Below are positions 1-64,000 of a stretch of DNA of 64,000 nt, piece by piece. The position numbers were made by a program, and so were the translations under genes. The stretch covers positions 1-64,000 of the forward strand of contig JAOPYO010000054.1 of NCBI GenBank assembly GCA_025964575.1, in the 5' to 3' direction. Position 1 is the first letter of the stretch, and every line of letters starts with the position of its first letter. Source of the DNA: Actinomycetes bacterium. Its GTDB lineage: Bacteria > Actinomycetota > Actinomycetes > Streptosporangiales > Streptosporangiaceae. Under the pieces are notes generated by a model. The model was not told the DNA's origin. It was given only the letters and a program-made list of their open reading frames with translations, and searched no databases.

Positions 1-362
1 ACCAACCTCGAAACGAGCCGCTGACAGACGATCTAGCCACGGGACACCCGCCCACCAACAGCAGGAGCACTCACGAACACCGTCATACCAGCACCCTGAC
101 CAGCCCGTTCAGGATGGCGCAAGCTCATATTGGGGCGGGCGAGGTCGACCACTGCCAGGCCTGGGCGCGGAAGACGCTGACAGCTTGGCGTGTGTCCAGC
201 GTCCCGTAGGGCGTTTGATCGCCCGGGGCGGCGCGGGTCGTAGATCGCCACGCGGTACTTCCGCGACGGGATCGGGACCACGCCGGCGCAACCCGTGACG
301 TCGCCGGATGCGTATCAGCGGTTTGTCAGCGGTCTCTTCAGGGGGCATCAGCGGGCTCGGTC
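1..362. other. Left-edge stretch with no recognised gene
   Basis: Only short, overlapping open frames on the minus strand are present and none resembles a family I recognise. The stretch probably holds the upstream region of the DrrA-like gene. I see no clear promoter, tRNA or insertion-sequence end. A decayed gene fragment cannot be excluded. Confidence 0.4.
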
Positions 363-389
363 ATGGTTACGGCACAGGAAAGAACGACC

Positions 390-1346
390 ATGAAACGAGG
401 GAACATGACCCCCCAGTCGAACCAGCCGGCGATCGCGGCCACCGGGCTGCGTAAGGCGTACGGAGACAAGACCGTCCTGGACGGTATCGATCTCCACGTC
501 CCAGCGGGAACGATCTTCGCGCTGCTGGGCCCCAATGGCGCCGGGAAGACCACGGCGGTGCAGATTCTGTCCACGTTGATCAGGGCCGACGCCGGTCAGG
601 TGCGGGTTGCCGGGCATGACCTGGTCACCGAGCCCGATGCGGTGCGGGCCGCGATCGGTGTCACCGGGCAGTTCTCAGCGGTGGACAAGCTGCTGACCGC
701 CGAGGAGAACCTGCACCTGATGGCGGATCTGCGTCATCTGAGCAAGGCCGACGGCCGGCGGCGGGCCGCGGAGCTGCTGGAGGGGTTCGATCTGGTCGAC
801 GTGGCCAAGAAGACGGCCGGTACCTTCTCCGGCGGGATGCTGCGCCGGCTGGATCTGGCGATGACCTTGGTCGGTGACCCGCGGATCATCTTCCTGGACG
901 AGCCGACCACCGGTCTGGACCCGCGTAGCCGCCGTGGCATGTGGCAGATCATCCGCGAGCTCGTCGCCGGCGGCGTCACGATCTTCCTGACCACGCAGTA
1001 CCTGGAGGAGGCCGACCAACTCGCCGACCGCATCGCCGTGCTGGACAACGGAAAGCTGGTCGCCGAGGGCACCGCACAAGAGCTCAAGCGGCTGGTGCCA
1101 GGTGGGCACATCAGCCTGCAGTTCACCGACCCGAGCGGGCTGGAGCGGGCCGCCCGCACGCTCGGCGAGGTCTCCCGCGACGACGACGCGCTCACCCTGC
1201 AGGTCCCCAGCGATGGCGGCGTCCAGTCCTTGCGGTCCCTGCTCGACCTGCTCGACGCCAAGGCGATCGAGGTCGACGGGCTGACCGTGCACACCCCCGA
1301 TCTCGACGACGTATTCCTCGCCCTCACCGGCCAGCCCACCAAGTAG
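390..1346 (+). CDS. DrrA-like daunorubicin-resistance-type ABC transporter ATP-binding protein
   Basis: Cytoplasmic ATPase subunit of a two-gene ABC exporter. Visible motifs are Walker A (GPNGAGKTT, about residue 40), signature SGGMLRRLDLAM (about 145), Walker B IIFLDEP followed by TTGLDPRSRR, and a switch region TQYLEEADQLADRIAVLDNG. The C-terminal region after NGKLVAEGT, ending TPDLDDVFLALTG, is typical of the DrrA/CcmA drug-export group. About 318 residues, normal for the family. The ATG at 390 is chosen because AGGAAAG lies about 8 bases upstream; in-frame ATGs at 363 and 405 are alternatives. The permease gene begins 12 bases after the stop, so the two form an operon. Substrate is unknown; the neighbouring SARP regulator suggests a secondary metabolite, which is inference. 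Confidence 0.92.
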   Translation: MKRGNMTPQSNQPAIAATGLRKAYGDKTVLDGIDLHVPAGTIFALLGPNGAGKTTAVQILSTLIRADAGQVRVAGHDLVTEPDAVRAAIGVTGQFSAVDKLLTAEENLHLMADLRHLSKADGRRRAAELLEGFDLVDVAKKTAGTFSGGMLRRLDLAMTLVGDPRIIFLDEPTTGLDPRSRRGMWQIIRELVAGGVTIFLTTQYLEEADQLADRIAVLDNGKLVAEGTAQELKRLVPGGHISLQFTDPSGLERAARTLGEVSRDDDALTLQVPSDGGVQSLRSLLDLLDAKAIEVDGLTVHTPDLDDVFLALTGQPTK

Positions 1347-1358
1347 AGGAGACCTTCG

Positions 1359-2132
1359 ATGAGCACCACGTCCTATGCCCTGCGCGATTCCGCGACCATG
1401 CTGCGCCGCAACCTCAAGCACGCCCTGCGCTACCCCGGGCTCACCCTAGGGACCATCGCAGTCCCGATCATCTTCCTGCTGCTGTTCGTCTACGTCCTCG
1501 GTGGCGCCCTGGGCGCCGGTATCGGCACCGGCACCGACTACATCAACTACCTCGCCCCCGGCATCATTCTGATGACCGTGGCCGCGGCCTCCATGACCAC
1601 GGCGGTGTCCGTCTGCACCGACCTGACCGAAGGCATCATCGCCCGGTTCCGCACCATGGCCATCTCCCGAGCCTCGGTACTGGTCGGGCACGTCCTCGGC
1701 AGCGTGATCCAGACCATGGTCAGCATCGTGTTCGTCATCGGTATCGCCGTGTTGGTCGGATTCCGGCCCACCGCCGACCTCGTGCACTGGATCGCCGCAC
1801 TGGGGCTCATCGCACTGCTCGCCCTCGCGGTGACCTGGCTGGCCGTCGCACTCGGCACCCTGAGCAAGAGCCCCGAAGGGGCGAGCAACCTGGTACTGCC
1901 CCTCGCGCTGCTGCCGTTCATAGGCAGCACGTTCGTCCCCACCGACTCCATGTCGGCCGGGGTCCGGGTCTTCGCCGAATACCAGCCCTTCACCCCGATC
2001 ATCGAGACGATCCGGGGGCTGCTGATGGGCACCCCGATTGGCCACAACGGGATCGTCGCCGTCGCCTGGTGCCTCGCCATCACCGTGCTCGCATACCTCT
2101 GGGCCACGAAGCTGTTCAACCGCCAAGCGTGA
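1359..2132 (+). CDS. DrrB-like ABC-2 type transporter permease
   Basis: Membrane subunit partnering the ATPase just upstream. The 257-residue protein shows about six hydrophobic segments of the ABC2-membrane fold and a family-typical loop (DLTEGIIARFRTMAISRASVL). The end, ATKLFNRQA after the last membrane helix, is typical of DrrB proteins. The start at 1359 follows GAGGAGA by about 6 bases. The stop lies about 17 bases inside the proposed end of the convergent SARP gene. Role: ATP-driven export of a small molecule across the cytoplasmic membrane, substrate unknown. Confidence 0.9.
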   Translation: MSTTSYALRDSATMLRRNLKHALRYPGLTLGTIAVPIIFLLLFVYVLGGALGAGIGTGTDYINYLAPGIILMTVAAASMTTAVSVCTDLTEGIIARFRTMAISRASVLVGHVLGSVIQTMVSIVFVIGIAVLVGFRPTADLVHWIAALGLIALLALAVTWLAVALGTLSKSPEGASNLVLPLALLPFIGSTFVPTDSMSAGVRVFAEYQPFTPIIETIRGLLMGTPIGHNGIVAVAWCLAITVLAYLWATKLFNRQA

Positions 2133-5100
2133 CCGCGGCGAGCTCCCGTACGGATTCGATGCGCACGCCGGTACCACCGCGCGCCGCCTGGCGAACTCCT
2201 CGCCGAGCGCGGCGCGCGTCGCCGTCTCCACCCGTACCGCGTCGGGCCGCGACAGGTCCGGCCCGCCCCGTACCGCGTCGCTCGCCGACAGCAGCCGGGC
2301 CGCCTCATACGGCTGGTCCTGGCGCAACGCCTGGTCCGCGATGCCGACCAGGACCTGACCGACCGTGGGATAGTGCATGGCTTCCAGTGCCAGGCCGAGT
2401 GCCTCGGCACGGTGCGCGCGGGCCGAGGCCAGGTCACCCTCAAGCGCGTCCAGATACCCCAGCGAGTCGAAGATCATCGCACGGAACACCGGGTGGACGG
2501 TGAGGTGCCGCAACCCCGCCTCGGCTCGAGCCAGCTCCGTGCGCGCCGTACTCAGATCGCCGGTCCAGAGAGCGAGTTCGGCCTTGGCGTGGCCCATCAT
2601 GGCGAGGGCGTCCGGCCAGCCGACCTGCTCGGCGTCCCGCTCCGCCTCGGCCATGGACACGGCGCTCCCCGCCGGGTCGCCGAGCAGCCAGCGCAGCTGA
2701 CCCACCTTGACCCGCATGTACAGCACGTCCTCGAAGATCCCCAGCTCCGTGGCGAGGGCGATGGCCTGCTCGTAGTGGCCGAGCGCCGCGGCCAGATCGC
2801 CGCGCTGGGCGACCAGATCGGCCAGCACGGTGAGGGCGAACGACATACCCCACCGCTCACCGATCGTACGGAGTTCCGTCAGGGCCGACTCGGCCTCGGC
2901 TTCGGCCTCGGCGTGCCGGCCACCGAAGTTGAGCAACGCGCGGGCGCGGTGCAGCCGAATCTGCGTCCGCACCCACGGATCCTCGTCGGAGAGTGCTGTG
3001 TCGATCGCGTCCAGCGGCACCACCGACGACTCGTGGGCGCTCCGCATCAGCCGGTCCAGTGGCTCGAGCAACCGGATCAACGGGTTGCGGGACCGTGTCC
3101 CCTGAGCGAGCTCTTGGGCCTTGCGCAGCAACCCTTCGGCCTCGCGCTCATCGCCCAGCCCGGACGTGGTGAACAGTACGGAGACCGCGCAGGCCACTGC
3201 CAGCACCTCGGTGTCGACCTCGCCGGGCAGCGCCAGGGCCTCCGTCGCGAGCTCGGCGCCCTCCGCCTTGTGGCCGCTGAGCCACCAGTACCAGCCGGCC
3301 GCCGCCACCAGCCGCAGGGCGGTCCGCGCGTCCCCCGCCGCGATGGCACCGCGCAGCGCGGCGTTGAGGTTGTCGTGGTCGGCGGTGAGCCGGTCGAGCC
3401 AGACCAGCTGCTCGGCCCCGCGCAGGTGCGGATCGGCGGCCTCGGCGAGTTCGGCGAAGTAGGCGGCGTGCGCCTGGCGGATCCGCTCCCGCTCGCCGGC
3501 CTCCGCCAGCCGTTCGAGGCCGTACGCCTTGATCGTCTCCAGCATCCGGTAGCGCCCCTCACCGGTGGCGACCAGCAGTGACTTGTCGGAGAGCGCGTCC
3601 AGCAGTGCCAGCACCTCCGCGCCGTCGGCGCACACCCGCTCGGCCGCTTCCACCGTCGCGCCGCCGCTGAACACCGCGAGCCGCCGCAGTACCGCCCGCT
3701 CCGCGCCGGTCAGCAGGTCCCAGCTCCAGTCGACCACGGCCCGCAACGTCTGGTGCCGGGGCAGTGCCATCCGCGAACCGCCGGTGAGCAGCCGGAACCG
3801 GTCGTCGAGCCGCCCGGCCAGCTGTTCGGCGCTGAGGCTGCGAAGCCGCGCCGCGGCCAGCTCGATGGCCAGCGGCAGACCGTCCAACGCCCGGCAGATC
3901 CGCATCACGGCCGGTACCGTCCGCTCGGTCACCTCGAAGCCCGGCCGCGCCGCGACCGCCCGGTCGGCGAGCAGCCGGACCGCTGGGTACGACATCGCCT
4001 CGGCCACGCCGGCGCCCTCCGGCGGCAGAGCCAGCCGCTCCACCGGCCACAGCGCCTCACCGGTAATGCCGAGCGGCTCCCGGCTCGTCGCGAGGATCCG
4101 TAGTCGCGGGCACTCGCCCAGCAGCCGGTCGGCGAGTCCGGCGACCGCCCCGATCAGGTGCTCACAGTTGTCCAGCACCAGCAACGTGCTCCGGGTGCGC
4201 AGCGCCGCCACCAGCCGGTCGAGTGGTTCCCCCACCGGCCCCATGCTCATCGACCCCTGCTCCCGCAGCCCCATCGCGGCCAGCACCGCCTGGGGCACAT
4301 CGGCTCCGTCGATGAGCGGTGCGAACTCCACCAGCCAGACACCGTCCGGCAGCCGGCCGAGCAGCGGGCGGGCCGCCTCGACGGACAACCGGGTCTTCCC
4401 GGTGCCGCCCGGCCCGGTGAGCGTGGTGAGCCGGTACTCGCCGATCAACTTGCCGACCTGGGCGACGTCCTCGTCGCGGCCGACGAAGCTGGTCAGCCCA
4501 GTGCGCAGGTTCGTCTGTGGCCGGATATCCACAGTGACGGGTGGGGTCTTGGGGACGGGCGCCGGGTTGACCTCGCCCCGCAGCACCGCGGTATGCAGTG
4601 CGGACAGCTCCGCCGACGGGTCGGCGCCCAGCTCGTCGGCGAGGACTTCGCGCGCTCGCTCGTAGACCGTGAGCGCCTCGGCCGGGCGCCCGGCCGCCAC
4701 CAGCGCTCGCATCAGTGCGCCGACCATCCGCTCCCGCAGCGGATGCTCGGCCACCAGCGAAAACAGCTCGGAGGTCAGCTCGCGACCCCGACCCAGCCGA
4801 AGGTCCGCCTCGATCCGGTCCTCCAGCGCCGCCACCCGAAGCTCCGACAGCCGAGCCACCGGCGCCCGGAAGAAGTCCACGCTCGCCACGTCCAGCAACG
4901 CCGGACCACGCCACAGATCCAGCGCCTCACGCAGGATTCGAGCAGCGCGTGCGGCATCCTCGGGCAGTGCCGAGCGCCCCGCCGCGACCAGGCGCTCGAA
5001 GCGCGTCACGTCCACCGCGTCAGCCTCGATCACCAGTCGATACCCGGCCGGGTGGGACTCGACCTCCACCCCGGGCAGCACCCGGCGCAGCCGCGACACC

Positions 5101-5297
5101 AACGCCTGCAGCGCATTCGCCGCCCCCATCGGCGGGTCGTTGTCCCAGATCCCGTCGATCAGCAGGTCGGAGGAGACCATCCGGCCCGGCTCGAGCGCCA
5201 GCAAGATCAACAACCTGCGCAACCGGGCACCCCCCACGACGGTGGCGGCACCGTCGTCGGTCTGGGCCTCCAGTGGCCCCAACATCCCAATCCGCAT
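2116..5297 (-). CDS. AfsR/SARP-family regulator (winged helix, BTAD, NB-ARC ATPase, TPR), probable frameshift near the 3' end
   Basis: Large transcriptional regulator. Order seen: an OmpR-like winged helix (residues 1-90, starting MRIGMLGPLEA), a BTAD helical domain (about 95-240), an STAND/NB-ARC ATPase (P-loop GPGGTGKTR near 295, Walker B TLLVLDNCEHL near 375), then a long helical TPR-like region. Such proteins activate secondary-metabolite genes. The open frame runs on to 1446 antisense to the permease, but that extra 220-residue tail looks like antisense translation. After ALGEEFA (about 2190) a one-base frame change gives an ending GVRIESVRELAAVTLGG and a stop at 2116-2118. I therefore end the gene there with a frameshift at about 2181-2200; it may be a true mutation or a sequence error. 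The ATG at 5297 is preferred to the GTG at 5303. Confidence 0.8.
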
Positions 5298-5491
5298 GAT
5301 CACGATTGTGCCCGAGTGTCAGCTATTTGGGGTAAACGCCGACTACTACAATTGGGGCGCCGGGCTCGCTCGTCGGCCGGAGCGGTTTGGCCGGTGGGGG
5401 TTTCGGTTCGAGTCCGACTGGGAGCTGGACCCCCATGACGCTGACCAGCGGATTCGGGGTAGAGCTGGATGTGGCCCATGGCTAAAATGAA

Positions 5492-5524
5492 AGAAGACTC
5501 CAGGTCAGAGACCTGGAGTCTTCT
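5492..5524 (-). terminator. Intrinsic terminator after tRNA-Leu
   Basis: A perfect 14-bp inverted repeat (arms 5492-5505 and 5511-5524, loop of 5) is followed on the minus strand by a T-rich run (TTTCATTTTAG). It lies 11 bases past the 3' end of tRNA-Leu. Confidence 0.85.
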
Positions 5525-5535
5525 CCAGCGAGTTG

Positions 5536-5621
5536 TGTCCGAGGGGGGACTTGAACCCCCATGCCCCGTAAAGGGCACTAGCACCTCAAGCTAGCGCGTC
5601 TGCCAATTCCGCCACCCGGAC
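5536..5621 (-). tRNA. tRNA-Leu (anticodon GAG)
   Basis: An 86-nt class II tRNA. The acceptor arms GTCCGGG and CTCGGAC pair with one G-U. The anticodon stem is CTAGC/GCTAG around loop TTGAGGT, giving anticodon GAG. There is a long variable arm and a T-loop GGTTCAAGTCC. CCA is not encoded. The next base on the minus strand, A, fits the leucine discriminator. It reads CUC and CUU codons. Confidence 0.95.
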
Positions 5622-5740
5622 TTGCTTGCGCGCTCCAGCGCGCTGCGGCGGGCCAACCATACCAAAGGTCCGGAGTCGCGGCGAAGTCGATCGCGCGGCA
5701 CGATGGACCGGGTAGGACCCGAGGCGCGAAGGAGAGCATC

Positions 5741-7051
5741 ATGGCCGACCAGCCAACCGCGGAAGACGAGGTCGTCGAGCTGTGCCGCGACCTCATCCGG
5801 ATCGACTCCAGCAACCCCGGCGATCACTCCGGGCCCGGTGAACGCGGGGCTGCGGAGTACGTCGCGGAGCAGCTCGCCGAGTTCGGCCTGGAGCCGCAGC
5901 TCTTCGAGTCCCACACCAAGCGGACCAGCCTGGTCGTACGGATCGAGGGCGAGGACAGCACCAGGGACGCCCTGCTGCTACACGGCCATCTTGACGTGGT
6001 GCCGGCGCAGAAGGAGGACTGGACGGTCGACCCGTTCAGCGGCGAGATCCAGGACGGCTGCGTGTGGGGTCGGGGCGCGGTCGACATGAAGGACATGGAC
6101 GCGATGATCCTCGCGGTCATCCGGCAGCGGCTGAGAGAAGGCAGGAGGCCCCCGAGGGACGTCGTGCTGGCCTTCCTGGCCGACGAGGAGGCCGGCGGCA
6201 TGTGGGGCGCCCAGTGGCTGGTCGACCAGCATCCTGAGCTGTTCGAGGGCTGCACCGAGGCGGTCGGCGAGGTCGGCGGCTTCAGCCTCACCGTCCCGGG
6301 CGACAAACGGCTCTACCTGATCGAAACGGCGGAGAAGGGCCTGGCCTGGATGCGCCTCACCGCGCAGGGGCGGGCCGGGCACGGCTCGATGGTGCACCCG
6401 GAGAACGCGGTCACCGAGCTCGCGGCGGCGGTGGCACGGCTCGGCACGCACGAGTTTCCGATCCGGCTGACCAAGACCGTGCGCGCGTTCCTCGAGACGG
6501 CCTGCGATGCGTACGGGATCGAATTCGATCCGGACGACCCGGAGAAAGCGATCAAAGAACTCGGTCCACTGGCGAGAATGATCGGCGCAACCATAAGAAA
6601 TACCCTTAATCCGACAATGCTGGACGCTGGGTATAAGACCAATGTAATTCCCCAGGAAGCGACCGCTCAGGTGGACGGCCGGTTCCTGCCCGGTCACGAG
6701 GACGAGTTCTTCGCGACCGTCGACCAGCTGCTCGGCCCCAAGGTGACGAGGGAGTTCGTCCACCATGACGCCGCAGTGGAGACCGACTACGAAGGTGCCC
6801 TGGTGGCGGCCATGGAGACGGCACTGAAGGCCGAGGACCCGGGGGCCTGGCCGGTGCCGTACTGCCTGTCCGGCGGCACCGACGCCAAGGCGTTCGCCCG
6901 GCTCGGCATGCGCTGCTACGGCTTCGCGCCGCTCCGGCTTCCCCCGGAATTGGACTTTTCCGGAATGTTCCATGGCATCGATGAGCGGGTTCCGGTCGAC
7001 GGACTGCGCTTTGGCGTGCGGGTTCTCGACCGTTTCCTTGATCTCTCCTGA
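5741..7051 (+). CDS. M20/M25/M40 family metallohydrolase (dipeptidase/deacylase-like)
   Basis: Probable cytoplasmic zinc-dependent peptidase or amidohydrolase of 436 residues. Metal and catalytic motifs visible: HGHLDVVP (His83, Asp85), GRGAVDMKD (Asp115), the Glu pair in ADEEAGG (149-150), and a final FHGIDERVP histidine near the C terminus. An internal dimerisation domain begins near GLAWMRLTAQGRAGHGS. The ATG at 5741 follows GAAGGAGAG. The stretch at about 6550-6660 is locally richer in A+T than the rest, without breaking the frame. The M20 family hydrolyses dipeptides, N-acyl amino acids or similar amides; the exact substrate cannot be assigned. The neighbours give no pathway context. Confidence 0.9.
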   Translation: MADQPTAEDEVVELCRDLIRIDSSNPGDHSGPGERGAAEYVAEQLAEFGLEPQLFESHTKRTSLVVRIEGEDSTRDALLLHGHLDVVPAQKEDWTVDPFSGEIQDGCVWGRGAVDMKDMDAMILAVIRQRLREGRRPPRDVVLAFLADEEAGGMWGAQWLVDQHPELFEGCTEAVGEVGGFSLTVPGDKRLYLIETAEKGLAWMRLTAQGRAGHGSMVHPENAVTELAAAVARLGTHEFPIRLTKTVRAFLETACDAYGIEFDPDDPEKAIKELGPLARMIGATIRNTLNPTMLDAGYKTNVIPQEATAQVDGRFLPGHEDEFFATVDQLLGPKVTREFVHHDAAVETDYEGALVAAMETALKAEDPGAWPVPYCLSGGTDAKAFARLGMRCYGFAPLRLPPELDFSGMFHGIDERVPVDGLRFGVRVLDRFLDLS

Positions 7052-7082
7052 ATTAGTAAAAAAACCTTCTCGGAATTACTGT

Positions 7083-7169
7083 GGCACACGCGAAGCGTGG
7101 TGCTACGGTAACCCTCCGTAGGGAGTTACTTGGTACTCCCTTGAGGGTGGGGACACCGCCGAGGAGGAT
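7083..7169 (+). promoter_or_regulatory. Run of small hairpins before the secreted-protein genes
   Basis: Three short inverted repeats sit in a row: CACGC/GCGTG (7087-7099), CTACGG/CCGTAG (7103-7121) and GGGAGT/ACTCCC (7121-7140). A strong ribosome site, GAGGAGG, lies before the GTG at 7172. The repeats could be regulator sites or a structured leader. No known riboswitch class was recognised. Confidence 0.4.
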
Positions 7170-7171
7170 TC

Positions 7172-8155
7172 GTGGCAGCTGGGCAGCCGCAGGAACGGAC
7201 GGCCTCCGTCCGCCTGCGCTCCATGCTGTCCCGGCGTCATTCCTCGACGGTTCGTCGCCTGCTCGTGGTCGGGGGGATCGCGGTGGCCGGCTGGCTGCTC
7301 GGCAGTGCCGGGCAGGCTCATGCCGACACCGCAGTCCCTGAACCCGTTGCCGCCGTGCTGCCTCATACCCCGTTCAGCCCCGTTGTCGACGGCACGGGAC
7401 TGGCGGGGAACGTGCTGCACGGGGCACCTGACCGGGCCCCGGTCCACGCGCAGTCCGTTCACAGCTCCACGAAGACGACCTCCAGTGCCGCCCCCTCATC
7501 ACCGGCGCATTCGCGAGGTCGTACGGCGGGAGGCACCGTGAGCGGGGCACTCTCCGCAACCCGGGTGTCGGCTGCGTCCGTGCCGCACGGCGCCATCAGT
7601 GATCTCGCACACACACTGGTCGATCCGGTGCTGAACCTGTTCGGCCAGGGAGGGATACACGGCGCCGCCACCACGGTGAGCGACGCTCTGTTCGTACGTC
7701 CGCCGGCGATCTTCCAAGAACTGCCCGGCAAGATCAAGCGGGCGATGGCCGGCCTCGCGTCGGCAGGATCGGCGGCGAGTCGTACATCTCCCGGCGTCTC
7801 TTGGGCCCTATGGCACCGCGAAGGTGCGGCTGCCGGCAGTGGTGACCGGAGGACGGCGGACGCCGTCGCGGCGGGCACTGCATCGGGGGCGCCCGAGAGC
7901 ACCGGGAGCGGTCGGATCGTCACTCGTGCGGCCTTCTCGCACCCGGCACCCGGGCCGGAGTTCCCCCGGCCGATGAGCCCGCAGTCCGGAGGGGTGTCGA
8001 TCCTGTCCGGCACCGCCCTCACGGGTGCGGGGCTCGGTCATGCCATCAGGCCTGGGGCTCATGCCCGGCCGACGTTCGTCCTCCCGCCGGTGCTCGGCGC
8101 GGTTCCTCCCGCGGTGCACGCGGCCACGGACGAGCCTTCTCTCTCACCCGACTAG
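7172..8155 (+). CDS. Secreted protein of unknown function
   Basis: The 327-residue product begins with a long positively charged N region (RRHSSTVRR) and a hydrophobic core (LLVVGGIAVAGWLLGSAG) ending AHA, so an exported protein with signal cleavage near residue 50 is likely. The mature part is rich in Ala, Pro, Gly and Ser, has no recognised domain and no C-terminal anchor. The GTG start is supported by GAGGAGG just upstream. It lies 141 bases before the chaplin-repeat gene in the same direction, so the two may be co-expressed surface components; that is inference. Confidence 0.75.
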   Translation: MAAGQPQERTASVRLRSMLSRRHSSTVRRLLVVGGIAVAGWLLGSAGQAHADTAVPEPVAAVLPHTPFSPVVDGTGLAGNVLHGAPDRAPVHAQSVHSSTKTTSSAAPSSPAHSRGRTAGGTVSGALSATRVSAASVPHGAISDLAHTLVDPVLNLFGQGGIHGAATTVSDALFVRPPAIFQELPGKIKRAMAGLASAGSAASRTSPGVSWALWHREGAAAGSGDRRTADAVAAGTASGAPESTGSGRIVTRAAFSHPAPGPEFPRPMSPQSGGVSILSGTALTGAGLGHAIRPGAHARPTFVLPPVLGAVPPAVHAATDEPSLSPD

Positions 8156-8296
8156 TCACACCCCACCGGTCCCCGGCTCCAGCATGACCTGGGCCGTGGC
8201 CGAGGGCGTGCCGTCCCCCCGGCGGTACGTCGGTAGTCAAACGAACACATCCAGCAACTCTCCAATCAGTCGATCTCCATGCAAGGGAGCAATCCA

Positions 8297-10309
8297 ATGC
8301 GAACGTGGACTCAAGGAACGGCGCGTGCCGTAGTCCTCACCGCGAGCTTCGTCGCTCTCGGCGCCGGCACCGTTTTCCCGACGGGTGCATTCGCCGACAC
8401 GACGAGTGGCAAGGGCAGCGTGCTCGGCGGCAACCAGATCCACGCGCCCATCTCCGCCCCGATCGACATCAGCGGCAACGCCGCCGGCGTCGCCGGGGAG
8501 TCCGCCGCCCACTCCAAGGGCGGATCCGCCGTGTACAACGGAGGTGGCCACGGTGGCGGCAAGACCAGCGGCGAGCACAGCGTCGCAGGCGGCAACCAGG
8601 TCATCGCCCCGATCAGCGCCCCCATCAACGCCTGCGGCAACGCGGTGGCCATCTTCGGCACCGCCGACGCCGGCTGCAAGGGCGGTGCCTCCACCGCTAA
8701 CAGCGGTTCAGGCGGCGGAGGCAAGACCTCCGGCAAGGGGAGTGTGCTGGGCGGTAATCAGGTCATCGCGCCGATCAGCGCCCCCATCGACGCCTGCGGC
8801 AATGCCGTCGCGGTGTTCGGCTCCGCCGAGGCCGGCTGCAAAGGCGGCGCGACCGTCCTGAACAGTGGCGGTTCCCGGGGAGACAAGACCAACGGGAAGC
8901 ACGGCGTCGGCAGTGGTAACCAGGTGTACGCCCCGGTCAGCGCACCGGTGAACCTCTGCGGCAACTCCGCAGCGATCTTCGGTGAAGCCGTCGCTGGCTG
9001 CAAGGGCGGCGCGAAGGTCCACAACGGTGGCGGCAGTGGCAAACTGCAGACGTCCGGTAAGGGCAGTGTGCTGGGCGGTAACCAGGTCATCGCGCCGATC
9101 AGCGCCCCCATCGACGCCTGTGGCAACGCCATCGGTAACGCCGCCGCGGGTTGTAAGGGCGGCACGATGGTGCACAACGGCGGAACCGTGCCCCACAAGA
9201 CCTCAGGCAAACACGGTGTCGGCAGCGGCAACCAGGTGTACGCCCCCGTGGGCGCGCCCATCAGCGCCTGCGGCAACGCCGCCGCCGTGCTCGGCGACGC
9301 CGCCGCCATGTGCCACGGCGGCTCGTCCGTGACCACGACGCCCGGCGACCCGACCACCTCGGGCAAGAACGGTGTCCTCTCGGGCAACCAGGCGTACACC
9401 CCGGTCAACGTGCCCGTGAACGTCTGCGGCAACGCCGTCGCCGTGCTCGGCGAGGCGGCCGCGGGCTGTGTCGGTGGTACCCATGCCCACAGCTCCGGTG
9501 CCCCGAACCTGAACACGTCCGGCAAGCACGGCGTCGGTGCCGGCAACCAGATCGTCGCGCCGGTGACGGCTCCGGTCGACATCTGCGGCAACGTCATCGC
9601 GGTGATCGGCGTGGCCGACCCCGGCTGTGGTGCCGGTGGGGGCGGTGGGGGCTATGGCTCTGGTCACTCCCGCGCCGCGCAGAAGGCCGATGCCCCGGGC
9701 GCCATGGGTCTGCCTGTGCTGCCCATGCTCCCCGAGCTGACCAAGGCTCAGTCGGCCGTGCCGGCCACCGCGGTTCCGTCCATGCCGATGTTGCCGGCCC
9801 AGGCTCCTGTCGGTCTGCCGGTGTCGCAGTCCGCATCCGCGAGAGGCAACGGACCGCTGTCCTCGCTGCCGGTGCAAGCGCCTCAGCTGCCCACCAATGA
9901 CCCGGCCGGACTGTCCCAGCTGTCGGTGAACCGCACCAAGGCCGCCGCTCTGGCGCCCGAGGCGCTGCTCGCCCCCGGGGCCGAGTTCGTCGGTGCACTG
10001 CCCATGGGTCGGCAGCGCCAGGCGGCCGCTCCCGCCCCGGGCGCTCCGGCTCTGCCGGACCTGCCCACGCTGCCCGTCGCCGGAGACTCGCTGCCGGTCG
10101 GCGGCCACCTCGCTGCCCCGCAGATCGGCGGGGTCACCGACAAGGCCAGCGGCCTGCAGCAGCAGGTCGGCGGAGTGCGCCTGGCGGCTGATTCCCAGCC
10201 GCGGGCTCTGGGGATGAGCGGAACTTCCCTGTACGTCCTGGTCGTCGGTTCGTTGCTGGCAGGCGTCGCCGCGGCGGGCGGCGCCGTCCGTCGCATCTGC
10301 CGGCGGTAG
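8297..10309 (+). CDS. Multi-repeat chaplin-like cell-surface protein
   Basis: An exported protein of 670 residues: a signal peptide ending AFA, eight chaplin-like (DUF320-type) repeats, a Pro/Ala-rich stretch with many LPxLP-like segments, and a C-terminal membrane segment (LYVLVVGSLLAGVAAAGGAV) with a basic tail RRICRR. Repeats carry the GNQVxAPxxAPxxxCGN core and a second Cys in AGCKGG. Chaplins are hydrophobic amyloid-forming proteins that coat aerial hyphae and spores. Classical long chaplins have two repeats and an LAxTG sortase signal; here there are eight and I see no clear sortase motif, so simple membrane anchoring is more likely. The ATG at 8297 is chosen over 8279 because AAGGGAG lies 7 bases upstream. 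Confidence 0.85.
   Translation: MRTWTQGTARAVVLTASFVALGAGTVFPTGAFADTTSGKGSVLGGNQIHAPISAPIDISGNAAGVAGESAAHSKGGSAVYNGGGHGGGKTSGEHSVAGGNQVIAPISAPINACGNAVAIFGTADAGCKGGASTANSGSGGGGKTSGKGSVLGGNQVIAPISAPIDACGNAVAVFGSAEAGCKGGATVLNSGGSRGDKTNGKHGVGSGNQVYAPVSAPVNLCGNSAAIFGEAVAGCKGGAKVHNGGGSGKLQTSGKGSVLGGNQVIAPISAPIDACGNAIGNAAAGCKGGTMVHNGGTVPHKTSGKHGVGSGNQVYAPVGAPISACGNAAAVLGDAAAMCHGGSSVTTTPGDPTTSGKNGVLSGNQAYTPVNVPVNVCGNAVAVLGEAAAGCVGGTHAHSSGAPNLNTSGKHGVGAGNQIVAPVTAPVDICGNVIAVIGVADPGCGAGGGGGGYGSGHSRAAQKADAPGAMGLPVLPMLPELTKAQSAVPATAVPSMPMLPAQAPVGLPVSQSASARGNGPLSSLPVQAPQLPTNDPAGLSQLSVNRTKAAALAPEALLAPGAEFVGALPMGRQRQAAAPAPGAPALPDLPTLPVAGDSLPVGGHLAAPQIGGVTDKASGLQQQVGGVRLAADSQPRALGMSGTSLYVLVVGSLLAGVAAAGGAVRRICRR
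8402..9640 (+). repeat. Eight in-frame chaplin-type repeats
   Basis: Each unit starts T(S/N)G(K/E) and ends near GCKGG, about 41 residues long, separated by Gly/Ser linkers. Unit 1 lacks both conserved cysteines (SGN and HSKGG). Unit 5 is three residues shorter. Units 3 and 5 are almost identical at DNA level (about 8731-8807 and 9052-9125), implying recent duplication. Confidence 0.85.
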
Positions 10310-10358
10310 TCACCTGGTGATCTAGCAGCACACAAAACGCTCTGCCCGCGTCGGGTGT

Positions 10359-10381
10359 CGTGCGGTCGTTCGGACCGCACG
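10359..10381 (+). terminator. Hairpin after the chaplin-like gene
   Basis: A perfect 9-bp stem, CGTGCGGTC/GACCGCACG, with a GTTCG loop lies 50 bases after the stop. No T-run follows, so it is a weak or non-canonical terminator candidate. Confidence 0.45.
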
Positions 10382-10488
10382 GCACCTTCCGCGGCCGGAG
10401 CCTTAGACGCTTTGCCCGTTCCGGAAGCGCGGCCCGGGGCGGGCAAAGCCCTGTCTCACACGCTGTCATGTATTGTGCACAGAACGCA

Positions 10489-10674
10489 CTAGATCGTACG
10501 GACTTGCCGAATGATCTTTCGACGGAGTTGGATGTAGCGGCTACCGTCGGGGTAGAGCCGTAGCCGATCGAGTTCCCATCTGCCGTACTCGGCATGCTCG
10601 GTCATGATCTGCCGGGCGGCCTCCCGAGTGGTGCCGCGCGGCAGTCGCAGTACGAGGTAGGTGTACTCCGCCAT
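10489..10674 (-). CDS. DUF5703-family small protein
   Basis: A 61-residue protein with the sequence pattern of a conserved actinobacterial family: YTYLVLRLPRGTTREAARQI, then TEHAEYGRWELDRLRLYPDG and RYIQLRRKIIR. Function is unknown. I chose the ATG at 10674 because the family usually begins close to the EY.Y motif; an in-frame ATG at 10683 is possible. No ribosome site is seen. A CATAAT element lies just upstream, so the transcript could be leaderless. It is divergent from topA. Confidence 0.8.
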   Translation of the reverse strand: MAEYTYLVLRLPRGTTREAARQIMTEHAEYGRWELDRLRLYPDGSRYIQLRRKIIRQVRTI

Positions 10675-10811
10675 TGCATGCATTATGGCTGGGGTGAACG
10701 GATGGGGAAGCCCGTGGAGTACCGTCCTTCATTGTTGAGACGGTAGGGGGGTGCGACTGAGACTCCCGTTCGGAGCAAGACAGACGACAAGACAGCGAGG
10801 TTGGAGCGACC

Positions 10812-13547
10812 GTGCCAGCCAACAACGGCACTGCCAAGTCCGGCGGCACCCGTCTGGTGATCGTCGAGTCGCCCGCGAAGGCAAAGACCATCGCGGGTTA
10901 CCTTGGCGGCAACTATGTCGTGGAGTCCAGTATTGGCCACATTCGTGACCTTCCTGGGAAGGCCTCGGAGGTCCCGGCGAAGTTCAAGGGCGAGGAGTGG
11001 GCCAAGCTCGGCGTCAACGTCGACCGCGATTTCGAGCCGCTGTACATCGTCAACACCGATAAGAAGCAGCAGGTCGCCAAGCTCAAGAAGCTGCTGGAAG
11101 ACGCCGACGAACTCTTCCTCGCCACGGACGAGGACCGGGAGGGCGAGGCGATCGCCTGGCATCTGCGCGAGGTCCTCAAGCCCAAGGTGCCGGTGCACCG
11201 GATGGTCTTCAACGAGATCACCCGGGACGCGATCCGGGCCGCCGCGGAGAATCCCCGCGAGCTCAACCTGCGTCTCGTCGACGCCCAGGAGACCCGTCGC
11301 ATCCTCGATCGCCTCTACGGCTACGAGGTCAGCCCGGTCCTGTGGAAGAAGATGATGATGCCGGGCCTGTCGGCCGGCCGGGTGCAGTCGGTCGCCACCC
11401 GCCTGGTCGTCGAGCGGGAGCGCGAGCGCATCGCGTTCGTCCCCTCGCATTACTGGGACATCACGGCCCTGTTCGCAGCGTCTTCGAGCAGTGGCGAGCC
11501 GGAAGAGCCCAACGATTTCAAAGCCAACCTGGTCATGGTGGACGGCAAGCGTGTCGCCCAGGGCCGGGACTTCTCCGCGCAGGGCACGCTCAAGTCAGCC
11601 GACTTGGTGCACCTGGACGAGGCCGCCGCCCGCGGCCTCGCCGAGCGGCTCGTGGGCAGGCCGTACGCGGTCAAGTCCGTTGAGCGCAAGCCGTACACCC
11701 GCAAGCCGTACGCCCCGTTCCGGACCACCACGCTGCAGCAGGAAGCCAGCCGCAAGTTGGGCTTCTCGCCGAAGTACGCGATGCAGGTCGCCCAGAAGCT
11801 GTACGAGAACGGCTTCATCACCTATATGCGTACCGACAGCATCACGCTGTCGGAGACCGCGCTCGCGGCCGCCCGAGCCCAGGCCACCACGCTGTACGGC
11901 GCGCAGTACGTCCCGGACAAGCCGCGCGTCTACGCGGGCAAGGTCAAGAACGCCCAGGAGGCGCACGAGGCGATCCGGCCCGCCGGTGACTCCTTCCGCA
12001 CCCCGGGTGAGACCGGTCTGTCCGGCGATCAGTTCCGGCTGTACGAGCTGATCTGGAAGCGGACCGTCGCCTCCCAGATGAAGGACGCCATCGGTCAGTC
12101 GGTGTCCATCCGGATCGCCGGCACCTCGACCGCGGGTGAGGCCGCCGAGTTCGGTGCCACCGGTAAGACGATCACCTTCTACGGCTTTCTGAAGGCGTAC
12201 GTCGAGGGTGCTGACGACCCCGAGGCCGACCGCGACGACCGTGAGCGGCGGCTGCCCAACCTCGAAGAGGACGACCCGCTGAGCGCACTCAGTGTGGAGC
12301 CCGACGGGCACAGCACCCGGCCCCCGGCCCGTTACACCGAGGCCAGCCTGATCAAGGAACTGGAAGATCGGGAGATCGGCCGTCCGTCCACGTACGCGTC
12401 GATCATCGGCACGATCCTGGACCGTGGTTACGTCTTCAAGAAGGGCACCGCGCTGGTGCCCGCGTTCCTGGCGTTCGCAGTGATCCAACTGCTCGAGAAG
12501 CACTTCGGCAATCTGGTCGACTATGACTTCACCGCACGTATGGAGGACTGCCTCGACTCGATCGCCCGTGGTGAGGCCGAGCGGGTGCCGTGGCTTCGGC
12601 ACTTCTACTTCGGTGACGCCAGTCAGGGCGATGAAGGCTTGAAGGAGCTGGTCAGCGACCTCGGCGAGATCGACGCCAAGGAGATCAGCTCGTTCCCGCT
12701 CAAGGGCAGCAGCGACGTCATGATCCGGGTCGGCCGGTACGGACCGTATCTCGACCGTGACGGCGAGCGAGTCAACATCCCCGAAGACCTCGCCCCCGAC
12801 GAGCTGGACGCGGTCAAGGCGGAGGAGCTGTTCGCGCAGCCGAGCGGGGACCGGGAGCTGGGCATCGACCCGGAGTCCGGCCACAAGATCGTGGCTAAGT
12901 CCGGCCGATTCGGCCCGTACGTCACCGAGATCCTGCCCGAGGAGCCGGCTTTGCAGCCGGCGTCGGCCAGCGTCGACGGGGACAAGCCTGTTCCTGAAAA
13001 GCGTGCCAGGACCAAGAAGGCCGCGGCGGTCAAGCCACGGACCGGTTCGCTGTTCAAGTCGATGTCGCTGGACACCATCACCCTGGACGACGCCCTCAAG
13101 CTGCTCTCGCTGCCGCGCACGCTCGGTGAGATCGACGGTGACCCGGTGACCGCCCAGAACGGCAGGTTCGGCCCCTACGTCAAGAAGGGCACCGACAGCC
13201 GTTCCCTGGGCGCCGAGGAGGATCTGTTCACGGTCACCCTCGAGCAGGCCAAGGAGCTGCTCGCCCAGCCCAAGCAGCGTGGGCGCGGCCGAGCGGCGGC
13301 CGCTCCGCCGCTTCGGGAACTGGGCAACGACCCTGCCAGCGGCAAGCCGGTCGTGGTCAAGGAGGGGCGCTTCGGGCCGTACGTCACCGACGGCGAGACC
13401 AACGCCAGCCTGCGTAAGGGCGACGAGGTTGAGTCGATCACGATTCAGCGGGCGGCAGAGCTGCTCGTCGAACGCCGTGAAAAGGTCGCGGCCGGCGGAG
13501 GCAAGAAGACGCCCGCAAGACGTGGAACCGCCAAGTCACGCTCCTAA
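10812..13547 (+). CDS. topA: DNA topoisomerase I (type IA)
   Basis: Relaxes negatively supercoiled DNA by single-strand passage. The TOPRIM domain opens with LVIVESPAKAKTIAGYLG, with the acidic cluster FLATDEDREGEAIAWH. The catalytic tyrosine is in FITYMRTDS (about residue 338). The C-terminal third carries several Toprim_C repeats recognised by GRFGPYV, then a basic Lys/Arg-rich tail, as in other actinomycete enzymes. At 911 residues the length is normal. The GTG at 10812 has TTGGAG upstream. Downstream lie the MFS-thymidylate kinase fusion and holB, an arrangement common in actinomycetes. Confidence 0.98.
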   Translation: MPANNGTAKSGGTRLVIVESPAKAKTIAGYLGGNYVVESSIGHIRDLPGKASEVPAKFKGEEWAKLGVNVDRDFEPLYIVNTDKKQQVAKLKKLLEDADELFLATDEDREGEAIAWHLREVLKPKVPVHRMVFNEITRDAIRAAAENPRELNLRLVDAQETRRILDRLYGYEVSPVLWKKMMMPGLSAGRVQSVATRLVVERERERIAFVPSHYWDITALFAASSSSGEPEEPNDFKANLVMVDGKRVAQGRDFSAQGTLKSADLVHLDEAAARGLAERLVGRPYAVKSVERKPYTRKPYAPFRTTTLQQEASRKLGFSPKYAMQVAQKLYENGFITYMRTDSITLSETALAAARAQATTLYGAQYVPDKPRVYAGKVKNAQEAHEAIRPAGDSFRTPGETGLSGDQFRLYELIWKRTVASQMKDAIGQSVSIRIAGTSTAGEAAEFGATGKTITFYGFLKAYVEGADDPEADRDDRERRLPNLEEDDPLSALSVEPDGHSTRPPARYTEASLIKELEDREIGRPSTYASIIGTILDRGYVFKKGTALVPAFLAFAVIQLLEKHFGNLVDYDFTARMEDCLDSIARGEAERVPWLRHFYFGDASQGDEGLKELVSDLGEIDAKEISSFPLKGSSDVMIRVGRYGPYLDRDGERVNIPEDLAPDELDAVKAEELFAQPSGDRELGIDPESGHKIVAKSGRFGPYVTEILPEEPALQPASASVDGDKPVPEKRARTKKAAAVKPRTGSLFKSMSLDTITLDDALKLLSLPRTLGEIDGDPVTAQNGRFGPYVKKGTDSRSLGAEEDLFTVTLEQAKELLAQPKQRGRGRAAAAPPLRELGNDPASGKPVVVKEGRFGPYVTDGETNASLRKGDEVESITIQRAAELLVERREKVAAGGGKKTPARRGTAKSRS

Positions 13548-13602
13548 AGACTTCGGTCATCCGACCCCACCTAACACCCGGAGCGCCGATACGCTGACCA
13601 AC

Positions 13603-15666
13603 ATGACCAGAACGGGCGCGGCCGAACCGCGTGGATCCGACAGCGGGGCGCGAAACCCCGGTGTGTTGTCGATTAAGCCGTTCCGGCGGCTGTGGATCGC
13701 GCTCTCGCTGTCCAGCCTGGGCGATTGGCTGAGCATTCTCGCCCTGACCGCGCTGGCCAGCGCCATCACCGGTAAAACGGGCGGTTTCCAAGCCCAGTCG
13801 TATGCGGTCGGTGGCGTGCTCATCGTGAAGATGCTGCCCGCGGTGATTCTCGGGCCGCTGGGCGGTGCGGTCGCCGACCGGTTCGACCGTCGCCTCACCA
13901 TGGTGATCGCGGACATCTGCAGGTTCGGCCTGTTCCTGTCGATCCCATTGGTCGGCCGGCTGGATTGGCTGTTCATCGCCACGTTCCTGGTCGAATGCGT
14001 GACGCTGTTCTGGATCCCGGCCAAGGACGCCACGATCCCCAATCTGGTCCCCAAGGATCGGCTGGCGCAGGCCAACCAGCTCAGCCTGATGACGACGTAC
14101 GGCTCCGCGCCGATCGCCGCCGGGCTCTTCTCGGTGCTGGCCCTGATCTCCGGGGCCGTCTTCAAGGCGAGCGACCAGGCCAATCTGGCCCTCTACATCA
14201 ACGCCGCGACGTTCCTGGTCTCGGCCATCACGATCTTCACTCTCAAGGGCATCCCACCCCGGGACGCCGAGCGGGTCTCGGTGCCGTCGATGCTGAAGCA
14301 GATCGGCGAGGGCTGGCGGTTCGCCGGATCCACCCCGGTGATCCGCGGCCTCATCATCGGCCTGGTCGGTGCGTCCGCCGCGGGTGGCGTCGTCATCGCC
14401 ATCGCGAAGGTCTATGTCCAGGCGCTGCGGGGCGGGGACGCCGCCTATGGGGCGGTGTTCGCCGCCGTCTTCGTCGGGCTGGCGTTCGGCATGTTCCTTG
14501 GGCCGCGGATGCTGCACGGCTTCAGCCGCCGACGGTTGTTCGGGCTGTCGATCATGGTCGCCGGGCTCACGCTGATCCTGATCGCGATCATCCAGAACCT
14601 GGTCGTGGTGGTCTTCCTGACCACGTTCCTGGGTGTGGGCGCCGGGGTCGCCTGGGTGATCGGCTACACCCTGGTCGGCCTGGAGTGCTCCGACGAGCTG
14701 CGCGGTCGTACCTTCGCCTTCTTGCAGTCGCTGGTACGGGTCGTACTCCTGCTTGTGCTCGCCGTCGTGCCGCTGCTCGCCGGCGTGATCGGCGCGCACA
14801 AGGTCACCTACCGAAGCGTCTCCTACCGATTCGACGGCACCAACGCGGTGCTGCTGATCGCCGCCGTGGTCGCGATCCTCGTCGGCGTGATCGCCTACCG
14901 GCAGATGGACGACCGCCGGGGCATCCCGCTCGGCCGCGATCTGTTCGGTGCGTTGCGCGGGGTGCCGTACGTCCCCACGGAACCCATCGGCCACCGGGGG
15001 GTCCTGATCGCTTTTGAGGGCGGTGAGGGTGCTGGCAAGACCACTCAGTCCCGGCTCACCGCGATCTGGCTGCGCGACCACGGCTACGAGGTCGTGACCA
15101 CCCGGGAACCGGGCTCCACCAAGGTCGGCATGCGGTTGCGCGCCATCCTGCTGGACAAGGAGATGACCGGGCTGTCATCCCGGGCCGAGACCCTGCTGTA
15201 CGCCGCCGACCGCGCCGACCACGTCGATGGCGTGATCCAGCCGGCCCTGCGCCGCGGCGCCGTCGTCGTCACCGATCGCTATATCGACTCGACGCTGGCC
15301 TATCAGGGCTATGGCCGTAGCCTTCCGGTGGACGAGATTTTCGAGATCAACAGCTGGGCCACCGCCGGTCTGATGCCCGACCTGACGGTTCTGCTGGACG
15401 TGCCGCCCAGCGTGGGGCTCGACCGGTTCGCCTCCCCGGCCGACCGCATCGAGTCCGAGCCCAACGATTTCCACGAGCGGGTCCGCCGCGGGTTCCGGGC
15501 GCTGGCCGACGCCGAACCACACCGTTACCTCATTGTCGATGCCTCGCGGCCGCAGAACGAGATCACCCGGGAGATCCAGGATCGGATCCGCGCGATCCTC
15601 CCCGACCCCGTCCCGCTCGGCACCGAGGACGTCACCAGCACCTTTCCCGCCATCACCGACGCCTGA
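13603..15666 (+). CDS. tmk: Bifunctional MFS transporter / thymidylate kinase
   Basis: A single 687-residue frame with two domains. Residues 1 to about 455 form an MFS-like membrane protein with about 12 hydrophobic segments and the motif GGAVADRFDRR. Residues about 465-687 form a dTMP kinase: P-loop FEGGEGAGKTTQ (about 470), the substrate-binding DR motif in TDRYIDSTLAYQGYGR, and TREPGSTKVG. The kinase phosphorylates dTMP to dTDP for DNA synthesis. No stop or internal restart is visible at the junction. Fusions of this type are already annotated in some actinomycetes. The ATG at 13603 lacks a ribosome site; a TACGCT element about 7 bases upstream suggests a leaderless transcript. The frame continues upstream to 13279 only as overlap with topA. 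Confidence 0.93.
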   Translation: MTRTGAAEPRGSDSGARNPGVLSIKPFRRLWIALSLSSLGDWLSILALTALASAITGKTGGFQAQSYAVGGVLIVKMLPAVILGPLGGAVADRFDRRLTMVIADICRFGLFLSIPLVGRLDWLFIATFLVECVTLFWIPAKDATIPNLVPKDRLAQANQLSLMTTYGSAPIAAGLFSVLALISGAVFKASDQANLALYINAATFLVSAITIFTLKGIPPRDAERVSVPSMLKQIGEGWRFAGSTPVIRGLIIGLVGASAAGGVVIAIAKVYVQALRGGDAAYGAVFAAVFVGLAFGMFLGPRMLHGFSRRRLFGLSIMVAGLTLILIAIIQNLVVVVFLTTFLGVGAGVAWVIGYTLVGLECSDELRGRTFAFLQSLVRVVLLLVLAVVPLLAGVIGAHKVTYRSVSYRFDGTNAVLLIAAVVAILVGVIAYRQMDDRRGIPLGRDLFGALRGVPYVPTEPIGHRGVLIAFEGGEGAGKTTQSRLTAIWLRDHGYEVVTTREPGSTKVGMRLRAILLDKEMTGLSSRAETLLYAADRADHVDGVIQPALRRGAVVVTDRYIDSTLAYQGYGRSLPVDEIFEINSWATAGLMPDLTVLLDVPPSVGLDRFASPADRIESEPNDFHERVRRGFRALADAEPHRYLIVDASRPQNEITREIQDRIRAILPDPVPLGTEDVTSTFPAITDA

Positions 15667-15910
15667 TTGATTGTGCTCGCTTCGCTCGCACGGCGCGGGC
15701 GGCCCTTGAGCGCGACGTCTTCCCTCACCGCACGGTCGCTGGCGCTCCGTGCGCCTCAGTCCAGACGTCGCGCGGCCGCCCGCAGTGGGCGGCTGACGTT
15801 GTTGGTTCGCCCGGGCGCCCCGCGCCCTTCGGCGTTCATGGCCTCGCTCCGCTCGGCGGCTCGGGGCGCCTTGAGGTGGTGGCGCCCCTCGCGGGCCTTA
15901 GTCTTCTTGC
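15667..15910 (+). other. Structured non-coding spacer before holB
   Basis: No gene is visible. A long imperfect stem joins 15697-15720 with 15763-15781, with an inner perfect stem CGCACGG/CCGTGCG (15729-15753). Several GGGCGCC-type palindromes follow at about 15808-15890. TAGTCT at 15899-15904, six bases before the holB ATG, looks like a -10 element of a leaderless promoter. Confidence 0.5.
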
Positions 15911-17062
15911 ATGAGTGTGTGGGACGACTTGGTGGGGCAGGAGCCGGTCGTCGCGCAGTTGCGTACGGCCGTTGAGGGGTCCGTCTCAGGCCAGGGCAGC
16001 ATGACGCACGCGTGGCTGTTCACCGGGCCGCCCGGTTCGGGCCGTTCCACGGCCGCGCGGGCCTTCGCCGCCGCGCTGCTCTGCCAGGACAGCCCACGAG
16101 GTTGCGGGCACTGTCCCTCCTGCCATCAGGTGCTGCAAGGCACCCATGCCGACGTGCTGGCCGTGCGGCCGTCGGGGCTGTCCTACAGCGTCAAGGAGAC
16201 CCGCGCGCTGGTGCTGCGCGCCGCGTCGTCGCCCAGCGGTGGCCGCTGGCAGGTCGTGCTGTTCGAGGACGCCGACCGGGTCACCGAGCAGGCCGCCAAC
16301 GCGCTGCTGAAGGCCATCGAGGAGCCGCCGCCGCGTACGGTCTGGCTGCTCTGCGCGCCGTCGCCGGACGACATGCTGGTGACCATCCGCTCCCGCTGCC
16401 GGCTGGTGACCTTGCGCACACCGCCGGCCGGGGCTGTCGCGGATGTGCTGATCCGGCGGGAGGGGATCGACCCGGAGGTCGCGGTCGGCGCGGCACGGGC
16501 CGCTCAGGGCCACATCGGCCGGGCCAAGAGGCTCGCCACCGACGAGGAGTCTCGGCAGCGGCGCCGCGACGTGCTGGGGATGCCATCTCGCCTGACCGGG
16601 GTCGGTCAGGCGGTCGGCGCGGCCGAGGTGCTCGTCAAGGCCGCCGATGCGGATGCCAAGGCCACCACCGAGGAGTTGAACGAGGCGGAGACCTCCGCGA
16701 TGCGGCAGGCCCTCGGTGAGAGCGCCAAGGGACGGATGCCGCGCGGCACCGCGGGGGCGATGAAGGAACTCGAGGATCGGCAGAAGTCCCGAGCCACTCG
16801 GGTGAAGCGCGACTCGCTGGACCGGGCCCTGCTGGACCTGGCGTCCTACTACCGGGACGTGCTGACCCTGCAACTCGGCTCGGATGTCGAGCTGGTCAAC
16901 GCGGATCGGGGCCCGGAGCTGCGGTCTGCGGCCGCTGCCGGGACACCTGAGGCCACGTTGCGCAGGCTTGAGGCGATCATGCAATGCCGCGAGCGGCTCG
17001 GGGCGGCCGTGAACCCGCTGCTGGCCGTCGAGGCCATGGCGCTGGCGCTCCGCACCGGCTGA
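15911..17062 (+). CDS. holB: DNA polymerase III subunit delta'
   Basis: Clamp-loader subunit, 383 residues. N-terminal AAA+ fold: VWDDLVGQEPVV, a modified P-loop GPPGSGRST, zinc-binding cysteines (CGHCPSCH), the DEAD-like segment VVLFEDADRVTEQAANALLKAIEEPP, and the SRC arginine-finger motif in TIRSRCRLV. The C-terminal helical domain ends in NPLLAVEAMALAL, typical of this subunit. The clamp loader places the sliding clamp on primed DNA. No ribosome site; probably leaderless. It follows the thymidylate kinase fusion, the usual neighbour of holB. Confidence 0.96.
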   Translation: MSVWDDLVGQEPVVAQLRTAVEGSVSGQGSMTHAWLFTGPPGSGRSTAARAFAAALLCQDSPRGCGHCPSCHQVLQGTHADVLAVRPSGLSYSVKETRALVLRAASSPSGGRWQVVLFEDADRVTEQAANALLKAIEEPPPRTVWLLCAPSPDDMLVTIRSRCRLVTLRTPPAGAVADVLIRREGIDPEVAVGAARAAQGHIGRAKRLATDEESRQRRRDVLGMPSRLTGVGQAVGAAEVLVKAADADAKATTEELNEAETSAMRQALGESAKGRMPRGTAGAMKELEDRQKSRATRVKRDSLDRALLDLASYYRDVLTLQLGSDVELVNADRGPELRSAAAAGTPEATLRRLEAIMQCRERLGAAVNPLLAVEAMALALRTG

Positions 17063-17179
17063 CGGTGTCGGTGAGGACAAGCAACCCTTGGCCATCTTCA
17101 GGTGTCTTACAGGTAAAAGCTTGTCTTTGGCCGGTGTGAATAATCCTCGGGGTGAAAATCATCGAGGCGTGAAGGGCGG

Positions 17180-18310
17180 GTGGCCGTGCAGGCACCGATG
17201 ACGGGGTCGGAGCATCGCGGGGAGACACTTGATTCCCGGTCCGGCAGACCGCGGATGTGGGCCCGATGGCTGATCCCCTCCGGTGCCGCGGTTGCGATCG
17301 GCATCGTCGTCGCGCTCACGGCCAGCATCTCCGATGACCGGCCTGCCGGATACCGGGCCCAGGTCTCCGTGACCGCCTCCGACGACAGCCCGCGTTATCT
17401 GCTGACCACCGAGGTCCCGGAACAGGCTGGGGCCGGCCAGCAGGTGGCGATCCGGGAGGTGGCCACCGGCCGGGTCATCCAGACGACCCGTTTTCCCGCC
17501 GGGGTGACCGAGTTCACCGATCTGGCGGCCACCGGCGACGGTCACACGTTCTTCCTCACCGCAAGTGTTCACGACCGCTATTGGCAGATCTTCCGGCTGC
17601 ACCTCAACGGGCCGCGTCTTGGCGGGAAGGGTCCGGCGGCCATACCGGAGGCGGTCCGCTATGGGCGAGTGAAGAACCCCGTCGGGCTGGCCGTCACCCA
17701 GGACGGCGCGAGCGTGGCCTTCGGTGTGAACCATATGGAGGTCAGCGGCAAGTACGGCGAGACGCCGGGTGAGATCGACGTCCTGAACCTGGCCACCGGC
17801 CGGCGTCAGGTCTGGAGCACGAAGGTCTGGGGACAGCTCGGAGACCTGTCGTTGTCGGACAACGGCATGCGGCTGGCCTTCAATTGGTCCTCCGGCAGCG
17901 ATGGCGGGGGAGATGGCGTCCGGATCCTGGACACCACCAAGCCCGGCGAACTCCTCCAGAGTGCCCGGTTGGTCGTGCCATCGACGGGTGCTTTTTCGCA
18001 GCCGGACCACCCGATGATCAGTCCGGACGGGGCGACCCTCACCATTGTCGCGGCGCAGCGGGATCAGCAGAAGCTGTGGAGCCGGTTGATCGAGGTCGCG
18101 ACGGCCACGGGCCGGCAGCTCCGGGTGCTCTACCAGGAGCCCAACCTCGGTGGATTCGGCCAGGGCGGATACCCCTTCGACGCGATCTGCCGGTCCGGCC
18201 GCTACGTATTGATCGTCGATGCCCGGCGGACCCTGCAGATCGATACCACCACCGGCCGTACCGTACGCCTGCCGTATCCCGATGCGAACCCCGACCAGGT
18301 GGCCTGCTGA
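17180..18310 (+). CDS. Membrane-anchored beta-propeller-like protein of unknown function
   Basis: A 376-residue protein with one N-terminal membrane segment (WLIPSGAAVAIGIVVALTASI, residues about 30-50) and an extracytoplasmic part made of repeated beta-rich stretches such as VAIREVATGRVIQT, GEIDVLNLATGRRQVW, LSLSDNGMRLAF and DHPMISPDGATLTIVA. This is the pattern of WD40/PD40-type propellers. Such proteins are frequent in Actinomadura-like genomes, but no function is assigned. The GTG at 17180 follows AAGGG closely; an ATG at 17198 is an alternative. It is probably monocistronic between holB and the PSP1 gene. Confidence 0.75.
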   Translation: MAVQAPMTGSEHRGETLDSRSGRPRMWARWLIPSGAAVAIGIVVALTASISDDRPAGYRAQVSVTASDDSPRYLLTTEVPEQAGAGQQVAIREVATGRVIQTTRFPAGVTEFTDLAATGDGHTFFLTASVHDRYWQIFRLHLNGPRLGGKGPAAIPEAVRYGRVKNPVGLAVTQDGASVAFGVNHMEVSGKYGETPGEIDVLNLATGRRQVWSTKVWGQLGDLSLSDNGMRLAFNWSSGSDGGGDGVRILDTTKPGELLQSARLVVPSTGAFSQPDHPMISPDGATLTIVAAQRDQQKLWSRLIEVATATGRQLRVLYQEPNLGGFGQGGYPFDAICRSGRYVLIVDARRTLQIDTTTGRTVRLPYPDANPDQVAC

Positions 18311-18389
18311 CGCCCGCCTGTGATCTTGCTCTAACAGTTCGAGTTCGTACCACGTAGGGTGGTCGGGAAGCCGGACGAATGGAGTGAAG

Positions 18390-19220
18390 ATGGGCATGGT
18401 GATGGCCGTCAGCTTCACACGGTACGGCCGGCTCTACTATCTGGATCCGGGCTCGCATACGCCCAAGGTCGGTGATCGGGTGCTGGTGCCGACCGACACC
18501 GGGCCCGAGGTCGCCGAGTGTGTGTGGGCGCCGCAGTGGGTCTCGGAGGACATTGGCGGGCTGCCCGTCTGCGAGGGCGTCGCGGCCGATGAGCATCTGA
18601 GCCGGGACGAGGACAACCGGCGGCGCCGGGCCGAGGGGCGCAGCGTGGCCAAGCGCCTGATCCGCAAGCACGAGCTGCCCATGAAGGTCATCGGGGTGGA
18701 CTACCTCGACGGCGAGAACATCTTCAAGGTCTACTTCTCGGCGCCGCACCGGGTGGACTTCCGGGCGTTGGTGCGGGATCTGGCCCGTGGCATGAAGGCT
18801 CGGGTCGAGCTCCGTCAGGTAGGGCCGCGCGATGAGGCCCGGCTGCAGGGCGGCATCGGTCCTTGCGGCAGGGACCTGTGCTGCGCGACCTTCCTCAAGG
18901 ACTTCGAGCCGGTGTCGGTTCGGATGGCCAAGGAACAGGATCTGCCGGTCAACCCGCTGCGTATCGCCGGTGCCTGCGGTCGGCTGATGTGCTGCCTGAA
19001 ATATGAGCATCCCCTCTACACCGAGGCGCACCAGCGGATGCCGCAGCTGGGTGCGCGGGTCGAGTCCCCTGAGGGGCAGGGCCAGGTGGTGGGCCGCAAT
19101 GTTCCCGCCGACACCGTGACCGTCAAACTGGACGGCGGCCGCCGGTGTGCCTGCCCATCCGCCTCGGTGTGCTCGCCTCGCCAGCAGCACGAAGAGATGT
19201 ATCCGGGCGACGAGGCCTGA
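18390..19220 (+). CDS. PSP1 domain-containing (stage 0 sporulation-like) protein
   Basis: Cytoplasmic protein of 276 residues with the PSP1/YaaT-type core. It begins MAVSFTRYGRLYYLDPG and contains FKVYFSAPHRVDFRALVRDLA and the cysteine motifs GPCGRDLCCATFL and GACGRLMCCLKYE, with a final CACPSASVC. In Bacillus the relative YaaT affects sporulation phosphorelay and RNA-processing complexes; in actinomycetes the role is unknown and holB proximity is conserved. The ATG at 18390 has GGAG 5 bases before it; a GTG at 18384 overlaps that site and is rejected. Confidence 0.92.
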   Translation: MGMVMAVSFTRYGRLYYLDPGSHTPKVGDRVLVPTDTGPEVAECVWAPQWVSEDIGGLPVCEGVAADEHLSRDEDNRRRRAEGRSVAKRLIRKHELPMKVIGVDYLDGENIFKVYFSAPHRVDFRALVRDLARGMKARVELRQVGPRDEARLQGGIGPCGRDLCCATFLKDFEPVSVRMAKEQDLPVNPLRIAGACGRLMCCLKYEHPLYTEAHQRMPQLGARVESPEGQGQVVGRNVPADTVTVKLDGGRRCACPSASVCSPRQQHEEMYPGDEA

Positions 19221-19270
19221 CCGGCGAGAGATCTCGCGCTCTGGACAATGGGAGCGCAGGGGAGTAGAAG

Positions 19271-19301
19271 GATGAGACGTTAACCGGGTCTTTGTCTCAT
19301 C
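19271..19301 (+). promoter_or_regulatory. Inverted repeat before the P450 gene
   Basis: Perfect 8-bp arms GATGAGAC (19271-19278) and GTCTCATC (19294-19301) with a 15-base spacer lie 45 bases before the P450 start. It may be an operator for the TetR protein encoded downstream, or a terminator for the PSP1 gene. Confidence 0.4.
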
Positions 19302-19345
19302 GCGTGACTTTCGCGGTGGAGCGGATCCCGTGATGGGGAGGTTCC

Positions 19346-20692
19346 ATGGCGACAAGCGTGCTGGCGGAGGCACCGGAGGGCAGCGGCCTCAAGCCGATCC
19401 CGGGCGATGCGGGCCTGCCCTTCGTTGGGCAGACGCTGGCGACGCTCCGAGATCCGATCGGCATCGCGCATAAGCGGTACGAGAAGTACGGGCCGGTCTC
19501 CTGGGGCAAGATCCTCGGCCGGCGGATGGTGGCACTGCAGGGCCCGGAGGCGGCCGAGGCCGTGCTGGTCAACCGGGACAAGGCGTTCGCCAACGGGCCG
19601 GCGTGGAGTTTCTTCATTGGGCCGTTCTTCTATCGCGGCATCATGCTGCTGGACTTCGATGAGCACCTGCACCACCGCCGGATCATGCAGCAGGCCTTCA
19701 CCCGCGACCGGCTGCGCGGCTATCAACAGGCCATGGGCTCTGGGATCGGGAGCGGCCTCGAGGCCTGGCAGCCAGGTCCGTTCAAGGTCTTGCCGCATAT
19801 GAAGCAGCTCACCTTGGATCTGGCGACCGATGTGTTCATGGGCGTGGAATTGGACCGCAAGGAGGCCGACCGGATCAACCGGGCCTTTGTCGACGCCGTC
19901 CGCGCGGGGTTGGCGATCGTCCGCTATCCGGTGCCGGGGCTGCGCTGGTCCAATGGGCTGAAGGCCCGCAAGGTGCTGGAAGAGTTCTTCTACCGGCATC
20001 TGCCCGCCAAGCGCGCCAACGGCGGCGAGGACCTGTTCTCCGCCTTGTGCGAGGCCGAGACCGACGACGGCCACCGGTTCAGTGACGAGGACGTCGTCAA
20101 CCACATGATCTTCGTACTGATGGCTGCGCACGACACCTCCACCATCACGATGACGACGATGCTCTATTACCTGGCGAAGAACCCCGAGTGGCAGGAGAAG
20201 GTGCGCGGGGAGTCTCTCGCCCTCGGCAAGCCGGTCCTGGAGTTCGAAGACCTCGACACGCTGATCTCGCTGGACCTGGTGATGAAGGAGTCATTGCGGC
20301 TGGTCGCCCCGGTGCCAGGCCTGCCACGGCACACGGTCAAGGACACCTCGATCCTCGGCTACCACGTCCCGGCGGGCACGACGGTGACCGTCTCTCCCAA
20401 CGTCAACCACCACCTCGCCGAGTACTGGCCCGACCCGGACCGGTTCGACCCGGACCGGTTCGCCAAGCATCGCCGTGAGGACAAGGTCCATCAGTACGCC
20501 TGGGAACCGTTCGGCGGCGGCGTGCACAAATGCATCGGCCTGCACTTCGCTGGAATGCAGATCAAGTCCGTCATGCACCAGCTGCTGCTGCGCTACCGCT
20601 GGAGCGTCCCTGCGGACTACGAGTGGCCGCTCGACATGAGCACTCTCCCCGTTCCCAAGGACGGGCTCCCTGTCACCCTGGAGAGGATCTGA
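19346..20692 (+). CDS. Cytochrome P450
   Basis: Haem monooxygenase of 448 residues. Key elements are the I-helix oxygen motif (MAAHDTST, about 260), the K-helix ExxR (KESLRLV), the PERF-like segment DPDRFDPDRF, and the haem-binding loop FGGGVHKCIG with the ligand Cys at about residue 396. The overall shape, including DEHLHHRRIMQQAFT, recalls the CYP136/CYP51-like group rather than the smaller CYP105 type; that assignment is tentative. It is followed directly by a TetR regulator. A [3Fe-4S]-type ferredoxin encoded 1.5 kb away on the other strand could supply electrons. The ATG at 19346 follows GGGGAGG. Confidence 0.93.
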   Translation: MATSVLAEAPEGSGLKPIPGDAGLPFVGQTLATLRDPIGIAHKRYEKYGPVSWGKILGRRMVALQGPEAAEAVLVNRDKAFANGPAWSFFIGPFFYRGIMLLDFDEHLHHRRIMQQAFTRDRLRGYQQAMGSGIGSGLEAWQPGPFKVLPHMKQLTLDLATDVFMGVELDRKEADRINRAFVDAVRAGLAIVRYPVPGLRWSNGLKARKVLEEFFYRHLPAKRANGGEDLFSALCEAETDDGHRFSDEDVVNHMIFVLMAAHDTSTITMTTMLYYLAKNPEWQEKVRGESLALGKPVLEFEDLDTLISLDLVMKESLRLVAPVPGLPRHTVKDTSILGYHVPAGTTVTVSPNVNHHLAEYWPDPDRFDPDRFAKHRREDKVHQYAWEPFGGGVHKCIGLHFAGMQIKSVMHQLLLRYRWSVPADYEWPLDMSTLPVPKDGLPVTLERI

Positions 20693-20748
20693 TGGCTCGA
20701 TCCCCGATCTTCCTCGACGTCGAGCACGATGCCCGCATACGCCCCTAG
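20692..20748 (+). CDS. Possible 18-codon coupling ORF between P450 and tetR
   Basis: An ATG overlaps the P450 stop (TGATG) and opens an 18-residue frame (MARSPIFLDVEHDARIRP) that ends inside the tetR gene. GGAGAGGA lies just upstream. It could be a translational-coupling leader or chance; no homologue is recognised. Confidence 0.25.
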   Translation: MARSPIFLDVEHDARIRP

Positions 20749-21352
20749 TCCAGGGCCTCTTCCAGGGGTCACCGAACTTCCACTGGTCACCGAGCGGATT
20801 CTGGACGCGGCGCTGGCCGAGTTCAGCGCATTCGGGCTGCGCCGGACCAGCATGGAGGAGGTCGCCCGCAGGGCCGGGGTGGCCCGCGGGACCGTCTATC
20901 GCAAGTTCGCCGCCAAGGACGCCCTGATCCAGGCCGTCATCCTGCGTGAGGGCCGCCGGTTCATGGCCGAGTTCGCGGCCGTGGTCGAGCCGTACCCCGC
21001 GATAGCGGACAAGATGGTCGAGGGCTGGGTCTTCTCACTGGCCCACATGCGGGGACATGCCCTGTTCTGCGGTCTGTTGTTCTCCGATCCGGAGGCGATG
21101 TTGCCGTACCTCACCGTCAACAACGGCACCCTGCTGGCGGTCTGCCGGGCCTTCGTCGCCCAGTTCATCCGGGATGCCCAGCATCGGGGAGAGCTGGAGT
21201 CCTTCGACCCCGATCCGCCCGCGGAGCTGATGGCCCGCATCGTCACGTCGTACATTGTCAGTCCGGACGGTTGCCTGGATCTCGCCGACGAGCAGCAGAT
21301 CCGGGCCTTCGCCCGGCGTCACCTGGTCCCCATCATCACCGGAACCACTTAA
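20729..21352 (+). CDS. TetR-family transcriptional regulator
   Basis: A 207-residue dimeric repressor type. The N-terminal helix-turn-helix is clear: ILDAALAEFSAFGLRRTSMEEVARRAGVARGTVYRKFAAKDAL (helix-turn-helix about residues 40-62). The C-terminal ligand domain is divergent, as usual. It starts 36 bases after the P450 stop and is probably co-transcribed with it, so it is the likely regulator of the P450, perhaps through the inverted repeat at 19271-19301. No clear ribosome site precedes the ATG at 20729; translation may be coupled to upstream frames. Confidence 0.9.
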   Translation: MPAYAPSPGPLPGVTELPLVTERILDAALAEFSAFGLRRTSMEEVARRAGVARGTVYRKFAAKDALIQAVILREGRRFMAEFAAVVEPYPAIADKMVEGWVFSLAHMRGHALFCGLLFSDPEAMLPYLTVNNGTLLAVCRAFVAQFIRDAQHRGELESFDPDPPAELMARIVTSYIVSPDGCLDLADEQQIRAFARRHLVPIITGTT

Positions 21353-21420
21353 GGGGCTGCTGGTAAGGGGCCGCATCATCTCAGTGGAAACACTGGTCTC
21401 CGACCGGGGGTGGGGAGGGC

Positions 21421-22248
21421 ATGGACCGTAGGGCCCTGGTCCGATTGATGGCGGCGCTCGTGATCATCGCGCCGCTGCTGGCGGCGTGTGCGGCGACGAG
21501 TGGCTCCACCGCACGTCCGAGCCCCAGCACATGGAGCCGGGAGCGGTTCCAGCGGCTCATGAACCGGCTCGCGACGCTGAACCCGTCGCCGACCGCCCGC
21601 CCGGCCATTCTGGCGATCCGGGTCGGAGCGCTGTTCTACGACAACACAGAGGGCGACCACTACTGCACCGCCGGCGTGCTGGACAGTCCGCACAACAACC
21701 TGCTGGTGACGGCCGCGCACTGCATCTACAGCCAGAGCGGCGGCTACAGCAAGAACATCGTGTTCGTGCCCGGCTACCAGAACGGTGAGATGCCGTACGG
21801 GGTGTGGGCGACCAAGTCGATGCTCGTCGACGATCGGTGGATCAAGTCCTCCGATCCGGATCTGGACGTCGGTTTCGTGTCGCTGGAGTCCAATGGCGGG
21901 AAGAACATCGAGCAGGTGCTCGGCGCCAACAAACTGGGCATCAACAAGGGCTTCGACAACGTCGTCCGGGTCACCGGATATCCCACCGATACCGACGAGC
22001 CGATCACCTGTATGGCCAAGACCGTCAGGCAGAGCGCCTTCCAGATGAAATTCTCCTGCGGTGGCTACCCCAGCGGGACCAGCGGAAGCCCCTGGGTGAT
22101 GCACGTCAACCCACGCAAACGTACGGGTGAGATCGTCGGTGTGATCGGCGGCTACGAGCTGGGTGGCGACACCGACGCGGTCTCTTACAGCTGCTATTTC
22201 GACGACGATGTCAAACGCCTCTACGACAAGGCCGTCAGCCAGAGCTGA
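21421..22248 (+). CDS. Trypsin-like serine protease, probable lipoprotein
   Basis: A 275-residue exported protein. The N terminus is a lipoprotein-type signal (LMAALVIIAPLLAACAAT, lipobox Leu-Ala-Ala-Cys). The chymotrypsin-fold triad is visible: His in LVTAAHCIYS, Asp in PDLDVGFVSLES, and Ser in YPSGTSGSPWVMHV. The GTSGSPW form is typical of the V8/glutamyl-type secreted group. The ATG at 21421 follows GGGGAGGG. Its 3' end overlaps the convergent ferredoxin gene by 14 bases. Substrate unknown. Confidence 0.88.
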   Translation: MDRRALVRLMAALVIIAPLLAACAATSGSTARPSPSTWSRERFQRLMNRLATLNPSPTARPAILAIRVGALFYDNTEGDHYCTAGVLDSPHNNLLVTAAHCIYSQSGGYSKNIVFVPGYQNGEMPYGVWATKSMLVDDRWIKSSDPDLDVGFVSLESNGGKNIEQVLGANKLGINKGFDNVVRVTGYPTDTDEPITCMAKTVRQSAFQMKFSCGGYPSGTSGSPWVMHVNPRKRTGEIVGVIGGYELGGDTDAVSYSCYFDDDVKRLYDKAVSQS

Positions 22249-22432
22249 CCAACCGCAGGGCCAGCTTGGGGCAGAGGGTGGCGGCCTCCCGGGCGTGGCC
22301 GGCCAGAGCCGGGGTCACCAACGACCCCTCGACGATCGGGTAACCCCATTCGTCGAGGGAGATGAGTTCGGGTACCAGCTCGGCGCAGAGACCGGCGCCA
22401 TCACACGCGATGCGATCGATCTTCAATTCCAT
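22235..22432 (-). CDS. Small ferredoxin, [3Fe-4S] type
   Basis: A 65-residue cytoplasmic electron carrier. Cluster ligands are Cys10 and Cys16 (CDGAGLC) and the Cys of LCPKLAL (about 54). Ala13 stands where a fourth Cys would bind, the pattern of [3Fe-4S] ferredoxins that often serve P450s. It lies four bases downstream of the NuoF-like gene and is the last gene of the operon beginning at 25430. It could carry electrons for that flavoprotein, for the nearby P450, or both. Confidence 0.88.
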   Translation of the reverse strand: MELKIDRIACDGAGLCAELVPELISLDEWGYPIVEGSLVTPALAGHAREAATLCPKLALRLVSSG

Positions 22433-22436
22433 GGAT

Positions 22437-23681
22437 TCACCCCTTGGCCGCGTGCTGCGGGGTCTCGCAGCAGGTTCCGACGAGATGCCGCTCCACCTCG
22501 TCGGCGAAGACGTGGAGGGCGCTGGCGATCAGGCGGGCGGTGCCGTCGGGGTGGGCGCAGCCGCCGCGTCCCGGCAGCAGGCCGAGCCGCCGCCACAGTT
22601 GATCCAGGGCCGCCCGCGTCCCCGTCCCCCTGACCAGAAGATCGAGGTCCGCGGCGACCGCAGGCAGGCCGAAATGGCACGGGCCGCACTGGCCGGCCCC
22701 CTGATCGGCCATCCAGCGGGTGATGTCAGCGGTGTGCGCCAGTCCGCACGCCCCATGGGGAAGGACCGAGAGGATGCCTGGGCCGAGGGTCGTGCCCGCC
22801 TTCCGCAACGAGTCCGGCGCGAGCGGCACCGACCAGGCGTCGGCTCCGGCCAGCCAGGCGCCGCCGTACCCGCCGACAAGCACCGCGGCGGGTGCGGGGC
22901 CGGGCACCGCTTCCGGATCGCCCGTGGCACGGACCACGTCACCGACCGGGATGCCGACCGGCACCTCATAGACGCCCGGCAGGTCCACCGCGCCGCTCAC
23001 CGTGACCAAGGTCGTTCCCGGAGCGTCCGGCGTGCCGGCCGCACGGAACCACCCGGCGCCATGGCGGGCGATGAGCGCCAGCTGGGCATAGGTCTCGGTA
23101 TTGCTCACCAGCGTCGCCCGCCTGTCCACTCCCCGGTGGAAAGGCCGCGAGGCCGTGGGCAGCGCGGAACCGCCATTGATCCAATTGATCAGCGCGGTCT
23201 CCTGGCCGGACAGATAGCGCTCCGGCCCTTCCGCCACGGTGATCTCCACAGGATCCACGCCACGCGCCGCGCGCTCCGCGGCGAGCCGGCTCAGCAGCGG
23301 GCCGAGCCTCCCCGTGGCGACGGCGACGATGACCCGCTCGGCTCCGAGGGTCTCGGCGGCCAGTGCCGCACCGTCGAGGACCAGATGGGGCGCGTGGGTG
23401 AGCAGGTGCTCGTCCTTGCCGGAGAGCGGTTCGCCCTCCATCCCGTTGACCACGACGACCGGTGCGTGGCGCCCGGCCGAGGAGGCGACGGCCTCGAGTT
23501 TGCGGGCGGTCGGAAACCAGCCGCCTCCCCGGCCGCGCAGCCCCGCGGCGGCGATCTCCGCTGCCAGCGGACCGAGCCGGCCGGGCCGGGCGGCTCCGCG
23601 CAGCGGCAACGGACCATTGCGGCCCAGGTGTGCGTCCAGGTCGGCGCCGACCGCTGCGACGCGCAGACGTGTCGAGGTCAT
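22437..23681 (-). CDS. NuoF-like NAD(P)H-binding flavoprotein (SLBB domain)
   Basis: A 414-residue relative of the 51-kDa subunit of respiratory complex I and of RnfC. Visible are the FMN/NADH fold (GLRGRGGGWFPTARKL, about 50; VVVNGMEGEPLSGKDEHLL, about 78; EGPERYLSGQETALINWI), an SLBB region (VTVSGAVDLPGVYEVPVG) and a C-terminal iron-sulfur helical domain. In that domain the usual SCGxCxPC motif is GAGQCGPC, so the first ligand Cys is Ala; a later Cys (GGCAHPDG) is kept. It overlaps the upstream membrane gene by 4 bases and is followed by the ferredoxin. It probably moves electrons between NAD(P)H, ferredoxin and the membrane cytochrome-like protein. Confidence 0.85.
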   Translation of the reverse strand: MTSTRLRVAAVGADLDAHLGRNGPLPLRGAARPGRLGPLAAEIAAAGLRGRGGGWFPTARKLEAVASSAGRHAPVVVVNGMEGEPLSGKDEHLLTHAPHLVLDGAALAAETLGAERVIVAVATGRLGPLLSRLAAERAARGVDPVEITVAEGPERYLSGQETALINWINGGSALPTASRPFHRGVDRRATLVSNTETYAQLALIARHGAGWFRAAGTPDAPGTTLVTVSGAVDLPGVYEVPVGIPVGDVVRATGDPEAVPGPAPAAVLVGGYGGAWLAGADAWSVPLAPDSLRKAGTTLGPGILSVLPHGACGLAHTADITRWMADQGAGQCGPCHFGLPAVAADLDLLVRGTGTRAALDQLWRRLGLLPGRGGCAHPDGTARLIASALHVFADEVERHLVGTCCETPQHAAKG

Positions 23682-24250
23682 CTCATGCTCCCTTCGAGGT
23701 GCCTGCGGGGGCGGGGAAGTGCCGATGGGGTGGCTCGCGGTCCCGCGCCGATCCGGAACACTCCGGCGACCCCGACCGCGAGGATGCCCGTCCCGGCGGG
23801 GATCAACAGCAGCAGCGAGGTGTTGTCGGTGCCCTGACCGAGACCGTGCGCCAGCGCGACAGGCCAGCAGGCGTACGCCAGCCAGTGCACCGTCCGCCAG
23901 GCGCGGAGCCCCAGCCGGGCCCGGAGCAGACTGGTCACGATCAGGGCGATCATCAGGTCCAGGGCCACCGTGCCCAGGCCGGTCCAGAACGGCTGGTAGG
24001 AAGAGCCGAACGGGACCACCGTGTCCAGCCAGGTCAACGGCGCATAGCCGTCTACCACACCGGTGATCACGTGCAGCGCGATGAACATGACCGACAGCAT
24101 CGACAGTGAGCGGTGCAGTCCGGTGACGACGAACGCCGGCCCCCGGATCGGCGCCTGTCTACCGGCGGTGAGCAGCCCGAGCACCATGACGGTGCTCAGC
24201 AGCACCAGGGAGATGACCCCGAACGCGCGGGTGGCATACCACAGTGACAT
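23678..24250 (-). CDS. Ferric-reductase-like transmembrane haem protein
   Basis: A 190-residue membrane protein with about five hydrophobic segments. Histidines that could bind haem lie in paired helices: GLHRSLS, ALHVITG, RTVHWLAY and ALAHGLG. This matches the ferric-reductase-like transmembrane domain (FRD/YedZ-type), here without a fused flavin domain. The start at 24250 overlaps the apbE stop by one base (TGATG), showing tight coupling. It would pass electrons across the membrane, with the NuoF-like protein as inner partner. The frame extends upstream to 24454, but only as antisense-like sequence inside apbE. Confidence 0.85.
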   Translation of the reverse strand: MSLWYATRAFGVISLVLLSTVMVLGLLTAGRQAPIRGPAFVVTGLHRSLSMLSVMFIALHVITGVVDGYAPLTWLDTVVPFGSSYQPFWTGLGTVALDLMIALIVTSLLRARLGLRAWRTVHWLAYACWPVALAHGLGQGTDNTSLLLLIPAGTGILAVGVAGVFRIGAGPRATPSALPRPRRHLEGSMR

Positions 24251-25134
24251 CAGCCGGCCACTTTCACGCCGGGCCAGTCGGTGTCGGCGGGCCAGCCCGC
24301 GACCGTGGTCATCCATCCGTCGGCGTGCACCAGCCGGGCGGGCAGGGCGCGGGAGGCCAGCCAGTCGGTGGCGTCGTGTCCGCGGACGATGGCCGCGGTG
24401 CTCGCCGTGTTGGCGTCCACGCAGCTTCCGGCCGCTACCGAGACCGTGCGCCACGGCCCGCGCACAGGCAGGCCCGACCGCGGGTCGACGATGTGCGTGA
24501 TGACCTTTCCGCCGGGCAGCGTACGGGTCCGTACGGCCAGACTGGAGGTGGCCAGCCCGCCCGGCACCCGCAGCACGATGTCCTGGCCGGGTGGCAGCTC
24601 ACCGTGCCGTCCGGTCCGGTGATCGTCGGCCACCCGAACCGGCCAGCCCGCGTCGGGCACCGGCCCGGCCACCGCGATGTCCCCGGCGAGCGCGACCAGC
24701 ACCCCGCATTCGGCTTCGCCGGCGGCGAGTTCCGCGGCCCGGTCGGCGGCGAACGCCTTACCTACCGCACCGAAGTCCAACCTCATCCCAGCCGGCAGGG
24801 TCAGGGTCTCCTCGATCTGGATCGCCCGCCAGATCGGCCGACGGTCGGCCCAGACGGTTCCAGCCGAGGGGTCCACCAGGCCGCCCGTCGCCTCGGCCGC
24901 GCGCAGGGCGGCCTCCAGGACCGCCAGGAAGGTGGCGCCGACCCGCACCGGGCCGCCGTTGGCGGCGTTGACCCGGGCCAGCTCGGAATCGCCGCGGTAG
25001 GCGCTGCACGCCAGATCGACCTCGGCGATCACCTGGTCGACCATCTGCCGGGCGACTTCCAGCCGGTCCGGCTCGGCCACCAGCAGCGTGGCCGTCCCGC
25101 CCCACAGCGGAAAGCTCTCCTTGCCGTAGGTCAT
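24250..25134 (-). CDS. apbE: FAD:protein FMN transferase
   Basis: ApbE-family enzyme, 294 residues, which covalently attaches FMN to Thr/Ser of membrane electron-transfer proteins. Family blocks seen: ACSAYRGDSELARVNA, GGLVDPSAGTVW, RLDFGAVGKAFAADRAAEL, VALAGDIAVAG, THIVDPRSGLPV and CVDANTASTAAIVRG. No signal peptide or lipobox is visible, so it may act on the cytoplasmic side or be folded before export. The ATG at 25134 overlaps the stop of the upstream Ser-rich protein (TGATG). Its target in this operon is unclear: no standard FMN-binding-domain protein is encoded here. Confidence 0.92.
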   Translation of the reverse strand: MTYGKESFPLWGGTATLLVAEPDRLEVARQMVDQVIAEVDLACSAYRGDSELARVNAANGGPVRVGATFLAVLEAALRAAEATGGLVDPSAGTVWADRRPIWRAIQIEETLTLPAGMRLDFGAVGKAFAADRAAELAAGEAECGVLVALAGDIAVAGPVPDAGWPVRVADDHRTGRHGELPPGQDIVLRVPGGLATSSLAVRTRTLPGGKVITHIVDPRSGLPVRGPWRTVSVAAGSCVDANTASTAAIVRGHDATDWLASRALPARLVHADGWMTTVAGWPADTDWPGVKVAG

Positions 25135-25430
25135 CACGACCCCCCAGAAGTGACGGCGCCCGAGGTGCTGGACGAGGTCGGTGCCTGCGTCGACTTCAGC
25201 GTGCTGCCGCTCGAACTCGAGGAGCCCGACGAAGACGATGAAGATGTGGAGCTGCTCGAGTCCGTGGTGGATGAGGTCGAACCGACCGTCGACACGTTCG
25301 TCTGGTCGATGCCCGCGGTGATGCCGATCGCCGCCACCACCGCCAGCCCACCCGTGGCCAGCACGGAGGTGACGCGGCGGACCAGCCGCCGTCCCCTGTC
25401 CCGGCTCCGTGCGGCTTCTTCCCTGTTCAT
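25134..25430 (-). CDS. Small Ser/Thr-rich membrane-anchored protein heading the redox operon
   Basis: A 98-residue protein: a basic N terminus (MNREEAARSRDRGRRLVRR), one membrane segment (VLATGGLAVVAAIGITAGI, about 23-41), then a low-complexity Ser/Thr tail ending STSGAVTSGGS. The ATG at 25430 has GGAGAAGGGG upstream. In other actinomycetes this place is often held by an FMN-binding-domain protein, the target of ApbE, whose site reads SGAT. Here the tail offers only the related SGAVTS. It may be a reduced carrier or simply a membrane anchor; the evidence is weak. The open frame reaches 25550, but the upstream part has no support. Confidence 0.65.
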   Translation of the reverse strand: MNREEAARSRDRGRRLVRRVTSVLATGGLAVVAAIGITAGIDQTNVSTVGSTSSTTDSSSSTSSSSSSGSSSSSGSTLKSTQAPTSSSTSGAVTSGGS

Positions 25431-25634
25431 ACTGGTCAGCCCCTTCTCCAGGTCGTTGAATCCCAGGCTGCGCGGCGAACCTGAGAAGTGCCTGAATGCG
25501 GGGCTGGCGGGAGGTGAAAACCCCCACGACCGCCGCCGAGGGCGGCTCATGGAGTTCTCAGACGGCTCTCACGGCCCACCTAAAGCCGGTGTTTAGCGTG
25601 ATCGTGCAAGTTCTGATCTCTGTAAAGGACGGCC

Positions 25635-27659
25635 ATGACCTCGACACTGCCGGGCGCGCGAGCCGCCCGGTCCGAACCGCCGGAGGCCCGGTCCCTAGCG
25701 GGTCGGATGGTGCGCGGGAGGCATTCGGACCCGCCCTGGGCACGCCCCGCGGTGATCGCACTGCTGGCCGCCACCGCGGTTCTCTATCTGTACGGGCTGG
25801 GCGCGTCGGGCTGGGCCAACTCCTTCTACTCGGCCGCCGTCCAGGCGGGCACGAACAGCTGGAAGGCGTTCTTCTTCGGCTCCTCCGACGCGGCGAACGC
25901 CATCACCGTCGACAAGACCCCGGGCGCGCTGTGGCCCATGGAGCTGACCGCGCGGATCTTCGGGGTCAACACGTGGAGCATCCTGGTGCCGCAGGCACTG
26001 ATGGGTGTGGGCGCCGTGGGCGTGCTCTACGCCACGGTCCGCCGTGCGGCGGCCCCCGGTGCCGCCCTGCTGGCCGGTGCGGTGCTGGCACTGACCCCGG
26101 TGGCCGCGCTGATGTTCCGCTTCAACAACCCCGACGCCCTACTGGTCCTGCTGCTGACCCTCGCGGCGTACGGGGTCGTACGCGCCCTGGAGGACGCCCG
26201 CACTTCCTGGCTGGTCTTCGCCGGGAGTTGTGTGGGCTTCGGGTTCCTGGCCAAGATGCTGCAGGCGTTCCTGGTCGTCCCGGCCTTCGGACTGGTCTAC
26301 CTGGTCTGCGCGCCCACCTCCGTGCGCCGTCGCCTAGGGCAGCTGGTGCTCGCCGGGATCGCGATGGTGGTGTCCGCCGGCTGGTGGGTGGTGATCGTCG
26401 CCCTGGTGCCCGCGAGCTCCCGCCCTTACATCGGCGGTTCCCAGCACAACAGTGTGCTGGAGCTCGCCCTCGGCTACAACGGGCTCGGCCGGCTCACCGG
26501 AAACGAGACCGGTGGTCTGGGGAACCTCAACCAGGACGCCGGATGGGGCCGGCTCTTCGGCAGTGAACTGGGGGGTCAGATCTCCTGGCTGCTGCCCGCC
26601 GCGCTGATTCTGCTCATCGCGGGGCTGTGGGCGAGCAGGCGCTCGCCCCGCAGCGACCAGGCCCGTGCCGCGCTGGTCCTCTGGGGCGGCTGGCTGCTGG
26701 TAACCGGGGTGGTCTTCAGCTTCATGCAGGGGATCTTCCACGCCTACTATTCGGTGGCGCTGGCCCCGGCGATCGCCGGGCTGGTGGGGACCGGCGCGGC
26801 CCTGCTCTGGTCGCGACGCCATGATCTCGGCGCGCTCGGGCTCCTCGCCGGGACGGTCGCGGTGACCGCCTGGTGGGCATACGTGCTGCTGGGCCGGACC
26901 CCGGACTGGCAGCCGTGGCTGCGGCCGACCGTGCTGATCGTCGGTCTGGCCGCCGCGGTCCTGCTGATCGCGAGCCGATGGGCGCGCAGGACGCTCGCCG
27001 TCGCCGGAGTCCTCGCGGTGGCGGTTTCGGTCGCGGGACCGGCCGCGTACGCTCTCGACACCGCGTCGTCGGCGCACACCGGAGCGATCCCCTCGGCCGG
27101 CCCCTCCAGCGGCCGCGGGCCGGGCGGCATGGGTCGTCCCGGTGGCGGTGGCCCAGGTGGTGGCTTCGGCGGGATGGGAGGCGGACAGCGCCCGGGAGCG
27201 GCATCGGGCCAGAACCAGGGCTCAGCCCAGAGGCAGGGTCCGGGCGGAATGGGGCGGGGTGGAGCCGGCGGTCCGGGCGCTCTGCTCAACGCGGTCACTC
27301 CGAGCGCCGCCCTCACCACGCTCCTGACCAACAACAGCGGGTCCTACACCTGGGTCGCGGCGGCCACCGGCTCCAACAACGCCGCCGGCTACCAGCTCGC
27401 GACGGGCAAGCCGGTGATGGCCGTCGGCGGGTTCAACGGCACCGACCCGGCACCCACGCTGGCGCAGTTCAAGGCATATGTCAGTGCAGGGAAGATCCAC
27501 TACTTCATCGGTGGTGGCGCCGGCGGGGGGATGGGCGGTAGAGGCGGGCAGGCTTCCAGCGGCAGTGATGACGCCCAGCAGATCAGCTCGTGGGTTCAGC
27601 AGAACTTCACGGCCTCGACCGTGGGTGGCACCACGGTCTATGACCTGACCAAGTCGTGA
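25635..27659 (+). CDS. GT39/ArnT-like membrane glycosyltransferase
   Basis: A 674-residue polytopic membrane protein of the PMT_2 (dolichyl-phosphate-mannose-like) superfamily. After the first helix comes the family loop NSFYSAAVQAGTNSWKAFFFGSSD and AITVDKTPGALWPMELTARIFG. The acidic Asp-Lys segment corresponds to the extracytoplasmic active-site region. About a dozen membrane segments run to residue 480, followed by a Gly/Pro/Met/Gln-rich linker and an extracytoplasmic domain ending ISSWVQQNFTAST. These enzymes use a polyprenyl-phosphate sugar donor. It is a paralogue of the product of 29323-31473 and lies across the ECF sigma locus. The start has AAAGGAC upstream. Confidence 0.85.
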   Translation: MTSTLPGARAARSEPPEARSLAGRMVRGRHSDPPWARPAVIALLAATAVLYLYGLGASGWANSFYSAAVQAGTNSWKAFFFGSSDAANAITVDKTPGALWPMELTARIFGVNTWSILVPQALMGVGAVGVLYATVRRAAAPGAALLAGAVLALTPVAALMFRFNNPDALLVLLLTLAAYGVVRALEDARTSWLVFAGSCVGFGFLAKMLQAFLVVPAFGLVYLVCAPTSVRRRLGQLVLAGIAMVVSAGWWVVIVALVPASSRPYIGGSQHNSVLELALGYNGLGRLTGNETGGLGNLNQDAGWGRLFGSELGGQISWLLPAALILLIAGLWASRRSPRSDQARAALVLWGGWLLVTGVVFSFMQGIFHAYYSVALAPAIAGLVGTGAALLWSRRHDLGALGLLAGTVAVTAWWAYVLLGRTPDWQPWLRPTVLIVGLAAAVLLIASRWARRTLAVAGVLAVAVSVAGPAAYALDTASSAHTGAIPSAGPSSGRGPGGMGRPGGGGPGGGFGGMGGGQRPGAASGQNQGSAQRQGPGGMGRGGAGGPGALLNAVTPSAALTTLLTNNSGSYTWVAAATGSNNAAGYQLATGKPVMAVGGFNGTDPAPTLAQFKAYVSAGKIHYFIGGGAGGGMGGRGGQASSGSDDAQQISSWVQQNFTASTVGGTTVYDLTKS

Positions 27660-27732
27660 ACTAGAGCTGAGGGGAGCGCGGAGGGGCGGTGGTCACGGGG
27701 AAACCGCCGCCCCTCCGCAGCGGGGAGAGTGG

Positions 27733-28503
27733 TCAATGGTTGCCTTGGCCCGTCGATGGTTCGGAGGGCCAGGGCGGATAACTGGACGGCCAGGTCGGCA
27801 TCTTGGTCGGGAAACCGGGGGGCAGGGTCGGCCAATGACCTTGCTGGCCGCCACCGCGCTGCGTGCGCAGCAGCGTCTGACAGTGCGCGATGATCTTCGG
27901 TTCGCCGCCGGCCGCCTTGACCAGAGCCGCGTAGATGGGGTCATCGGCGATGCGGTGGCCCTTCCCGTTGGCATCGTGGAACCCGGTCTTCTTCAGGCGC
28001 TCGAGGTATTTTTGGCACAGCCCGGCCATCGCCGGTGCAGCGGTGGGGGCCGAAGCGGGCTCCGGGGATCCGACCGGGTGCGGGGAGATCGACGGTGTGG
28101 GGCGGGCCGCCGGGCTGGAGAGGTGGTGGGTCGGCGACGGGTGCGCACCGCGGTGGGGCTCGGTCAGTGCGGCGGGCAGCGCTCCGCTCCCCGCGGCCAG
28201 GGCGGCACCGCCAAAGGCCGTGAGCGCGACGGCGGCGGCTGCCGCCTTCACGGTGAGGAATTTCGCCACCTTGGTTCTGAGCCCTGACTGCTCATGGCGC
28301 TGAGGGCCGACGGACCGGCTCGCCTCCCAGAAGGCGGCCATGGCGGCGGACTCGCCGGCGAGCTCGCCTGCCTGGGCGGGGGCGGCCGCCGCGGCGAGCA
28401 GGCCGGCGAGAGCATCCGGGCCGTCCTGTGGAACGCCGGACTCACCGCGTAGGAGCCGCTCGGCGGCCTCGCGGTTGATCTGCCCGGGACGGTGCTTGCT
28501 CAT
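27733..28503 (-). CDS. Putative membrane anti-sigma factor
   Basis: A 256-residue protein encoded 34 bases after an ECF sigma gene. The N-terminal 85 residues (INREAAERLLRG...AFWEASRS) look like a cytoplasmic sigma-binding region. A membrane segment follows (KAAAAAVALTAFGGAALAAGSG), then a Pro/Ser-rich outside linker and a small C-terminal domain with two Cys (LCQKYLERLKKTGF and IIAHCQTLLR). No zinc-binding HxxxCxxC motif is seen. The anti-sigma role rests mainly on gene order and topology. The tail ends in a Trp/Pro-rich low-complexity stretch. The open frame extends upstream to 28680 over the sigma gene; the ATG at 28503 with AGGAC before it is the better start. Confidence 0.7.
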   Translation of the reverse strand: MSKHRPGQINREAAERLLRGESGVPQDGPDALAGLLAAAAAPAQAGELAGESAAMAAFWEASRSVGPQRHEQSGLRTKVAKFLTVKAAAAAVALTAFGGAALAAGSGALPAALTEPHRGAHPSPTHHLSSPAARPTPSISPHPVGSPEPASAPTAAPAMAGLCQKYLERLKKTGFHDANGKGHRIADDPIYAALVKAAGGEPKIIAHCQTLLRTQRGGGQQGHWPTLPPGFPTKMPTWPSSYPPWPSEPSTGQGNH

Positions 28504-28537
28504 CTCATGTCCTACAGCGCCGAAGCCGTCGCCGGTG

Positions 28538-29197
28538 TCACTCTGTTTCACCGCTCTGTTCCGAGAAAGATTGATGGTGCTGACCCTGCAGACGCTGCGC
28601 GAGTCTGCGCAGGCCTCGGTAGGAGGCGGTGCGGACCGCACCCGACCGCTTACCCAACACCTCGGCGGCGCTCCGGGCATCGAGGCCCACGACGACCCGC
28701 AGGAGAACGGCCTCCGCCTGATCTCGCGGCAACGTGGCGATCAGCTTGATGGCGGCGTCCGTCGATATCGCTTCCATTGCGGCCCCGGCGGTGTCCTCGG
28801 TTCCCGCCCTGTCGACCAGGTCCTCGATCGACATGGCCGGAATCGGCCGCCGGCGCTGACGCCGAAGATGGTCCATGGCCCGGTTGCGGGCGATCGTCGC
28901 CGCCCACCCACGGAATCCGGCGTCGTCACCGTGGAACGACCCGAGATCCCGTGCGATCTGCAGCCAGGCGTCGGAGGCGACGTCTTCTGCGTCCTCGCCG
29001 ACCAGCGCCTGCAGATATCTCAGCAGCCGCGGTTGGACCGCGCGGTACAGCGTCCGGAAGCACTCCTCGTCGCCTTTCTGTGCCTGGCGTATTGCATGAG
29101 TGATGTCGTCCGGCCCGTCGACCGACGGGGAGTCGAGCTCGGTCAAGGTCGCCATTCGCAAGGTGAGCTGGTGATTCAGGATGCTGCCGCTGTGCAT
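28538..29197 (-). CDS. ECF-family RNA polymerase sigma factor
   Basis: A 219-residue group IV sigma factor. Region 2: CFRTLYRAVQPRLLRYLQAL, then DAEDVASDAWLQIARDLGSF and FRGWAATIARNRAMDHLRR. Region 4: LPRDQAEAVLLRVVVGLDARSAAEVLGKRSGAVRTASYRGLRRLAQRL. It directs RNA polymerase to envelope-stress or developmental promoters, and is probably held inactive by the membrane protein encoded next. The ATG at 29197 has GAGGG 6 bases before it; an internal ATG at 29155 is possible. Flanking GT39 genes suggest control of surface glycosylation, which is inference. Confidence 0.92.
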   Translation of the reverse strand: MHSGSILNHQLTLRMATLTELDSPSVDGPDDITHAIRQAQKGDEECFRTLYRAVQPRLLRYLQALVGEDAEDVASDAWLQIARDLGSFHGDDAGFRGWAATIARNRAMDHLRRQRRRPIPAMSIEDLVDRAGTEDTAGAAMEAISTDAAIKLIATLPRDQAEAVLLRVVVGLDARSAAEVLGKRSGAVRTASYRGLRRLAQRLQGQHHQSFSEQSGETE

Positions 29198-29322
29198 TGG
29201 GAGCCCTCAGCTGAATAAGCGCCGTATGGGCTATTTGCGTCACACCGTACAAACATGACCTGCATCACACAACAGCAGGGCGGACCCACATGAACGTGGA
29301 TCCGCCCCCGTGCGGGAATCGG

Positions 29323-31473
29323 TCAGGTCCCGCAGCGGTAGAGCTGCTGACTGCTCGAGCTGGAATCGCTGGAGTTCGAGCCGCTGGAGCTTGAGCCGCT
29401 GGAGGCGGTTCCGCCGTACTCACTCGCCTTGACCACCGCGCAGTTCTGCTGAACCCATGAGGTGATCTCGGAGTTCCCTCCGCGCATGCCGCCACCGAGC
29501 ACAAGGTAACGAAGCTTGCCATCCTTGATGTACTGCTGGAGCTTCGCCACCGTCATGGCCGGGTCGCTGCCGGTGAAGCCGCCCATGGCGATCACCGGCT
29601 TACCGGTCTGCAAGATCATCGACGAGGCGGAATGGGCGTCGCTCATCGCGACCAGCCACTGGGCGTCACCCTGGTTCTGCTCCAGATACTTGATCATCGT
29701 CGAGCTGACCTCGCCTCCGGGGCCGCCGCGCATGCCGCCACCCGGGAATCCACCCATGCGCATGCCGCTGGGGGTCTGGCCCGAACCGTTGCCGCCGGAG
29801 GGCGGCTGACCGTTGCCACCCATCCCCGGCGGAACGCCACCGGGCATTCCACTGCCTGGCATGCGGCCCATGCGACCCGGACCACCCATACCACCAGGAC
29901 CACCCATACCGTCGCCAGAGGACGGCCCGGCCGCGGGGTTGGTGCCATTGAGCTGGCCGGCCGCCGCCGACGCCGCGTACGCAGCCGGTCCCCCGAGCGC
30001 CCCCATCAGGCCGACGATCACTGCCCCGGTCATGAGCCGGGTCGTCAGACGAGGTGCCCGCCGCAGCAGCCGTGTGCCCACCAGACCGACCACGGCGAGT
30101 GTGATGGTCGCTGCGACCGTCCACGCCAGCCACGGGTTCCAGCTGGAGGTACGGCGCAGCAGCGTGAACGACCAGGCCCCCGTCACGGCCAGAGCCAGCG
30201 GCAGGGCCCATGCCCAGCGCGCGGAGCGCCGGTAGGCCTGGAACATCAGCACGCCGCCCGCACCGGCCAGTGCGCCGATGGCCGGCGCCAGCGCGGTCGT
30301 GTAGTACGGGTGGAAGGTGCCCTGGGCGAAGCTGAACACCATGAAGTGCACGGCCAGCCAGCCGCCCCAGAGCAGCAGCGCCGCCCGGGCGAGATCGGTG
30401 CGGGGCCGGCGGCCACAGAGCAGCACCCCGACCACCAGGGCGATCACGGCGAAGGGGATCAGCCAGGAGATCTGACCGGCCAGGATGGCGTTGAACATTC
30501 GGCCCGCCCCGGCCGTACCGCCGAAGTTCGCGCCGAAGCCGCCGCCGCCCCGGCCAGGACCTCCCCCACTTTCGCCGAAGATCCGGCCGAGGCCGTTGTA
30601 GCCGACGACCAGGTCCCATACGGTGCCGTCGGTGCTGCCGCCGATATAGGGCTTGCTGCTCGCGGGCAGCTGGTCGACGATGACCATCCACCAGGCGCTG
30701 GAGATCACCAGGACGACCCCGGCCGCCAGCAAATGGCCGATCCGGCGCAGGAACTTCGGTGGCGCGCACATCAGATAGACCAGCGCGAAGCCGGGCATCA
30801 CCACGAAGGCCTGCAGCATCTTGGTGTTGAAGGCGCATCCTATGAAGAACGCGCAGAGCAGCAGCGGCCGCAACCGTCCGGTCTGGACGGCCCGCTGGAG
30901 TGCCCAGGCGCCGAGCACCAGCAGCAGGACCAGCACGGTGTCGGGATTGTTGTCCCGGTTGATCGCGACCGTGATGGGGGTCAGCGTCAGCACCAGCGCG
31001 GCGATGAGCGCGGCCACATACGCGCCGCCGCTGCCCAGCAGGTCGCTGAACGCCCGGCGTACCGTGGCGTACACCACAGCCACCGAGGCGACCCCGGCGG
31101 CGGCCTGAGGCAGCAGCAGGCTCCACGAGGAGAACCCGAAGATCCGGGTCGACAGGCCCATTACCCACAGGGCCATCGGCGGCTTGTCGACGGTGATGTA
31201 GGACCCGGCGTCCAGGGAGCCGAAGAAGAACGCCTTCCAGCTCTTGGTCCCGGACAGCACCGCGGCGGAGTAGTACTCGTTGGCGGTCCCGTCGGCCGAC
31301 AGCGACCAGGTGTAGAGCAGCGCTGCGAGGGCCAGCACGGCCCAGAGCGCGGGGCGGGCCCAGCGCGGCTCACCGGGGGCGCCGAGGAAGGTACGGCGGA
31401 CCAGCCCGGTGCCGCGCGGCCGTACAGGCTCTGCCCGGGGAGGCGCGTCCGGAGGAGAGAGATGCGTGGTCAC
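29323..31473 (-). CDS. GT39/ArnT-like membrane glycosyltransferase (paralogue)
   Basis: A 716-residue polytopic protein closely matching the 25635-27659 product in layout: NEYYSAAVLSGTKSWKAFFFGSLDAG, ITVDKPPMALWVMGLSTRIFG, many membrane helices, a Gly/Met/Pro-rich linker and a C-terminal domain with EITSWVQQNCAVV. The extreme C terminus adds a Ser-rich run and RCGT. GTG start at 31473 overlaps the stop of the GT2-GtrA gene by 4 bases, so the pair is one operon: the GT2 enzyme can make a polyprenyl-phosphate sugar and this enzyme transfer it outside the membrane. The acceptor is unknown. Confidence 0.87.
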   Translation of the reverse strand: MTTHLSPPDAPPRAEPVRPRGTGLVRRTFLGAPGEPRWARPALWAVLALAALLYTWSLSADGTANEYYSAAVLSGTKSWKAFFFGSLDAGSYITVDKPPMALWVMGLSTRIFGFSSWSLLLPQAAAGVASVAVVYATVRRAFSDLLGSGGAYVAALIAALVLTLTPITVAINRDNNPDTVLVLLLVLGAWALQRAVQTGRLRPLLLCAFFIGCAFNTKMLQAFVVMPGFALVYLMCAPPKFLRRIGHLLAAGVVLVISSAWWMVIVDQLPASSKPYIGGSTDGTVWDLVVGYNGLGRIFGESGGGPGRGGGGFGANFGGTAGAGRMFNAILAGQISWLIPFAVIALVVGVLLCGRRPRTDLARAALLLWGGWLAVHFMVFSFAQGTFHPYYTTALAPAIGALAGAGGVLMFQAYRRSARWAWALPLALAVTGAWSFTLLRRTSSWNPWLAWTVAATITLAVVGLVGTRLLRRAPRLTTRLMTGAVIVGLMGALGGPAAYAASAAAGQLNGTNPAAGPSSGDGMGGPGGMGGPGRMGRMPGSGMPGGVPPGMGGNGQPPSGGNGSGQTPSGMRMGGFPGGGMRGGPGGEVSSTMIKYLEQNQGDAQWLVAMSDAHSASSMILQTGKPVIAMGGFTGSDPAMTVAKLQQYIKDGKLRYLVLGGGMRGGNSEITSWVQQNCAVVKASEYGGTASSGSSSSGSNSSDSSSSSQQLYRCGT

Positions 31474-32807
31474 TGGCTTTGCTCCTGAGTGGTGGCGGAC
31501 GCCGTGGCGTCAGGCCGGTTGAGGCGGCGCGGGTGGAAGACCCAGGCCCGCAGCAGCAGGAAACGGACAAGAGTGGCGAGACCGTTGGCGCCGACCAGCG
31601 CGGCGAGTTCGATGCCGCGCGAGGCATGCGGGTCGACGGAGTGCAGTAGGGCCAGCCCACCGGTGCTGAGGACCAGACCCAGCAGGAAGGTCAGCCCGCC
31701 TTCCAGTTGCTGCCGGAAGGCATTGGCCGAGCCTGTCACCCCGAAGGTGAACCGGCGGTTGGCGGCCGTGTTGGCGACCGTGGTGATCAGCAGCGACAGC
31801 GCGTTGGCCGCCAGCGGGGACAGCACCGTCCGCAGACCCAGGTACACCAGGAGCTGCGCGACCGTGCTGATGATGCCGATCACCACGAAGCTCGGCAGTT
31901 GCCTGGCCATCCCGCTGGGCAGTGCCACCGGCCCGGGGGTCCGGCTCCGTTCACCGACCGGCGCCCGGAATGCCCCGGTCAGCATCCGCCGGCCGACCCG
32001 GATCATGCCACGCAGATCGTCTCGGGCTGTCTTCATCACGTCGACCCGGCTGTCGGGATCGTCCACCCAGTCCACCGGGACCTCATGGATGCGCAGCCCG
32101 TTACGCTCGGCGAGCAGCAGCAACTCGGTGTCGAAGAACCACTCCTCGTCCTCGACGGTCGGCAGCAGCGCCTGCACGATCTCCGTACGGGCCGCCTTGA
32201 ACCCGCACTGGGCGTCGGAGAACCGCGCCGCGAGTGCCATGCGCAGCAGCAGGTTGTAGGTCCGGGAGATGAACTCCCGCTTCGGGCCGCGGACGACCGC
32301 CGAGCCGCGGGACAGCCGGGTCCCGATCGCCAGGTCGCTGTGGCCGGAGATCAGCGGGGCGACCAGCGGCAGGAAGGCGTCCAGATCCGTAGAGAGATCG
32401 ACGTCCATATAGCTGACCACGTCCGCGTCGCTGGTGCTCCACACGTGGCGCAGCGCACGGCCCCGGCCCTTGCGCTCCAGATGTACGGCCCGGACGTGGA
32501 CGAACTCCTGGGCCAGCCCACGGGCCACCGTCCAGGTGCCGTCCGTGCTCGCGTTGTCGGCGATCGTGATGCGAAAGGAATAGGGGAAGTTCCTGGTGAG
32601 GTAGGTGTTCAGCCGATGAACACTGTCGGCGAGGACATGCTCCTCGTTGTAGACCGGCACCACGATCTCGACCAGGCGATTGTGCCGACCGGCGGGGGGG
32701 TCCTCCGGCGGCACGCCATCGCGCGGACCGATCACCTGCAGGCGATCGCGCCCCCCGTCGCTGGGCCTGGTCCCGTGGGTCTCCGGGAACTGGATCAGTT
32801 TGGTCAT
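31470..32807 (-). CDS. Polyprenyl-phosphate glycosyltransferase (GT2) fused to a GtrA-like flippase domain
   Basis: A 445-residue fusion. N-terminal GT2/DPM1-like domain (about 45-280): VEIVVPVYNEE, ITIADNASTDGT, the acidic YMDVDLSTDLDAF, and SDAQCGFKAARTE. C-terminal GtrA-like domain (about 300-430) with four hydrophobic segments beginning PSFVVIGIISTVAQLLVY and containing NTAANRRFTFG. The pairing suggests synthesis of a polyprenyl-linked sugar and its movement across the membrane. The product would feed the GT39 enzyme encoded directly downstream. Confidence 0.9.
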   Translation of the reverse strand: MTKLIQFPETHGTRPSDGGRDRLQVIGPRDGVPPEDPPAGRHNRLVEIVVPVYNEEHVLADSVHRLNTYLTRNFPYSFRITIADNASTDGTWTVARGLAQEFVHVRAVHLERKGRGRALRHVWSTSDADVVSYMDVDLSTDLDAFLPLVAPLISGHSDLAIGTRLSRGSAVVRGPKREFISRTYNLLLRMALAARFSDAQCGFKAARTEIVQALLPTVEDEEWFFDTELLLLAERNGLRIHEVPVDWVDDPDSRVDVMKTARDDLRGMIRVGRRMLTGAFRAPVGERSRTPGPVALPSGMARQLPSFVVIGIISTVAQLLVYLGLRTVLSPLAANALSLLITTVANTAANRRFTFGVTGSANAFRQQLEGGLTFLLGLVLSTGGLALLHSVDPHASRGIELAALVGANGLATLVRFLLLRAWVFHPRRLNRPDATASATTQEQSQ

Positions 32808-32846
32808 GGAGCCAGGCTCGTCAGCGGTCGTGGGAACGCTGTGATC

Positions 32847-32906
32847 TGAGAATGAGAGCCCAATGAGAATTACGGCCGAGAAGATTGGGTTTCATCGGAT
32901 TCTCAT
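32847..32906. promoter_or_regulatory. TGAGA direct repeats and inverted copy in a divergent promoter region
   Basis: Between the GT2-GtrA gene and the MacA-like gene, AATGAGA occurs at 32851-32857 and 32862-32868 (11-bp step). ATGAGAAT (32863-32870) recurs inverted as ATTCTCAT at 32899-32906. Direct repeats one helical turn apart are typical of OmpR/PhoB-type regulators, so the response regulator at 38776-39504 is a candidate binder. Confidence 0.5.
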
Positions 32907-32951
32907 GGGGACATCAGATTAGGCCCAGCCACCGGTAAGAGCCTCTGGCGC

Positions 32952-34124
32952 ATGAAATCCCTTTTCCAACGCCGATCTCTCATGGTCAACGGCACGTTGG
33001 GCGTGTTGCTGGCCGGTGGGGTCGGCTTCGCCTATTTTTCGCTCACCGATCAGGGAGCCAGCGCGGGCGCGACCACCCGTACCTCTCAGGTGACCCGCGG
33101 CACGGTGCAGTCCTCGGTGTCCGCGTCCGGCTCGGTGGCCAGCGCCAAGACCCAGTCGCTGAACTTCGACACGTCCGGCACGGTGACGAAGATCTATGTG
33201 AAGGTCGGCCAGAAGGTCGGCAAGGGCAAGAAACTGGCCCAGCTCGACCAGACCACGGCGCTGGAGAATGTCAGTGCGGCGAAGGCCAGCCTGGCGGTGG
33301 CCACGGCCGGCGACACCACGACCGCACAGGGCTATTCCAGCTACGTCTCGGCGAAGAACTCCTATAACAGCGCCGAACGCTCGCTGGCCGGCACGGTGCT
33401 CTACGCGCCGTTCGCGGGCACGATCACCGCGCTCAACGGCAGCGTCGGCGGCAGCTCCAGCGGGTCCTCGAGTTCGTCCTCCGCCTCTGGGTCCTCTGGG
33501 TCCTCTGGATCATCGAGCAGCGGTTCGAGCTCCTCGTCCGGTTCGACCTCTTCGTCTTCTTCTTCGTCCAGCTCCAGTGGCTTCATCGAGTTGTCGAACA
33601 CCTCCAAGCTCCAGATCACCGGCAGCTTCACCGAGGCCGACACCACCAAGCTGAAGACCGGGCAGTCGGCGACCGTCTCCTTCGACGCGCTCACCGGGGT
33701 CACGGCCACCGGCGAGGTCACCGCGATCGATGTCTCCCCGACCACCACCAACAACGTTGTGCAGTACGGCGTGACCATCACGCTGACCAACCGCCCGTCC
33801 GCGGTGCGGATCGGCCAGACCGCGACCGTCGTGGTCAGTACCGGTTCGAAGTCGAATGTCCTCTATGTGCCCGCGGCGGCGGTCAAGACCGCTGGCGGGC
33901 AGAGCACCGTGACCGTCCTGCAGAACGGCAAGCAGGTCGTCAAGACCGTGCAGATCGGGATGAAGGGCGATGTCGGGACCGAGATCAAGTCTGGACTGAC
34001 CGAAGGCGAGCAGATCGTCATCATCAGCACGAGCACCGGCTCCAGCAGCACCACCACCCGGCTTGGTGGTGGCGGCGGCATTCCTGGCGGCGGCGCTCCG
34101 GGTGGCGGCGGTGGACGCGGATGA
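32952..34124 (+). CDS. MacA-like periplasmic-adaptor (HlyD) family protein
   Basis: A 390-residue exported adaptor for an ABC exporter. It has an N-terminal membrane segment (NGTLGVLLAGGVGFAYFSL), a first lipoyl half (TSGTVTKIYVKVGQKVGKGKKLAQLD), a short helical hairpin, and a second lipoyl half (YAPFAGTITALNGSVGG). A run of about 50 mostly Ser residues then interrupts the domain before FIELSNTSKLQITGSF. Barrel and membrane-proximal domains follow, with VLYVPAAAVKT, and the end is Gly-rich. The stop overlaps the start of the ATPase gene by 4 bases. In Gram-positive bacteria such adaptors work with MacB-like permeases to move substrates out of the membrane. Confidence 0.88.
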   Translation: MKSLFQRRSLMVNGTLGVLLAGGVGFAYFSLTDQGASAGATTRTSQVTRGTVQSSVSASGSVASAKTQSLNFDTSGTVTKIYVKVGQKVGKGKKLAQLDQTTALENVSAAKASLAVATAGDTTTAQGYSSYVSAKNSYNSAERSLAGTVLYAPFAGTITALNGSVGGSSSGSSSSSSASGSSGSSGSSSSGSSSSSGSTSSSSSSSSSSGFIELSNTSKLQITGSFTEADTTKLKTGQSATVSFDALTGVTATGEVTAIDVSPTTTNNVVQYGVTITLTNRPSAVRIGQTATVVVSTGSKSNVLYVPAAAVKTAGGQSTVTVLQNGKQVVKTVQIGMKGDVGTEIKSGLTEGEQIVIISTSTGSSSTTTRLGGGGGIPGGGAPGGGGGRG

Positions 34125-34867
34125 GTGCCGCACCCGCCGTCCTGGACGTACGTGCCGTCACCAAGGTGTACGGCGAGGGCGACACGACCGTGCACGCCCT
34201 GCGCGGGATCACGATCAGAGTCGATCGCGGTGACTATGTGGCGATCATGGGGGCCTCGGGGTCGGGCAAGTCGACCCTGATGAACATCCTGGGCTGCCTG
34301 GACATCCCCAGCGACGGCCGGTATCTGCTCGATGGCACCGACGTGGGATCGCTGGAGGAGCGGCAGCTGTCGATCCTGCGCAACCGCAAGATCGGGTTCA
34401 TCTTCCAGTCGTTCAACCTGATCCCACGGATGACGGCGCTGGCCAACGTCGAACTGCCGCTGGCATATGGCGGGGTGAAGCCGGCTGAGCGGCGCCGGCG
34501 CGCGCTGGCCGCGCTGGCCGAGGTGGGGTTGGCCGATCGGGTCGGGCACGAACCCAACGAGCTGTCGGGCGGCCAGCAGCAGCGCGTCGCGGTCGCCAGA
34601 GCGCTGGCGACCGCCCCCGCGCTGCTGCTCGCCGACGAACCGACCGGAAACCTCGACTCCAAGTCCACTCTCGACGTGCTCGACATTCTGGACCGGCTCA
34701 GCGTCAGCGGCCGGACCATCGTGCTGATCACCCACGAGGACGAGGTCGCGCGCCATGCCAAGCGGGTGATCAGGCTGGTGGACGGCCAGGTCATCGAGGA
34801 CCGGCGGCAAGCCCCCGCGGACGGCTATCCACCCAAGTTCGCGCCGCTGGCGGAGGGAGTCCGATGA
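34121..34867 (+). CDS. MacB-like ABC transporter ATP-binding protein
   Basis: A 248-residue ATPase of the LolD/MacB group. Motifs: Walker [10 protein letters not shown] (about 45), Q-loop [22 protein letters not shown], signature [15 protein letters not shown], Walker [16 protein letters not shown] and the H-loop ITHEDEVA. It overlaps both neighbours by 4 bases, so the adaptor, ATPase and permease are translated as a unit. Confidence 0.95.
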
Positions 34868-36150
34868 CACCTGCGGAGATTCTGAGGTTCGCGCTGCGCG
34901 GGCTCAGCGCCAACAAACTGCGCAGCGCACTGACCACGCTGGGAATCATGATCGGCGTCGGTGCCGTGATCATCCTGGTGGCGGTGGGCAACGGCTCTTC
35001 GGAGGCCATCAAGAAGAGCATCTCCAAGCTCGGCGCCAACTCCCTGACGATCTCCAAGTCGACCTCCGGCGGCGGCCGGAGCGGCGGCTTCGGCGGTCCG
35101 CCCGGCATGGGCGGCAACCGTTCGGGGGCGAGCAGCCAGAGCTCAGGGCCCCGGACCCAGGCGCACGACCTCACGATCGAGGATGCCAAGGCCCTCGTCT
35201 CCTCCACCGACGCGCCCTCGGTGAAGAGCTCGTCCCCCGTGGTGACCTCCTCGTCGGTGACCTCGACGTACTCGGGCACCAGCCACTCCATCAACGAGTT
35301 CGTCGGCACCTACGCGTCGTACTTCGAGGCGTCCGACAAGGTCGTCGCCGAGGGGACGGCCTTCAGCCAGGACGACGTCACCAGTGGAAGCAAGGTCATG
35401 GTGATCGGCACCACGGTCGCCACGGATCTGTTCGGCACCGTGGATCCGCTTGGCAAGCAGATCAACGTCGGCGGGGTCATGTTCACCGTGTCCGGGGTGC
35501 TCAAATCGTCGGGTTCCTCGTCCTCGAGCTTCCAGGACGCGGACGATGTGGCGATCGCGCCGCTGTCGGCGGTGCAGCAGAGCATCACCGGCTATGGCGG
35601 GCTCGACGAGATCCTGGTCTCGGCCACGAGCGCCACCACGGTGAACTCGGCGCAGAGCGAGGTCACCCAGATCCTCAACCAGCGCCATGGGATCAGCGGT
35701 TCGGCGTCGGCCGACTTCCAGATCCTCAACTCGGCCAGCCTGCAGGAGACGGTGACCAGTTCCACCAAGACCTTCACTGTGCTGCTGGGCGCGGTCGCCG
35801 CGATCAGCCTGCTGGTCGGCGGGATCGGGATCACCAACATCATGCTGGTGACCGTCACCGAGCGGACCAGGGAGATCGGCATCCGCAAGGCCATCGGCGC
35901 CCCCAAGGGCGCGATCCTCGGCCAGTTCATCGCCGAGGCCACCGTGCTCAGCCTGGTCGGCGGGATCCTCGGCGTCGCCATCGGACTGCTCGGCAGTTTC
36001 TTCAAGATCGTCGGAATCCAGCCGGTGATCGTGCCGTCGTCGGTCGCCCTCGCTCTCGGAGTGTCCGTGGCGATCGGACTGTTCTTCGGCAGCTACCCCG
36101 CCAACCGCGCCGCCAAGCTCCGCCCGATCGAAGCGCTACGGCACCAATGA
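34864..36150 (+). CDS. MacB-like ABC transporter permease (FtsX fold)
   Basis: A 428-residue permease with the MacB layout: a first membrane helix ([20 protein letters not shown]), a large extracytoplasmic domain with a Gly-rich insert (about 70-95), and three C-terminal helices with the FtsX motif [28 protein letters not shown] and the closing [16 protein letters not shown]. It works with the upstream ATPase and adaptor. Substrate unknown; these systems export peptides, antibiotics or lipoproteins. Confidence 0.94.
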
Positions 36151-36172
36151 CCCGACAGCAAGGAGAAGCAGC

Positions 36173-36805
36173 GTGAACAAGAGCCGGCGGCGCAAACCGG
36201 GCCCGGGGAACCTGGCCGAGGACGAACGGGACGGCAGTGACCTGCTCTCGACGTCCCCGTTCGACGGTGACATGGAGGCCGATCTGGCGGCGAAGCCGCC
36301 CCGGATGAAGCTGCCGGGGCCGGCCCTCTATTTGGGAGCCGGGATCCTGGCAGTGGTCGGATTCGTCGGCGGGATCCAGGCCGACAAGCTCTGGGGTGGC
36401 AACTCTGGTTCTTCCGCCGGAGGCGCGGCCTCCGGAGCGGCCGGCCGGACCCAAGGCGGGGGCTTCCAGGGCCGGGGCTTGCAGAGCGGCACTGGTGGTA
36501 CCGGGAGCACCGGCAACATGACCATCGGCACCGTACAGAAGGTCGTCGGGAAGACGATCTATCTGAAGACCACCGACGGAACGACCATCAAGATCACCAC
36601 GGACGGATCCACCAAGGTGAAGGTAGCCAAGAGCGGCTCGGCCAAGGACCTCAAGTCCGGCGCGTCCATCGTCGTTCAAGGCTCCGCGAACAAGAACGGC
36701 ACGGTCACCGCCACCACTGTCAGCGAAGGTGGCGGCTCCCAGGGCGCCGGCTCGCAGACCGGTGGATTCCCGAACGGCGGCGGCGGGGCCGGCCCGGTCG
36801 GCTGA
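36173..36805 (+). CDS. Membrane-anchored protein with DUF5666-like outside domain
   Basis: A 210-residue protein with an acidic cytoplasmic N terminus, one membrane segment (LYLGAGILAVVGFVGGI, about 45-62), a Gly/Ser linker, and a small beta-rich domain (TIGTVQKVVGKTIYLKTTDGTTIKITTDGSTKVKVA, in pieces) of the type common in DUF5666/OB-like proteins. A Gly-rich tail follows. GTG start with AAGGAG upstream. It sits 22 bases after the MacB permease, so is probably an accessory of that exporter. Function unknown. Confidence 0.75.
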   Translation: MNKSRRRKPGPGNLAEDERDGSDLLSTSPFDGDMEADLAAKPPRMKLPGPALYLGAGILAVVGFVGGIQADKLWGGNSGSSAGGAASGAAGRTQGGGFQGRGLQSGTGGTGSTGNMTIGTVQKVVGKTIYLKTTDGTTIKITTDGSTKVKVAKSGSAKDLKSGASIVVQGSANKNGTVTATTVSEGGGSQGAGSQTGGFPNGGGGAGPVG

Positions 36806-36857
36806 TCCCCGGCCCAGGCATCGGAAGTCATGTGAAATCGCAAGGAGAGATATCGTG

Positions 36858-37256
36858 ATGAGTTCGACGAAAACGGTCCGACTGCTCGGCGGGGCGGCCG
36901 TCGCCGGTGTCCTGCTGCTCGCCGGCGCCTGCGGTGGCAGCAGCGGAAAGAGCGGAAGCGGTACGGGGGGTACGTCCAATGGTTCGGCCGGTTCCATGGC
37001 GGCCTTCACCAAGTGCCTGAAGGATCAGGGGGTCACCCTGCCCAACCGCGGTCTGGGTGGTGGGCGGCCCAGCGGCGCCCCCACGGGTAGGCCCTCCGGC
37101 AATCCCTCGGGGCGCCCCACCGGTAGGCCGAGCGGTGCGCCGTCAAGGTCCGCGGCTCAGCAGAAGGCCATGAAGGCCTGCGCCTCCCTCGCTCCCAATG
37201 GCGGCCTGGGCGGCCAGGGCGGCGGCCCCGGTGGTGCCGGTGGGCAGGGCGGTTGA
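36858..37256 (+). CDS. Small lipoprotein with Pro/Gly/Arg-rich repeats
   Basis: A 132-residue product. A lipoprotein signal is clear (VAGVLLLAGACGGSSG). The mature part has two Cys-containing segments (AFTKCLKDQGVTLP and KAMKACASLAPNGG) around a repeat of GRPSG/GAPTG type, and ends Gly-rich. This two-Cys layout is common in small exported actinomycete proteins of unknown role. The ATG at 36858 is 9 bases after AAGGAGA; a GTG at 36855 is equally possible. Last gene of the MacAB-like operon. Confidence 0.75.
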   Translation: MSSTKTVRLLGGAAVAGVLLLAGACGGSSGKSGSGTGGTSNGSAGSMAAFTKCLKDQGVTLPNRGLGGGRPSGAPTGRPSGNPSGRPTGRPSGAPSRSAAQQKAMKACASLAPNGGLGGQGGGPGGAGGQGG

Positions 37257-37339
37257 TCTGACCTCTGGTCAGTGATCTGCAGGTAGCGCCCCGGCCGGAT
37301 TCGCATCCGGCCGGGGCGCATCCATTTCCGCCCGTGGGT

Positions 37340-38779
37340 CTAGCCCGGAGTGCCTGGCAGGCGCAGGAGGGCGATGGTGCCGCCACCGGGGGCGCGTTCG
37401 AGCCGTACCTCTCCACCGGACTCGCCGGCGACCCGGTGCACGATCGACAGGCCCAGCCCGGAGCCGGGCATGCTGCGTGCCGATGGGGAGCGCCAGAAGC
37501 GTTCGAAGACGTGCGGTAGCTCCTCTTGCGGGATGCCCGGACCGTGGTCTCGTACGGTCAGTTGGCCCTGGTGCAGGTGCACGTCCACGGTGCCGTCCGG
37601 CGGGCTGAACTTCACGGCGTTGTCGAGCAGATTCACCACCGCGCGCTCCAGCGAGCCCGGGTCTCCGTGGACGTACCAGGGTTCGACCTTGGTCTCGATG
37701 CGCAGGCTGAGGCCGCGCAGCCGGGCCCGGCCCACCGCGTTGTGGACGACCTCGTGCAGTGAGACGACCTGCTTCGGCTTCGCGGTCTCGTCCTGCCGGG
37801 CCAGTTCCAGCAGGTCGCCCACCAGGCTGGACAGTTCGAGCATCTGTGCCTTGACGCTGACCAGCAGCCTGGCCCGGGTCTCCGGAGGCAGGGCGCGGCC
37901 GGTCGCCTCGCTGCGCATCAGCAGATCGATGTTGGTGCGCATGCTGGTCAAGGGAGTACGCAGCTCATGTCCGGCGTCGGCGATGAGCCGTTGCTGGTGA
38001 TCCCGGGCGCTGGCGAGCGCCCTGGTCATGGGGTTGCCCGACCGGCTGAGCCGGGCGATCTCGTCCTTGCCCTCGATGGGGATGGCCGTGTCCAGGTCTT
38101 CGGTGCGGGCGATGTGCTCGACCACATCGGTCAGCTGGTCCACCGGCTTGAGGGACGCTCGAGCGATCATCAGACCGGCCGCCGCGGAGACCAGGACGCC
38201 GAGGGCGGAGACCGAGATCAGCGTGAGCGCGAGGGTGCCGAGCGGCCCCTCGACCTGATTGAGCGGGATCGCGTAGGAGACCGCTCCACCGGTTCCGTCC
38301 CAATGCCGGGTGATGATGCGTACCGGGGTTTCGGTTCCGTCGGTGGGGCTGATGCCGACACCATCGTGGGTGGCTTCGTTCCGCGCGCCCTTGGCGACCT
38401 CGAGGTCCTGCTGGGTGACGGTCAGTGCCCCATTGTCGGGGATGGTGCAGGGCGTCCCGTCGGCCTTCAGCACCTGCATGAGGGAGGGCGGACGGAAGCC
38501 GGTGCCGCGGCTGGTGGTCGGCTTCTGCGTACAGTTGATCAGCGCCTGCTGCAGTTGGCTGGAGAACGGATCGGTGCCCAGTGGCCCGTTTCCCAGTGGC
38601 CCGTCGCCCCGTGGCCGATTGGCTCGGCCGCTCGTGGCGTGCAACCGCTGGTCCAGCTCCTTGTAGAGCTCACTTTTGACCAGGAACCAGCTGAGGGTGG
38701 CGCAGGCGGCGACCGCCACGGCCACGGCCAGCGCGATCAGCAGGGCCAGCCGGGCCCGCAGCGTCAGCCGTCGGGTCAT
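37340..38779 (-). CDS. Sensor histidine kinase, MprB-like
   Basis: A 479-residue membrane kinase: first membrane helix ([22 protein letters not shown]), an extracytoplasmic sensor of about 150 residues, a second helix ([24 protein letters not shown]), HAMP, the phospho-accepting His in [21 protein letters not shown], and an ATPase domain with the N box [18 protein letters not shown] and GSGLGLSIV. It is translated with the response regulator (4-base overlap). The motif set resembles MprB of mycobacteria, which senses envelope stress. Its location next to the MacAB-like exporter suggests it controls that operon. Confidence 0.93.
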
Positions 38780-39504
38780 GGGGTCGCCGCCGAGCGGAGG
38801 ACATAGCCGACCCCCCGTACGGTGTGGATCAGCCGGGGCAGCCCGTTGATCTCGGTCTTACGGCGCAGGTACATCACGTACACGTCGAGCGAGTTGGAGG
38901 CCGGCTCGAAGTCGAACCCCCAGACCGTCTCCAGGATCTGCTCGCGGGTCAGCACCTGACGCGGATGGAGCATGAACATCTCGAGCAACATGTACTCGGT
39001 GCGGGTGAGCTCGAGCGGCTTGGCCCCCCGAGTCACCTCACGGGTGAGGGTGTTCATCCTGAGGTCGTCGAAGGTGAACTCGTCGGTGTCGCCCTTGGCC
39101 GACGGCGACGCCAGGGTGCTGCGCCGCAGCAGCGCCCGGATGCGGGCCAGTAGTTCGTCCAGCTCGAAGGGCTTGACCAAATAGTCGTCGGCCCCCGCGT
39201 CCAGCCCGGTGACCCTGTCGCCGACCATGTCGCGGGCGGTCAGCATCAGCACCGGCAGCGTCGAGCCCTGGGCGCGCATCCGCCGGCAGGTCGTCAACCC
39301 GTCCATGCGGGGCATCAGCACGTCCAGCACCACCAAATCGGGCTCCGAGCCCGCCACCCGCTCGAGCGCCTCGACCCCGTCTGATGCCTCGACGACCTCA
39401 TAGCCCTCGAAGGCGAGGCTGCTCATCAGGGAATCCCGGACCGCGGGCTCATCGTCCACGACCAGAATGCGGGCGCGCCGATCCAGCTCCTCATGACCGT
39501 CCAT
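38776..39504 (-). CDS. OmpR/PhoB-type response regulator, MprA-like
   Basis: A 242-residue DNA-binding regulator. Receiver domain: [13 protein letters not shown] with the phospho-acceptor Asp in [13 protein letters not shown], the Thr of MLTARD, and the Lys of YLVKPFEL. The C-terminal winged helix has [25 protein letters not shown] and a closing YLRRKTEI...[10 protein letters not shown]. The ATG at 39504 is preferred over 39534: TTAGCGT about 8 bases before it suggests a leaderless start. First gene of the regulator-kinase pair. Confidence 0.94.
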
Positions 39505-39581
39505 GAACCCTACGCTAACCAGGTCTTGGACCATTGTGAGCCGGTGGCGGACCCGGTCAGCCTGTTCTCAGGCAACTCTCA

Positions 39582-41180
39582 TCAATGCTTGACTCCCGTT
39601 TCATCCCTCAGCCGGGTGGCAGGCTCGGGGATGCTCACCGGCTCTGGAGCCGGGGCGGCGGACCGCTCAGGCCGGAAGGCGATCAGGAGGGCGAGCGCCC
39701 CCAGGAGTGCCGTTCCCATCGTCCACATGCAGGCGACGTGCATCGCGTGGATGAAGGCTTGGTCGGCCGCCGTGGAGAGCCCAGGCCAGTGGGTAGTGAT
39801 GGCGACATGCCGAGCGACTTCCGCCGATACCCGGGCCTGCTGCCGTACGGGCTCGGGCGCACCGGTGAGGGTCCCGTCGATGCCCCGCCGGTAGACGATC
39901 GACATGATCGTGCCGAGGAAGGCGATGCCGAGCACGCTGCCGGTCTGCCGCACGGTGTTGGTGACCGCCGATCCGGCTCCGGCCCGCTCCAGCGACAGTG
40001 TTCCCAGCACAGTGGCGGTGACCGGTGCGATGACCATGCCGATCGTGAGGCCCTGGACGAACACCAGCAGTTCGTTCCAGATGATCGGAGTATGCAGCCC
40101 GAACAGCCCGAACGTGCCCATCGCCAGCCCGGCCACGGCAAGGCTGATCGAGCTGACCGACCGTACCGACCACCGTCGTACCAGCCGGGTGGCGAGCGGA
40201 GCGCCCAGCATGACGCCGAGTGCCGCCGGCGTCGCGGCCAGTCCCGCCGCCAGCGGCGAGAAGCCGCGCGCACCCTGCAGGTAGAAGGCGGCGTAGAAGC
40301 CGCTGCCGGTCATGGCGAAGAACAGCGCTGCGAGCGCGAAGTTGCCGCCGGAGAACCGGCGCTGGGCCAGCAGCCGGGGATCGAAGCTGGGCTCCGGGAA
40401 TCGCAGCTCCACGAGGATGAAGGCGGCCAGCAGCACGAGTCCCGTGACGATCGGGGCCCACACGCTCGCTGGCGTCCATGAGGCGAGCTGACCCGCGCGG
40501 ATGAGTCCGTACGCCAGAGAGGCCAGTCCGGTGGTCGACAGGATCAGCCCGGCCGGGTCGAGTCGGCGCCGCCGCGGACTGCGGAAGTTCGGCACGAGTG
40601 TGGCGATGCCGATCAGGCCGAGGACCACGACCGGGACGTTGACGAGGAACACCGAGCCCCACCAGAAGCTGTCGAGGAGCAGCCCTGCCAGCACCGGCCC
40701 GGCGGCCAGCCCGAGGCCGCTGGAGGCGGAGAAGAAACCGAGCGCGGTGGCCCGGGCCTGACCGGTGAAGGTCCAGGTGAGGATCGCCATCGTCGCAGGC
40801 ATGATGAGCGCGCTGCCCACTCCCATCGCGGCCCGCGCGGCGATGAGCTGGCCGGCGCTGCCGGCGTAGGCCGCCCAGATCGAGGAGCCGCCGAAGACGA
40901 CCATGCCGGTGGCGAGCACGGTCCGGTGCCCGAACCGGTCGCCCAGAGCGCCGGCGGTGAACATCAGGGTCGCGAAGACCAGCGTGTACGACCCGACCGC
41001 CCACTGCAGCTGGCCGGGGGTGGCACCCAGCCCCTTCGAGGGATCGGCGAGCGTCTCGAAGGCGGTGCCGAGGATGGTGTTGTCCAGCCAGACCAGTAGT
41101 TGGGAGAAGACGAGTACGGCCAGGATGAGGCGCTGCCGGGACTTCGGCAGCGTGGGGGGAGAGGTCATGGGAATACCCAT
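39582..41180 (-). CDS. DHA2-family (EmrB/QacA-like) drug exporter
   Basis: A 532-residue MFS protein with about 14 membrane segments. The start of helix 1 (FSQLLVWLDNTILGTAFETL), the motif GALGDRFGHRTVLATGMVVFGGSS and the antiporter motif in FFSASSGLGLAAGPVLAGLLLDSFWWGSVFLVNVPV identify the drug:H+ antiporter group. Starts at 41180 or 41168 are both possible; neither has a strong ribosome site. The divergent MarR gene and the shared inverted repeat suggest repression lifted by a toxic ligand. Confidence 0.92.
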   Translation of the reverse strand: MGIPMTSPPTLPKSRQRLILAVLVFSQLLVWLDNTILGTAFETLADPSKGLGATPGQLQWAVGSYTLVFATLMFTAGALGDRFGHRTVLATGMVVFGGSSIWAAYAGSAGQLIAARAAMGVGSALIMPATMAILTWTFTGQARATALGFFSASSGLGLAAGPVLAGLLLDSFWWGSVFLVNVPVVVLGLIGIATLVPNFRSPRRRRLDPAGLILSTTGLASLAYGLIRAGQLASWTPASVWAPIVTGLVLLAAFILVELRFPEPSFDPRLLAQRRFSGGNFALAALFFAMTGSGFYAAFYLQGARGFSPLAAGLAATPAALGVMLGAPLATRLVRRWSVRSVSSISLAVAGLAMGTFGLFGLHTPIIWNELLVFVQGLTIGMVIAPVTATVLGTLSLERAGAGSAVTNTVRQTGSVLGIAFLGTIMSIVYRRGIDGTLTGAPEPVRQQARVSAEVARHVAITTHWPGLSTAADQAFIHAMHVACMWTMGTALLGALALLIAFRPERSAAPAPEPVSIPEPATRLRDETGVKH

Positions 41181-41229
41181 CGGTTTGGTGGGAGTGCGGC
41201 CGTGCGGGCCCGGCACGACCGCGGAGTAT

Positions 41230-41286
41230 GATTGGCAGGTTCCTGACGATTGATAGCTTGGCAAACTCGTCAAGAACCTGTCAATC
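41230..41286. promoter_or_regulatory. Long inverted repeat, likely MarR operator
   Basis: Arms 41230-41249 and 41267-41286 match in 18 of 20 positions (GATTGGCAGGTTCCTGACGA against the complement of the right arm). They lie between the divergent exporter and marR starts and cover both likely promoters. Confidence 0.75.
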
Positions 41287-41304
41287 TCTCGACTGTGAGA
41301 ATGT

Positions 41305-41736
41305 GTGCCCGTGGGCAAGTTTCTGGATGAGGCCGGTTCACTGAGTTTCCTGGTCCGGCAGGCCTGGCTGAGCATGCGTTCGGCGATCGAGGCGGAGCTG
41401 AAGGCACACGGACTCTCGGTGGCGCAGTACGCGACCCTGATGATCGTTCATGAGAACTCCGGCTGCTCCAACGCCGATGTCGGGCGAGCCGTGTCGAGTT
41501 CCCGGCAGGCCGCCAACGAACTCCTTGCCGGTATGGAGCGAGACGGCCTGATCGTGCGCGGCCCCCACCCCAGCGATCGGCGCACCCAGCAGATCACGCT
41601 CACCGAGCTCGGCCGGCGCCGGCTGGAGGAGGCCCACCCTGCCGTGAGCCGTCGCGAGAACGAGCTCGAGTCCACCTTCACCGACGACCAGCGCGAGGCC
41701 GTCAGGGTCTGGCTCGCCCACATGTCCCAGGTCTGA
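41305..41736 (+). CDS. MarR-family transcriptional regulator
   Basis: A 143-residue winged-helix repressor. Core: LSVAQYATLMIVHENSGCSNADVGRAVSSSRQAANELLAGMERDGLIVRGPHPSDRRTQQITLTELG (helix-turn-helix and wing, about 38-105). The DRR wing motif is intact. GTG start at 41305, with an alternative GTG at 41311. Divergent from the DHA2 exporter, its probable target. Confidence 0.92.
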   Translation: MPVGKFLDEAGSLSFLVRQAWLSMRSAIEAELKAHGLSVAQYATLMIVHENSGCSNADVGRAVSSSRQAANELLAGMERDGLIVRGPHPSDRRTQQITLTELGRRRLEEAHPAVSRRENELESTFTDDQREAVRVWLAHMSQV

Positions 41737-41906
41737 GCTCCGCACTCCCGCCGGGCATCATCTTCAGTGGTTACATTCACTTTTCGCCGGGTGCTGGCCG
41801 TACGGCGGCAACCGTATGAATATGGGGACTCACACAGGGCATGTCTTCGAGATGCGCGACGCGCATGTGGTGATGACGAGACGGGGTCAGGTTGAGGGCA
41901 TTTCAT

Positions 41907-43415
41907 ATGGTGGCCGTGATCGCTGCTGCCTCGCTGGCGGCGACCGCATGCGCCGGCATGCGGGGCACCGCCGGTTCGACTCCGTCTTCGTCGCCCGTCG
42001 ACACGGTGGCTGGCCTGGAGTCGTTCTACCGGCAGCACCCGTCCTGGAGCGACTGCAAGGGCGGCTTCCAGTGCGCCGACGTTCGGGTGCCGCTCAACTA
42101 CGCCAAACCGGACGGCGGTGAGCTGAAGCTGAAAGTCATCCGGCTGCCCGCCCAGAAACGCGCCGACCGGATCGGCTCGTTGGTCACCAACCCAGGCGGG
42201 CCCGGTGGTTCCGGTGTCGACTTCGTCCGGAGCGCTGCCCGGGCCTTCGGCACCGCGATCCTCGACCGCTTCGACATCGTGGGCTTCGATCCGCGCGGTG
42301 TCGGGCAGAGCGACCCCGTCCGCTGTGAGAGCCCCAAGCAACTCGACCGCTACTTCGCCACGGACACTTCGCCCGACAACCAGGCCGAGATCAACCAGAT
42401 CGCCGCTGTCAGCAAGGAGTTCGCCGATGGCTGCCAGGCCATGTCCGGCCGGCTGCTGCCGTACGTCGGCACCGTCAACGCCGCACGCGACATCGATGTC
42501 CTGCGCGCCGCGCTGGGCGACCGGAAACTGACCTACTACGGGGCCTCGTACGGGACGTACCTCGGCGCCTTCTACGCCGAGCAGTTCGCCAAGAACATCC
42601 GCGCCCTGGTGCTCGACGGCGCGGTCGACCCCAAGCTGACCGCCGAGCAGGTCAACATCGAACAGGCCAAGGGCTTCGAGCGTGCGCTGCGGTCCTTCGC
42701 CGCCGACTGCGTCCAGAGGCCGAACTGCCCCCTTGGCAACGGCTCTGTCGATCAGGCGCTGGATCAGGTGTCCGCCCTGCTCGCCCGCGCGGACCGCACG
42801 CCCCTCAAGAACAGCTCCGGCGACGGTCGCACGATCAACGAGGCGATCGTGTCTCTGGGTATCGCTCAGCCGCTCTATGTGAAGCAGTTGTGGCCGTCGC
42901 TGCGGCTGTCCCTGACCCAGGCCATCAAGGACGGTGACGGCACCAGCCTGCTGGCCAGCGCCGACCAGCAGGTGGAGCGCAGGCCCGACGGCACCTACTC
43001 GAACCTGATGGAGGCGAACAACGCCGTCAACTGCATCGACAGGCCGTACGCCCACGACATCGCAGCCTTCCAGAAGCAGGCTGACGAGGCCAAGAAGGTC
43101 GCGCCGCACTTCGGGCCCTTCATCGTGTGGAGCACGCTGATCTGCGGATACTGGCCGATCAAGACCACCCAGAAACCTCGCCCACTGGCCGCCGCCGGGG
43201 CCCCTCCCATCGTCGTGGTCGGCACGACCCGCGATCCCGCCACCCCGTACGAATGGGCGAAGGGCCTGGCGTCCGAGCTCAAGTCGGGAGTGCTGCTCAG
43301 CCTGGACGGCGACGGCCACACCGCCTACCTGCAGGGAAACCCCTGCATCACCGGGGCGGTCGAGACCTATCTCGTCAGCGGCAAACCCCCTGCGGCGGGC
43401 ACCCTCTGCCGATGA
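41907..43415 (+). CDS. Exported alpha/beta hydrolase, tripeptidyl-aminopeptidase-like
   Basis: A 502-residue exported enzyme of the SlpD/Tap family. Lipoprotein signal: VAVIAAASLAATACAG. The oxyanion and nucleophile regions are clear: LVTNPGGPGGSGVDFV, DIVGFDPRGVGQSDPV, and the nucleophile Ser in YYGASYGTYLGAFYAEQF. A C-terminal TAP-like domain holds the Asp (TRDPATPYEWA) and the His (LDGDGHTAYLQG). Cysteines in pairs suggest disulfides. Family members cleave N-terminal tripeptides or short peptides outside the cell. The ATG at 41907 follows TTGAGGG; a TTG at 41892 is less likely. Confidence 0.9.
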   Translation: MVAVIAAASLAATACAGMRGTAGSTPSSSPVDTVAGLESFYRQHPSWSDCKGGFQCADVRVPLNYAKPDGGELKLKVIRLPAQKRADRIGSLVTNPGGPGGSGVDFVRSAARAFGTAILDRFDIVGFDPRGVGQSDPVRCESPKQLDRYFATDTSPDNQAEINQIAAVSKEFADGCQAMSGRLLPYVGTVNAARDIDVLRAALGDRKLTYYGASYGTYLGAFYAEQFAKNIRALVLDGAVDPKLTAEQVNIEQAKGFERALRSFAADCVQRPNCPLGNGSVDQALDQVSALLARADRTPLKNSSGDGRTINEAIVSLGIAQPLYVKQLWPSLRLSLTQAIKDGDGTSLLASADQQVERRPDGTYSNLMEANNAVNCIDRPYAHDIAAFQKQADEAKKVAPHFGPFIVWSTLICGYWPIKTTQKPRPLAAAGAPPIVVVGTTRDPATPYEWAKGLASELKSGVLLSLDGDGHTAYLQGNPCITGAVETYLVSGKPPAAGTLCR

Positions 43416-43480
43416 TCGTCGACCGGGCGCGCAGAGGTGCCGTGACCCGGTAGACTTCATGCCGCCGTCCCGTACGGCTG

Positions 43481-43553
43481 GCCGCCTTAGCTCAGTCGGC
43501 AGAGCGATTCACTCGTAATGAATAGGTCAACGGTTCGATTCCGTTAGGCGGCT
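43481..43553 (+). tRNA. tRNA-Thr (anticodon CGT)
   Basis: A 73-nt tRNA: acceptor arms GCCGCCT/AGGCGGC, D-arm TAGCTCAGTCGGCAGAGC, anticodon stem ATTCA/TGAAT around CTCGTAA (anticodon CGT, reading ACG), and T-loop GGTTCGATTCC. Discriminator T; CCA not encoded. Confidence 0.95.
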
Positions 43554-43564
43554 CGTAGTTTGAC

Positions 43565-43597
43565 CAGGGCGTTCACCCTCACAGGGTGGACGCCCTG
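43565..43597 (+). terminator. Intrinsic terminator after tRNA-Thr
   Basis: Near-perfect 15-bp stem CAGGGCGTTCACCCT/AGGGTGGACGCCCTG with a 3-base loop, 11 bases past the tRNA, followed by ATCTTGTTCC. Confidence 0.8.
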
Positions 43598-43630
43598 ATC
43601 TTGTTCCGGACCAGTTTCCGTACCACTTTT

Positions 43631-43876
43631 TTAAACCGTCCCATTTCGGCCACTACCGGGGAACAACGCCTTGCCCATGCGGCGGGCGCCGTCCTGCATC
43701 AGTTCGCTCGCCACGTGGGTGTAGCCGCGGGTGACCCGGATGTCGCCGTGCCCGAGCATCTCCTGGACGACGGGCAGCGCCACTCCGGCCTCGAGCATGA
43801 TGGTCGCCGCGGTGGGCCGGGCCGCGTGCACCCGCGGTGAAACGAGCGGGAAGTTCTGGGCCGTTGATCAGCACTC
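43631..43876 (-). pseudogene. Decayed tyrosine-recombinase (phage-type integrase) C terminus
   Basis: The readable part, AATIMLEAGVALPVVQEMLGHGDIRVTRGYTHVASELMQ, is the C-terminal catalytic region of an integrase, with the LGH histidine and the nucleophile Tyr (GYTHV) intact. Just upstream the RHT(A) motif has become ARPTAAT, so the conserved His is Pro. The matching upstream sequence (FPLVSP and INGPE) is split between frames with a stop, and the N-terminal two thirds are missing. Its position beside tRNA-Thr fits an element once integrated there. Upstream remnants past 43876 are not recognisable. Confidence 0.75.
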
Positions 43877-44261
43877 CAGAGGGTGACCTGGACGCCGTCG
43901 ACCGGGCCCTGGGCGCGTAGCCGTACGGTCCCGCTTCGCAGCCGCTCAGCGACGACAGCCGCCAGGGCGCAACTTGCCGAGCGGCCCCGGGTGGAGGAGA
44001 TCGAGCGGGCCTTCAGGGACAAGGTCGTGCGCATGTGGCGACGCATCGGGCCGACTGTGCTGCAGGTCGCCGAAGGCAGCTTCTGATCGATGCACCTGGG
44101 TGATTTTCAGGTGCGTGTCCGATATTCGAAGCGGGGGTTCCCTGCTGCTGGATCAGCTAAGGGCAATGGCCTAAAGATACGACTCTGACCTGATACGTTC
44201 CCTCGGGCCTTAGGCGCATAGTGAGCCGAAAACTGTTGTCCGCTTTTCCCCGGGAGTTTCC
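43877..44261. other. Gene-free stretch between integrase remnant and collagen-like gene
   Basis: Short open frames only. It may hold further debris of the integrated element. The last 120 bases are less G+C rich, contain TGATACGTT (about 44192) as a possible -10 region, and GGGAG before the collagen-like ATG. Confidence 0.4.
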
Positions 44262-45110
44262 ATGTCACGCATCCGAGTCACCCGCCGCGTCCTGATCGGC
44301 ACTGCTGCGGTCGCAGTGCTCGCGGGCGGCAGTTCCGCTGTCGCCCTGGCCGCCAGCTCTCCTTCCGCCAATGTCTATAAAGGCTGCCTGAGCAGCGCGG
44401 GCGCGCTCTACAACGTGCACCTCAACCCCAGCAAGGCGCCGACATGTCGGCTCCACGACAAGCAGATCACCTGGAACCAGACCGGTCCCACCGGACCGGC
44501 AGGAGCCACCGGGACCGCCGGGGCTGCGGGTTCTCAGGGTCTCAAGGGTGACACCGGAGCGGCAGGAGCCACCGGGACCGCCGGGGCTGCGGGTCCTCAG
44601 GGTCTCAAGGGTGACACCGGAGCGGCAGGAGCCCCCGGGACCGCCGGGGCTGCGGGTCCTCAGGGTCTCAAGGGTGACACCGGAGCGGCAGGAGCCGACG
44701 GGGCTGCGGGTCCCCAGGGTCTCAAGGGTGACACCGGAGCGGCAGGACCGGCTGGGGCGCAAGGCCCCAAAGGCGACACAGGTCCGCAGGGGCCCGCGGG
44801 ACCAGCCGTGCAAACAACAACAACCGTCCCATCGCGCTACACGTTTAGCACTAATGGTACGGGTCCGACTTTCCCTGCCTTCGCGTGTCCTGCTGGTTAC
44901 TACGGCAGTAGCGGCGGCTACGTGCTGGATCTTGGTCAGACGGAGCAGAACGTCGAAATCATCGGCGGGTACCCCGCCGTTTACGAACCCGCGGCTCATA
45001 ACTACGTTGCGGCTCACGCCGGACAGTCCGGTACCGCATGGCTGATGGGAATAAACACCAGCCCGTCCTCCACCGGCGGGATGTCGGTCTACATCACGTG
45101 CATCAAGTAG
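44262..45110 (+). CDS. Secreted collagen-like (Gly-X-Y) protein
   Basis: A 282-residue exported protein. Signal peptide with cleavage near ALAAS (about 32), then a short domain common in actinomycete secreted proteins (YKGCLSSAGALYNVHLNP...CRLHDKQITWNQTG), 36 uninterrupted Gly-X-Y triplets (about residues 75-185), and a C-terminal beta-rich domain with two Cys (FACPAGYYGSSGGYVL and YITCIK). Lys-Gly-Asp triplets recur, as in bacterial triple-helix proteins. No anchor is seen. Role is unknown; such proteins can form fibrils or bind surfaces. The C-terminal part has somewhat lower G+C than its neighbours, fitting an accessory origin. Confidence 0.87.
   Translation: MSRIRVTRRVLIGTAAVAVLAGGSSAVALAASSPSANVYKGCLSSAGALYNVHLNPSKAPTCRLHDKQITWNQTGPTGPAGATGTAGAAGSQGLKGDTGAAGATGTAGAAGPQGLKGDTGAAGAPGTAGAAGPQGLKGDTGAAGADGAAGPQGLKGDTGAAGPAGAQGPKGDTGPQGPAGPAVQTTTTVPSRYTFSTNGTGPTFPAFACPAGYYGSSGGYVLDLGQTEQNVEIIGGYPAVYEPAAHNYVAAHAGQSGTAWLMGINTSPSSTGGMSVYITCIK
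44502..44744 (+). repeat. 63-bp tandem repeat in the collagen-like gene
   Basis: Three 63-bp units and a fourth of 54 bp (one triplet shorter), nearly identical in DNA, each encoding seven Gly-X-Y triplets ending GLKGDTGAA. Such arrays can change length by slippage or recombination. Confidence 0.9.
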
Positions 45111-45348
45111 GGGGAGCCTTCCAACAAGGGCGCCGCTACGCGTCGCCGGGTCGGATCGGCCGCGCCGGGCATGCGGCCTCTCCGGGCCGGTCCCGGCGCG
45201 GCCGTCCGCCCTCCACCGCATAGGCCCAGCCATTGAAGAACCACGAGCAAGACTCAGACGGCAGATTGGGCGCCCTCCTCGGCCCCGAGTGTCCAGGCCC
45301 CGCCAGGCACGTCAAGGCCAAGCCGGGTTTGCTGCAATGCTTTGGCGT

Positions 45349-45966
45349 ATGTCAGACAGTGATCTCGTTGAGAGACTCCGCCGACGCGCCTACGACCCGG
45401 CCATGCGGCTCGACGAGGCATACGTCCCCCGCGATTGGCTCAGGCGAAAGTACGGTGACGAGGCAGTAGGCAAGATCACCGCGTGGGCTATTCGACGTAA
45501 TGGTTCAGAGGAGGCCGTCTTGGAGGCCGGAGCCCCGGAAGCGGTGGAGTTCTTCAAGGCCACCCCTCGTGAGCCTCCGTATCCACCGGTGACGGCCTCG
45601 GAACTGTTGACGGCTGAGCAGCGGATGGGTTGCCGATTGCCAGAGCTGCTCAGGCGCTTGTACACCGAGGTCGCCAACGGCGGGTTCGGACCCATGCCCG
45701 GAATCCTGGGGATCGCGCCCGCCGTCGAGGAGTACCTCAAGAGCCCGAAACTCAACGAGCCATTGGGATTCCCGCTGATCGACGCTGGGTGCACCACCTG
45801 GTGGTACGTGTCGCTGACGAAGCCAGGAAACTCTGTCTACCTGTTCGATTGGGATGTCTGGGACTACCCTGAGCGAGACTCTCCTGAGGTCGCCATCTGC
45901 CACACCGTCCCTACCCTGGCCGAATGGCTAGGACGGTGGGCGGACGAGCATGATGTTTGGCCCTAG
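45349..45966 (+). CDS. SMI1/KNR4-family protein
   Basis: A 205-residue cytoplasmic protein. The family core is visible at LTAEQRMGCRLPELLRRLYTEVANGGFGPMPGILGI and in the later WWYVSLTKPGNSVYLFDWDVWDY. Many bacterial SMI1/KNR4 proteins are immunity proteins against contact-dependent or secreted toxins, but no toxin gene is recognised beside it. The ATG at 45349 is chosen because the similarity begins soon after; ATGs at 45337 and 45289 are in frame. It ends at a strong bidirectional terminator. Confidence 0.8.
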   Translation: MSDSDLVERLRRRAYDPAMRLDEAYVPRDWLRRKYGDEAVGKITAWAIRRNGSEEAVLEAGAPEAVEFFKATPREPPYPPVTASELLTAEQRMGCRLPELLRRLYTEVANGGFGPMPGILGIAPAVEEYLKSPKLNEPLGFPLIDAGCTTWWYVSLTKPGNSVYLFDWDVWDYPERDSPEVAICHTVPTLAEWLGRWADEHDVWP

Positions 45967-45979
45967 CGGCGGCTCCCAG

Positions 45980-46018
45980 GTCAAAGGCCCCTTCCGATCT
46001 TCGGAAGGGGCCTTTGAC
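45980..46018. terminator. Strong bidirectional terminator
   Basis: A perfect 18-bp stem (45980-45997 with 46001-46018) and a 3-base loop lie between the convergent SMI1 and protease genes. Confidence 0.85.
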
Positions 46019-46063
46019 GTGGTCACACCAGGCCTGGAACGCCTACGAACTCGGTCGGCAGGT

Positions 46064-46846
46064 TCAGGGAAGCGTGACGAATTTGCCGAGGAACTGCCGC
46101 GCCGAGGTGGTGTCCAGCCGGTAGTCGAAGTTGGTCGCCTTACAGGCATCGTCGTCTCCGCTGATGCTCGTGGCCACGAGCAGGTCCGAGGTCGGTCCTC
46201 CCATGAAGTTCGGGCCTCCTGAGTCGCCGTAGCAGGATCCACCGTCGCCCCGGGAGCGGTTCAGTGCCAGCTTGAGCCACGAGCCGGTGAGGGCGTTGAA
46301 GGAGATGGACGTCCGGTTGCGTGTGTCGGTGTAAGTGAACTTCAGCTTTTTGGTCGGCTTTTTGGTCGGGTTCAGCGAGCCAAACCCCACGGGGGTGAAT
46401 GTCGCCGTCTTCAGGCTGTTGTCGGCCTTGAGGCGGTCGAGCATGCCCGCAACGGGCAGTCTGGCGGGCTTGATGTTCGGGACCGCCTTGCTGAAGACGA
46501 CAACGGCCATGTCATAGAGATCGGACTTCTTGGCGTTGTATCGCGAGTCAGCCACGTAGCGACCGGTGTAGACATCGGCCCCAAGCTGGTAGTGGCTGGC
46601 GAACGAGACCTTGGCGGTCTTCTGCTTTGGATGCCCGCAGTGGGCGGCGGTGAGGAAGACGGTCGGCGAGATGAGCGTGCCGGTGCAGTACGACCACGTG
46701 CCGTCTGGGTATGGCTTGCCGGCGATCAGGGCTCCCACCTGTGGGTGATTGGTCCCGTCGGGGGAGCCGTTGGTGATGGCCCATGCGGGGGAGGCGACAC
46801 CAGCGATCAGTGCGGCAAGAATCATGACAAATGGGACAAATCGCAT
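46064..46846 (-). CDS. Secreted trypsin-like serine protease
   Basis: A 260-residue exported S1-family protease. Signal peptide FVMILAALIAGVASPAWA, then ITNGSPDGTNHPQVGALI. Triad: His in FLTAAHCGHP, Asp in SDLYDMAVVVF, Ser in SCYGDSGGPNF. There is no visible propeptide. The length and GDSGGP motif are normal. It is not clearly tied to its neighbours. The start is preceded by TAAAGT, suggesting a leaderless mRNA. Confidence 0.92.
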   Translation of the reverse strand: MRFVPFVMILAALIAGVASPAWAITNGSPDGTNHPQVGALIAGKPYPDGTWSYCTGTLISPTVFLTAAHCGHPKQKTAKVSFASHYQLGADVYTGRYVADSRYNAKKSDLYDMAVVVFSKAVPNIKPARLPVAGMLDRLKADNSLKTATFTPVGFGSLNPTKKPTKKLKFTYTDTRNRTSISFNALTGSWLKLALNRSRGDGGSCYGDSGGPNFMGGPTSDLLVATSISGDDDACKATNFDYRLDTTSARQFLGKFVTLP

Positions 46847-46852
46847 GCAGGC

Positions 46853-46858
46853 ACTTTA
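46853..46858 (-). promoter_or_regulatory. -10 element of the protease promoter
   Basis: TAAAGT on the minus strand ends six bases before the ATG at 46846, which fits a leaderless transcript. No ribosome site is present. Confidence 0.45.
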
Positions 46859-47029
46859 GTCGGCCTTGGGCCCCACATGAAATAAAACGGAAAAGATCTA
46901 CTTTCGGGGTGATCGGGCGCTTTACCTGGCGATACGAGAATCCGTACCTCTGCGGTGGGGTGGGACGGTCACGACCGGGCTGTCCGTGAACATGACCGTA
47001 TGCGCTTTGGCGGACTGCCCGGAGCCGTG

Positions 47030-47350
47030 TCAGTCGAGGGTCGAGCCCAGGTCCACGGTCGAGTCTGCGGCTGGCGGGTGCATCACTGGATGACTGCCCA
47101 GTGGTGTGACGGTGACGTTCATCCATGGCCACGCCGGCAGGCTCGAGATGGCGGCGTGGAGCGCGTCGGCGTCCTGGCAGGCCCAGACACCGACGTTGGC
47201 CAGCCGTCCGGGGATCCGCCAGATCGAGGTGATGACACCTGCCTCGCGCAGGGCGATTCCGCGGCTCAGTTCGCGGTCGAGCAGCGCCTGCCGGTCATCG
47301 CTGGGCATGGTGGGCGGCAGGCTGGTCTCGATGTGCACGAGGAAGTTCAC
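47030..47350 (-). CDS. Muconolactone delta-isomerase-like protein
   Basis: A 106-residue protein with the CatC family pattern: FLVHIETSLPPTMP at the N terminus, then LREAGVITSIWRIPGRLANVGVWACQDADALHAAISSLPAWPWMNVTVTPLGSHP. CatC moves a double bond in muconolactone during ortho-cleavage of catechols. Relatives of this small ferredoxin-like fold also act on other lactones. The GTG at 47350 begins 11 bases past the stop of the VOC gene, so it is the last gene of the operon starting at 49881. Confidence 0.82.
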   Translation of the reverse strand: MNFLVHIETSLPPTMPSDDRQALLDRELSRGIALREAGVITSIWRIPGRLANVGVWACQDADALHAAISSLPAWPWMNVTVTPLGSHPVMHPPAADSTVDLGSTLD

Positions 47351-47361
47351 GCGGGGCCCGG

Positions 47362-47844
47362 TCAGTCGCAGACCGTGTCCGGTGCGGTGAGCCGTGTCGG
47401 CGGCTGCACCAGTTCGTGGACGATGTCGTCCGGGCCGTGGAAGTACACAGCCGCTCCGCCGGCGTTGACGCCCGCGGTGATGGTGTTCGGTTCGGAGAAG
47501 AACCGGACGCCGAGTTTCCGGAGCCGGTTGTATTCGGCGTTGAGGTCTTCCACGGCGAACGCGAGGTGGGCGGCGCCTGGATTGCAGATGTTGATGTCTC
47601 CGCGGGCGCCGCGTGGAATCACGTACTGGACCAGTTCCAAATGGTGGCCCGAGGGCGTCGGTACGTCGCCGATCCGGATCTGGGCAACACGCAGTTGAGC
47701 GTCGGGATAGCCGACGAGGCTGCGGGTGTAGGCGTTGGCCTGTTCCTGTCGATGGACGCAGACACAACCGAGCGCGTCGGTGTAGAACTCGACGGCCTTG
47801 TCCAGGTCGGAGACTGTGAAGCTGAAGTGCCAAACGGCGCGCAT
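47362..47844 (-). CDS. VOC-family (glyoxalase/extradiol-dioxygenase-like) protein
   Basis: A 160-residue single vicinal-oxygen-chelate protein with two beta-alpha-beta modules: VWHFSFTVSDLDKAVEFYTDALGC and HLAFAVEDLNAEYNRLRKLGV, with metal-ligand candidates His (VWHF), Glu (HHLELVQY), His (AAHLAF) and Glu (DDIVHELVQ). Members isomerise, open or epimerise small organic acids. The ATG at 47844 has GGAAAGG about 8 bases before it. It lies 16 bases after the SDR gene. Confidence 0.87.
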   Translation of the reverse strand: MRAVWHFSFTVSDLDKAVEFYTDALGCVCVHRQEQANAYTRSLVGYPDAQLRVAQIRIGDVPTPSGHHLELVQYVIPRGARGDINICNPGAAHLAFAVEDLNAEYNRLRKLGVRFFSEPNTITAGVNAGGAAVYFHGPDDIVHELVQPPTRLTAPDTVCD

Positions 47845-47860
47845 GCGCGAGGCCTTTCCG

Positions 47861-48646
47861 CTAGTCGAATTCGAGGCCGCCACAGATGTTGATGGCCTGT
47901 CCGGTGACGTAGTTGAAGTTCTCGCCGATCAGAAGCGTGGCGATGTCGGCGATCTCTTTGGGCGTGGAGAGACGGCCTAGCGGAATCTTGGCGAGCATGG
48001 AGGCCGCGATGTCATCGGGACTTCGTGACTCGACTTCGGCCCGGCGGCGGGTATTGCGCTGGGTCATGGGAGTGTCGACCATGCCTGGACACAATGCGTT
48101 GACCCGGATCCGGTGTGGGGCGAGCGCGACGGCAGCGGATCGGACGACGCTGATGACCGCGGCTTTGCTGGCCGCATAGTCGGCCGCGTCGGCTCGCGGG
48201 CCGCGACCCGCGACGCTGGAGATGGCGACCATAGCCCCGGGCAGGCCGTCGTCGGCCATCGCCGACGCACACGCCTGCAACACCAGGAACGTGCCGGTCA
48301 GATTGACCCGCAGGGTTGTTGTCCAGCTGTCGACGGGGAGTTCGAGAAACGGGTGAACCGCCATGATCCCAGCGGCGGTCACCACAGCGGTCGGTGTTCC
48401 GAGCCGCTGCCTGGTGCGGGTGAGCGCCTCGTGTACGGAATCGTGGTCGCCGACGTCGACTCCCACTGCCAGGGCCTCGCGACCCGCGCCGGCGACCAGG
48501 TTGGCGACGGAGGATGCCGCCGCCTCATCAAGGTCCCAGAGAGCGACGGCGTGGCCGGCCTCGGCAAGCGCACGTGCGGTGGCCGCGCCGATCCCGGCGG
48601 CAGCGCCGGTGACGACCGCGACAGGGGGTCCCGAGCGGTTCGTCAT
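47861..48646 (-). CDS. Short-chain dehydrogenase/reductase
   Basis: A 261-residue NAD(P)-dependent oxidoreductase. Cofactor motif VTGAAAGIGAATA, NAG-equivalent TAAGIMAV, catalytic Ser in VAISSVAGRG and the YxxxK in ADYAASKAAVI, and the family-typical PGMVDTPM and YVTGQAINICGGLEFD. The Asp of ALWDLDE suggests NAD rather than NADP. Its start overlaps the stop of the upstream solute-binding-like gene (4 bases). Likely oxidises a hydroxyl group of the compound handled by the cluster. Confidence 0.93.
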   Translation of the reverse strand: MTNRSGPPVAVVTGAAAGIGAATARALAEAGHAVALWDLDEAAASSVANLVAGAGREALAVGVDVGDHDSVHEALTRTRQRLGTPTAVVTAAGIMAVHPFLELPVDSWTTTLRVNLTGTFLVLQACASAMADDGLPGAMVAISSVAGRGPRADAADYAASKAAVISVVRSAAVALAPHRIRVNALCPGMVDTPMTQRNTRRRAEVESRSPDDIAASMLAKIPLGRLSTPKEIADIATLLIGENFNYVTGQAINICGGLEFD

Positions 48647-49881
48647 GGGGTGGCCGTGGCGGCGAGCAGGTCGTTGAGCTGTGTGTGCGCGGCGGCGAGT
48701 GCGGATTGCCCGGCGGCGTCGACGACGACCGCCCGCATCATCTCGTTGAGGATGCCAGCGATCTCCGGCCATCTAGGGTCGGCGGGAACCGACCGCGCAT
48801 GGAGGTGCGCTTCCTCGAGGACTTCGTAGTAGGGGGCGATGGCCTGCACGCGGGGGTCGGCCCAGGAGTCGCGGCGGGTGGCCGATCCACCGCCGAGTGC
48901 CGTTCGCACGTCCATTTCATGGCCGGCCAGGCGCCGGATGAGATCGATGGCCCGGTCGGGGTCACGGCTTCCGGCCGGGACAGTGAGGACCCAGTAGGCG
49001 TTCATGGTGACCGCTGACCCATCGGGGCCTTCGCCCCCGGGTGCTGGTGCGCACGCGATGAGATCGTGGGTAGGCGAGGCCGGGTCGGCTGAAAGGGCTG
49101 CGAATCCGCACCAGTTGACCATCATCGCCGCTTCTCCGTCGGCGAACCGGATGCCGGAGGCGACACTGTCCCACTCGGCCGCAGCGGGGTCGACGACGCG
49201 GTCGACGTGCCACAGGTCGTGAATGAACCCGATCGCCTCCTTCGCCGCAGGCTCCGACAATCCTGATCGGCCGGAGGAGTCGATCAGCTCGCCGCCGCGG
49301 CTCCACAGATGCATCAGAAAGTCGTAGACGTTGTTGTGCTCGTCGGGGAACCCGGCCAGCACCGTGCCGTACCGTCCCTCGGAGGGCCGAGTGAACCACA
49401 GTGCTTGGTCGCGGTACTGCGACCACGTGCGCGCGGGCGCAAGCGGATAGCCGAACTTCTCGGCGAACCCGGCCTGCTCGGCGGGGTCGGAGTAGAGGTC
49501 GGTGCGGTACAGCATCAGAACGGGGCCGTCGTGGTAGGCGACGCCATAGGTTCTGCCATCCGGGCCGAGCTGCAGCTCGCGCAACGACGGCACCCACGCC
49601 GCCGGCCACCCGTCAGGAGGCGCCGTCGCGAAGTGCTCGTCAAGGGGGAGGAGAGCTCCGGAGGAGATCAGTGACGGCAGCCAGTCGCTGATCAGCATCA
49701 ACACGTCGTAGTCACCGGAGCCGGCTGCGTCCTCGTTGAGCACCCGTGTCTGCAGGTCACCGATTTCGACGAGCTCGAACCGCGCGTCCACGTCGGGAAG
49801 CGCCTGGAACTGGGCGGTCAGCGCCCGCTCGAAGCCATCGAACTTCCTGCCGAGGAGGACGAGAGGTTGTACCTCAGACAT
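48643..49881 (-). CDS. Solute-binding-like (ABC family 1) protein without export signal
   Basis: A 412-residue protein with the family 1 sugar-binding fold: GDYDVLMLISDWLPSLISSGALLPLDEHF, GRTYGVAYHDGPVLMLYRTDLY, FADGEAAMMVNWCG and NAYWVLTVPAGSRDPDRAIDLIRRL. Unlike true binding proteins it starts directly with MSEVQPLVLLGRKFDG: no signal peptide, Tat motif or lipobox is present, even in the frame upstream to 49998. The operon has no matching permease. It may bind a metabolite in the cytoplasm or the export signal may be lost. The ATG at 49881 is 9 bases after GGAGA; 49887 is an alternative. First gene of the SDR-VOC-isomerase operon. Confidence 0.85.
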   Translation of the reverse strand: MSEVQPLVLLGRKFDGFERALTAQFQALPDVDARFELVEIGDLQTRVLNEDAAGSGDYDVLMLISDWLPSLISSGALLPLDEHFATAPPDGWPAAWVPSLRELQLGPDGRTYGVAYHDGPVLMLYRTDLYSDPAEQAGFAEKFGYPLAPARTWSQYRDQALWFTRPSEGRYGTVLAGFPDEHNNVYDFLMHLWSRGGELIDSSGRSGLSEPAAKEAIGFIHDLWHVDRVVDPAAAEWDSVASGIRFADGEAAMMVNWCGFAALSADPASPTHDLIACAPAPGGEGPDGSAVTMNAYWVLTVPAGSRDPDRAIDLIRRLAGHEMDVRTALGGGSATRRDSWADPRVQAIAPYYEVLEEAHLHARSVPADPRWPEIAGILNEMMRAVVVDAAGQSALAAAHTQLNDLLAATATP

Positions 49882-49897
49882 GGTCATATCTCTCCGT

Positions 49898-49909
49898 TCA
49901 AACGTTTGA
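49898..49909. promoter_or_regulatory. LacI-type operator, copy 1
   Basis: The perfect palindrome TCAAACGTTTGA lies in the 52-bp gap between the divergent solute-binding-like and Gfo/Idh genes. It is the same 12-bp site as at 59363-59374, and a lacI-type gene lies 1.1 kb away. Confidence 0.8.
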
Positions 49910-49933
49910 CCATTCTTAGCACGCGGTGGTGAG

Positions 49934-51058
49934 ATGGGGGAAGACATCATCGAGAGTCCCGTGGAGTGTGCCCCTGTGCTGGACGTCTTCGCTTCCATAG
50001 CCGAGGCCTGCGACCTGACCGTTCCTGAGCGTCACCGCCGGGCGATCGGAGTCGTCGGCGCGGGCGCCATCGTCCAGGTCGGCCATCTGCCGGCCTACCA
50101 GCGGGCAGGTCTGCAGGTCGCGGGTATCTGCGACCTACACCCCGAGCGTGCCGAGGAGGTCCGTGACCGGTTCGGGCTGGCCCGCACCTTCACGCTGGAG
50201 GAGCTGCTCGACGACCCGGCCATCGAGGTGGTCGACATCGCGGTCGTGCCTGAGGCCCAACCAGAGATCGTGCGCCGCGCGCTGATGGCCGGTAAGCATG
50301 TTCTGGCGCAGAAGCCTCTCGCCGTCGACAGCACCATCGGCGCCGAACTGGCCGAACTCGCCCGGAAGCAGGACCGCAAGCTGGTGGTGAACCAGCAGAT
50401 GCGCTACGGCGAGGGCATCGCCGCCGCCCGGGCGATCGTCGAGGCGGGCTGGCTCGGAGAACCGACCGCGTTCACGATGGAGGTGAATATCAGCACCGAC
50501 TGGTCGGCCTGGGAGTGGCTGGTGGCTTCGCCGAGACTGGACCTGATGTACCACTCGATCCACTACTTCGATTCCATCCGGTCGGTCCTGGGCACACCCC
50601 AGCGTGTTTTCTGCGCAGCCGGTCGCCGGCCCGGGCAGATCGCGGCGGGTGAGACCCGGACGATGACCACGTTCCTCTACGAAGACGGCCGCCGCGGCCT
50701 CGTGCACGTCAACCATGAGAACCTCACGGGCGACTTCACGGCTCGCTTTCGCATCGATGGTTCACAGGGCAGCCTCCGGGGCACGATCGGGTTGCTGTAC
50801 GACTACCCGTACGGTCGGCCGGACACTCTCGAGGTGAACGGGATGGCGCTGCCAACCGATGGATGGCTGCCCTATCCGGTGACGACCCGATGGGTCCCTG
50901 ACGCGTTCGTCGGCCCGATGCGGGCGCTGCTGGCCGAGGTCGCGGACGGCACACCGGCGCCGACCAGCGGTGCGGACAATCTGGAGACGCTGCGGGTCGT
51001 GGAGGCGTGCTACGCGTCGATCAACAGCGGTGACGCCGTACAGGTGGCCCGACCGTGA
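49934..51058 (+). CDS. Gfo/Idh/MocA-family oxidoreductase
   Basis: A 374-residue NAD(P)-dependent sugar or cyclitol oxidoreductase. Rossmann motif IGVVGAGAIVQVGHLPAYQ (about 37), and the loop GKHVLAQKPLAVD, where the usual EKP is QKP with the catalytic Lys kept. Then NQQMRYGEGIAAARAIVEAGWLGEP and a C-terminal beta-sheet domain. Residues 1-35 precede the conserved start, so a later GTG start is possible. The next gene, lacI-type, begins inside its stop codon (4-base overlap), so the enzyme and regulator are co-expressed. Likely oxidises or reduces a sugar-like intermediate. Confidence 0.9.
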   Translation: MGEDIIESPVECAPVLDVFASIAEACDLTVPERHRRAIGVVGAGAIVQVGHLPAYQRAGLQVAGICDLHPERAEEVRDRFGLARTFTLEELLDDPAIEVVDIAVVPEAQPEIVRRALMAGKHVLAQKPLAVDSTIGAELAELARKQDRKLVVNQQMRYGEGIAAARAIVEAGWLGEPTAFTMEVNISTDWSAWEWLVASPRLDLMYHSIHYFDSIRSVLGTPQRVFCAAGRRPGQIAAGETRTMTTFLYEDGRRGLVHVNHENLTGDFTARFRIDGSQGSLRGTIGLLYDYPYGRPDTLEVNGMALPTDGWLPYPVTTRWVPDAFVGPMRALLAEVADGTPAPTSGADNLETLRVVEACYASINSGDAVQVARP

Positions 51059-52092
51059 GCGAGCGTAAAGGTGCACGAGCGCGGGTGACCCTCGCCGACG
51101 TCGCCAAGCTGGCTTGCGTCGACCGGTCCGTGGTCTCCCGAGTCGTCAACAACGACGATCGACTGGTGATCAAGAAAGAGACCCGCGCCCGAGTGCTCGA
51201 TGCGATCAGGGAACTGCAATACCACCCGAACGCTGCCGCGCGGAGCCTGCGCACGGCGCAGTCGGGCACGTTCGGCTTGTTCATCCCGGACTTCGCCAAT
51301 CCCATTTATGCCGAGATCATCAAAGGCGCTGAGCAGGCGGCCATGGAGCAGGGTTGCCTGCTGCTCACCGGCACCGCGTTCGAAGATCGCCCGGAGCGAT
51401 ATGTGGAGATGCTGGCTTCGGGTCGGGTGGAGGGCTTGATCCTCGCGGCCGACCGGCTGGCCCCCGCGACGATCGAAGCGATGATTGCGACCGGCCGGCC
51501 GGTTGTATCGGTCAATCAGACGATCCCTGGGGTGCGGCGCAGCATCGTCGCTGACGATGAGCGCGCGGCCGGAATCGCCGTGCGGCACCTGGTCGAACTC
51601 GGACACGAGCGGATCGGGCACATCCGCGGTCCGGCTTCCAGTGACACTGCCAAACGACGGCTCGGTGGTTACGTGCAGGCACTGCACGCGGCGGGGCTGG
51701 ACTACGACCCGGACCTGGTGGTCGGCGCGGGCTACACCATCGAGACCGGTGCCGAGGCGATGCGCGAGCTGCTGGCCGCCACGGACCCACCGACCGCAGT
51801 GCTCGTCGCGAACGTCGCCTCCGCCATGGGCGCGCTGACCGCAGCCCGCGCCGGCGGGGTGCGGGTCCCGGACGACATGTCGGTCGCCGCCATCCACGAC
51901 ATCCCGCTGGCGGCGAATCTGTGGCCGGCATTGACGACGGTTCGGATGCCGCTGCCCGAGATGGGGCGCGCGGGAGTGCTCGCACTGATCGGGGAGGACG
52001 CCTATCTGGAGGGGAACACGGTGGTGCGAGATCCCACCCAGCTCATCGTCCGCGAGAGCACCGGCGCGCCGGCGGACCACCGCACGCGGTAG
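51055..52092 (+). CDS. LacI-family transcriptional regulator of the catabolic cluster
   Basis: A 345-residue repressor type. N-terminal helix-turn-helix: VTLADVAKLACVDRSVVSRVVNND (about 11-34), the hinge-region YHPNAAARSLRTAQS, then a periplasmic-binding-like effector domain from TFGLFIPDFANPIYAEIIKGAEQAA onward. The C-terminal blocks ISIxGxxD-like VAAIHDIPLAANLWPALTTVRMP fit the family. It presumably binds TCAAACGTTTGA sites at 49898-49909 and 59350-59374, a palindrome of the type LacI proteins use. The effector would be a substrate or intermediate of the pathway. It ends 27 bases from the convergent permease gene. Confidence 0.93.
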   Translation: MSERKGARARVTLADVAKLACVDRSVVSRVVNNDDRLVIKKETRARVLDAIRELQYHPNAAARSLRTAQSGTFGLFIPDFANPIYAEIIKGAEQAAMEQGCLLLTGTAFEDRPERYVEMLASGRVEGLILAADRLAPATIEAMIATGRPVVSVNQTIPGVRRSIVADDERAAGIAVRHLVELGHERIGHIRGPASSDTAKRRLGGYVQALHAAGLDYDPDLVVGAGYTIETGAEAMRELLAATDPPTAVLVANVASAMGALTAARAGGVRVPDDMSVAAIHDIPLAANLWPALTTVRMPLPEMGRAGVLALIGEDAYLEGNTVVRDPTQLIVRESTGAPADHRTR

Positions 52093-52119
52093 TCCGCCGA
52101 CGTCTACCGCGATGACGGG

Positions 52120-53418
52120 TTACTCCGCGAGAGGGGTCGGGATGATCGTCTCGTGCTGTCCGGACTCAACGGCTGACGCGGTGCCCCCACCCGCCTGCGG
52201 TGCACCCTGGCGGGCGGTCGCGTGATTTCGGCGCAGGAGCCCGGCGCGGGACCCGAAGAAGTTCCTGCCGCGAGCCGTGGAGGCGGTGTAGAGCGAGGCG
52301 GCTGCGATGAGGACACCGCCTTGGACTAGATTCTGGTAGTTGGAACCGATGTTGAGGACGTTGAATCCGTTACTTAGGGTGAACAGGACGAGGGTTCCGA
52401 TGACGGACTTGGCTACGTAGCCCGAGCCGCCGAACAGTGAGGTGCCGCCGAGGATCGCGGCGGCGATCACGGTCAGCTCGCCGCCGGTCAGCACGGTCGG
52501 GTCGACGGAGTTGAACTTGCCCGCGTAGAGGATTCCGACAACGCCGGCCGCCGTACCGTTAAGGACGAATGCCCCCATCTTGTAGCGGTCGACGTTGATG
52601 CCCGACAGGCGGGCGGCTTCGGCGTTGCCGCCGACGGCGTAGATGTTGCGGCCGATGACGGTGTAACGGAGTACCGCGCTGGTGAGCGCGGTGAGAACGA
52701 GCATCAACCAAACCGGCGTGGTCTCGGTGAGCAGACCCGGAAGCAAGGCGCCCACGGCCAGGAGCGCCACGCCGACGGCCAGGACCGGGGTCGCGCCGCC
52801 CAGCGCGCGCAGCCGGTCGCCGGATCGCACGGCCCGGACCGCGACGACGACGAGGATGACGGCACCGGCTCCGACCGCGACGGACTGCGGCAGTGTCCAC
52901 CGGGCTGTCTCGAACGTGAGGAAGGTGGTGTTGGTGGCGGTGATGCTCTGCCCGTTGAGCATCACCTGCACGACGCCGCGGACCGCGGTGAGGGTGCCGA
53001 GGGTGACGATGAAGGCATTGACCCCGACCTTCTGCACGAGCACAGCGTTGACCAGTCCGACAGCCGCGCCGCTGAGCAGCGCTGCGGCGATGGCGATCGC
53101 GGGGCCATGGTGGTCGAGGAGCTTCAGGGCGAGGGTTCCAGCCAGGGCCGCCGTCGAGGCGACGGAAAGGTCGAAGTTTCCGCTGATCAGCACGACCGTC
53201 ATGAAGATGGCGAGAATGCCGATCAGTGACGACTGGTCGAGGACGTTGGTGATGTTGATGATGCTCAGATAGTTCTGGCGGCCCTGTGCTGAGGACGCGA
53301 AGGTCAAGAAGGTGACCAGGGCGGCGAGAGCGTAGACGACCCCCGCGGATCGCGGCGACAGTGCGCGACGCCAGCCCGAGGCGCTGCTTCGTGGGCCGGC
53401 TGCGGCCGAAGACGTCAT
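52120..53418 (-). CDS. Ribose-type ABC transporter permease (RbsC-like)
   Basis: A 432-residue membrane subunit with about ten helices. Family stretches: NITNVLDQSSLIGILAIFMTVVLISGNFDLSVAS, NAFIVTLGTLTAVRGV, and YAVGGNAEAARLSGINVDRYKM, then GTSLFGGSGYVAKSVIGTLVLFTLSNGFNVLN. This is the importer type for monosaccharides and related small molecules. The ATG at 53418 has AAAGG upstream; a GTG at 53436 is in frame. It follows the ATPase gene by 30 bases and is the last gene of the operon. Confidence 0.92.
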   Translation of the reverse strand: MTSSAAAGPRSSASGWRRALSPRSAGVVYALAALVTFLTFASSAQGRQNYLSIINITNVLDQSSLIGILAIFMTVVLISGNFDLSVASTAALAGTLALKLLDHHGPAIAIAAALLSGAAVGLVNAVLVQKVGVNAFIVTLGTLTAVRGVVQVMLNGQSITATNTTFLTFETARWTLPQSVAVGAGAVILVVVAVRAVRSGDRLRALGGATPVLAVGVALLAVGALLPGLLTETTPVWLMLVLTALTSAVLRYTVIGRNIYAVGGNAEAARLSGINVDRYKMGAFVLNGTAAGVVGILYAGKFNSVDPTVLTGGELTVIAAAILGGTSLFGGSGYVAKSVIGTLVLFTLSNGFNVLNIGSNYQNLVQGGVLIAAASLYTASTARGRNFFGSRAGLLRRNHATARQGAPQAGGGTASAVESGQHETIIPTPLAE

Positions 53419-53448
53419 GGGTTCACTGCCTTTCACTTGGGGAGTCGT

Positions 53449-54957
53449 TTAGAGGCCGCTGGCGAGAGCGGTGAGTTCTCGCACGTCGGTGGCGGTGGCC
53501 GGATATTCGCCGGCGATCTGTCCCCGGCGCATGACCATGACCCGATCGCAGGCACCGAGAAGCTCTTCGAATTCGGATGCGACGATCAGTACGCCGTGGC
53601 CGCGGGCCGCGAGTTGCCGGACCAGGTGGATGATGTCGGCTTTCGCGCCGACATCGACTCCCGCGCACGGCTCGTCGAGCAGGAACACTCTGGCGGAGCC
53701 GTAGAGCCATTTGGCGAAGACGACCTTCTGCGCGTTGCCTCCGCTGAGATCGCCGACCGGGACCTCAGGTGAAGCCGCGACAATCCCCAGGTCGGTGATG
53801 GCGCGCTCGGCCAGAGCCAGTTCGGCGCGGCGGCTGGGGAACCAGCGACGCCAGGACAGCCCGCTCACATAGGGAAGCGACACATTGCGCCAGAGCTCCC
53901 AGTCGCGCAGCAGGCCCTGCCGCATACGATCTTCGGGAACGAGTGCGAGGCCGGCCCGAACACAGTGATGCGGTGACCGGCGAGGCAGGGCCCGGCCGTC
54001 GATGCGAACCATTCCGCTCGCCGCGCGATCAGCGCCGAAGATGGCTTGGAGGAGCTCGGTTCGTCCTGAGCCGAGCAGCCCCGCCAGGCCGACGACTTCA
54101 CCGGCGTGCACGGTGAGGGTGACCGGCCCGAAGCGTCCCGGTGAACGCAGCTGTTCGACCTCGAGCAGCGGCTCGCCCCGAGGGCATGACGGGTCGGGGT
54201 TTCCCGCCTCGATCCTGCCGAGCCGCGCCCCGACGATCGCCTCGACAAGGTCGGACTTCTGGGTGGAGGCGGTGGCGGCGTCGGCGACGACGCGCCCGTC
54301 ACGCAACACGGTGAGATGGTCGGTGAGGTCCAGAATCTCGTCGAGGAAGTGTGAGACGTAGACGAAGCTGGTGCCCTGGTCGCGTAGACGGCGAATGGAG
54401 CGGAACAGTATGTCTCTCTCGGCGGGCGAGAGGGATGCCGTCGGCTCGTCCAGCAGGATGAGTGATGGCCGTCGGGCCAGTGCCTGCAGGATCGCCACCA
54501 TCTGCCGCGCACCCACCGACAGATCGTCGACGATCTGGGCGGCGTCCAGGTCGTAGCCGATCTTGTCGAGCAGGCCGGCGAGTTCCCTCCGGCGTCGGTC
54601 GGCGTCCCAACGGCGCGAGTCGCGCAGGCCGAGGAAGACGTTGTCGAGCACGGTCAGCGGACCGACCAACGGCGTGTGCTGGTGGACCGCGGCGAGCCCG
54701 GCTGCCAGGGCCTGTGCGGGGCTGGTCCAGGAGACCGGCTCGCCTTGCCAGGCGATGCTGCCCGCGGTGGCCACCTCGACCCCGGACAAGATCTTGATGA
54801 GGGTGGACTTGCCCGCGCCGTTGGCACCGATGAGGCCGTGAACCGTGCCCGGGCGCACCGTGAGGGAGACTCCGCGCAGCGCCTGAGTGCCGCTGGAGTA
54901 GGTCTTGTGCACATCCAGTGCTGCGAATACCGGTGGCGCGCCCGGGCTGTCAGTCAT
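53449..54957 (-). CDS. Ribose-type ABC transporter ATP-binding protein (RbsA-like)
   Basis: A 502-residue protein with two nucleotide-binding domains. Domain 1: Walker A GANGAGKST (about 37), signature LSVGARQMVAILQAL and Walker B LILLDEPTASL. Domain 2: degenerate Walker A GLLGSGRTEL, signature LSGGNAQKVVFAKWL and Walker B FLLDEPCAGVDVGAK. It powers import with the RbsC-like permease. The degenerate second P-loop is normal for this family. Confidence 0.94.
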   Translation of the reverse strand: MTDSPGAPPVFAALDVHKTYSSGTQALRGVSLTVRPGTVHGLIGANGAGKSTLIKILSGVEVATAGSIAWQGEPVSWTSPAQALAAGLAAVHQHTPLVGPLTVLDNVFLGLRDSRRWDADRRRRELAGLLDKIGYDLDAAQIVDDLSVGARQMVAILQALARRPSLILLDEPTASLSPAERDILFRSIRRLRDQGTSFVYVSHFLDEILDLTDHLTVLRDGRVVADAATASTQKSDLVEAIVGARLGRIEAGNPDPSCPRGEPLLEVEQLRSPGRFGPVTLTVHAGEVVGLAGLLGSGRTELLQAIFGADRAASGMVRIDGRALPRRSPHHCVRAGLALVPEDRMRQGLLRDWELWRNVSLPYVSGLSWRRWFPSRRAELALAERAITDLGIVAASPEVPVGDLSGGNAQKVVFAKWLYGSARVFLLDEPCAGVDVGAKADIIHLVRQLAARGHGVLIVASEFEELLGACDRVMVMRRGQIAGEYPATATDVRELTALASGL

Positions 54958-54992
54958 GAGGGCCTCGTATCTTCAGGTGATCAGGTGGACGT

Positions 54993-55979
54993 TCACCACT
55001 GCGGTGTGCAGCTGGACACGTTGTCCGCGGTGACGCCCGGAGTGTCATAGAAGGTCGTCTTCGGGGTGCCGGTGAGCTTGCCGGTCAGAGCGTCGTTCAT
55101 CATCCGCACGGCCGTCGCGCCCTCGTCGTAGGGCTTGTAGCAGACCGTGCCGTAGAGGTCACCGGCCTTGATGGCGTCGATCCCGCCCCGGGAGCCGCCG
55201 ATACCGATGATCTTCGCCTTCGAGCCGGCCGACTTCACCGCGGAGGCGCAACCGACGGCCATGTCGTCGGAGATCGCGTAGAACAGGCCGATGCCGGGGT
55301 TGGCGGCCAGAATGTTCTGGCAGGCGGCCTGGCCCTTCTCCTTCGTCCAGTCGCCGGGCTGGGACGCCACGATGCTGTACTTGCCGGATCCGGCTCCATT
55401 GAGCGCGGCTTTGAACTGGGTGACGCGGGTGGTGTTCTCCACGAAACCGGCCGCGCCGGTGATGACGGCGACCTTTCCACCGCCGGGCAGCGCTTTGAGC
55501 GCGAGCTGCCCGGCGGTGCCACCGGCACCGGACTCGTTCTCGTCGATGACGAACTTGAGCTTCGGGTACGGGTTGTCGACCGCACGGCCGGCGCCGACGT
55601 AGCCATGCACTGTGGCGATAGGTATGCCGGCGGCGCCGGCCTGGTCCGCCAGTGCCTGTGCAGGGCCGGGGGAGAGCGGCACGAGCAGGATTCCGCTGAC
55701 CCGCTGCGAGATGAGGTCCTGCACCTGGCCGGCCTGTTTTGCCTGGTCACCCGCCGAGTCGAGGTCGATCACCTTGATACCCAGCTTGGTCGCCTGGTCC
55801 TTTGCGCCCTTGGAGATCGCGGCGGGGAAGGTCACCGATTCCTGCTGGTTGGCCAAGCCGATGGTGAGGCTCTTACCCGAAGCCGGGCTGGAGGCCGTGG
55901 AGGCCGAACTGCACCCGGCGGTGGCGGCGATCGCCGCGACGATCGCGACGACCGCCCGGGCACGCGTGGTGGTGTTCAT
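54993..55979 (-). CDS. Ribose-type substrate-binding lipoprotein (RbsB-like)
   Basis: A 328-residue lipoprotein with signal VVAIVAAIAATAGCSSAS (lipobox Ala-Thr-Ala-Gly-Cys region). Periplasmic-binding fold type I: LTIGLANQQESVTFPAAISKGAKDQA, QKAGQVQDLISQRVSGILLVPLSP, and IGLFYAISDDMAVGCASAVKSAG. It lies 35 bases upstream of the ATPase gene. The specificity (sugar, polyol or other) cannot be read from sequence. Confidence 0.92.
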   Translation of the reverse strand: MNTTTRARAVVAIVAAIAATAGCSSASTASSPASGKSLTIGLANQQESVTFPAAISKGAKDQATKLGIKVIDLDSAGDQAKQAGQVQDLISQRVSGILLVPLSPGPAQALADQAGAAGIPIATVHGYVGAGRAVDNPYPKLKFVIDENESGAGGTAGQLALKALPGGGKVAVITGAAGFVENTTRVTQFKAALNGAGSGKYSIVASQPGDWTKEKGQAACQNILAANPGIGLFYAISDDMAVGCASAVKSAGSKAKIIGIGGSRGGIDAIKAGDLYGTVCYKPYDEGATAVRMMNDALTGKLTGTPKTTFYDTPGVTADNVSSCTPQW

Positions 55980-56000
55980 CGTGTTGCTCCTCGTTGGAGT

Positions 56001-57002
56001 TCAGGACTGGGTGGATACGAGTCGGCGGGCGGCGGCGACAACCCCGTCCGCAGTGGGCAGGACCGTGGCCGACAGGTGCGGCGCTGCCGGCACCCGGAGG
56101 TCGGGTAGGCCCAGCCGACGTGGAGGCGTGCGCAGTGGCACACCGGACTCGACCACCCGGGCCAGCACTTCGGCGCCGAAGCCACCGGTGACATTGGCCT
56201 CGTGGACCACCAGCAGCCGCCCGGTGCGGGCAACGCTGTCGACCACGGCGCCGGTGTCGAAGGGAGCCAGCCACACCGCCTCGATCAGGTCGGCGCCGAT
56301 GCCCTCGGCAGCCAGGGACTCCACGGCGGACGTCACCATCCGGGAGGGCGCACCCCAGGTCACAATGGTGAGATCCGACCCCTGGTGCCGCAGCCGACTA
56401 CCGCCGATCGGCGCGATATCACCGCCGATCCGGACATCTTCGCGTTCGCCGTTGTAGAGGCCACGGGCCTCGATGACCAACGTCGGGTCGTCACAGGCCA
56501 CGGCGGACAGCAGCAGGTCGTACGCATCCTGCGGCGTGGACGGCAAGCAGACCCGCAACCCGGGGATGTGGGTGAACAGGGCCTCCAGCGACTGCGAGTG
56601 TTGCGCACACGACCCGGGCGTGGACCCCTGCTGGGTGCGTATGGTCAACGGCGCTGCCAGTGCCCCCCGAGACACGTACCGCACATTGACGGCCTGGTTG
56701 ATCACCTGATCGATTCCGACGAGGGTGAAGTCGATCCACATGATCTCCACGATCGGGCGGCGGCCCATCATCGCGGCTCCGACCGCCGAGCCGATGATCG
56801 CGCTTTCACTGATCGGGGTGTCGAACACCCGTTCACCGAACTCACGCCGCAGCTTTCGGGTGACACCGAAGACGCCTCCGGGCTTGGCGACGTCCTCGCC
56901 GTAGAGCAGCGACTCCGGCCACGTCTGGAGCGCCCGCCGAAGCGCGGCATTCACGGCCTGGCCGAAGTTGAGGCTGGCGGTCTCAGGCATGGCGTCAGGC
57001 AT
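56001..57002 (-). CDS. TPP-dependent 2-oxoacid/acetoin dehydrogenase E1, beta subunit
   Basis: A 333-residue transketolase-like subunit: FGQAVNAALRRALQTWPESLLYGEDVAKPGGVFGVTRKL, DTPISESAIIGSAVGAAMMGRRPIVEIMWIDF, and HSQSLEALFTHIPGLRVCLPSTPQDAYDLL, with a C-terminal domain LLVVHEANVTGGFGAEVLARV. It forms an alpha2-beta2 E1 with the gene just upstream. The ATG at 57002 lies 7 bases after GAGGAG and overlaps the alpha stop; 56990 is an alternative. No E2 or E3 genes are in the window. Confidence 0.92.
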   Translation of the reverse strand: MPDAMPETASLNFGQAVNAALRRALQTWPESLLYGEDVAKPGGVFGVTRKLRREFGERVFDTPISESAIIGSAVGAAMMGRRPIVEIMWIDFTLVGIDQVINQAVNVRYVSRGALAAPLTIRTQQGSTPGSCAQHSQSLEALFTHIPGLRVCLPSTPQDAYDLLLSAVACDDPTLVIEARGLYNGEREDVRIGGDIAPIGGSRLRHQGSDLTIVTWGAPSRMVTSAVESLAAEGIGADLIEAVWLAPFDTGAVVDSVARTGRLLVVHEANVTGGFGAEVLARVVESGVPLRTPPRRLGLPDLRVPAAPHLSATVLPTADGVVAAARRLVSTQS

Positions 57003-57951
57003 ACAAGTGCTCCTCAATGTCGTCGGCTGAGGCCGGTGCGGCGGCCAGGGCTTCGTCCGCCGCGTGCGTGACCTCGTCATCGGCTGTCTGGATGGCTGCC
57101 CGCACGGCCTCTTCATTGGTGCCGAGTGAGGTGAGCTCGCGGCTCAGCCGGCCGATCGGCTCGCGTGTCCAGGCGCTGTCCACCTCGCCGGCCGGCCGGT
57201 ACTGCTCGACGTCGCCGATGTAGTGCCCGACCAGCCGTTCGGTCATCGCCTCGACGAAGCTGGGGCCATGGCCGCCGCGAGCACGCTCGACGGCTTCGGC
57301 CATCGTGTCGCGGACCTCCGCGACGCTGTTGCCGTCGATGCGCATCCCGGGCATGCCATAGGCGGCAGCGCGGTGCCAGAGTTCCGGATCGCCGACCATG
57401 TCGGCGATCGGGGTGAGTTCGGAGTAGGTGTTGTTCTCGCAAACGAACACGACCGGAAGGCTCAGGGCGGCGGCGAAGTTCATCGCCTCGTGCACGGCGC
57501 CCTGGTTGGTCGCCCCATCGCCGAACGCGACGATCGCCACCCGATTCGATCCGTCGAAACGGCTGGCCAGCGCCGCCCCAACCGCAATCGGCGCGCCGCC
57601 GCCGACGATGGAGTTCTCGCCGAAGAAGCCGTAGGCCGGGGCGGTGAAGTACGCCGACCCACCGCGCCCACCGTTGAGGCCGCTGGTACGTCCGAGCAAC
57701 TCGGCGAAGGTCGGGGCCATCGGCACCCCGCGGGCCAGAGCCCAGCCGTGCCCGCGATAGGTCGCGAACACCGCGTCCTGCGGCTGCAGGACAGCGCACG
57801 TACCGACCGCGATCGCTTCCTGACCGATGTACAAGTGAACCGATCCGATGATCTGCCGGCCCAAGCTGAGCTCCCGTACCCGCTCTTCGAAGCCACGGAT
57901 CCGTCGCATTGCCGTCAGTTCGCCGAGCCCGGCCTGACTACTCGTGGTCAT
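56995..57951 (-). CDS. TPP-dependent 2-oxoacid/acetoin dehydrogenase E1, alpha subunit
   Basis: A 318-residue subunit with the thiamine diphosphate motif GDGATNQGAVHEAMNFAAALSLPVVFVCENN (about 147-177), plus SVHLYIGQEAIAVG, RGHGWALARG and FGENSIVGGGAPIAVGAALA. The closest general pattern is the acetoin/pyruvate dehydrogenase E1 alpha. It decarboxylates a 2-oxoacid or cleaves an alpha-hydroxyketone and hands the acyl group to a lipoyl E2. It overlaps the lyase gene upstream by 4 bases and the beta gene downstream by 8. Confidence 0.93.
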   Translation of the reverse strand: MTTSSQAGLGELTAMRRIRGFEERVRELSLGRQIIGSVHLYIGQEAIAVGTCAVLQPQDAVFATYRGHGWALARGVPMAPTFAELLGRTSGLNGGRGGSAYFTAPAYGFFGENSIVGGGAPIAVGAALASRFDGSNRVAIVAFGDGATNQGAVHEAMNFAAALSLPVVFVCENNTYSELTPIADMVGDPELWHRAAAYGMPGMRIDGNSVAEVRDTMAEAVERARGGHGPSFVEAMTERLVGHYIGDVEQYRPAGEVDSAWTREPIGRLSRELTSLGTNEEAVRAAIQTADDEVTHAADEALAAAPASADDIEEHLYA

Positions 57952-59339
57952 CTCAGCTCCAGCTCCTTCTCTGACGCCATCGCGTCAGGGTCGCTCGATT
58001 CGGAAGGGTCGCCGCGCCGCCATTCGGCGACCGCCGCAGCGCATACCTGCGGCACCGACCCGAGGTAGTCCTCGGCTGTCGGCATGATCGGCCCGACCTC
58101 GGCCCAGATCTCAGGTGTCACGCTGCCCTGCACGGTGGACAGCAGTGGCCTGCCCGTCGTGCGGGACTCTCGTACGGCCTGGTAAACGATCTCGTGGGCG
58201 CGATCACGTCCCACCTTGGACGCCAAAGTGATCATGTACGCCTCCGCCATGATCCGTCCGCCGTCGGCATCCAGGTTCTCCCGCATCCGGGTCGGGAACA
58301 CGCGCAACCCCTTCGCCAGGCTTACGGCCGTGCGCAACGCGCCCGCCGCCGAAGTGCATGCCAGCGGCAGCGCCTGCCACTCGACCTGCCACTCGCCGGC
58401 GGCCCTCTCGTGGCCGGCCTCCATCGCGCGCAGCATCGCCGAAGCGGCGGTCGCAGCCATGACGCCGAAACCGATGGTCAGCTCGGCCGAGATCGGGTTC
58501 GCCTTCTGGGGCATCGTCGATGACGCACCTCGGTACATGCCGTCGACCTCGCCGACCTCACCGACCTCGGTACGGGATAGGTCGACCACCTCACGCGCGA
58601 GGCGGACACAGGTCGCCGACACCATCGCGGCGGTCGTCGCCAACTCGGCCACCCGGTCGCGCGCCACGTGCCAAGGCACCACCGTGACGGTGAGGCCGAG
58701 CTGACGGGCGACTTCGGCGCGAACCACGTCCGCCTTGTCACCGAGTGCGGCCGAGGTGCCGCCGGCGCCGAACAGCGAGACGACCGCGACCCGCCGGCGC
58801 GCCGTGAACAGCCGCGACCGGTGCCGGGTGAACTCGTCCAAGAACACCGCGCACTTGGCTCCGAACGTGGTCGGCACCGCTTGCTGAGCGTGCGTACGCC
58901 CGGGCATGACGGTGCCGGCATGGCGCTCGACCAGGAGACTCAGCGCATCACCCAGCGCCGCCACCAACTGCAGCAGACGATCGGCCGCATCCCGCATCTG
59001 CAGTGCCAGCGCGCAATCCATGATGTCCTGGGTCGTCGCGCCCCAGTGCACATAGCCCGCGTCGGTCTCGTCGAGTGCGGCGCAGATCATCCGCACCAGC
59101 GGGAGGATCGGGTACCCGACCAGCGCGGTCTCCGACCACAGCACGTCACGGTCGACGACCTGCGGCACGCATGCCGCCACGATGCGCTCGGCAGTGCCAC
59201 CGTCGATCACAGCGGCCTCAGCGAGCCCTCGGGTCAGGGCAGCTTCGACGGACAGCCAATCCCGCACGGCCCGGTCCTCGCTGAAGATCGCCGCCATGGC
59301 CTCGTCGGCACCGATGGTGGTCATCAAATCGAAGGTCAC
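57948..59339 (-). CDS. PcaB/PurB-like lyase (aspartase-fumarase superfamily)
   Basis: A 463-residue enzyme of the superfamily of adenylosuccinate lyase and 3-carboxy-cis,cis-muconate cycloisomerase. Motifs: VHWGATTQDIMDCALAL, PGRTHAQQAVPTTFGAKCA, and the signature GASSTMPQKANPIS with the catalytic Ser loop. Similarity looks closer to PcaB-like cycloisomerases than to purine-pathway PurB. The GTG at 59339 is chosen because it has GAGG 6 bases upstream and follows the two operator palindromes; the longer start at 59366 would lie inside them. First gene of an operon continuing through the E1 genes and the ABC importer. Confidence 0.85.
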   Translation of the reverse strand: MTFDLMTTIGADEAMAAIFSEDRAVRDWLSVEAALTRGLAEAAVIDGGTAERIVAACVPQVVDRDVLWSETALVGYPILPLVRMICAALDETDAGYVHWGATTQDIMDCALALQMRDAADRLLQLVAALGDALSLLVERHAGTVMPGRTHAQQAVPTTFGAKCAVFLDEFTRHRSRLFTARRRVAVVSLFGAGGTSAALGDKADVVRAEVARQLGLTVTVVPWHVARDRVAELATTAAMVSATCVRLAREVVDLSRTEVGEVGEVDGMYRGASSTMPQKANPISAELTIGFGVMAATAASAMLRAMEAGHERAAGEWQVEWQALPLACTSAAGALRTAVSLAKGLRVFPTRMRENLDADGGRIMAEAYMITLASKVGRDRAHEIVYQAVRESRTTGRPLLSTVQGSVTPEIWAEVGPIMPTAEDYLGSVPQVCAAAVAEWRRGDPSESSDPDAMASEKELELR

Positions 59340-59349
59340 AGATCCTCGT

Positions 59350-59374
59350 TCAATCGTTTGACTCAAACGTTTGA
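59350..59374. promoter_or_regulatory. LacI-type operators, copies 2 and 3
   Basis: TCAATCGTTTGA (59350-59361) and TCAAACGTTTGA (59363-59374) lie side by side, 13 bp apart start to start, immediately before the lyase start. Copy 3 is identical to the site at 49898-49909. Confidence 0.8.
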
Positions 59375-59617
59375 CCGCACTGTAGATCGGTGTGACCAGC
59401 CAGGCAAGGGACCGAATCGTAACGTTCCGGAAACGGCGTCGTCATCAACAGCGGGAGGCCTGCTCATGAGAACGGCAAGGTCGGGGCGGCGGCCCTCGGA
59501 CTCCCGTGGTTTTGTGGGCTGGTTCTGTGGGCTGGTTCTGTGGCCCGGCTCTGTCAGCGCCGAATCGCGACAGGGAGAATCGTGGACCTCAGGGGGCCGT
59601 GACCTTGCCCAGAGGGT

Positions 59618-60322
59618 TCAGAGGCCGAGGTCGTCGAGTTCTTTCAGGATGGCGGCGGCGTTACCCGGGGTGGCCGGTGGCCCGACCTGCCGGGACGAAC
59701 CCCCTGCGGTCGTGGAAGGGGCCACCGCCGCGGCGGGGCGGCGGTCGCGGAAGATCCAGCCGCCGATGAGGCCGCCGATCAGGCCGAAGACGTGCCCCTG
59801 CCAGCTGATGCCATTGGCAGGGAGGAGTGCCGTGAACTGGTAGGCGAAGCAGAGTGCCATGACCAGCCCGATCACAATATCGATCTTGTGTCGGTCGAAG
59901 ATGCCGCGCACGATGACGTACCCGAAGTAGCCGAAGACGAGGCCGCTGGCTCCGATGGTCACCGTATTGGAGGGCGAGGTGAACCATTCGCCCAGACCGC
60001 CGACGATCACGATGAGGACGGTCAGGGCGAGGAACTTCTTGACTCCCCGATAGGCCGCGAGGAAGCCGAAGATGAACAGCGGGCCCGAGTTGCCCTCGAT
60101 GTGCGCCCAGCTCCCATGCAGGATCGGCGAGGTGAAGATGTCCGGGAGGCTGGACACGTCTCGGGCCCTGACACCGAAGTCCTGGCTCAGGTGATAGCCG
60201 AGGATCCAGTTCATGACCTGGACACTCCAGATGACGGCCAGGAAGGTGACCATCACCCACAACGCCTTGCGGGCCTCGGCGATCATTGCTTCCGCGCTAC
60301 CGCTCGGACCGTTGCTCGCCAT
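59618..60322 (-). CDS. Rhomboid-family intramembrane serine protease
   Basis: A 234-residue polytopic protein with six hydrophobic segments. Catalytic Ser in TIGASGLVFGYFGY and His in ISWQGHVFGLIGGLIGGWIF; the HGSWAHIEGNSGPLFIFG loop is also family-typical. It cleaves single-pass membrane proteins within the bilayer; substrates unknown. The ATG at 60322 has GAGGAG 5 bases upstream. Not linked to the catabolic cluster by spacing. Confidence 0.92.
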   Translation of the reverse strand: MASNGPSGSAEAMIAEARKALWVMVTFLAVIWSVQVMNWILGYHLSQDFGVRARDVSSLPDIFTSPILHGSWAHIEGNSGPLFIFGFLAAYRGVKKFLALTVLIVIVGGLGEWFTSPSNTVTIGASGLVFGYFGYVIVRGIFDRHKIDIVIGLVMALCFAYQFTALLPANGISWQGHVFGLIGGLIGGWIFRDRRPAAAVAPSTTAGGSSRQVGPPATPGNAAAILKELDDLGL

Positions 60323-60428
60323 CGTCGCTCCTCGGCCGTCCGCCCCTATATGAGAGTACGCACGATAGCCCGAGAAGGTTTCACGACCGCGGCCCCGGAA
60401 TACCCAGAGGCATTCCGGGGCCCAGGGA

Positions 60429-62873
60429 TCAGGATCGCTTCTTCCAGAATGCCCGGGGGGCGGAAGCGGGCTCATCGATCGACCCACTCGAGGACCCGGT
60501 GGAGAACTCGGAGAGCGTACGGACCGTACGCTCCCACAGTCCGGCCAGGTCGGAGCGCCGAGCGGGGTCGTCGGCCACCGCCAGCTCCGCGTGGAGCGCG
60601 ATCAGTGCTGCGAAGCCCTCTTCATCGGTTCCAGGCAGGCCGGTTCCGAGCAGCCGGAGTTCGGAGAGCAGGCCCTCCAGCCGGGTGCGGAGATCGGACA
60701 GCAGCTCCCACCGTACGGGCTCCGGCTCGCCGGCTCGGGCGGTCAGCAGCGTGACCTCCTCGGCGATCTGCCGACGGGCATCGGCCAGCTGATCGACCGG
60801 TGCGGGGGTGGGCGCGTCCGGGAAGGGCATCCGGCCGCGGACAAAGGAACGGTTGCGGCCTCTGGACAGCCCTCCGGCGGGAGCAGAGGGCATCGCGCCC
60901 TGCGGCTGGGCTGGAGATGCGGGGATTCCTGCCGCGAACTGCGGCGGGCTGATGGGTGCGGAGGCCATCATCGGCCTGACGAAGGCCGCGTTCTCGGCCA
61001 CCGGAGTGGCGCCGTACGACCAGCCGCCCGGCAGTTCCACCGGCTGGGTCACCTGGTGGGGGCCGTCACCCGAGGTGACGACCCGGCTGTCCACGGCGAC
61101 GAAGGCGGTGAACCGGCAGAGTACTCCGAAGCGCAGTGAGACATCGATGATGCGCTGCTCCAGGTCCTTCGAAGCAGCGATGACGTAGGAGTCCTCGAGT
61201 TCCCGCAGATGCCCGCGGGCCCACACGGACGCGGAGGCCGGGTCGTCCACGACGGTCCCGGCGGCCCGCTGCTCCCAGGCGGAGCCGTCCGCCGCGACGC
61301 CCCGTACGGCCAGGGAGCCGGAGGCGCTCTTCGTGAAGCGGCCCGCGATGACCAGCGGGACTCCCGGGAAGAGCGCGCCGAACCGCCGGGGGGAGACGGT
61401 GTCCGGCATCAGGGACAGGCCCTCGGGGTCGAGGGTCAGGCCGGTCACCAGGGGCGAGCCGATGCGGTGGTGAATGTGCTCCATCGCCTCGTCGAGCCGG
61501 TCCTCCGACTCGACGAGTTCGAAGCGTCCCTGGCCGATCATGGCGAGCCGGCCGAGGAAGCCCGCGTTGACGGCCCGGTCGATTCCGACGGTGTGCACCC
61601 GGATCCCCGCGAGCGCGGGCGCGAGCTGGGCCAGTATCTGGTCTTCGTTGCCGACCTGCCCATCGGTGATCAGCACGAGCACGCGGTCCCGTACGGCTTC
61701 TCCGGAGAGGAGTCGCGCGGCCTGCTGAAGGGGTGCGAGCATCTCGGTGCCGCCCCGGCTGTCCAGTTTGGCGAGGTGTTCGACGGCACGGAACCGGTGA
61801 CGGTCGGTGGCGGAGGACAGCCCTGTGGGAAGCCCGTCCGGCTCCTCGATCCGGTCGTCGAAGCACAGCACCGCGAACCGGTCCTGGTCGGTGAGCGTGT
61901 CGACGATGCGGGCGGCCGAGCGCCGGGCCGCGACCATCTTCCAGCCCGTCATGCTGCCGGACCGGTCGATCACCAGGACGACGTCGCGCGGCCGGGGCGC
62001 CGCGGTTCCGCCGGGCAGCACGGTGAGCGTGAACGTGCCCTCCGCACCGGACGAGTCCGGCACCAGGGTCAGTGACGAGGACTCCTGCCGGGCGAATCCC
62101 AGACGCAGGATGAAGTCGCGGTCGAGGCGTTCTCCAGGCTGCAGCCGGATGGTCGTACGGTCGGCCGCGGTCTCCGTGGCGACCACATGAAGGCTGGAGC
62201 GGATCTCACTCAGCGGCAGTCCGGCCGGGTCGAGGTCGAGGGTCAGTGACAGCCGTACCGGATTCGGGAAGCCGGGAAGCAGCACCGGCGGGCTGATCCG
62301 GGAGGCGTCGGGGACCGCATCGGTGTCGGGCTCGACGCCGTCCCCGGCGGGAAGGTCACCGAGCGGGGTGCCCGGGATGTAGCGGGGGGCCACGACCAGC
62401 GGGAACCTGAAGGTGGCGGCCCCGTCCTCGTAGGGCAGCGGCTGGCTGAGCGTGAGCCGTACGGTCACCCGTTCGCCGGGCAGGATGTTGCCGACCCGCA
62501 TGGTGAAGACGTCGGGCCGATCCTCCTCGGCGATCGCGGCGCGCTGCCCGGCGGCGATGGCGGCGTCGTAGTCCTGCCGAGCCTGGCCGCGTTCCTTCAG
62601 CGTGCCCTCGATCACCCGGTCGTCCGCCTCCATGCGCATCGCGGTCACGGCCGCGCGGTCGGGCAGCGGGAAGATGTACGTCGCCTCGAGCGGCACGTCG
62701 AAGGGGTTGCGGAAGCCCTGGGTCACTTCGACGCCGGCGGCCAGCCCGGTCACGGACGCGTGGACGTCCACGAAGTCCAGGGGAAGGTTGCCCCTGTCGG
62801 TGGTGAGCGTGCCCAACCCCGCATCGGGGATCGAGGGTGCTTCGTCAGGCAAGGGTGCGATGTGCACGGTCAT
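60429..62873 (-). CDS. VIT and VWA domain-containing protein
   Basis: An 814-residue protein. A VIT domain comes first (about 15-140: VHASVTGLAAGVEVTQGFRNPFDVPLEATYIFPLPDRAAV), then a VWA domain (about 290-460) with the metal-ion site VLVIDRSGSMTGWK. A C-terminal helical tail follows. No signal peptide or membrane anchor is seen, so it is probably cytoplasmic. VIT/VWA proteins are common in actinomycetes, function poorly known, related to inter-alpha-trypsin-inhibitor heavy chains. The start overlaps the MerR stop by 4 bases. Confidence 0.9.
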   Translation of the reverse strand: MTVHIAPLPDEAPSIPDAGLGTLTTDRGNLPLDFVDVHASVTGLAAGVEVTQGFRNPFDVPLEATYIFPLPDRAAVTAMRMEADDRVIEGTLKERGQARQDYDAAIAAGQRAAIAEEDRPDVFTMRVGNILPGERVTVRLTLSQPLPYEDGAATFRFPLVVAPRYIPGTPLGDLPAGDGVEPDTDAVPDASRISPPVLLPGFPNPVRLSLTLDLDPAGLPLSEIRSSLHVVATETAADRTTIRLQPGERLDRDFILRLGFARQESSSLTLVPDSSGAEGTFTLTVLPGGTAAPRPRDVVLVIDRSGSMTGWKMVAARRSAARIVDTLTDQDRFAVLCFDDRIEEPDGLPTGLSSATDRHRFRAVEHLAKLDSRGGTEMLAPLQQAARLLSGEAVRDRVLVLITDGQVGNEDQILAQLAPALAGIRVHTVGIDRAVNAGFLGRLAMIGQGRFELVESEDRLDEAMEHIHHRIGSPLVTGLTLDPEGLSLMPDTVSPRRFGALFPGVPLVIAGRFTKSASGSLAVRGVAADGSAWEQRAAGTVVDDPASASVWARGHLRELEDSYVIAASKDLEQRIIDVSLRFGVLCRFTAFVAVDSRVVTSGDGPHQVTQPVELPGGWSYGATPVAENAAFVRPMMASAPISPPQFAAGIPASPAQPQGAMPSAPAGGLSRGRNRSFVRGRMPFPDAPTPAPVDQLADARRQIAEEVTLLTARAGEPEPVRWELLSDLRTRLEGLLSELRLLGTGLPGTDEEGFAALIALHAELAVADDPARRSDLAGLWERTVRTLSEFSTGSSSGSIDEPASAPRAFWKKRS

Positions 62874-63523
62874 GTTGACCTCCCGGGTGGAATGTCGTGG
62901 ACGGGCCGGTCGGCGGGGATCGGCGACGCAGAGGTGAGGCCGCGTCGGTGTAGTTCGTCGAGCAACGGGCGGGCGGCAGCGGCCAGAGCGGTGAGCTCAT
63001 CGGCTCCGAGCGCCTTGCCACCGTCGAGCAGCAGCGTCACCCCGGGAGCGAGCCGTACGCCGTGGACCACGGCGGGATGTGCCGCACCATCACCCTCGGC
63101 TGAGCGTGACTCCGCACGAATGGGGGCGGGGGCGGCCGGGGGCGCGACCCAGAAGCGTTCCCGGTGGGGAGCGGTGGCGGACTCGGGTTCGGGAACCACG
63201 TCAGGGAGCCGGGCGATCGCCCGCAGGGTCTCGTCGGGCGCACCGGCCAGCTCGCCCTGGATCTCGGCGATGGTCCGGCCCGCCGACTGCCGTCGCTTGA
63301 CCGCGACGAGCTGGAGCAGGTGACGCCGCCCGTACAGCGCGGTCCGGCCGCGGCGGGCCAGCGGGGGATCGACCAGCCCGATGGTGGTGTACCAGCGGAT
63401 CAAACGCTCGTTGGGCATGTCCCTGACCCGCCCGTTCGCCGGGCTGGCAGGCACGGACGACCCAGCCGCGAGGATCGCGGTGGCCTGCTCCGCCAGCTCG
63501 GCGATCGTCCAGGTAGGCTCCAT
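62870..63523 (-). CDS. MerR-type DNA-binding regulator
   Basis: A 217-residue protein with an N-terminal MerR-like winged helix: PNERLIRWYTTIGLVDPPLARRGRTALYGRRHLLQLVAVKRRQSAGRTIAEIQGEL (about 37-92). The C-terminal half has no Cys pair or known ligand domain. It is co-translated with the VIT/VWA gene, and a perfect palindrome sits just before its start, so it probably controls its own operon. Confidence 0.87.
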   Translation of the reverse strand: MEPTWTIAELAEQATAILAAGSSVPASPANGRVRDMPNERLIRWYTTIGLVDPPLARRGRTALYGRRHLLQLVAVKRRQSAGRTIAEIQGELAGAPDETLRAIARLPDVVPEPESATAPHRERFWVAPPAAPAPIRAESRSAEGDGAAHPAVVHGVRLAPGVTLLLDGGKALGADELTALAAAARPLLDELHRRGLTSASPIPADRPVHDIPPGRST

Positions 63524-63533
63524 GTTTCAATAG

Positions 63534-63558
63534 TGACACTGTAATGATGACAGTGTCA
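63534..63558 (-). promoter_or_regulatory. Palindromic operator in a MerR-type promoter
   Basis: TGACACTGT and ACAGTGTCA form perfect 9-bp arms with a 7-base spacer. On the minus strand it follows TTGACA (which overlaps the arm) and ends near an A+T-rich -10 region, 11 bases before the merR start. This is how MerR regulators bind, between -35 and -10. Confidence 0.75.
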
Positions 63559-63788
63559 ATATTTAGCTCTCGATGGTCCCGCCCACCGCCGCGCTGGTCA
63601 CGAGCGGTGGCGTCCCCGCGCTCGCTGAACCCCCACATCCTTCGCATACCCGAATATCAAGGATGACCAAGGGTCATCATGCGGGGGAAAGTGACCACGA
63701 CCTGGTCAAAGTCCTTGAAGAATCACCCTCCTGACAGCACGCTGGCCTCAGTGCCAAAGGCGGCTGGTCCCAGAGGAGGCGGGCTCGG

Positions 63789-64000
63789 GTGCGCGGAAAA
63801 GGTAGTGGCGCCGGGGCCTCGGCGTGGGCGCGCTACCGCATGCTGTCCGGTGAGCACCGCCATGAGCGCATCCTCGTCCGGTTCGTGCTGGCGGGTGCGG
63901 GCGGGATTCTCGTCGCCGCGTTAGGCGAGCTGTGGGCCGGACCGGCCACGGCCGTGATCCTCTTCGCCGCGCACGCGATCTATCTGCGCAGTCGGCCCGG
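63789..64000 (+). CDS. N-terminal part of a membrane protein, cut by the window edge
   Basis: A GTG with AGAGGAGG upstream opens a frame that runs to the edge. The visible 70 residues start RGKGSGAGASAWARYRMLSGEHRHERIL and contain two hydrophobic stretches (LVRFVLAGAGGILVAALG and PATAVILFAAHAIYL). The layout resembles the start of membrane-bound NERD-domain proteins of actinomycetes, but too little is present to say. Confidence 0.5.
   Translation, partial: MRGKGSGAGASAWARYRMLSGEHRHERILVRFVLAGAGGILVAALGELWAGPATAVILFAAHAIYLRSRP

Follow-up and report, generated by a model that had tools for sequence, protein, structure and literature searches.

The window, by which we mean the whole stretch of 64,000 nucleotides that was analysed, carries a chaplin-like gene in a conserved neighbourhood (Table 1). 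The order M20 peptidase, partner, chaplin, DUF5703 on the opposite strand and topA is kept across genera; the M20, DUF5703 and topA names are those that we take to fit from the sequences. Genome G057, which we take to be Streptomyces-like from its sequence and which has 11 chaplin matches, carries M20, a short chaplin (chpH), a two-repeat chaplin with LAHTG (chpC) and DUF5703 in this order, and its M20 protein shares 71% identity with that of the window. As the M20 and DUF5703 flanks are common to both, the window gene is, judged by gene order, a positional homologue of Streptomyces chpH/chpC.

The frame opens with an ATG (MRTW...), and an AGGAG stands at the ribosome-binding position in nearly all relatives. 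A Pfam profile search matched the protein to ChpA-C (PF03777.18) over eight stretches with an E-value of 7.4e-51 and 170 bits, which against the curated cut-off of 21 bits places it in the chaplin domain family. An earlier note, made from the sequence alone, had described a surface-directed, chaplin-like protein with eight repeats and a Pro-rich spacer. The Pfam result, the signal peptide, the C-terminal membrane segment and the LPxLPxxP-bearing spacer bear this out. The MRTW start and an AxA-D cleavage site are also kept in relatives, and the spacer probably serves as a wall-spanning stalk. A PDB sequence search with the protein gave no match. AlphaFold models were of low confidence (pLDDT 50 for the repeat region and 36 for repeats 2-4), with short strands predicted, and Foldseek found no match to the predicted model in the PDB below an E-value of 0.3; we therefore claim no fold for the repeats.

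Table 1. Features of the chaplin locus, in window coordinates
Feature	Position	Strand	Basis
tRNA-Leu(gag)	5535-5621	-	upstream of the M20 gene; same place in relatives
M20 family peptidase, conserved left neighbour	5741..7051	+	relatives carry it here at 68-92% identity
Partner: secreted protein ending ...TDEPSLSPD-stop	7208..8155 (open frame from 7172)	+	same C-terminus upstream of the chaplin in other genera
Ribosome-binding site AAGGGAG	8283..8289	+	sequence
Eight-repeat chaplin-like surface protein, 670 aa (MRTWTQ...RRICRR)	8297..10309	+	PF03777 match; kept across the family
Sec-type signal peptide, aa 1-34 (...TGAFA|DTT)	8297..8398	+	sequence inspection
Repeat 1, cysteine-free (ISGN; CGN->SGN)	8402..8563	+	sequence; also in other genera
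Repeat 2, two cysteines	8564..8725	+	sequence, repeat comparison
Repeat 3, two cysteines	8726..8887	+	sequence, repeat comparison
Repeat 4, two cysteines	8888..9049	+	sequence, repeat comparison
Repeat 5, 4 aa short, shortened between its two cysteines (CGNAIGNAAAGC)	9050..9199	+	sequence, repeat comparison
Repeat 6, two cysteines	9200..9355	+	sequence, repeat comparison
Repeat 7, two cysteines, best Pfam match	9356..9514	+	Pfam, sequence
Repeat 8, two cysteines	9515..9646	+	sequence, repeat comparison
Pro/Ala/Leu-rich spacer (LPxLPxxP motifs)	9647..10168	+	sequence; relatives have a spacer too
Conserved C-terminal signal: P....GM[NS]..SL, membrane segment (10226-10288), RRICRR	10169..10306	+	alignments A1, A6
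DUF5703-like 61-aa protein, conserved right neighbour	10489..10674	-	53-98% identity in relatives
topA (DNA topoisomerase I), conserved right neighbour	10812..13547	+	

Chaplin repeats and their spread

The repeats start at residues 36, 90, 144, 198, 252, 302, 354 and 407, with a period of 50-54 residues, and seven of the eight carry a cysteine pair, the first having none. Two GN turns (GNQ and CGN) are conserved, most repeats have just a G in place of the third, and the definition of three GN turns per domain (PMC13251363) does not fit them. None of the repeats covers the ChpA-C profile in full, and the best stretch spans positions 13-45 of its 57. This partial match, together with the absent third GN turn, suggests that the amyloid properties of these repeats may differ from those of classical chaplins.

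Across the order, 299 genomes were sampled and PF03777 occurs in 275 of them, representing 53 of 62 genera. Besides the window gene, the source genome contains a single chaplin match, which is a short form. Taking loci from about 75 genomes and scoring the long chaplins by script, we obtained 78 distinct long chaplins, of which 74 were complete and 65 had a membrane tail; the sample was drawn partly via hits to the partner, so the proportions are not those of an unbiased census. Among these 65, the 55 lacking a canonical sortase motif carry 4-9 repeats, seven being present in 22 of them and eight in 17. The other ten, with L[PA]xTG, have 2-5, and in one of them (L137) the motif lies too far upstream to convince. 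Pfam counts agree where checked, with eight stretches in many relatives, 5-7 in others and two for the Streptomyces-type protein. Among named relatives the closest is a metagenome-assembled genome of Streptosporangiaceae from the same genus (70% identity over the best tblastn segment). By this survey the window protein is the standard long chaplin of its whole family and not an oddity of one genome.

The exceptional status that the earlier note had given the protein is thus contradicted, and the search that it had proposed, for proteins with more than four repeats, finds such forms to be common, with a mode of 7-8 among the 55. It had also asked whether many-repeat forms are standard and well described in related genera. 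Standard they are, while in the open-access literature searched we found no description of many-repeat chaplins or of the D[DE]PSFSPD partner. In reviews, a long chaplin is characterised by having two domains and a sortase signal (PMC5618241, PMC13251363). Chaplin-like genes of Streptosporangium, Thermobifida and Nocardiopsis are mentioned in PMC4255298, in passages that give no repeat numbers.

The individual repeats also keep their identities. The first is cysteine-free in 54 of the 55 motif-less proteins, and most genera whose proteins have 7-8 repeats show the fifth one shortened at the corresponding place. Such recurrence across genera argues against recent or independent expansion and for an old eight-repeat plan; on the same grounds we rejected the idea that the eight repeats are an assembly artefact.

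A further variant occurs in Nocardiopsis-like genera, where some long chaplins have no membrane tail at all (L053, L055, L122, L132, L133, L135 and L138), and their repeats mostly lack cysteines, except at L055.

The C-terminal tail and a proposed tether

The protein ends in SLYVLVVGSLLAGVAAAGGAV-RRICRR, a membrane segment (near residues 644-664) followed by a basic tail. No [LP][PA]xTG lies near the end, the canonical L[PA]xTG is absent and the NCBIfam LPXTG and LAVTG models do not match the protein, in agreement with the missing sortase signal of the earlier note. Its description of a plain membrane tail is right as to the membrane segment and basic end and falls short as to the rest, as the tail carries the family motif P....GM[NS]..SL and is homologous to a sortase-signal tail. 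The conserved block in alignments A1 and A6 reads GLMSAEQPAGxTGMNxGSLxALxLGAMFAASAxLFAxTRRxRxGRR as a consensus, and in A6 the residues P, G, M, L, G, A and RR do not vary. Most relatives keep P..xTGMN..SL, of which only GMS is left in the window's genus. In the order-mate G037 (locus L058), two adjacent chaplins end in LPVTG tails, ELPVTGLNLGSLVAL...ATRRR and ELPVTGTNAGSLVAL...ATSRRVRFGRR, and the tail profile matches them with E-values of 1e-8 and 3e-9. Because the tails align, the family tail resembles a sorting signal that has decayed or been altered, an ancestral LPxTG followed by decay being the simplest reading.

In the source genome the tail profile matches the chaplin alone, at 1e-13 with the next value at 0.03, and nearly all family genomes searched likewise have one match, on the chaplin. 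With one tail-bearing protein per genome, the idea of a general, multi-substrate sorting signal is argued against. The genome encodes three sortase-type proteins, one of which is presumably of class E, judging from a typical class E neighbourhood. Matches of the LPXTG and LAVTG models across this genome are weak and, a possible EPSTG tail apart, point to no clear sorted protein. At L061 (G000:C379) a sortase-type frame of 386 residues has a PstS-like protein on one side and a PstB-like ATPase on the other, and at L072 (G000:C159), in the same genome, a 390-residue frame terminates in GEPSTGKTLGFVAVVGLAVVGALVVVRRRFRG, which may be a non-canonical sorting signal.

We propose, with a probability of about 0.5, that the window protein is the long chaplin of Streptosporangiaceae (sensu GTDB) at the ancestral chpC/chpH position, acting as a multivalent tether that is held in the membrane by a decayed LPxTG tail. 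Chaplins form amphipathic amyloid layers, which long chaplins are proposed to tether through co-assembly of their domains (PMC5618241). Following export by Sec, the Pro-rich stalk would cross the wall and hold out up to eight beta-rich chaplin modules, seven of them with a cysteine pair, while the C-terminal membrane segment, as a descendant of the LPxTG sorting signal, would keep the protein on the cell. The repeats would then co-assemble with the single short chaplin of the genome, so that one multivalent molecule would do the tethering that ChpA-C achieve by two repeats and a covalent wall bond. At the level of sequence, the anatomy and the number of repeats are established, as are the synteny, the conservation across the family, the loss of the motif and the homology of the tail to LPVTG tails; we infer an amyloid state and a role in surface hydrophobicity on aerial surfaces. 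A multivalent amyloid-type anchor, as suggested by the earlier note, is reasonable.

Two points count against membrane-only anchoring: conservation of the tail ahead of the membrane segment exceeds what simple anchoring would require, and the genome has the class E-type sortase. Both bear on a somewhat unlikely alternative, in which the tail still functions in sorting and a divergent sortase or other C-terminal transpeptidase recognises P..xTGMN (GMS in the window's genus) for covalent attachment. This would account for the invariant P, G and M upstream of the membrane segment, for the presence of three sortase-type proteins and for the 33 of 55 motif-less tails that keep TGM[NTS] exactly at the LPVTG position of relatives, followed by a membrane segment and an Arg/Lys cluster. 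It fits less well with the loss of Thr in the window's genus and others (13 tails with GM only and nine with neither), with one tail-bearing protein per genome and with the lack of a sortase gene at the chaplin locus. Class E sortases, moreover, prefer LAxTG.

It is quite improbable that the protein acts mainly as an adhesin or biofilm-matrix protein of substrate hyphae rather than as an aerial-surface hydrophobin. The long stalk, the many repeats with Gly/Asn-rich linkers and the presence of just one short chaplin in the genome would suit such a role, and chaplins act in attachment too, as reviewed in PMC4255298. The positional homology with chpC/chpH, however, speaks against it, as does the wide occurrence of the protein in a family of mostly mycelial organisms.

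The proposed tether shares with Streptomyces ChpA-C the signal peptide, PF03777 repeats with a cysteine pair and GN turns, spacer, and C-terminal membrane segment with a basic tail, and with ChpC the M20/DUF5703 locus. Unlike ChpA-C, which have two repeats, proteins of this type have 4-9 (eight in the window), with a cysteine-free first repeat, no third GN turn, no L[PA]xTG and an extra partner gene. The short chaplins ChpD-H belong to the same domain family, and one such short chaplin is found in the source genome, but they have one repeat, no stalk and no anchor. Similar in repeat type and tail are the LPVTG chaplins of Nocardiopsis-like genera and the order-mate (L055, L057, L058, L135 and L138-L141), several of which also share the locus and several of which directly follow the D[DE]PSFSPD partner; these differ in having 2-5 repeats, cysteines in the first repeat and a canonical sortase motif. 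CwpA and CwpB of Actinoplanes missouriensis are SrtE-dependent hydrophobic surface proteins with a proposed long-chaplin-like role (PMC13251363), yet they have no chaplin domain and possess a working sortase signal.

The upstream partner and the leader

The partner has an invariant hydrophobic core near its N-terminus (GG....GWL). In relatives it ends in TAAD[DE]PSFSPD immediately before the chaplin, the family C-terminus being D[DE]PS[FYL]SPD-stop. Within the order its profile matched 224 of the 299 sampled genomes, which represent 45 of 62 genera; in the rest of the class, about 185 genomes gave no match. Comparison of the partner with Pfam and NCBIfam gave no credible match. Synonymous codons vary under the C-terminal motif, which points to selection on the protein; we accordingly rejected conservation at the DNA level only.

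At 47 loci the last codons of the partner nevertheless have a third-position GC of about 0.19-0.49 at four codons of CCN TCN TTY TCN CCN, and an ACN codon upstream has 0.17, compared with 0.82 in the rest of the gene. An extra constraint on these 3' codons at the nucleotide level is possible.

One further reading, compatible with the membrane-held tether, treats the two genes as one machine, in which the partner would be a dedicated chaperone, anchor or processing factor. The partner adjoins the chaplin on the same strand in 50 of the 55 motif-less cases, in a sample partly drawn via partner hits, its exact C-terminus is kept at the protein level despite synonymous change, and it is restricted to the family, as is the many-repeat chaplin. 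We regard this reading as rather unlikely, as the two genes may lie side by side simply because the locus was inherited from a common ancestor, the low-complexity body of the partner resembles no known chaperone, and co-transcription is putative, with a 141-bp gap between the genes in the window. More speculative, and in our view unlikely, is a family-specific system in which the TGMN/GMS-tailed chaplin and the partner together anchor the chaplin layer by a non-sortase or new-sortase route, replacing the covalent long chaplins of Streptomyces.

The current picture of chaplins is built on Streptomyces, in which two repeats and anchoring by sortase define the long forms. An entire family of actinomycetes carries instead a form with 4-9 repeats at the chpC/chpH locus, its sorting motif degenerate or gone and its repeat number and identities conserved. 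It becomes possible to test whether a chaplin coat needs covalent wall anchoring or can rely on valency in its place, and which role the partner has. The window chaplin is a lineage-wide variant, ordinary for its family.

The arrangement varies in Nocardiopsis-like genera, where a short LPVTG chaplin can stand between the partner and a cysteine-poor, tail-less many-repeat chaplin. The leader between partner and chaplin also has features of its own. A stem was not seen in the shorter leader of the window (8156-8296), and Rfam gave no known RNA match for the leader. In about 34 relatives, with leaders of 185-280 nt (e.g. L110), a conserved stem, CUCGUGAC...GUCGCGAG, shows some compensatory changes and is followed by GUCAGGUAACCCCC and the AGGAG site; this stem could be an RNA element or an operator.
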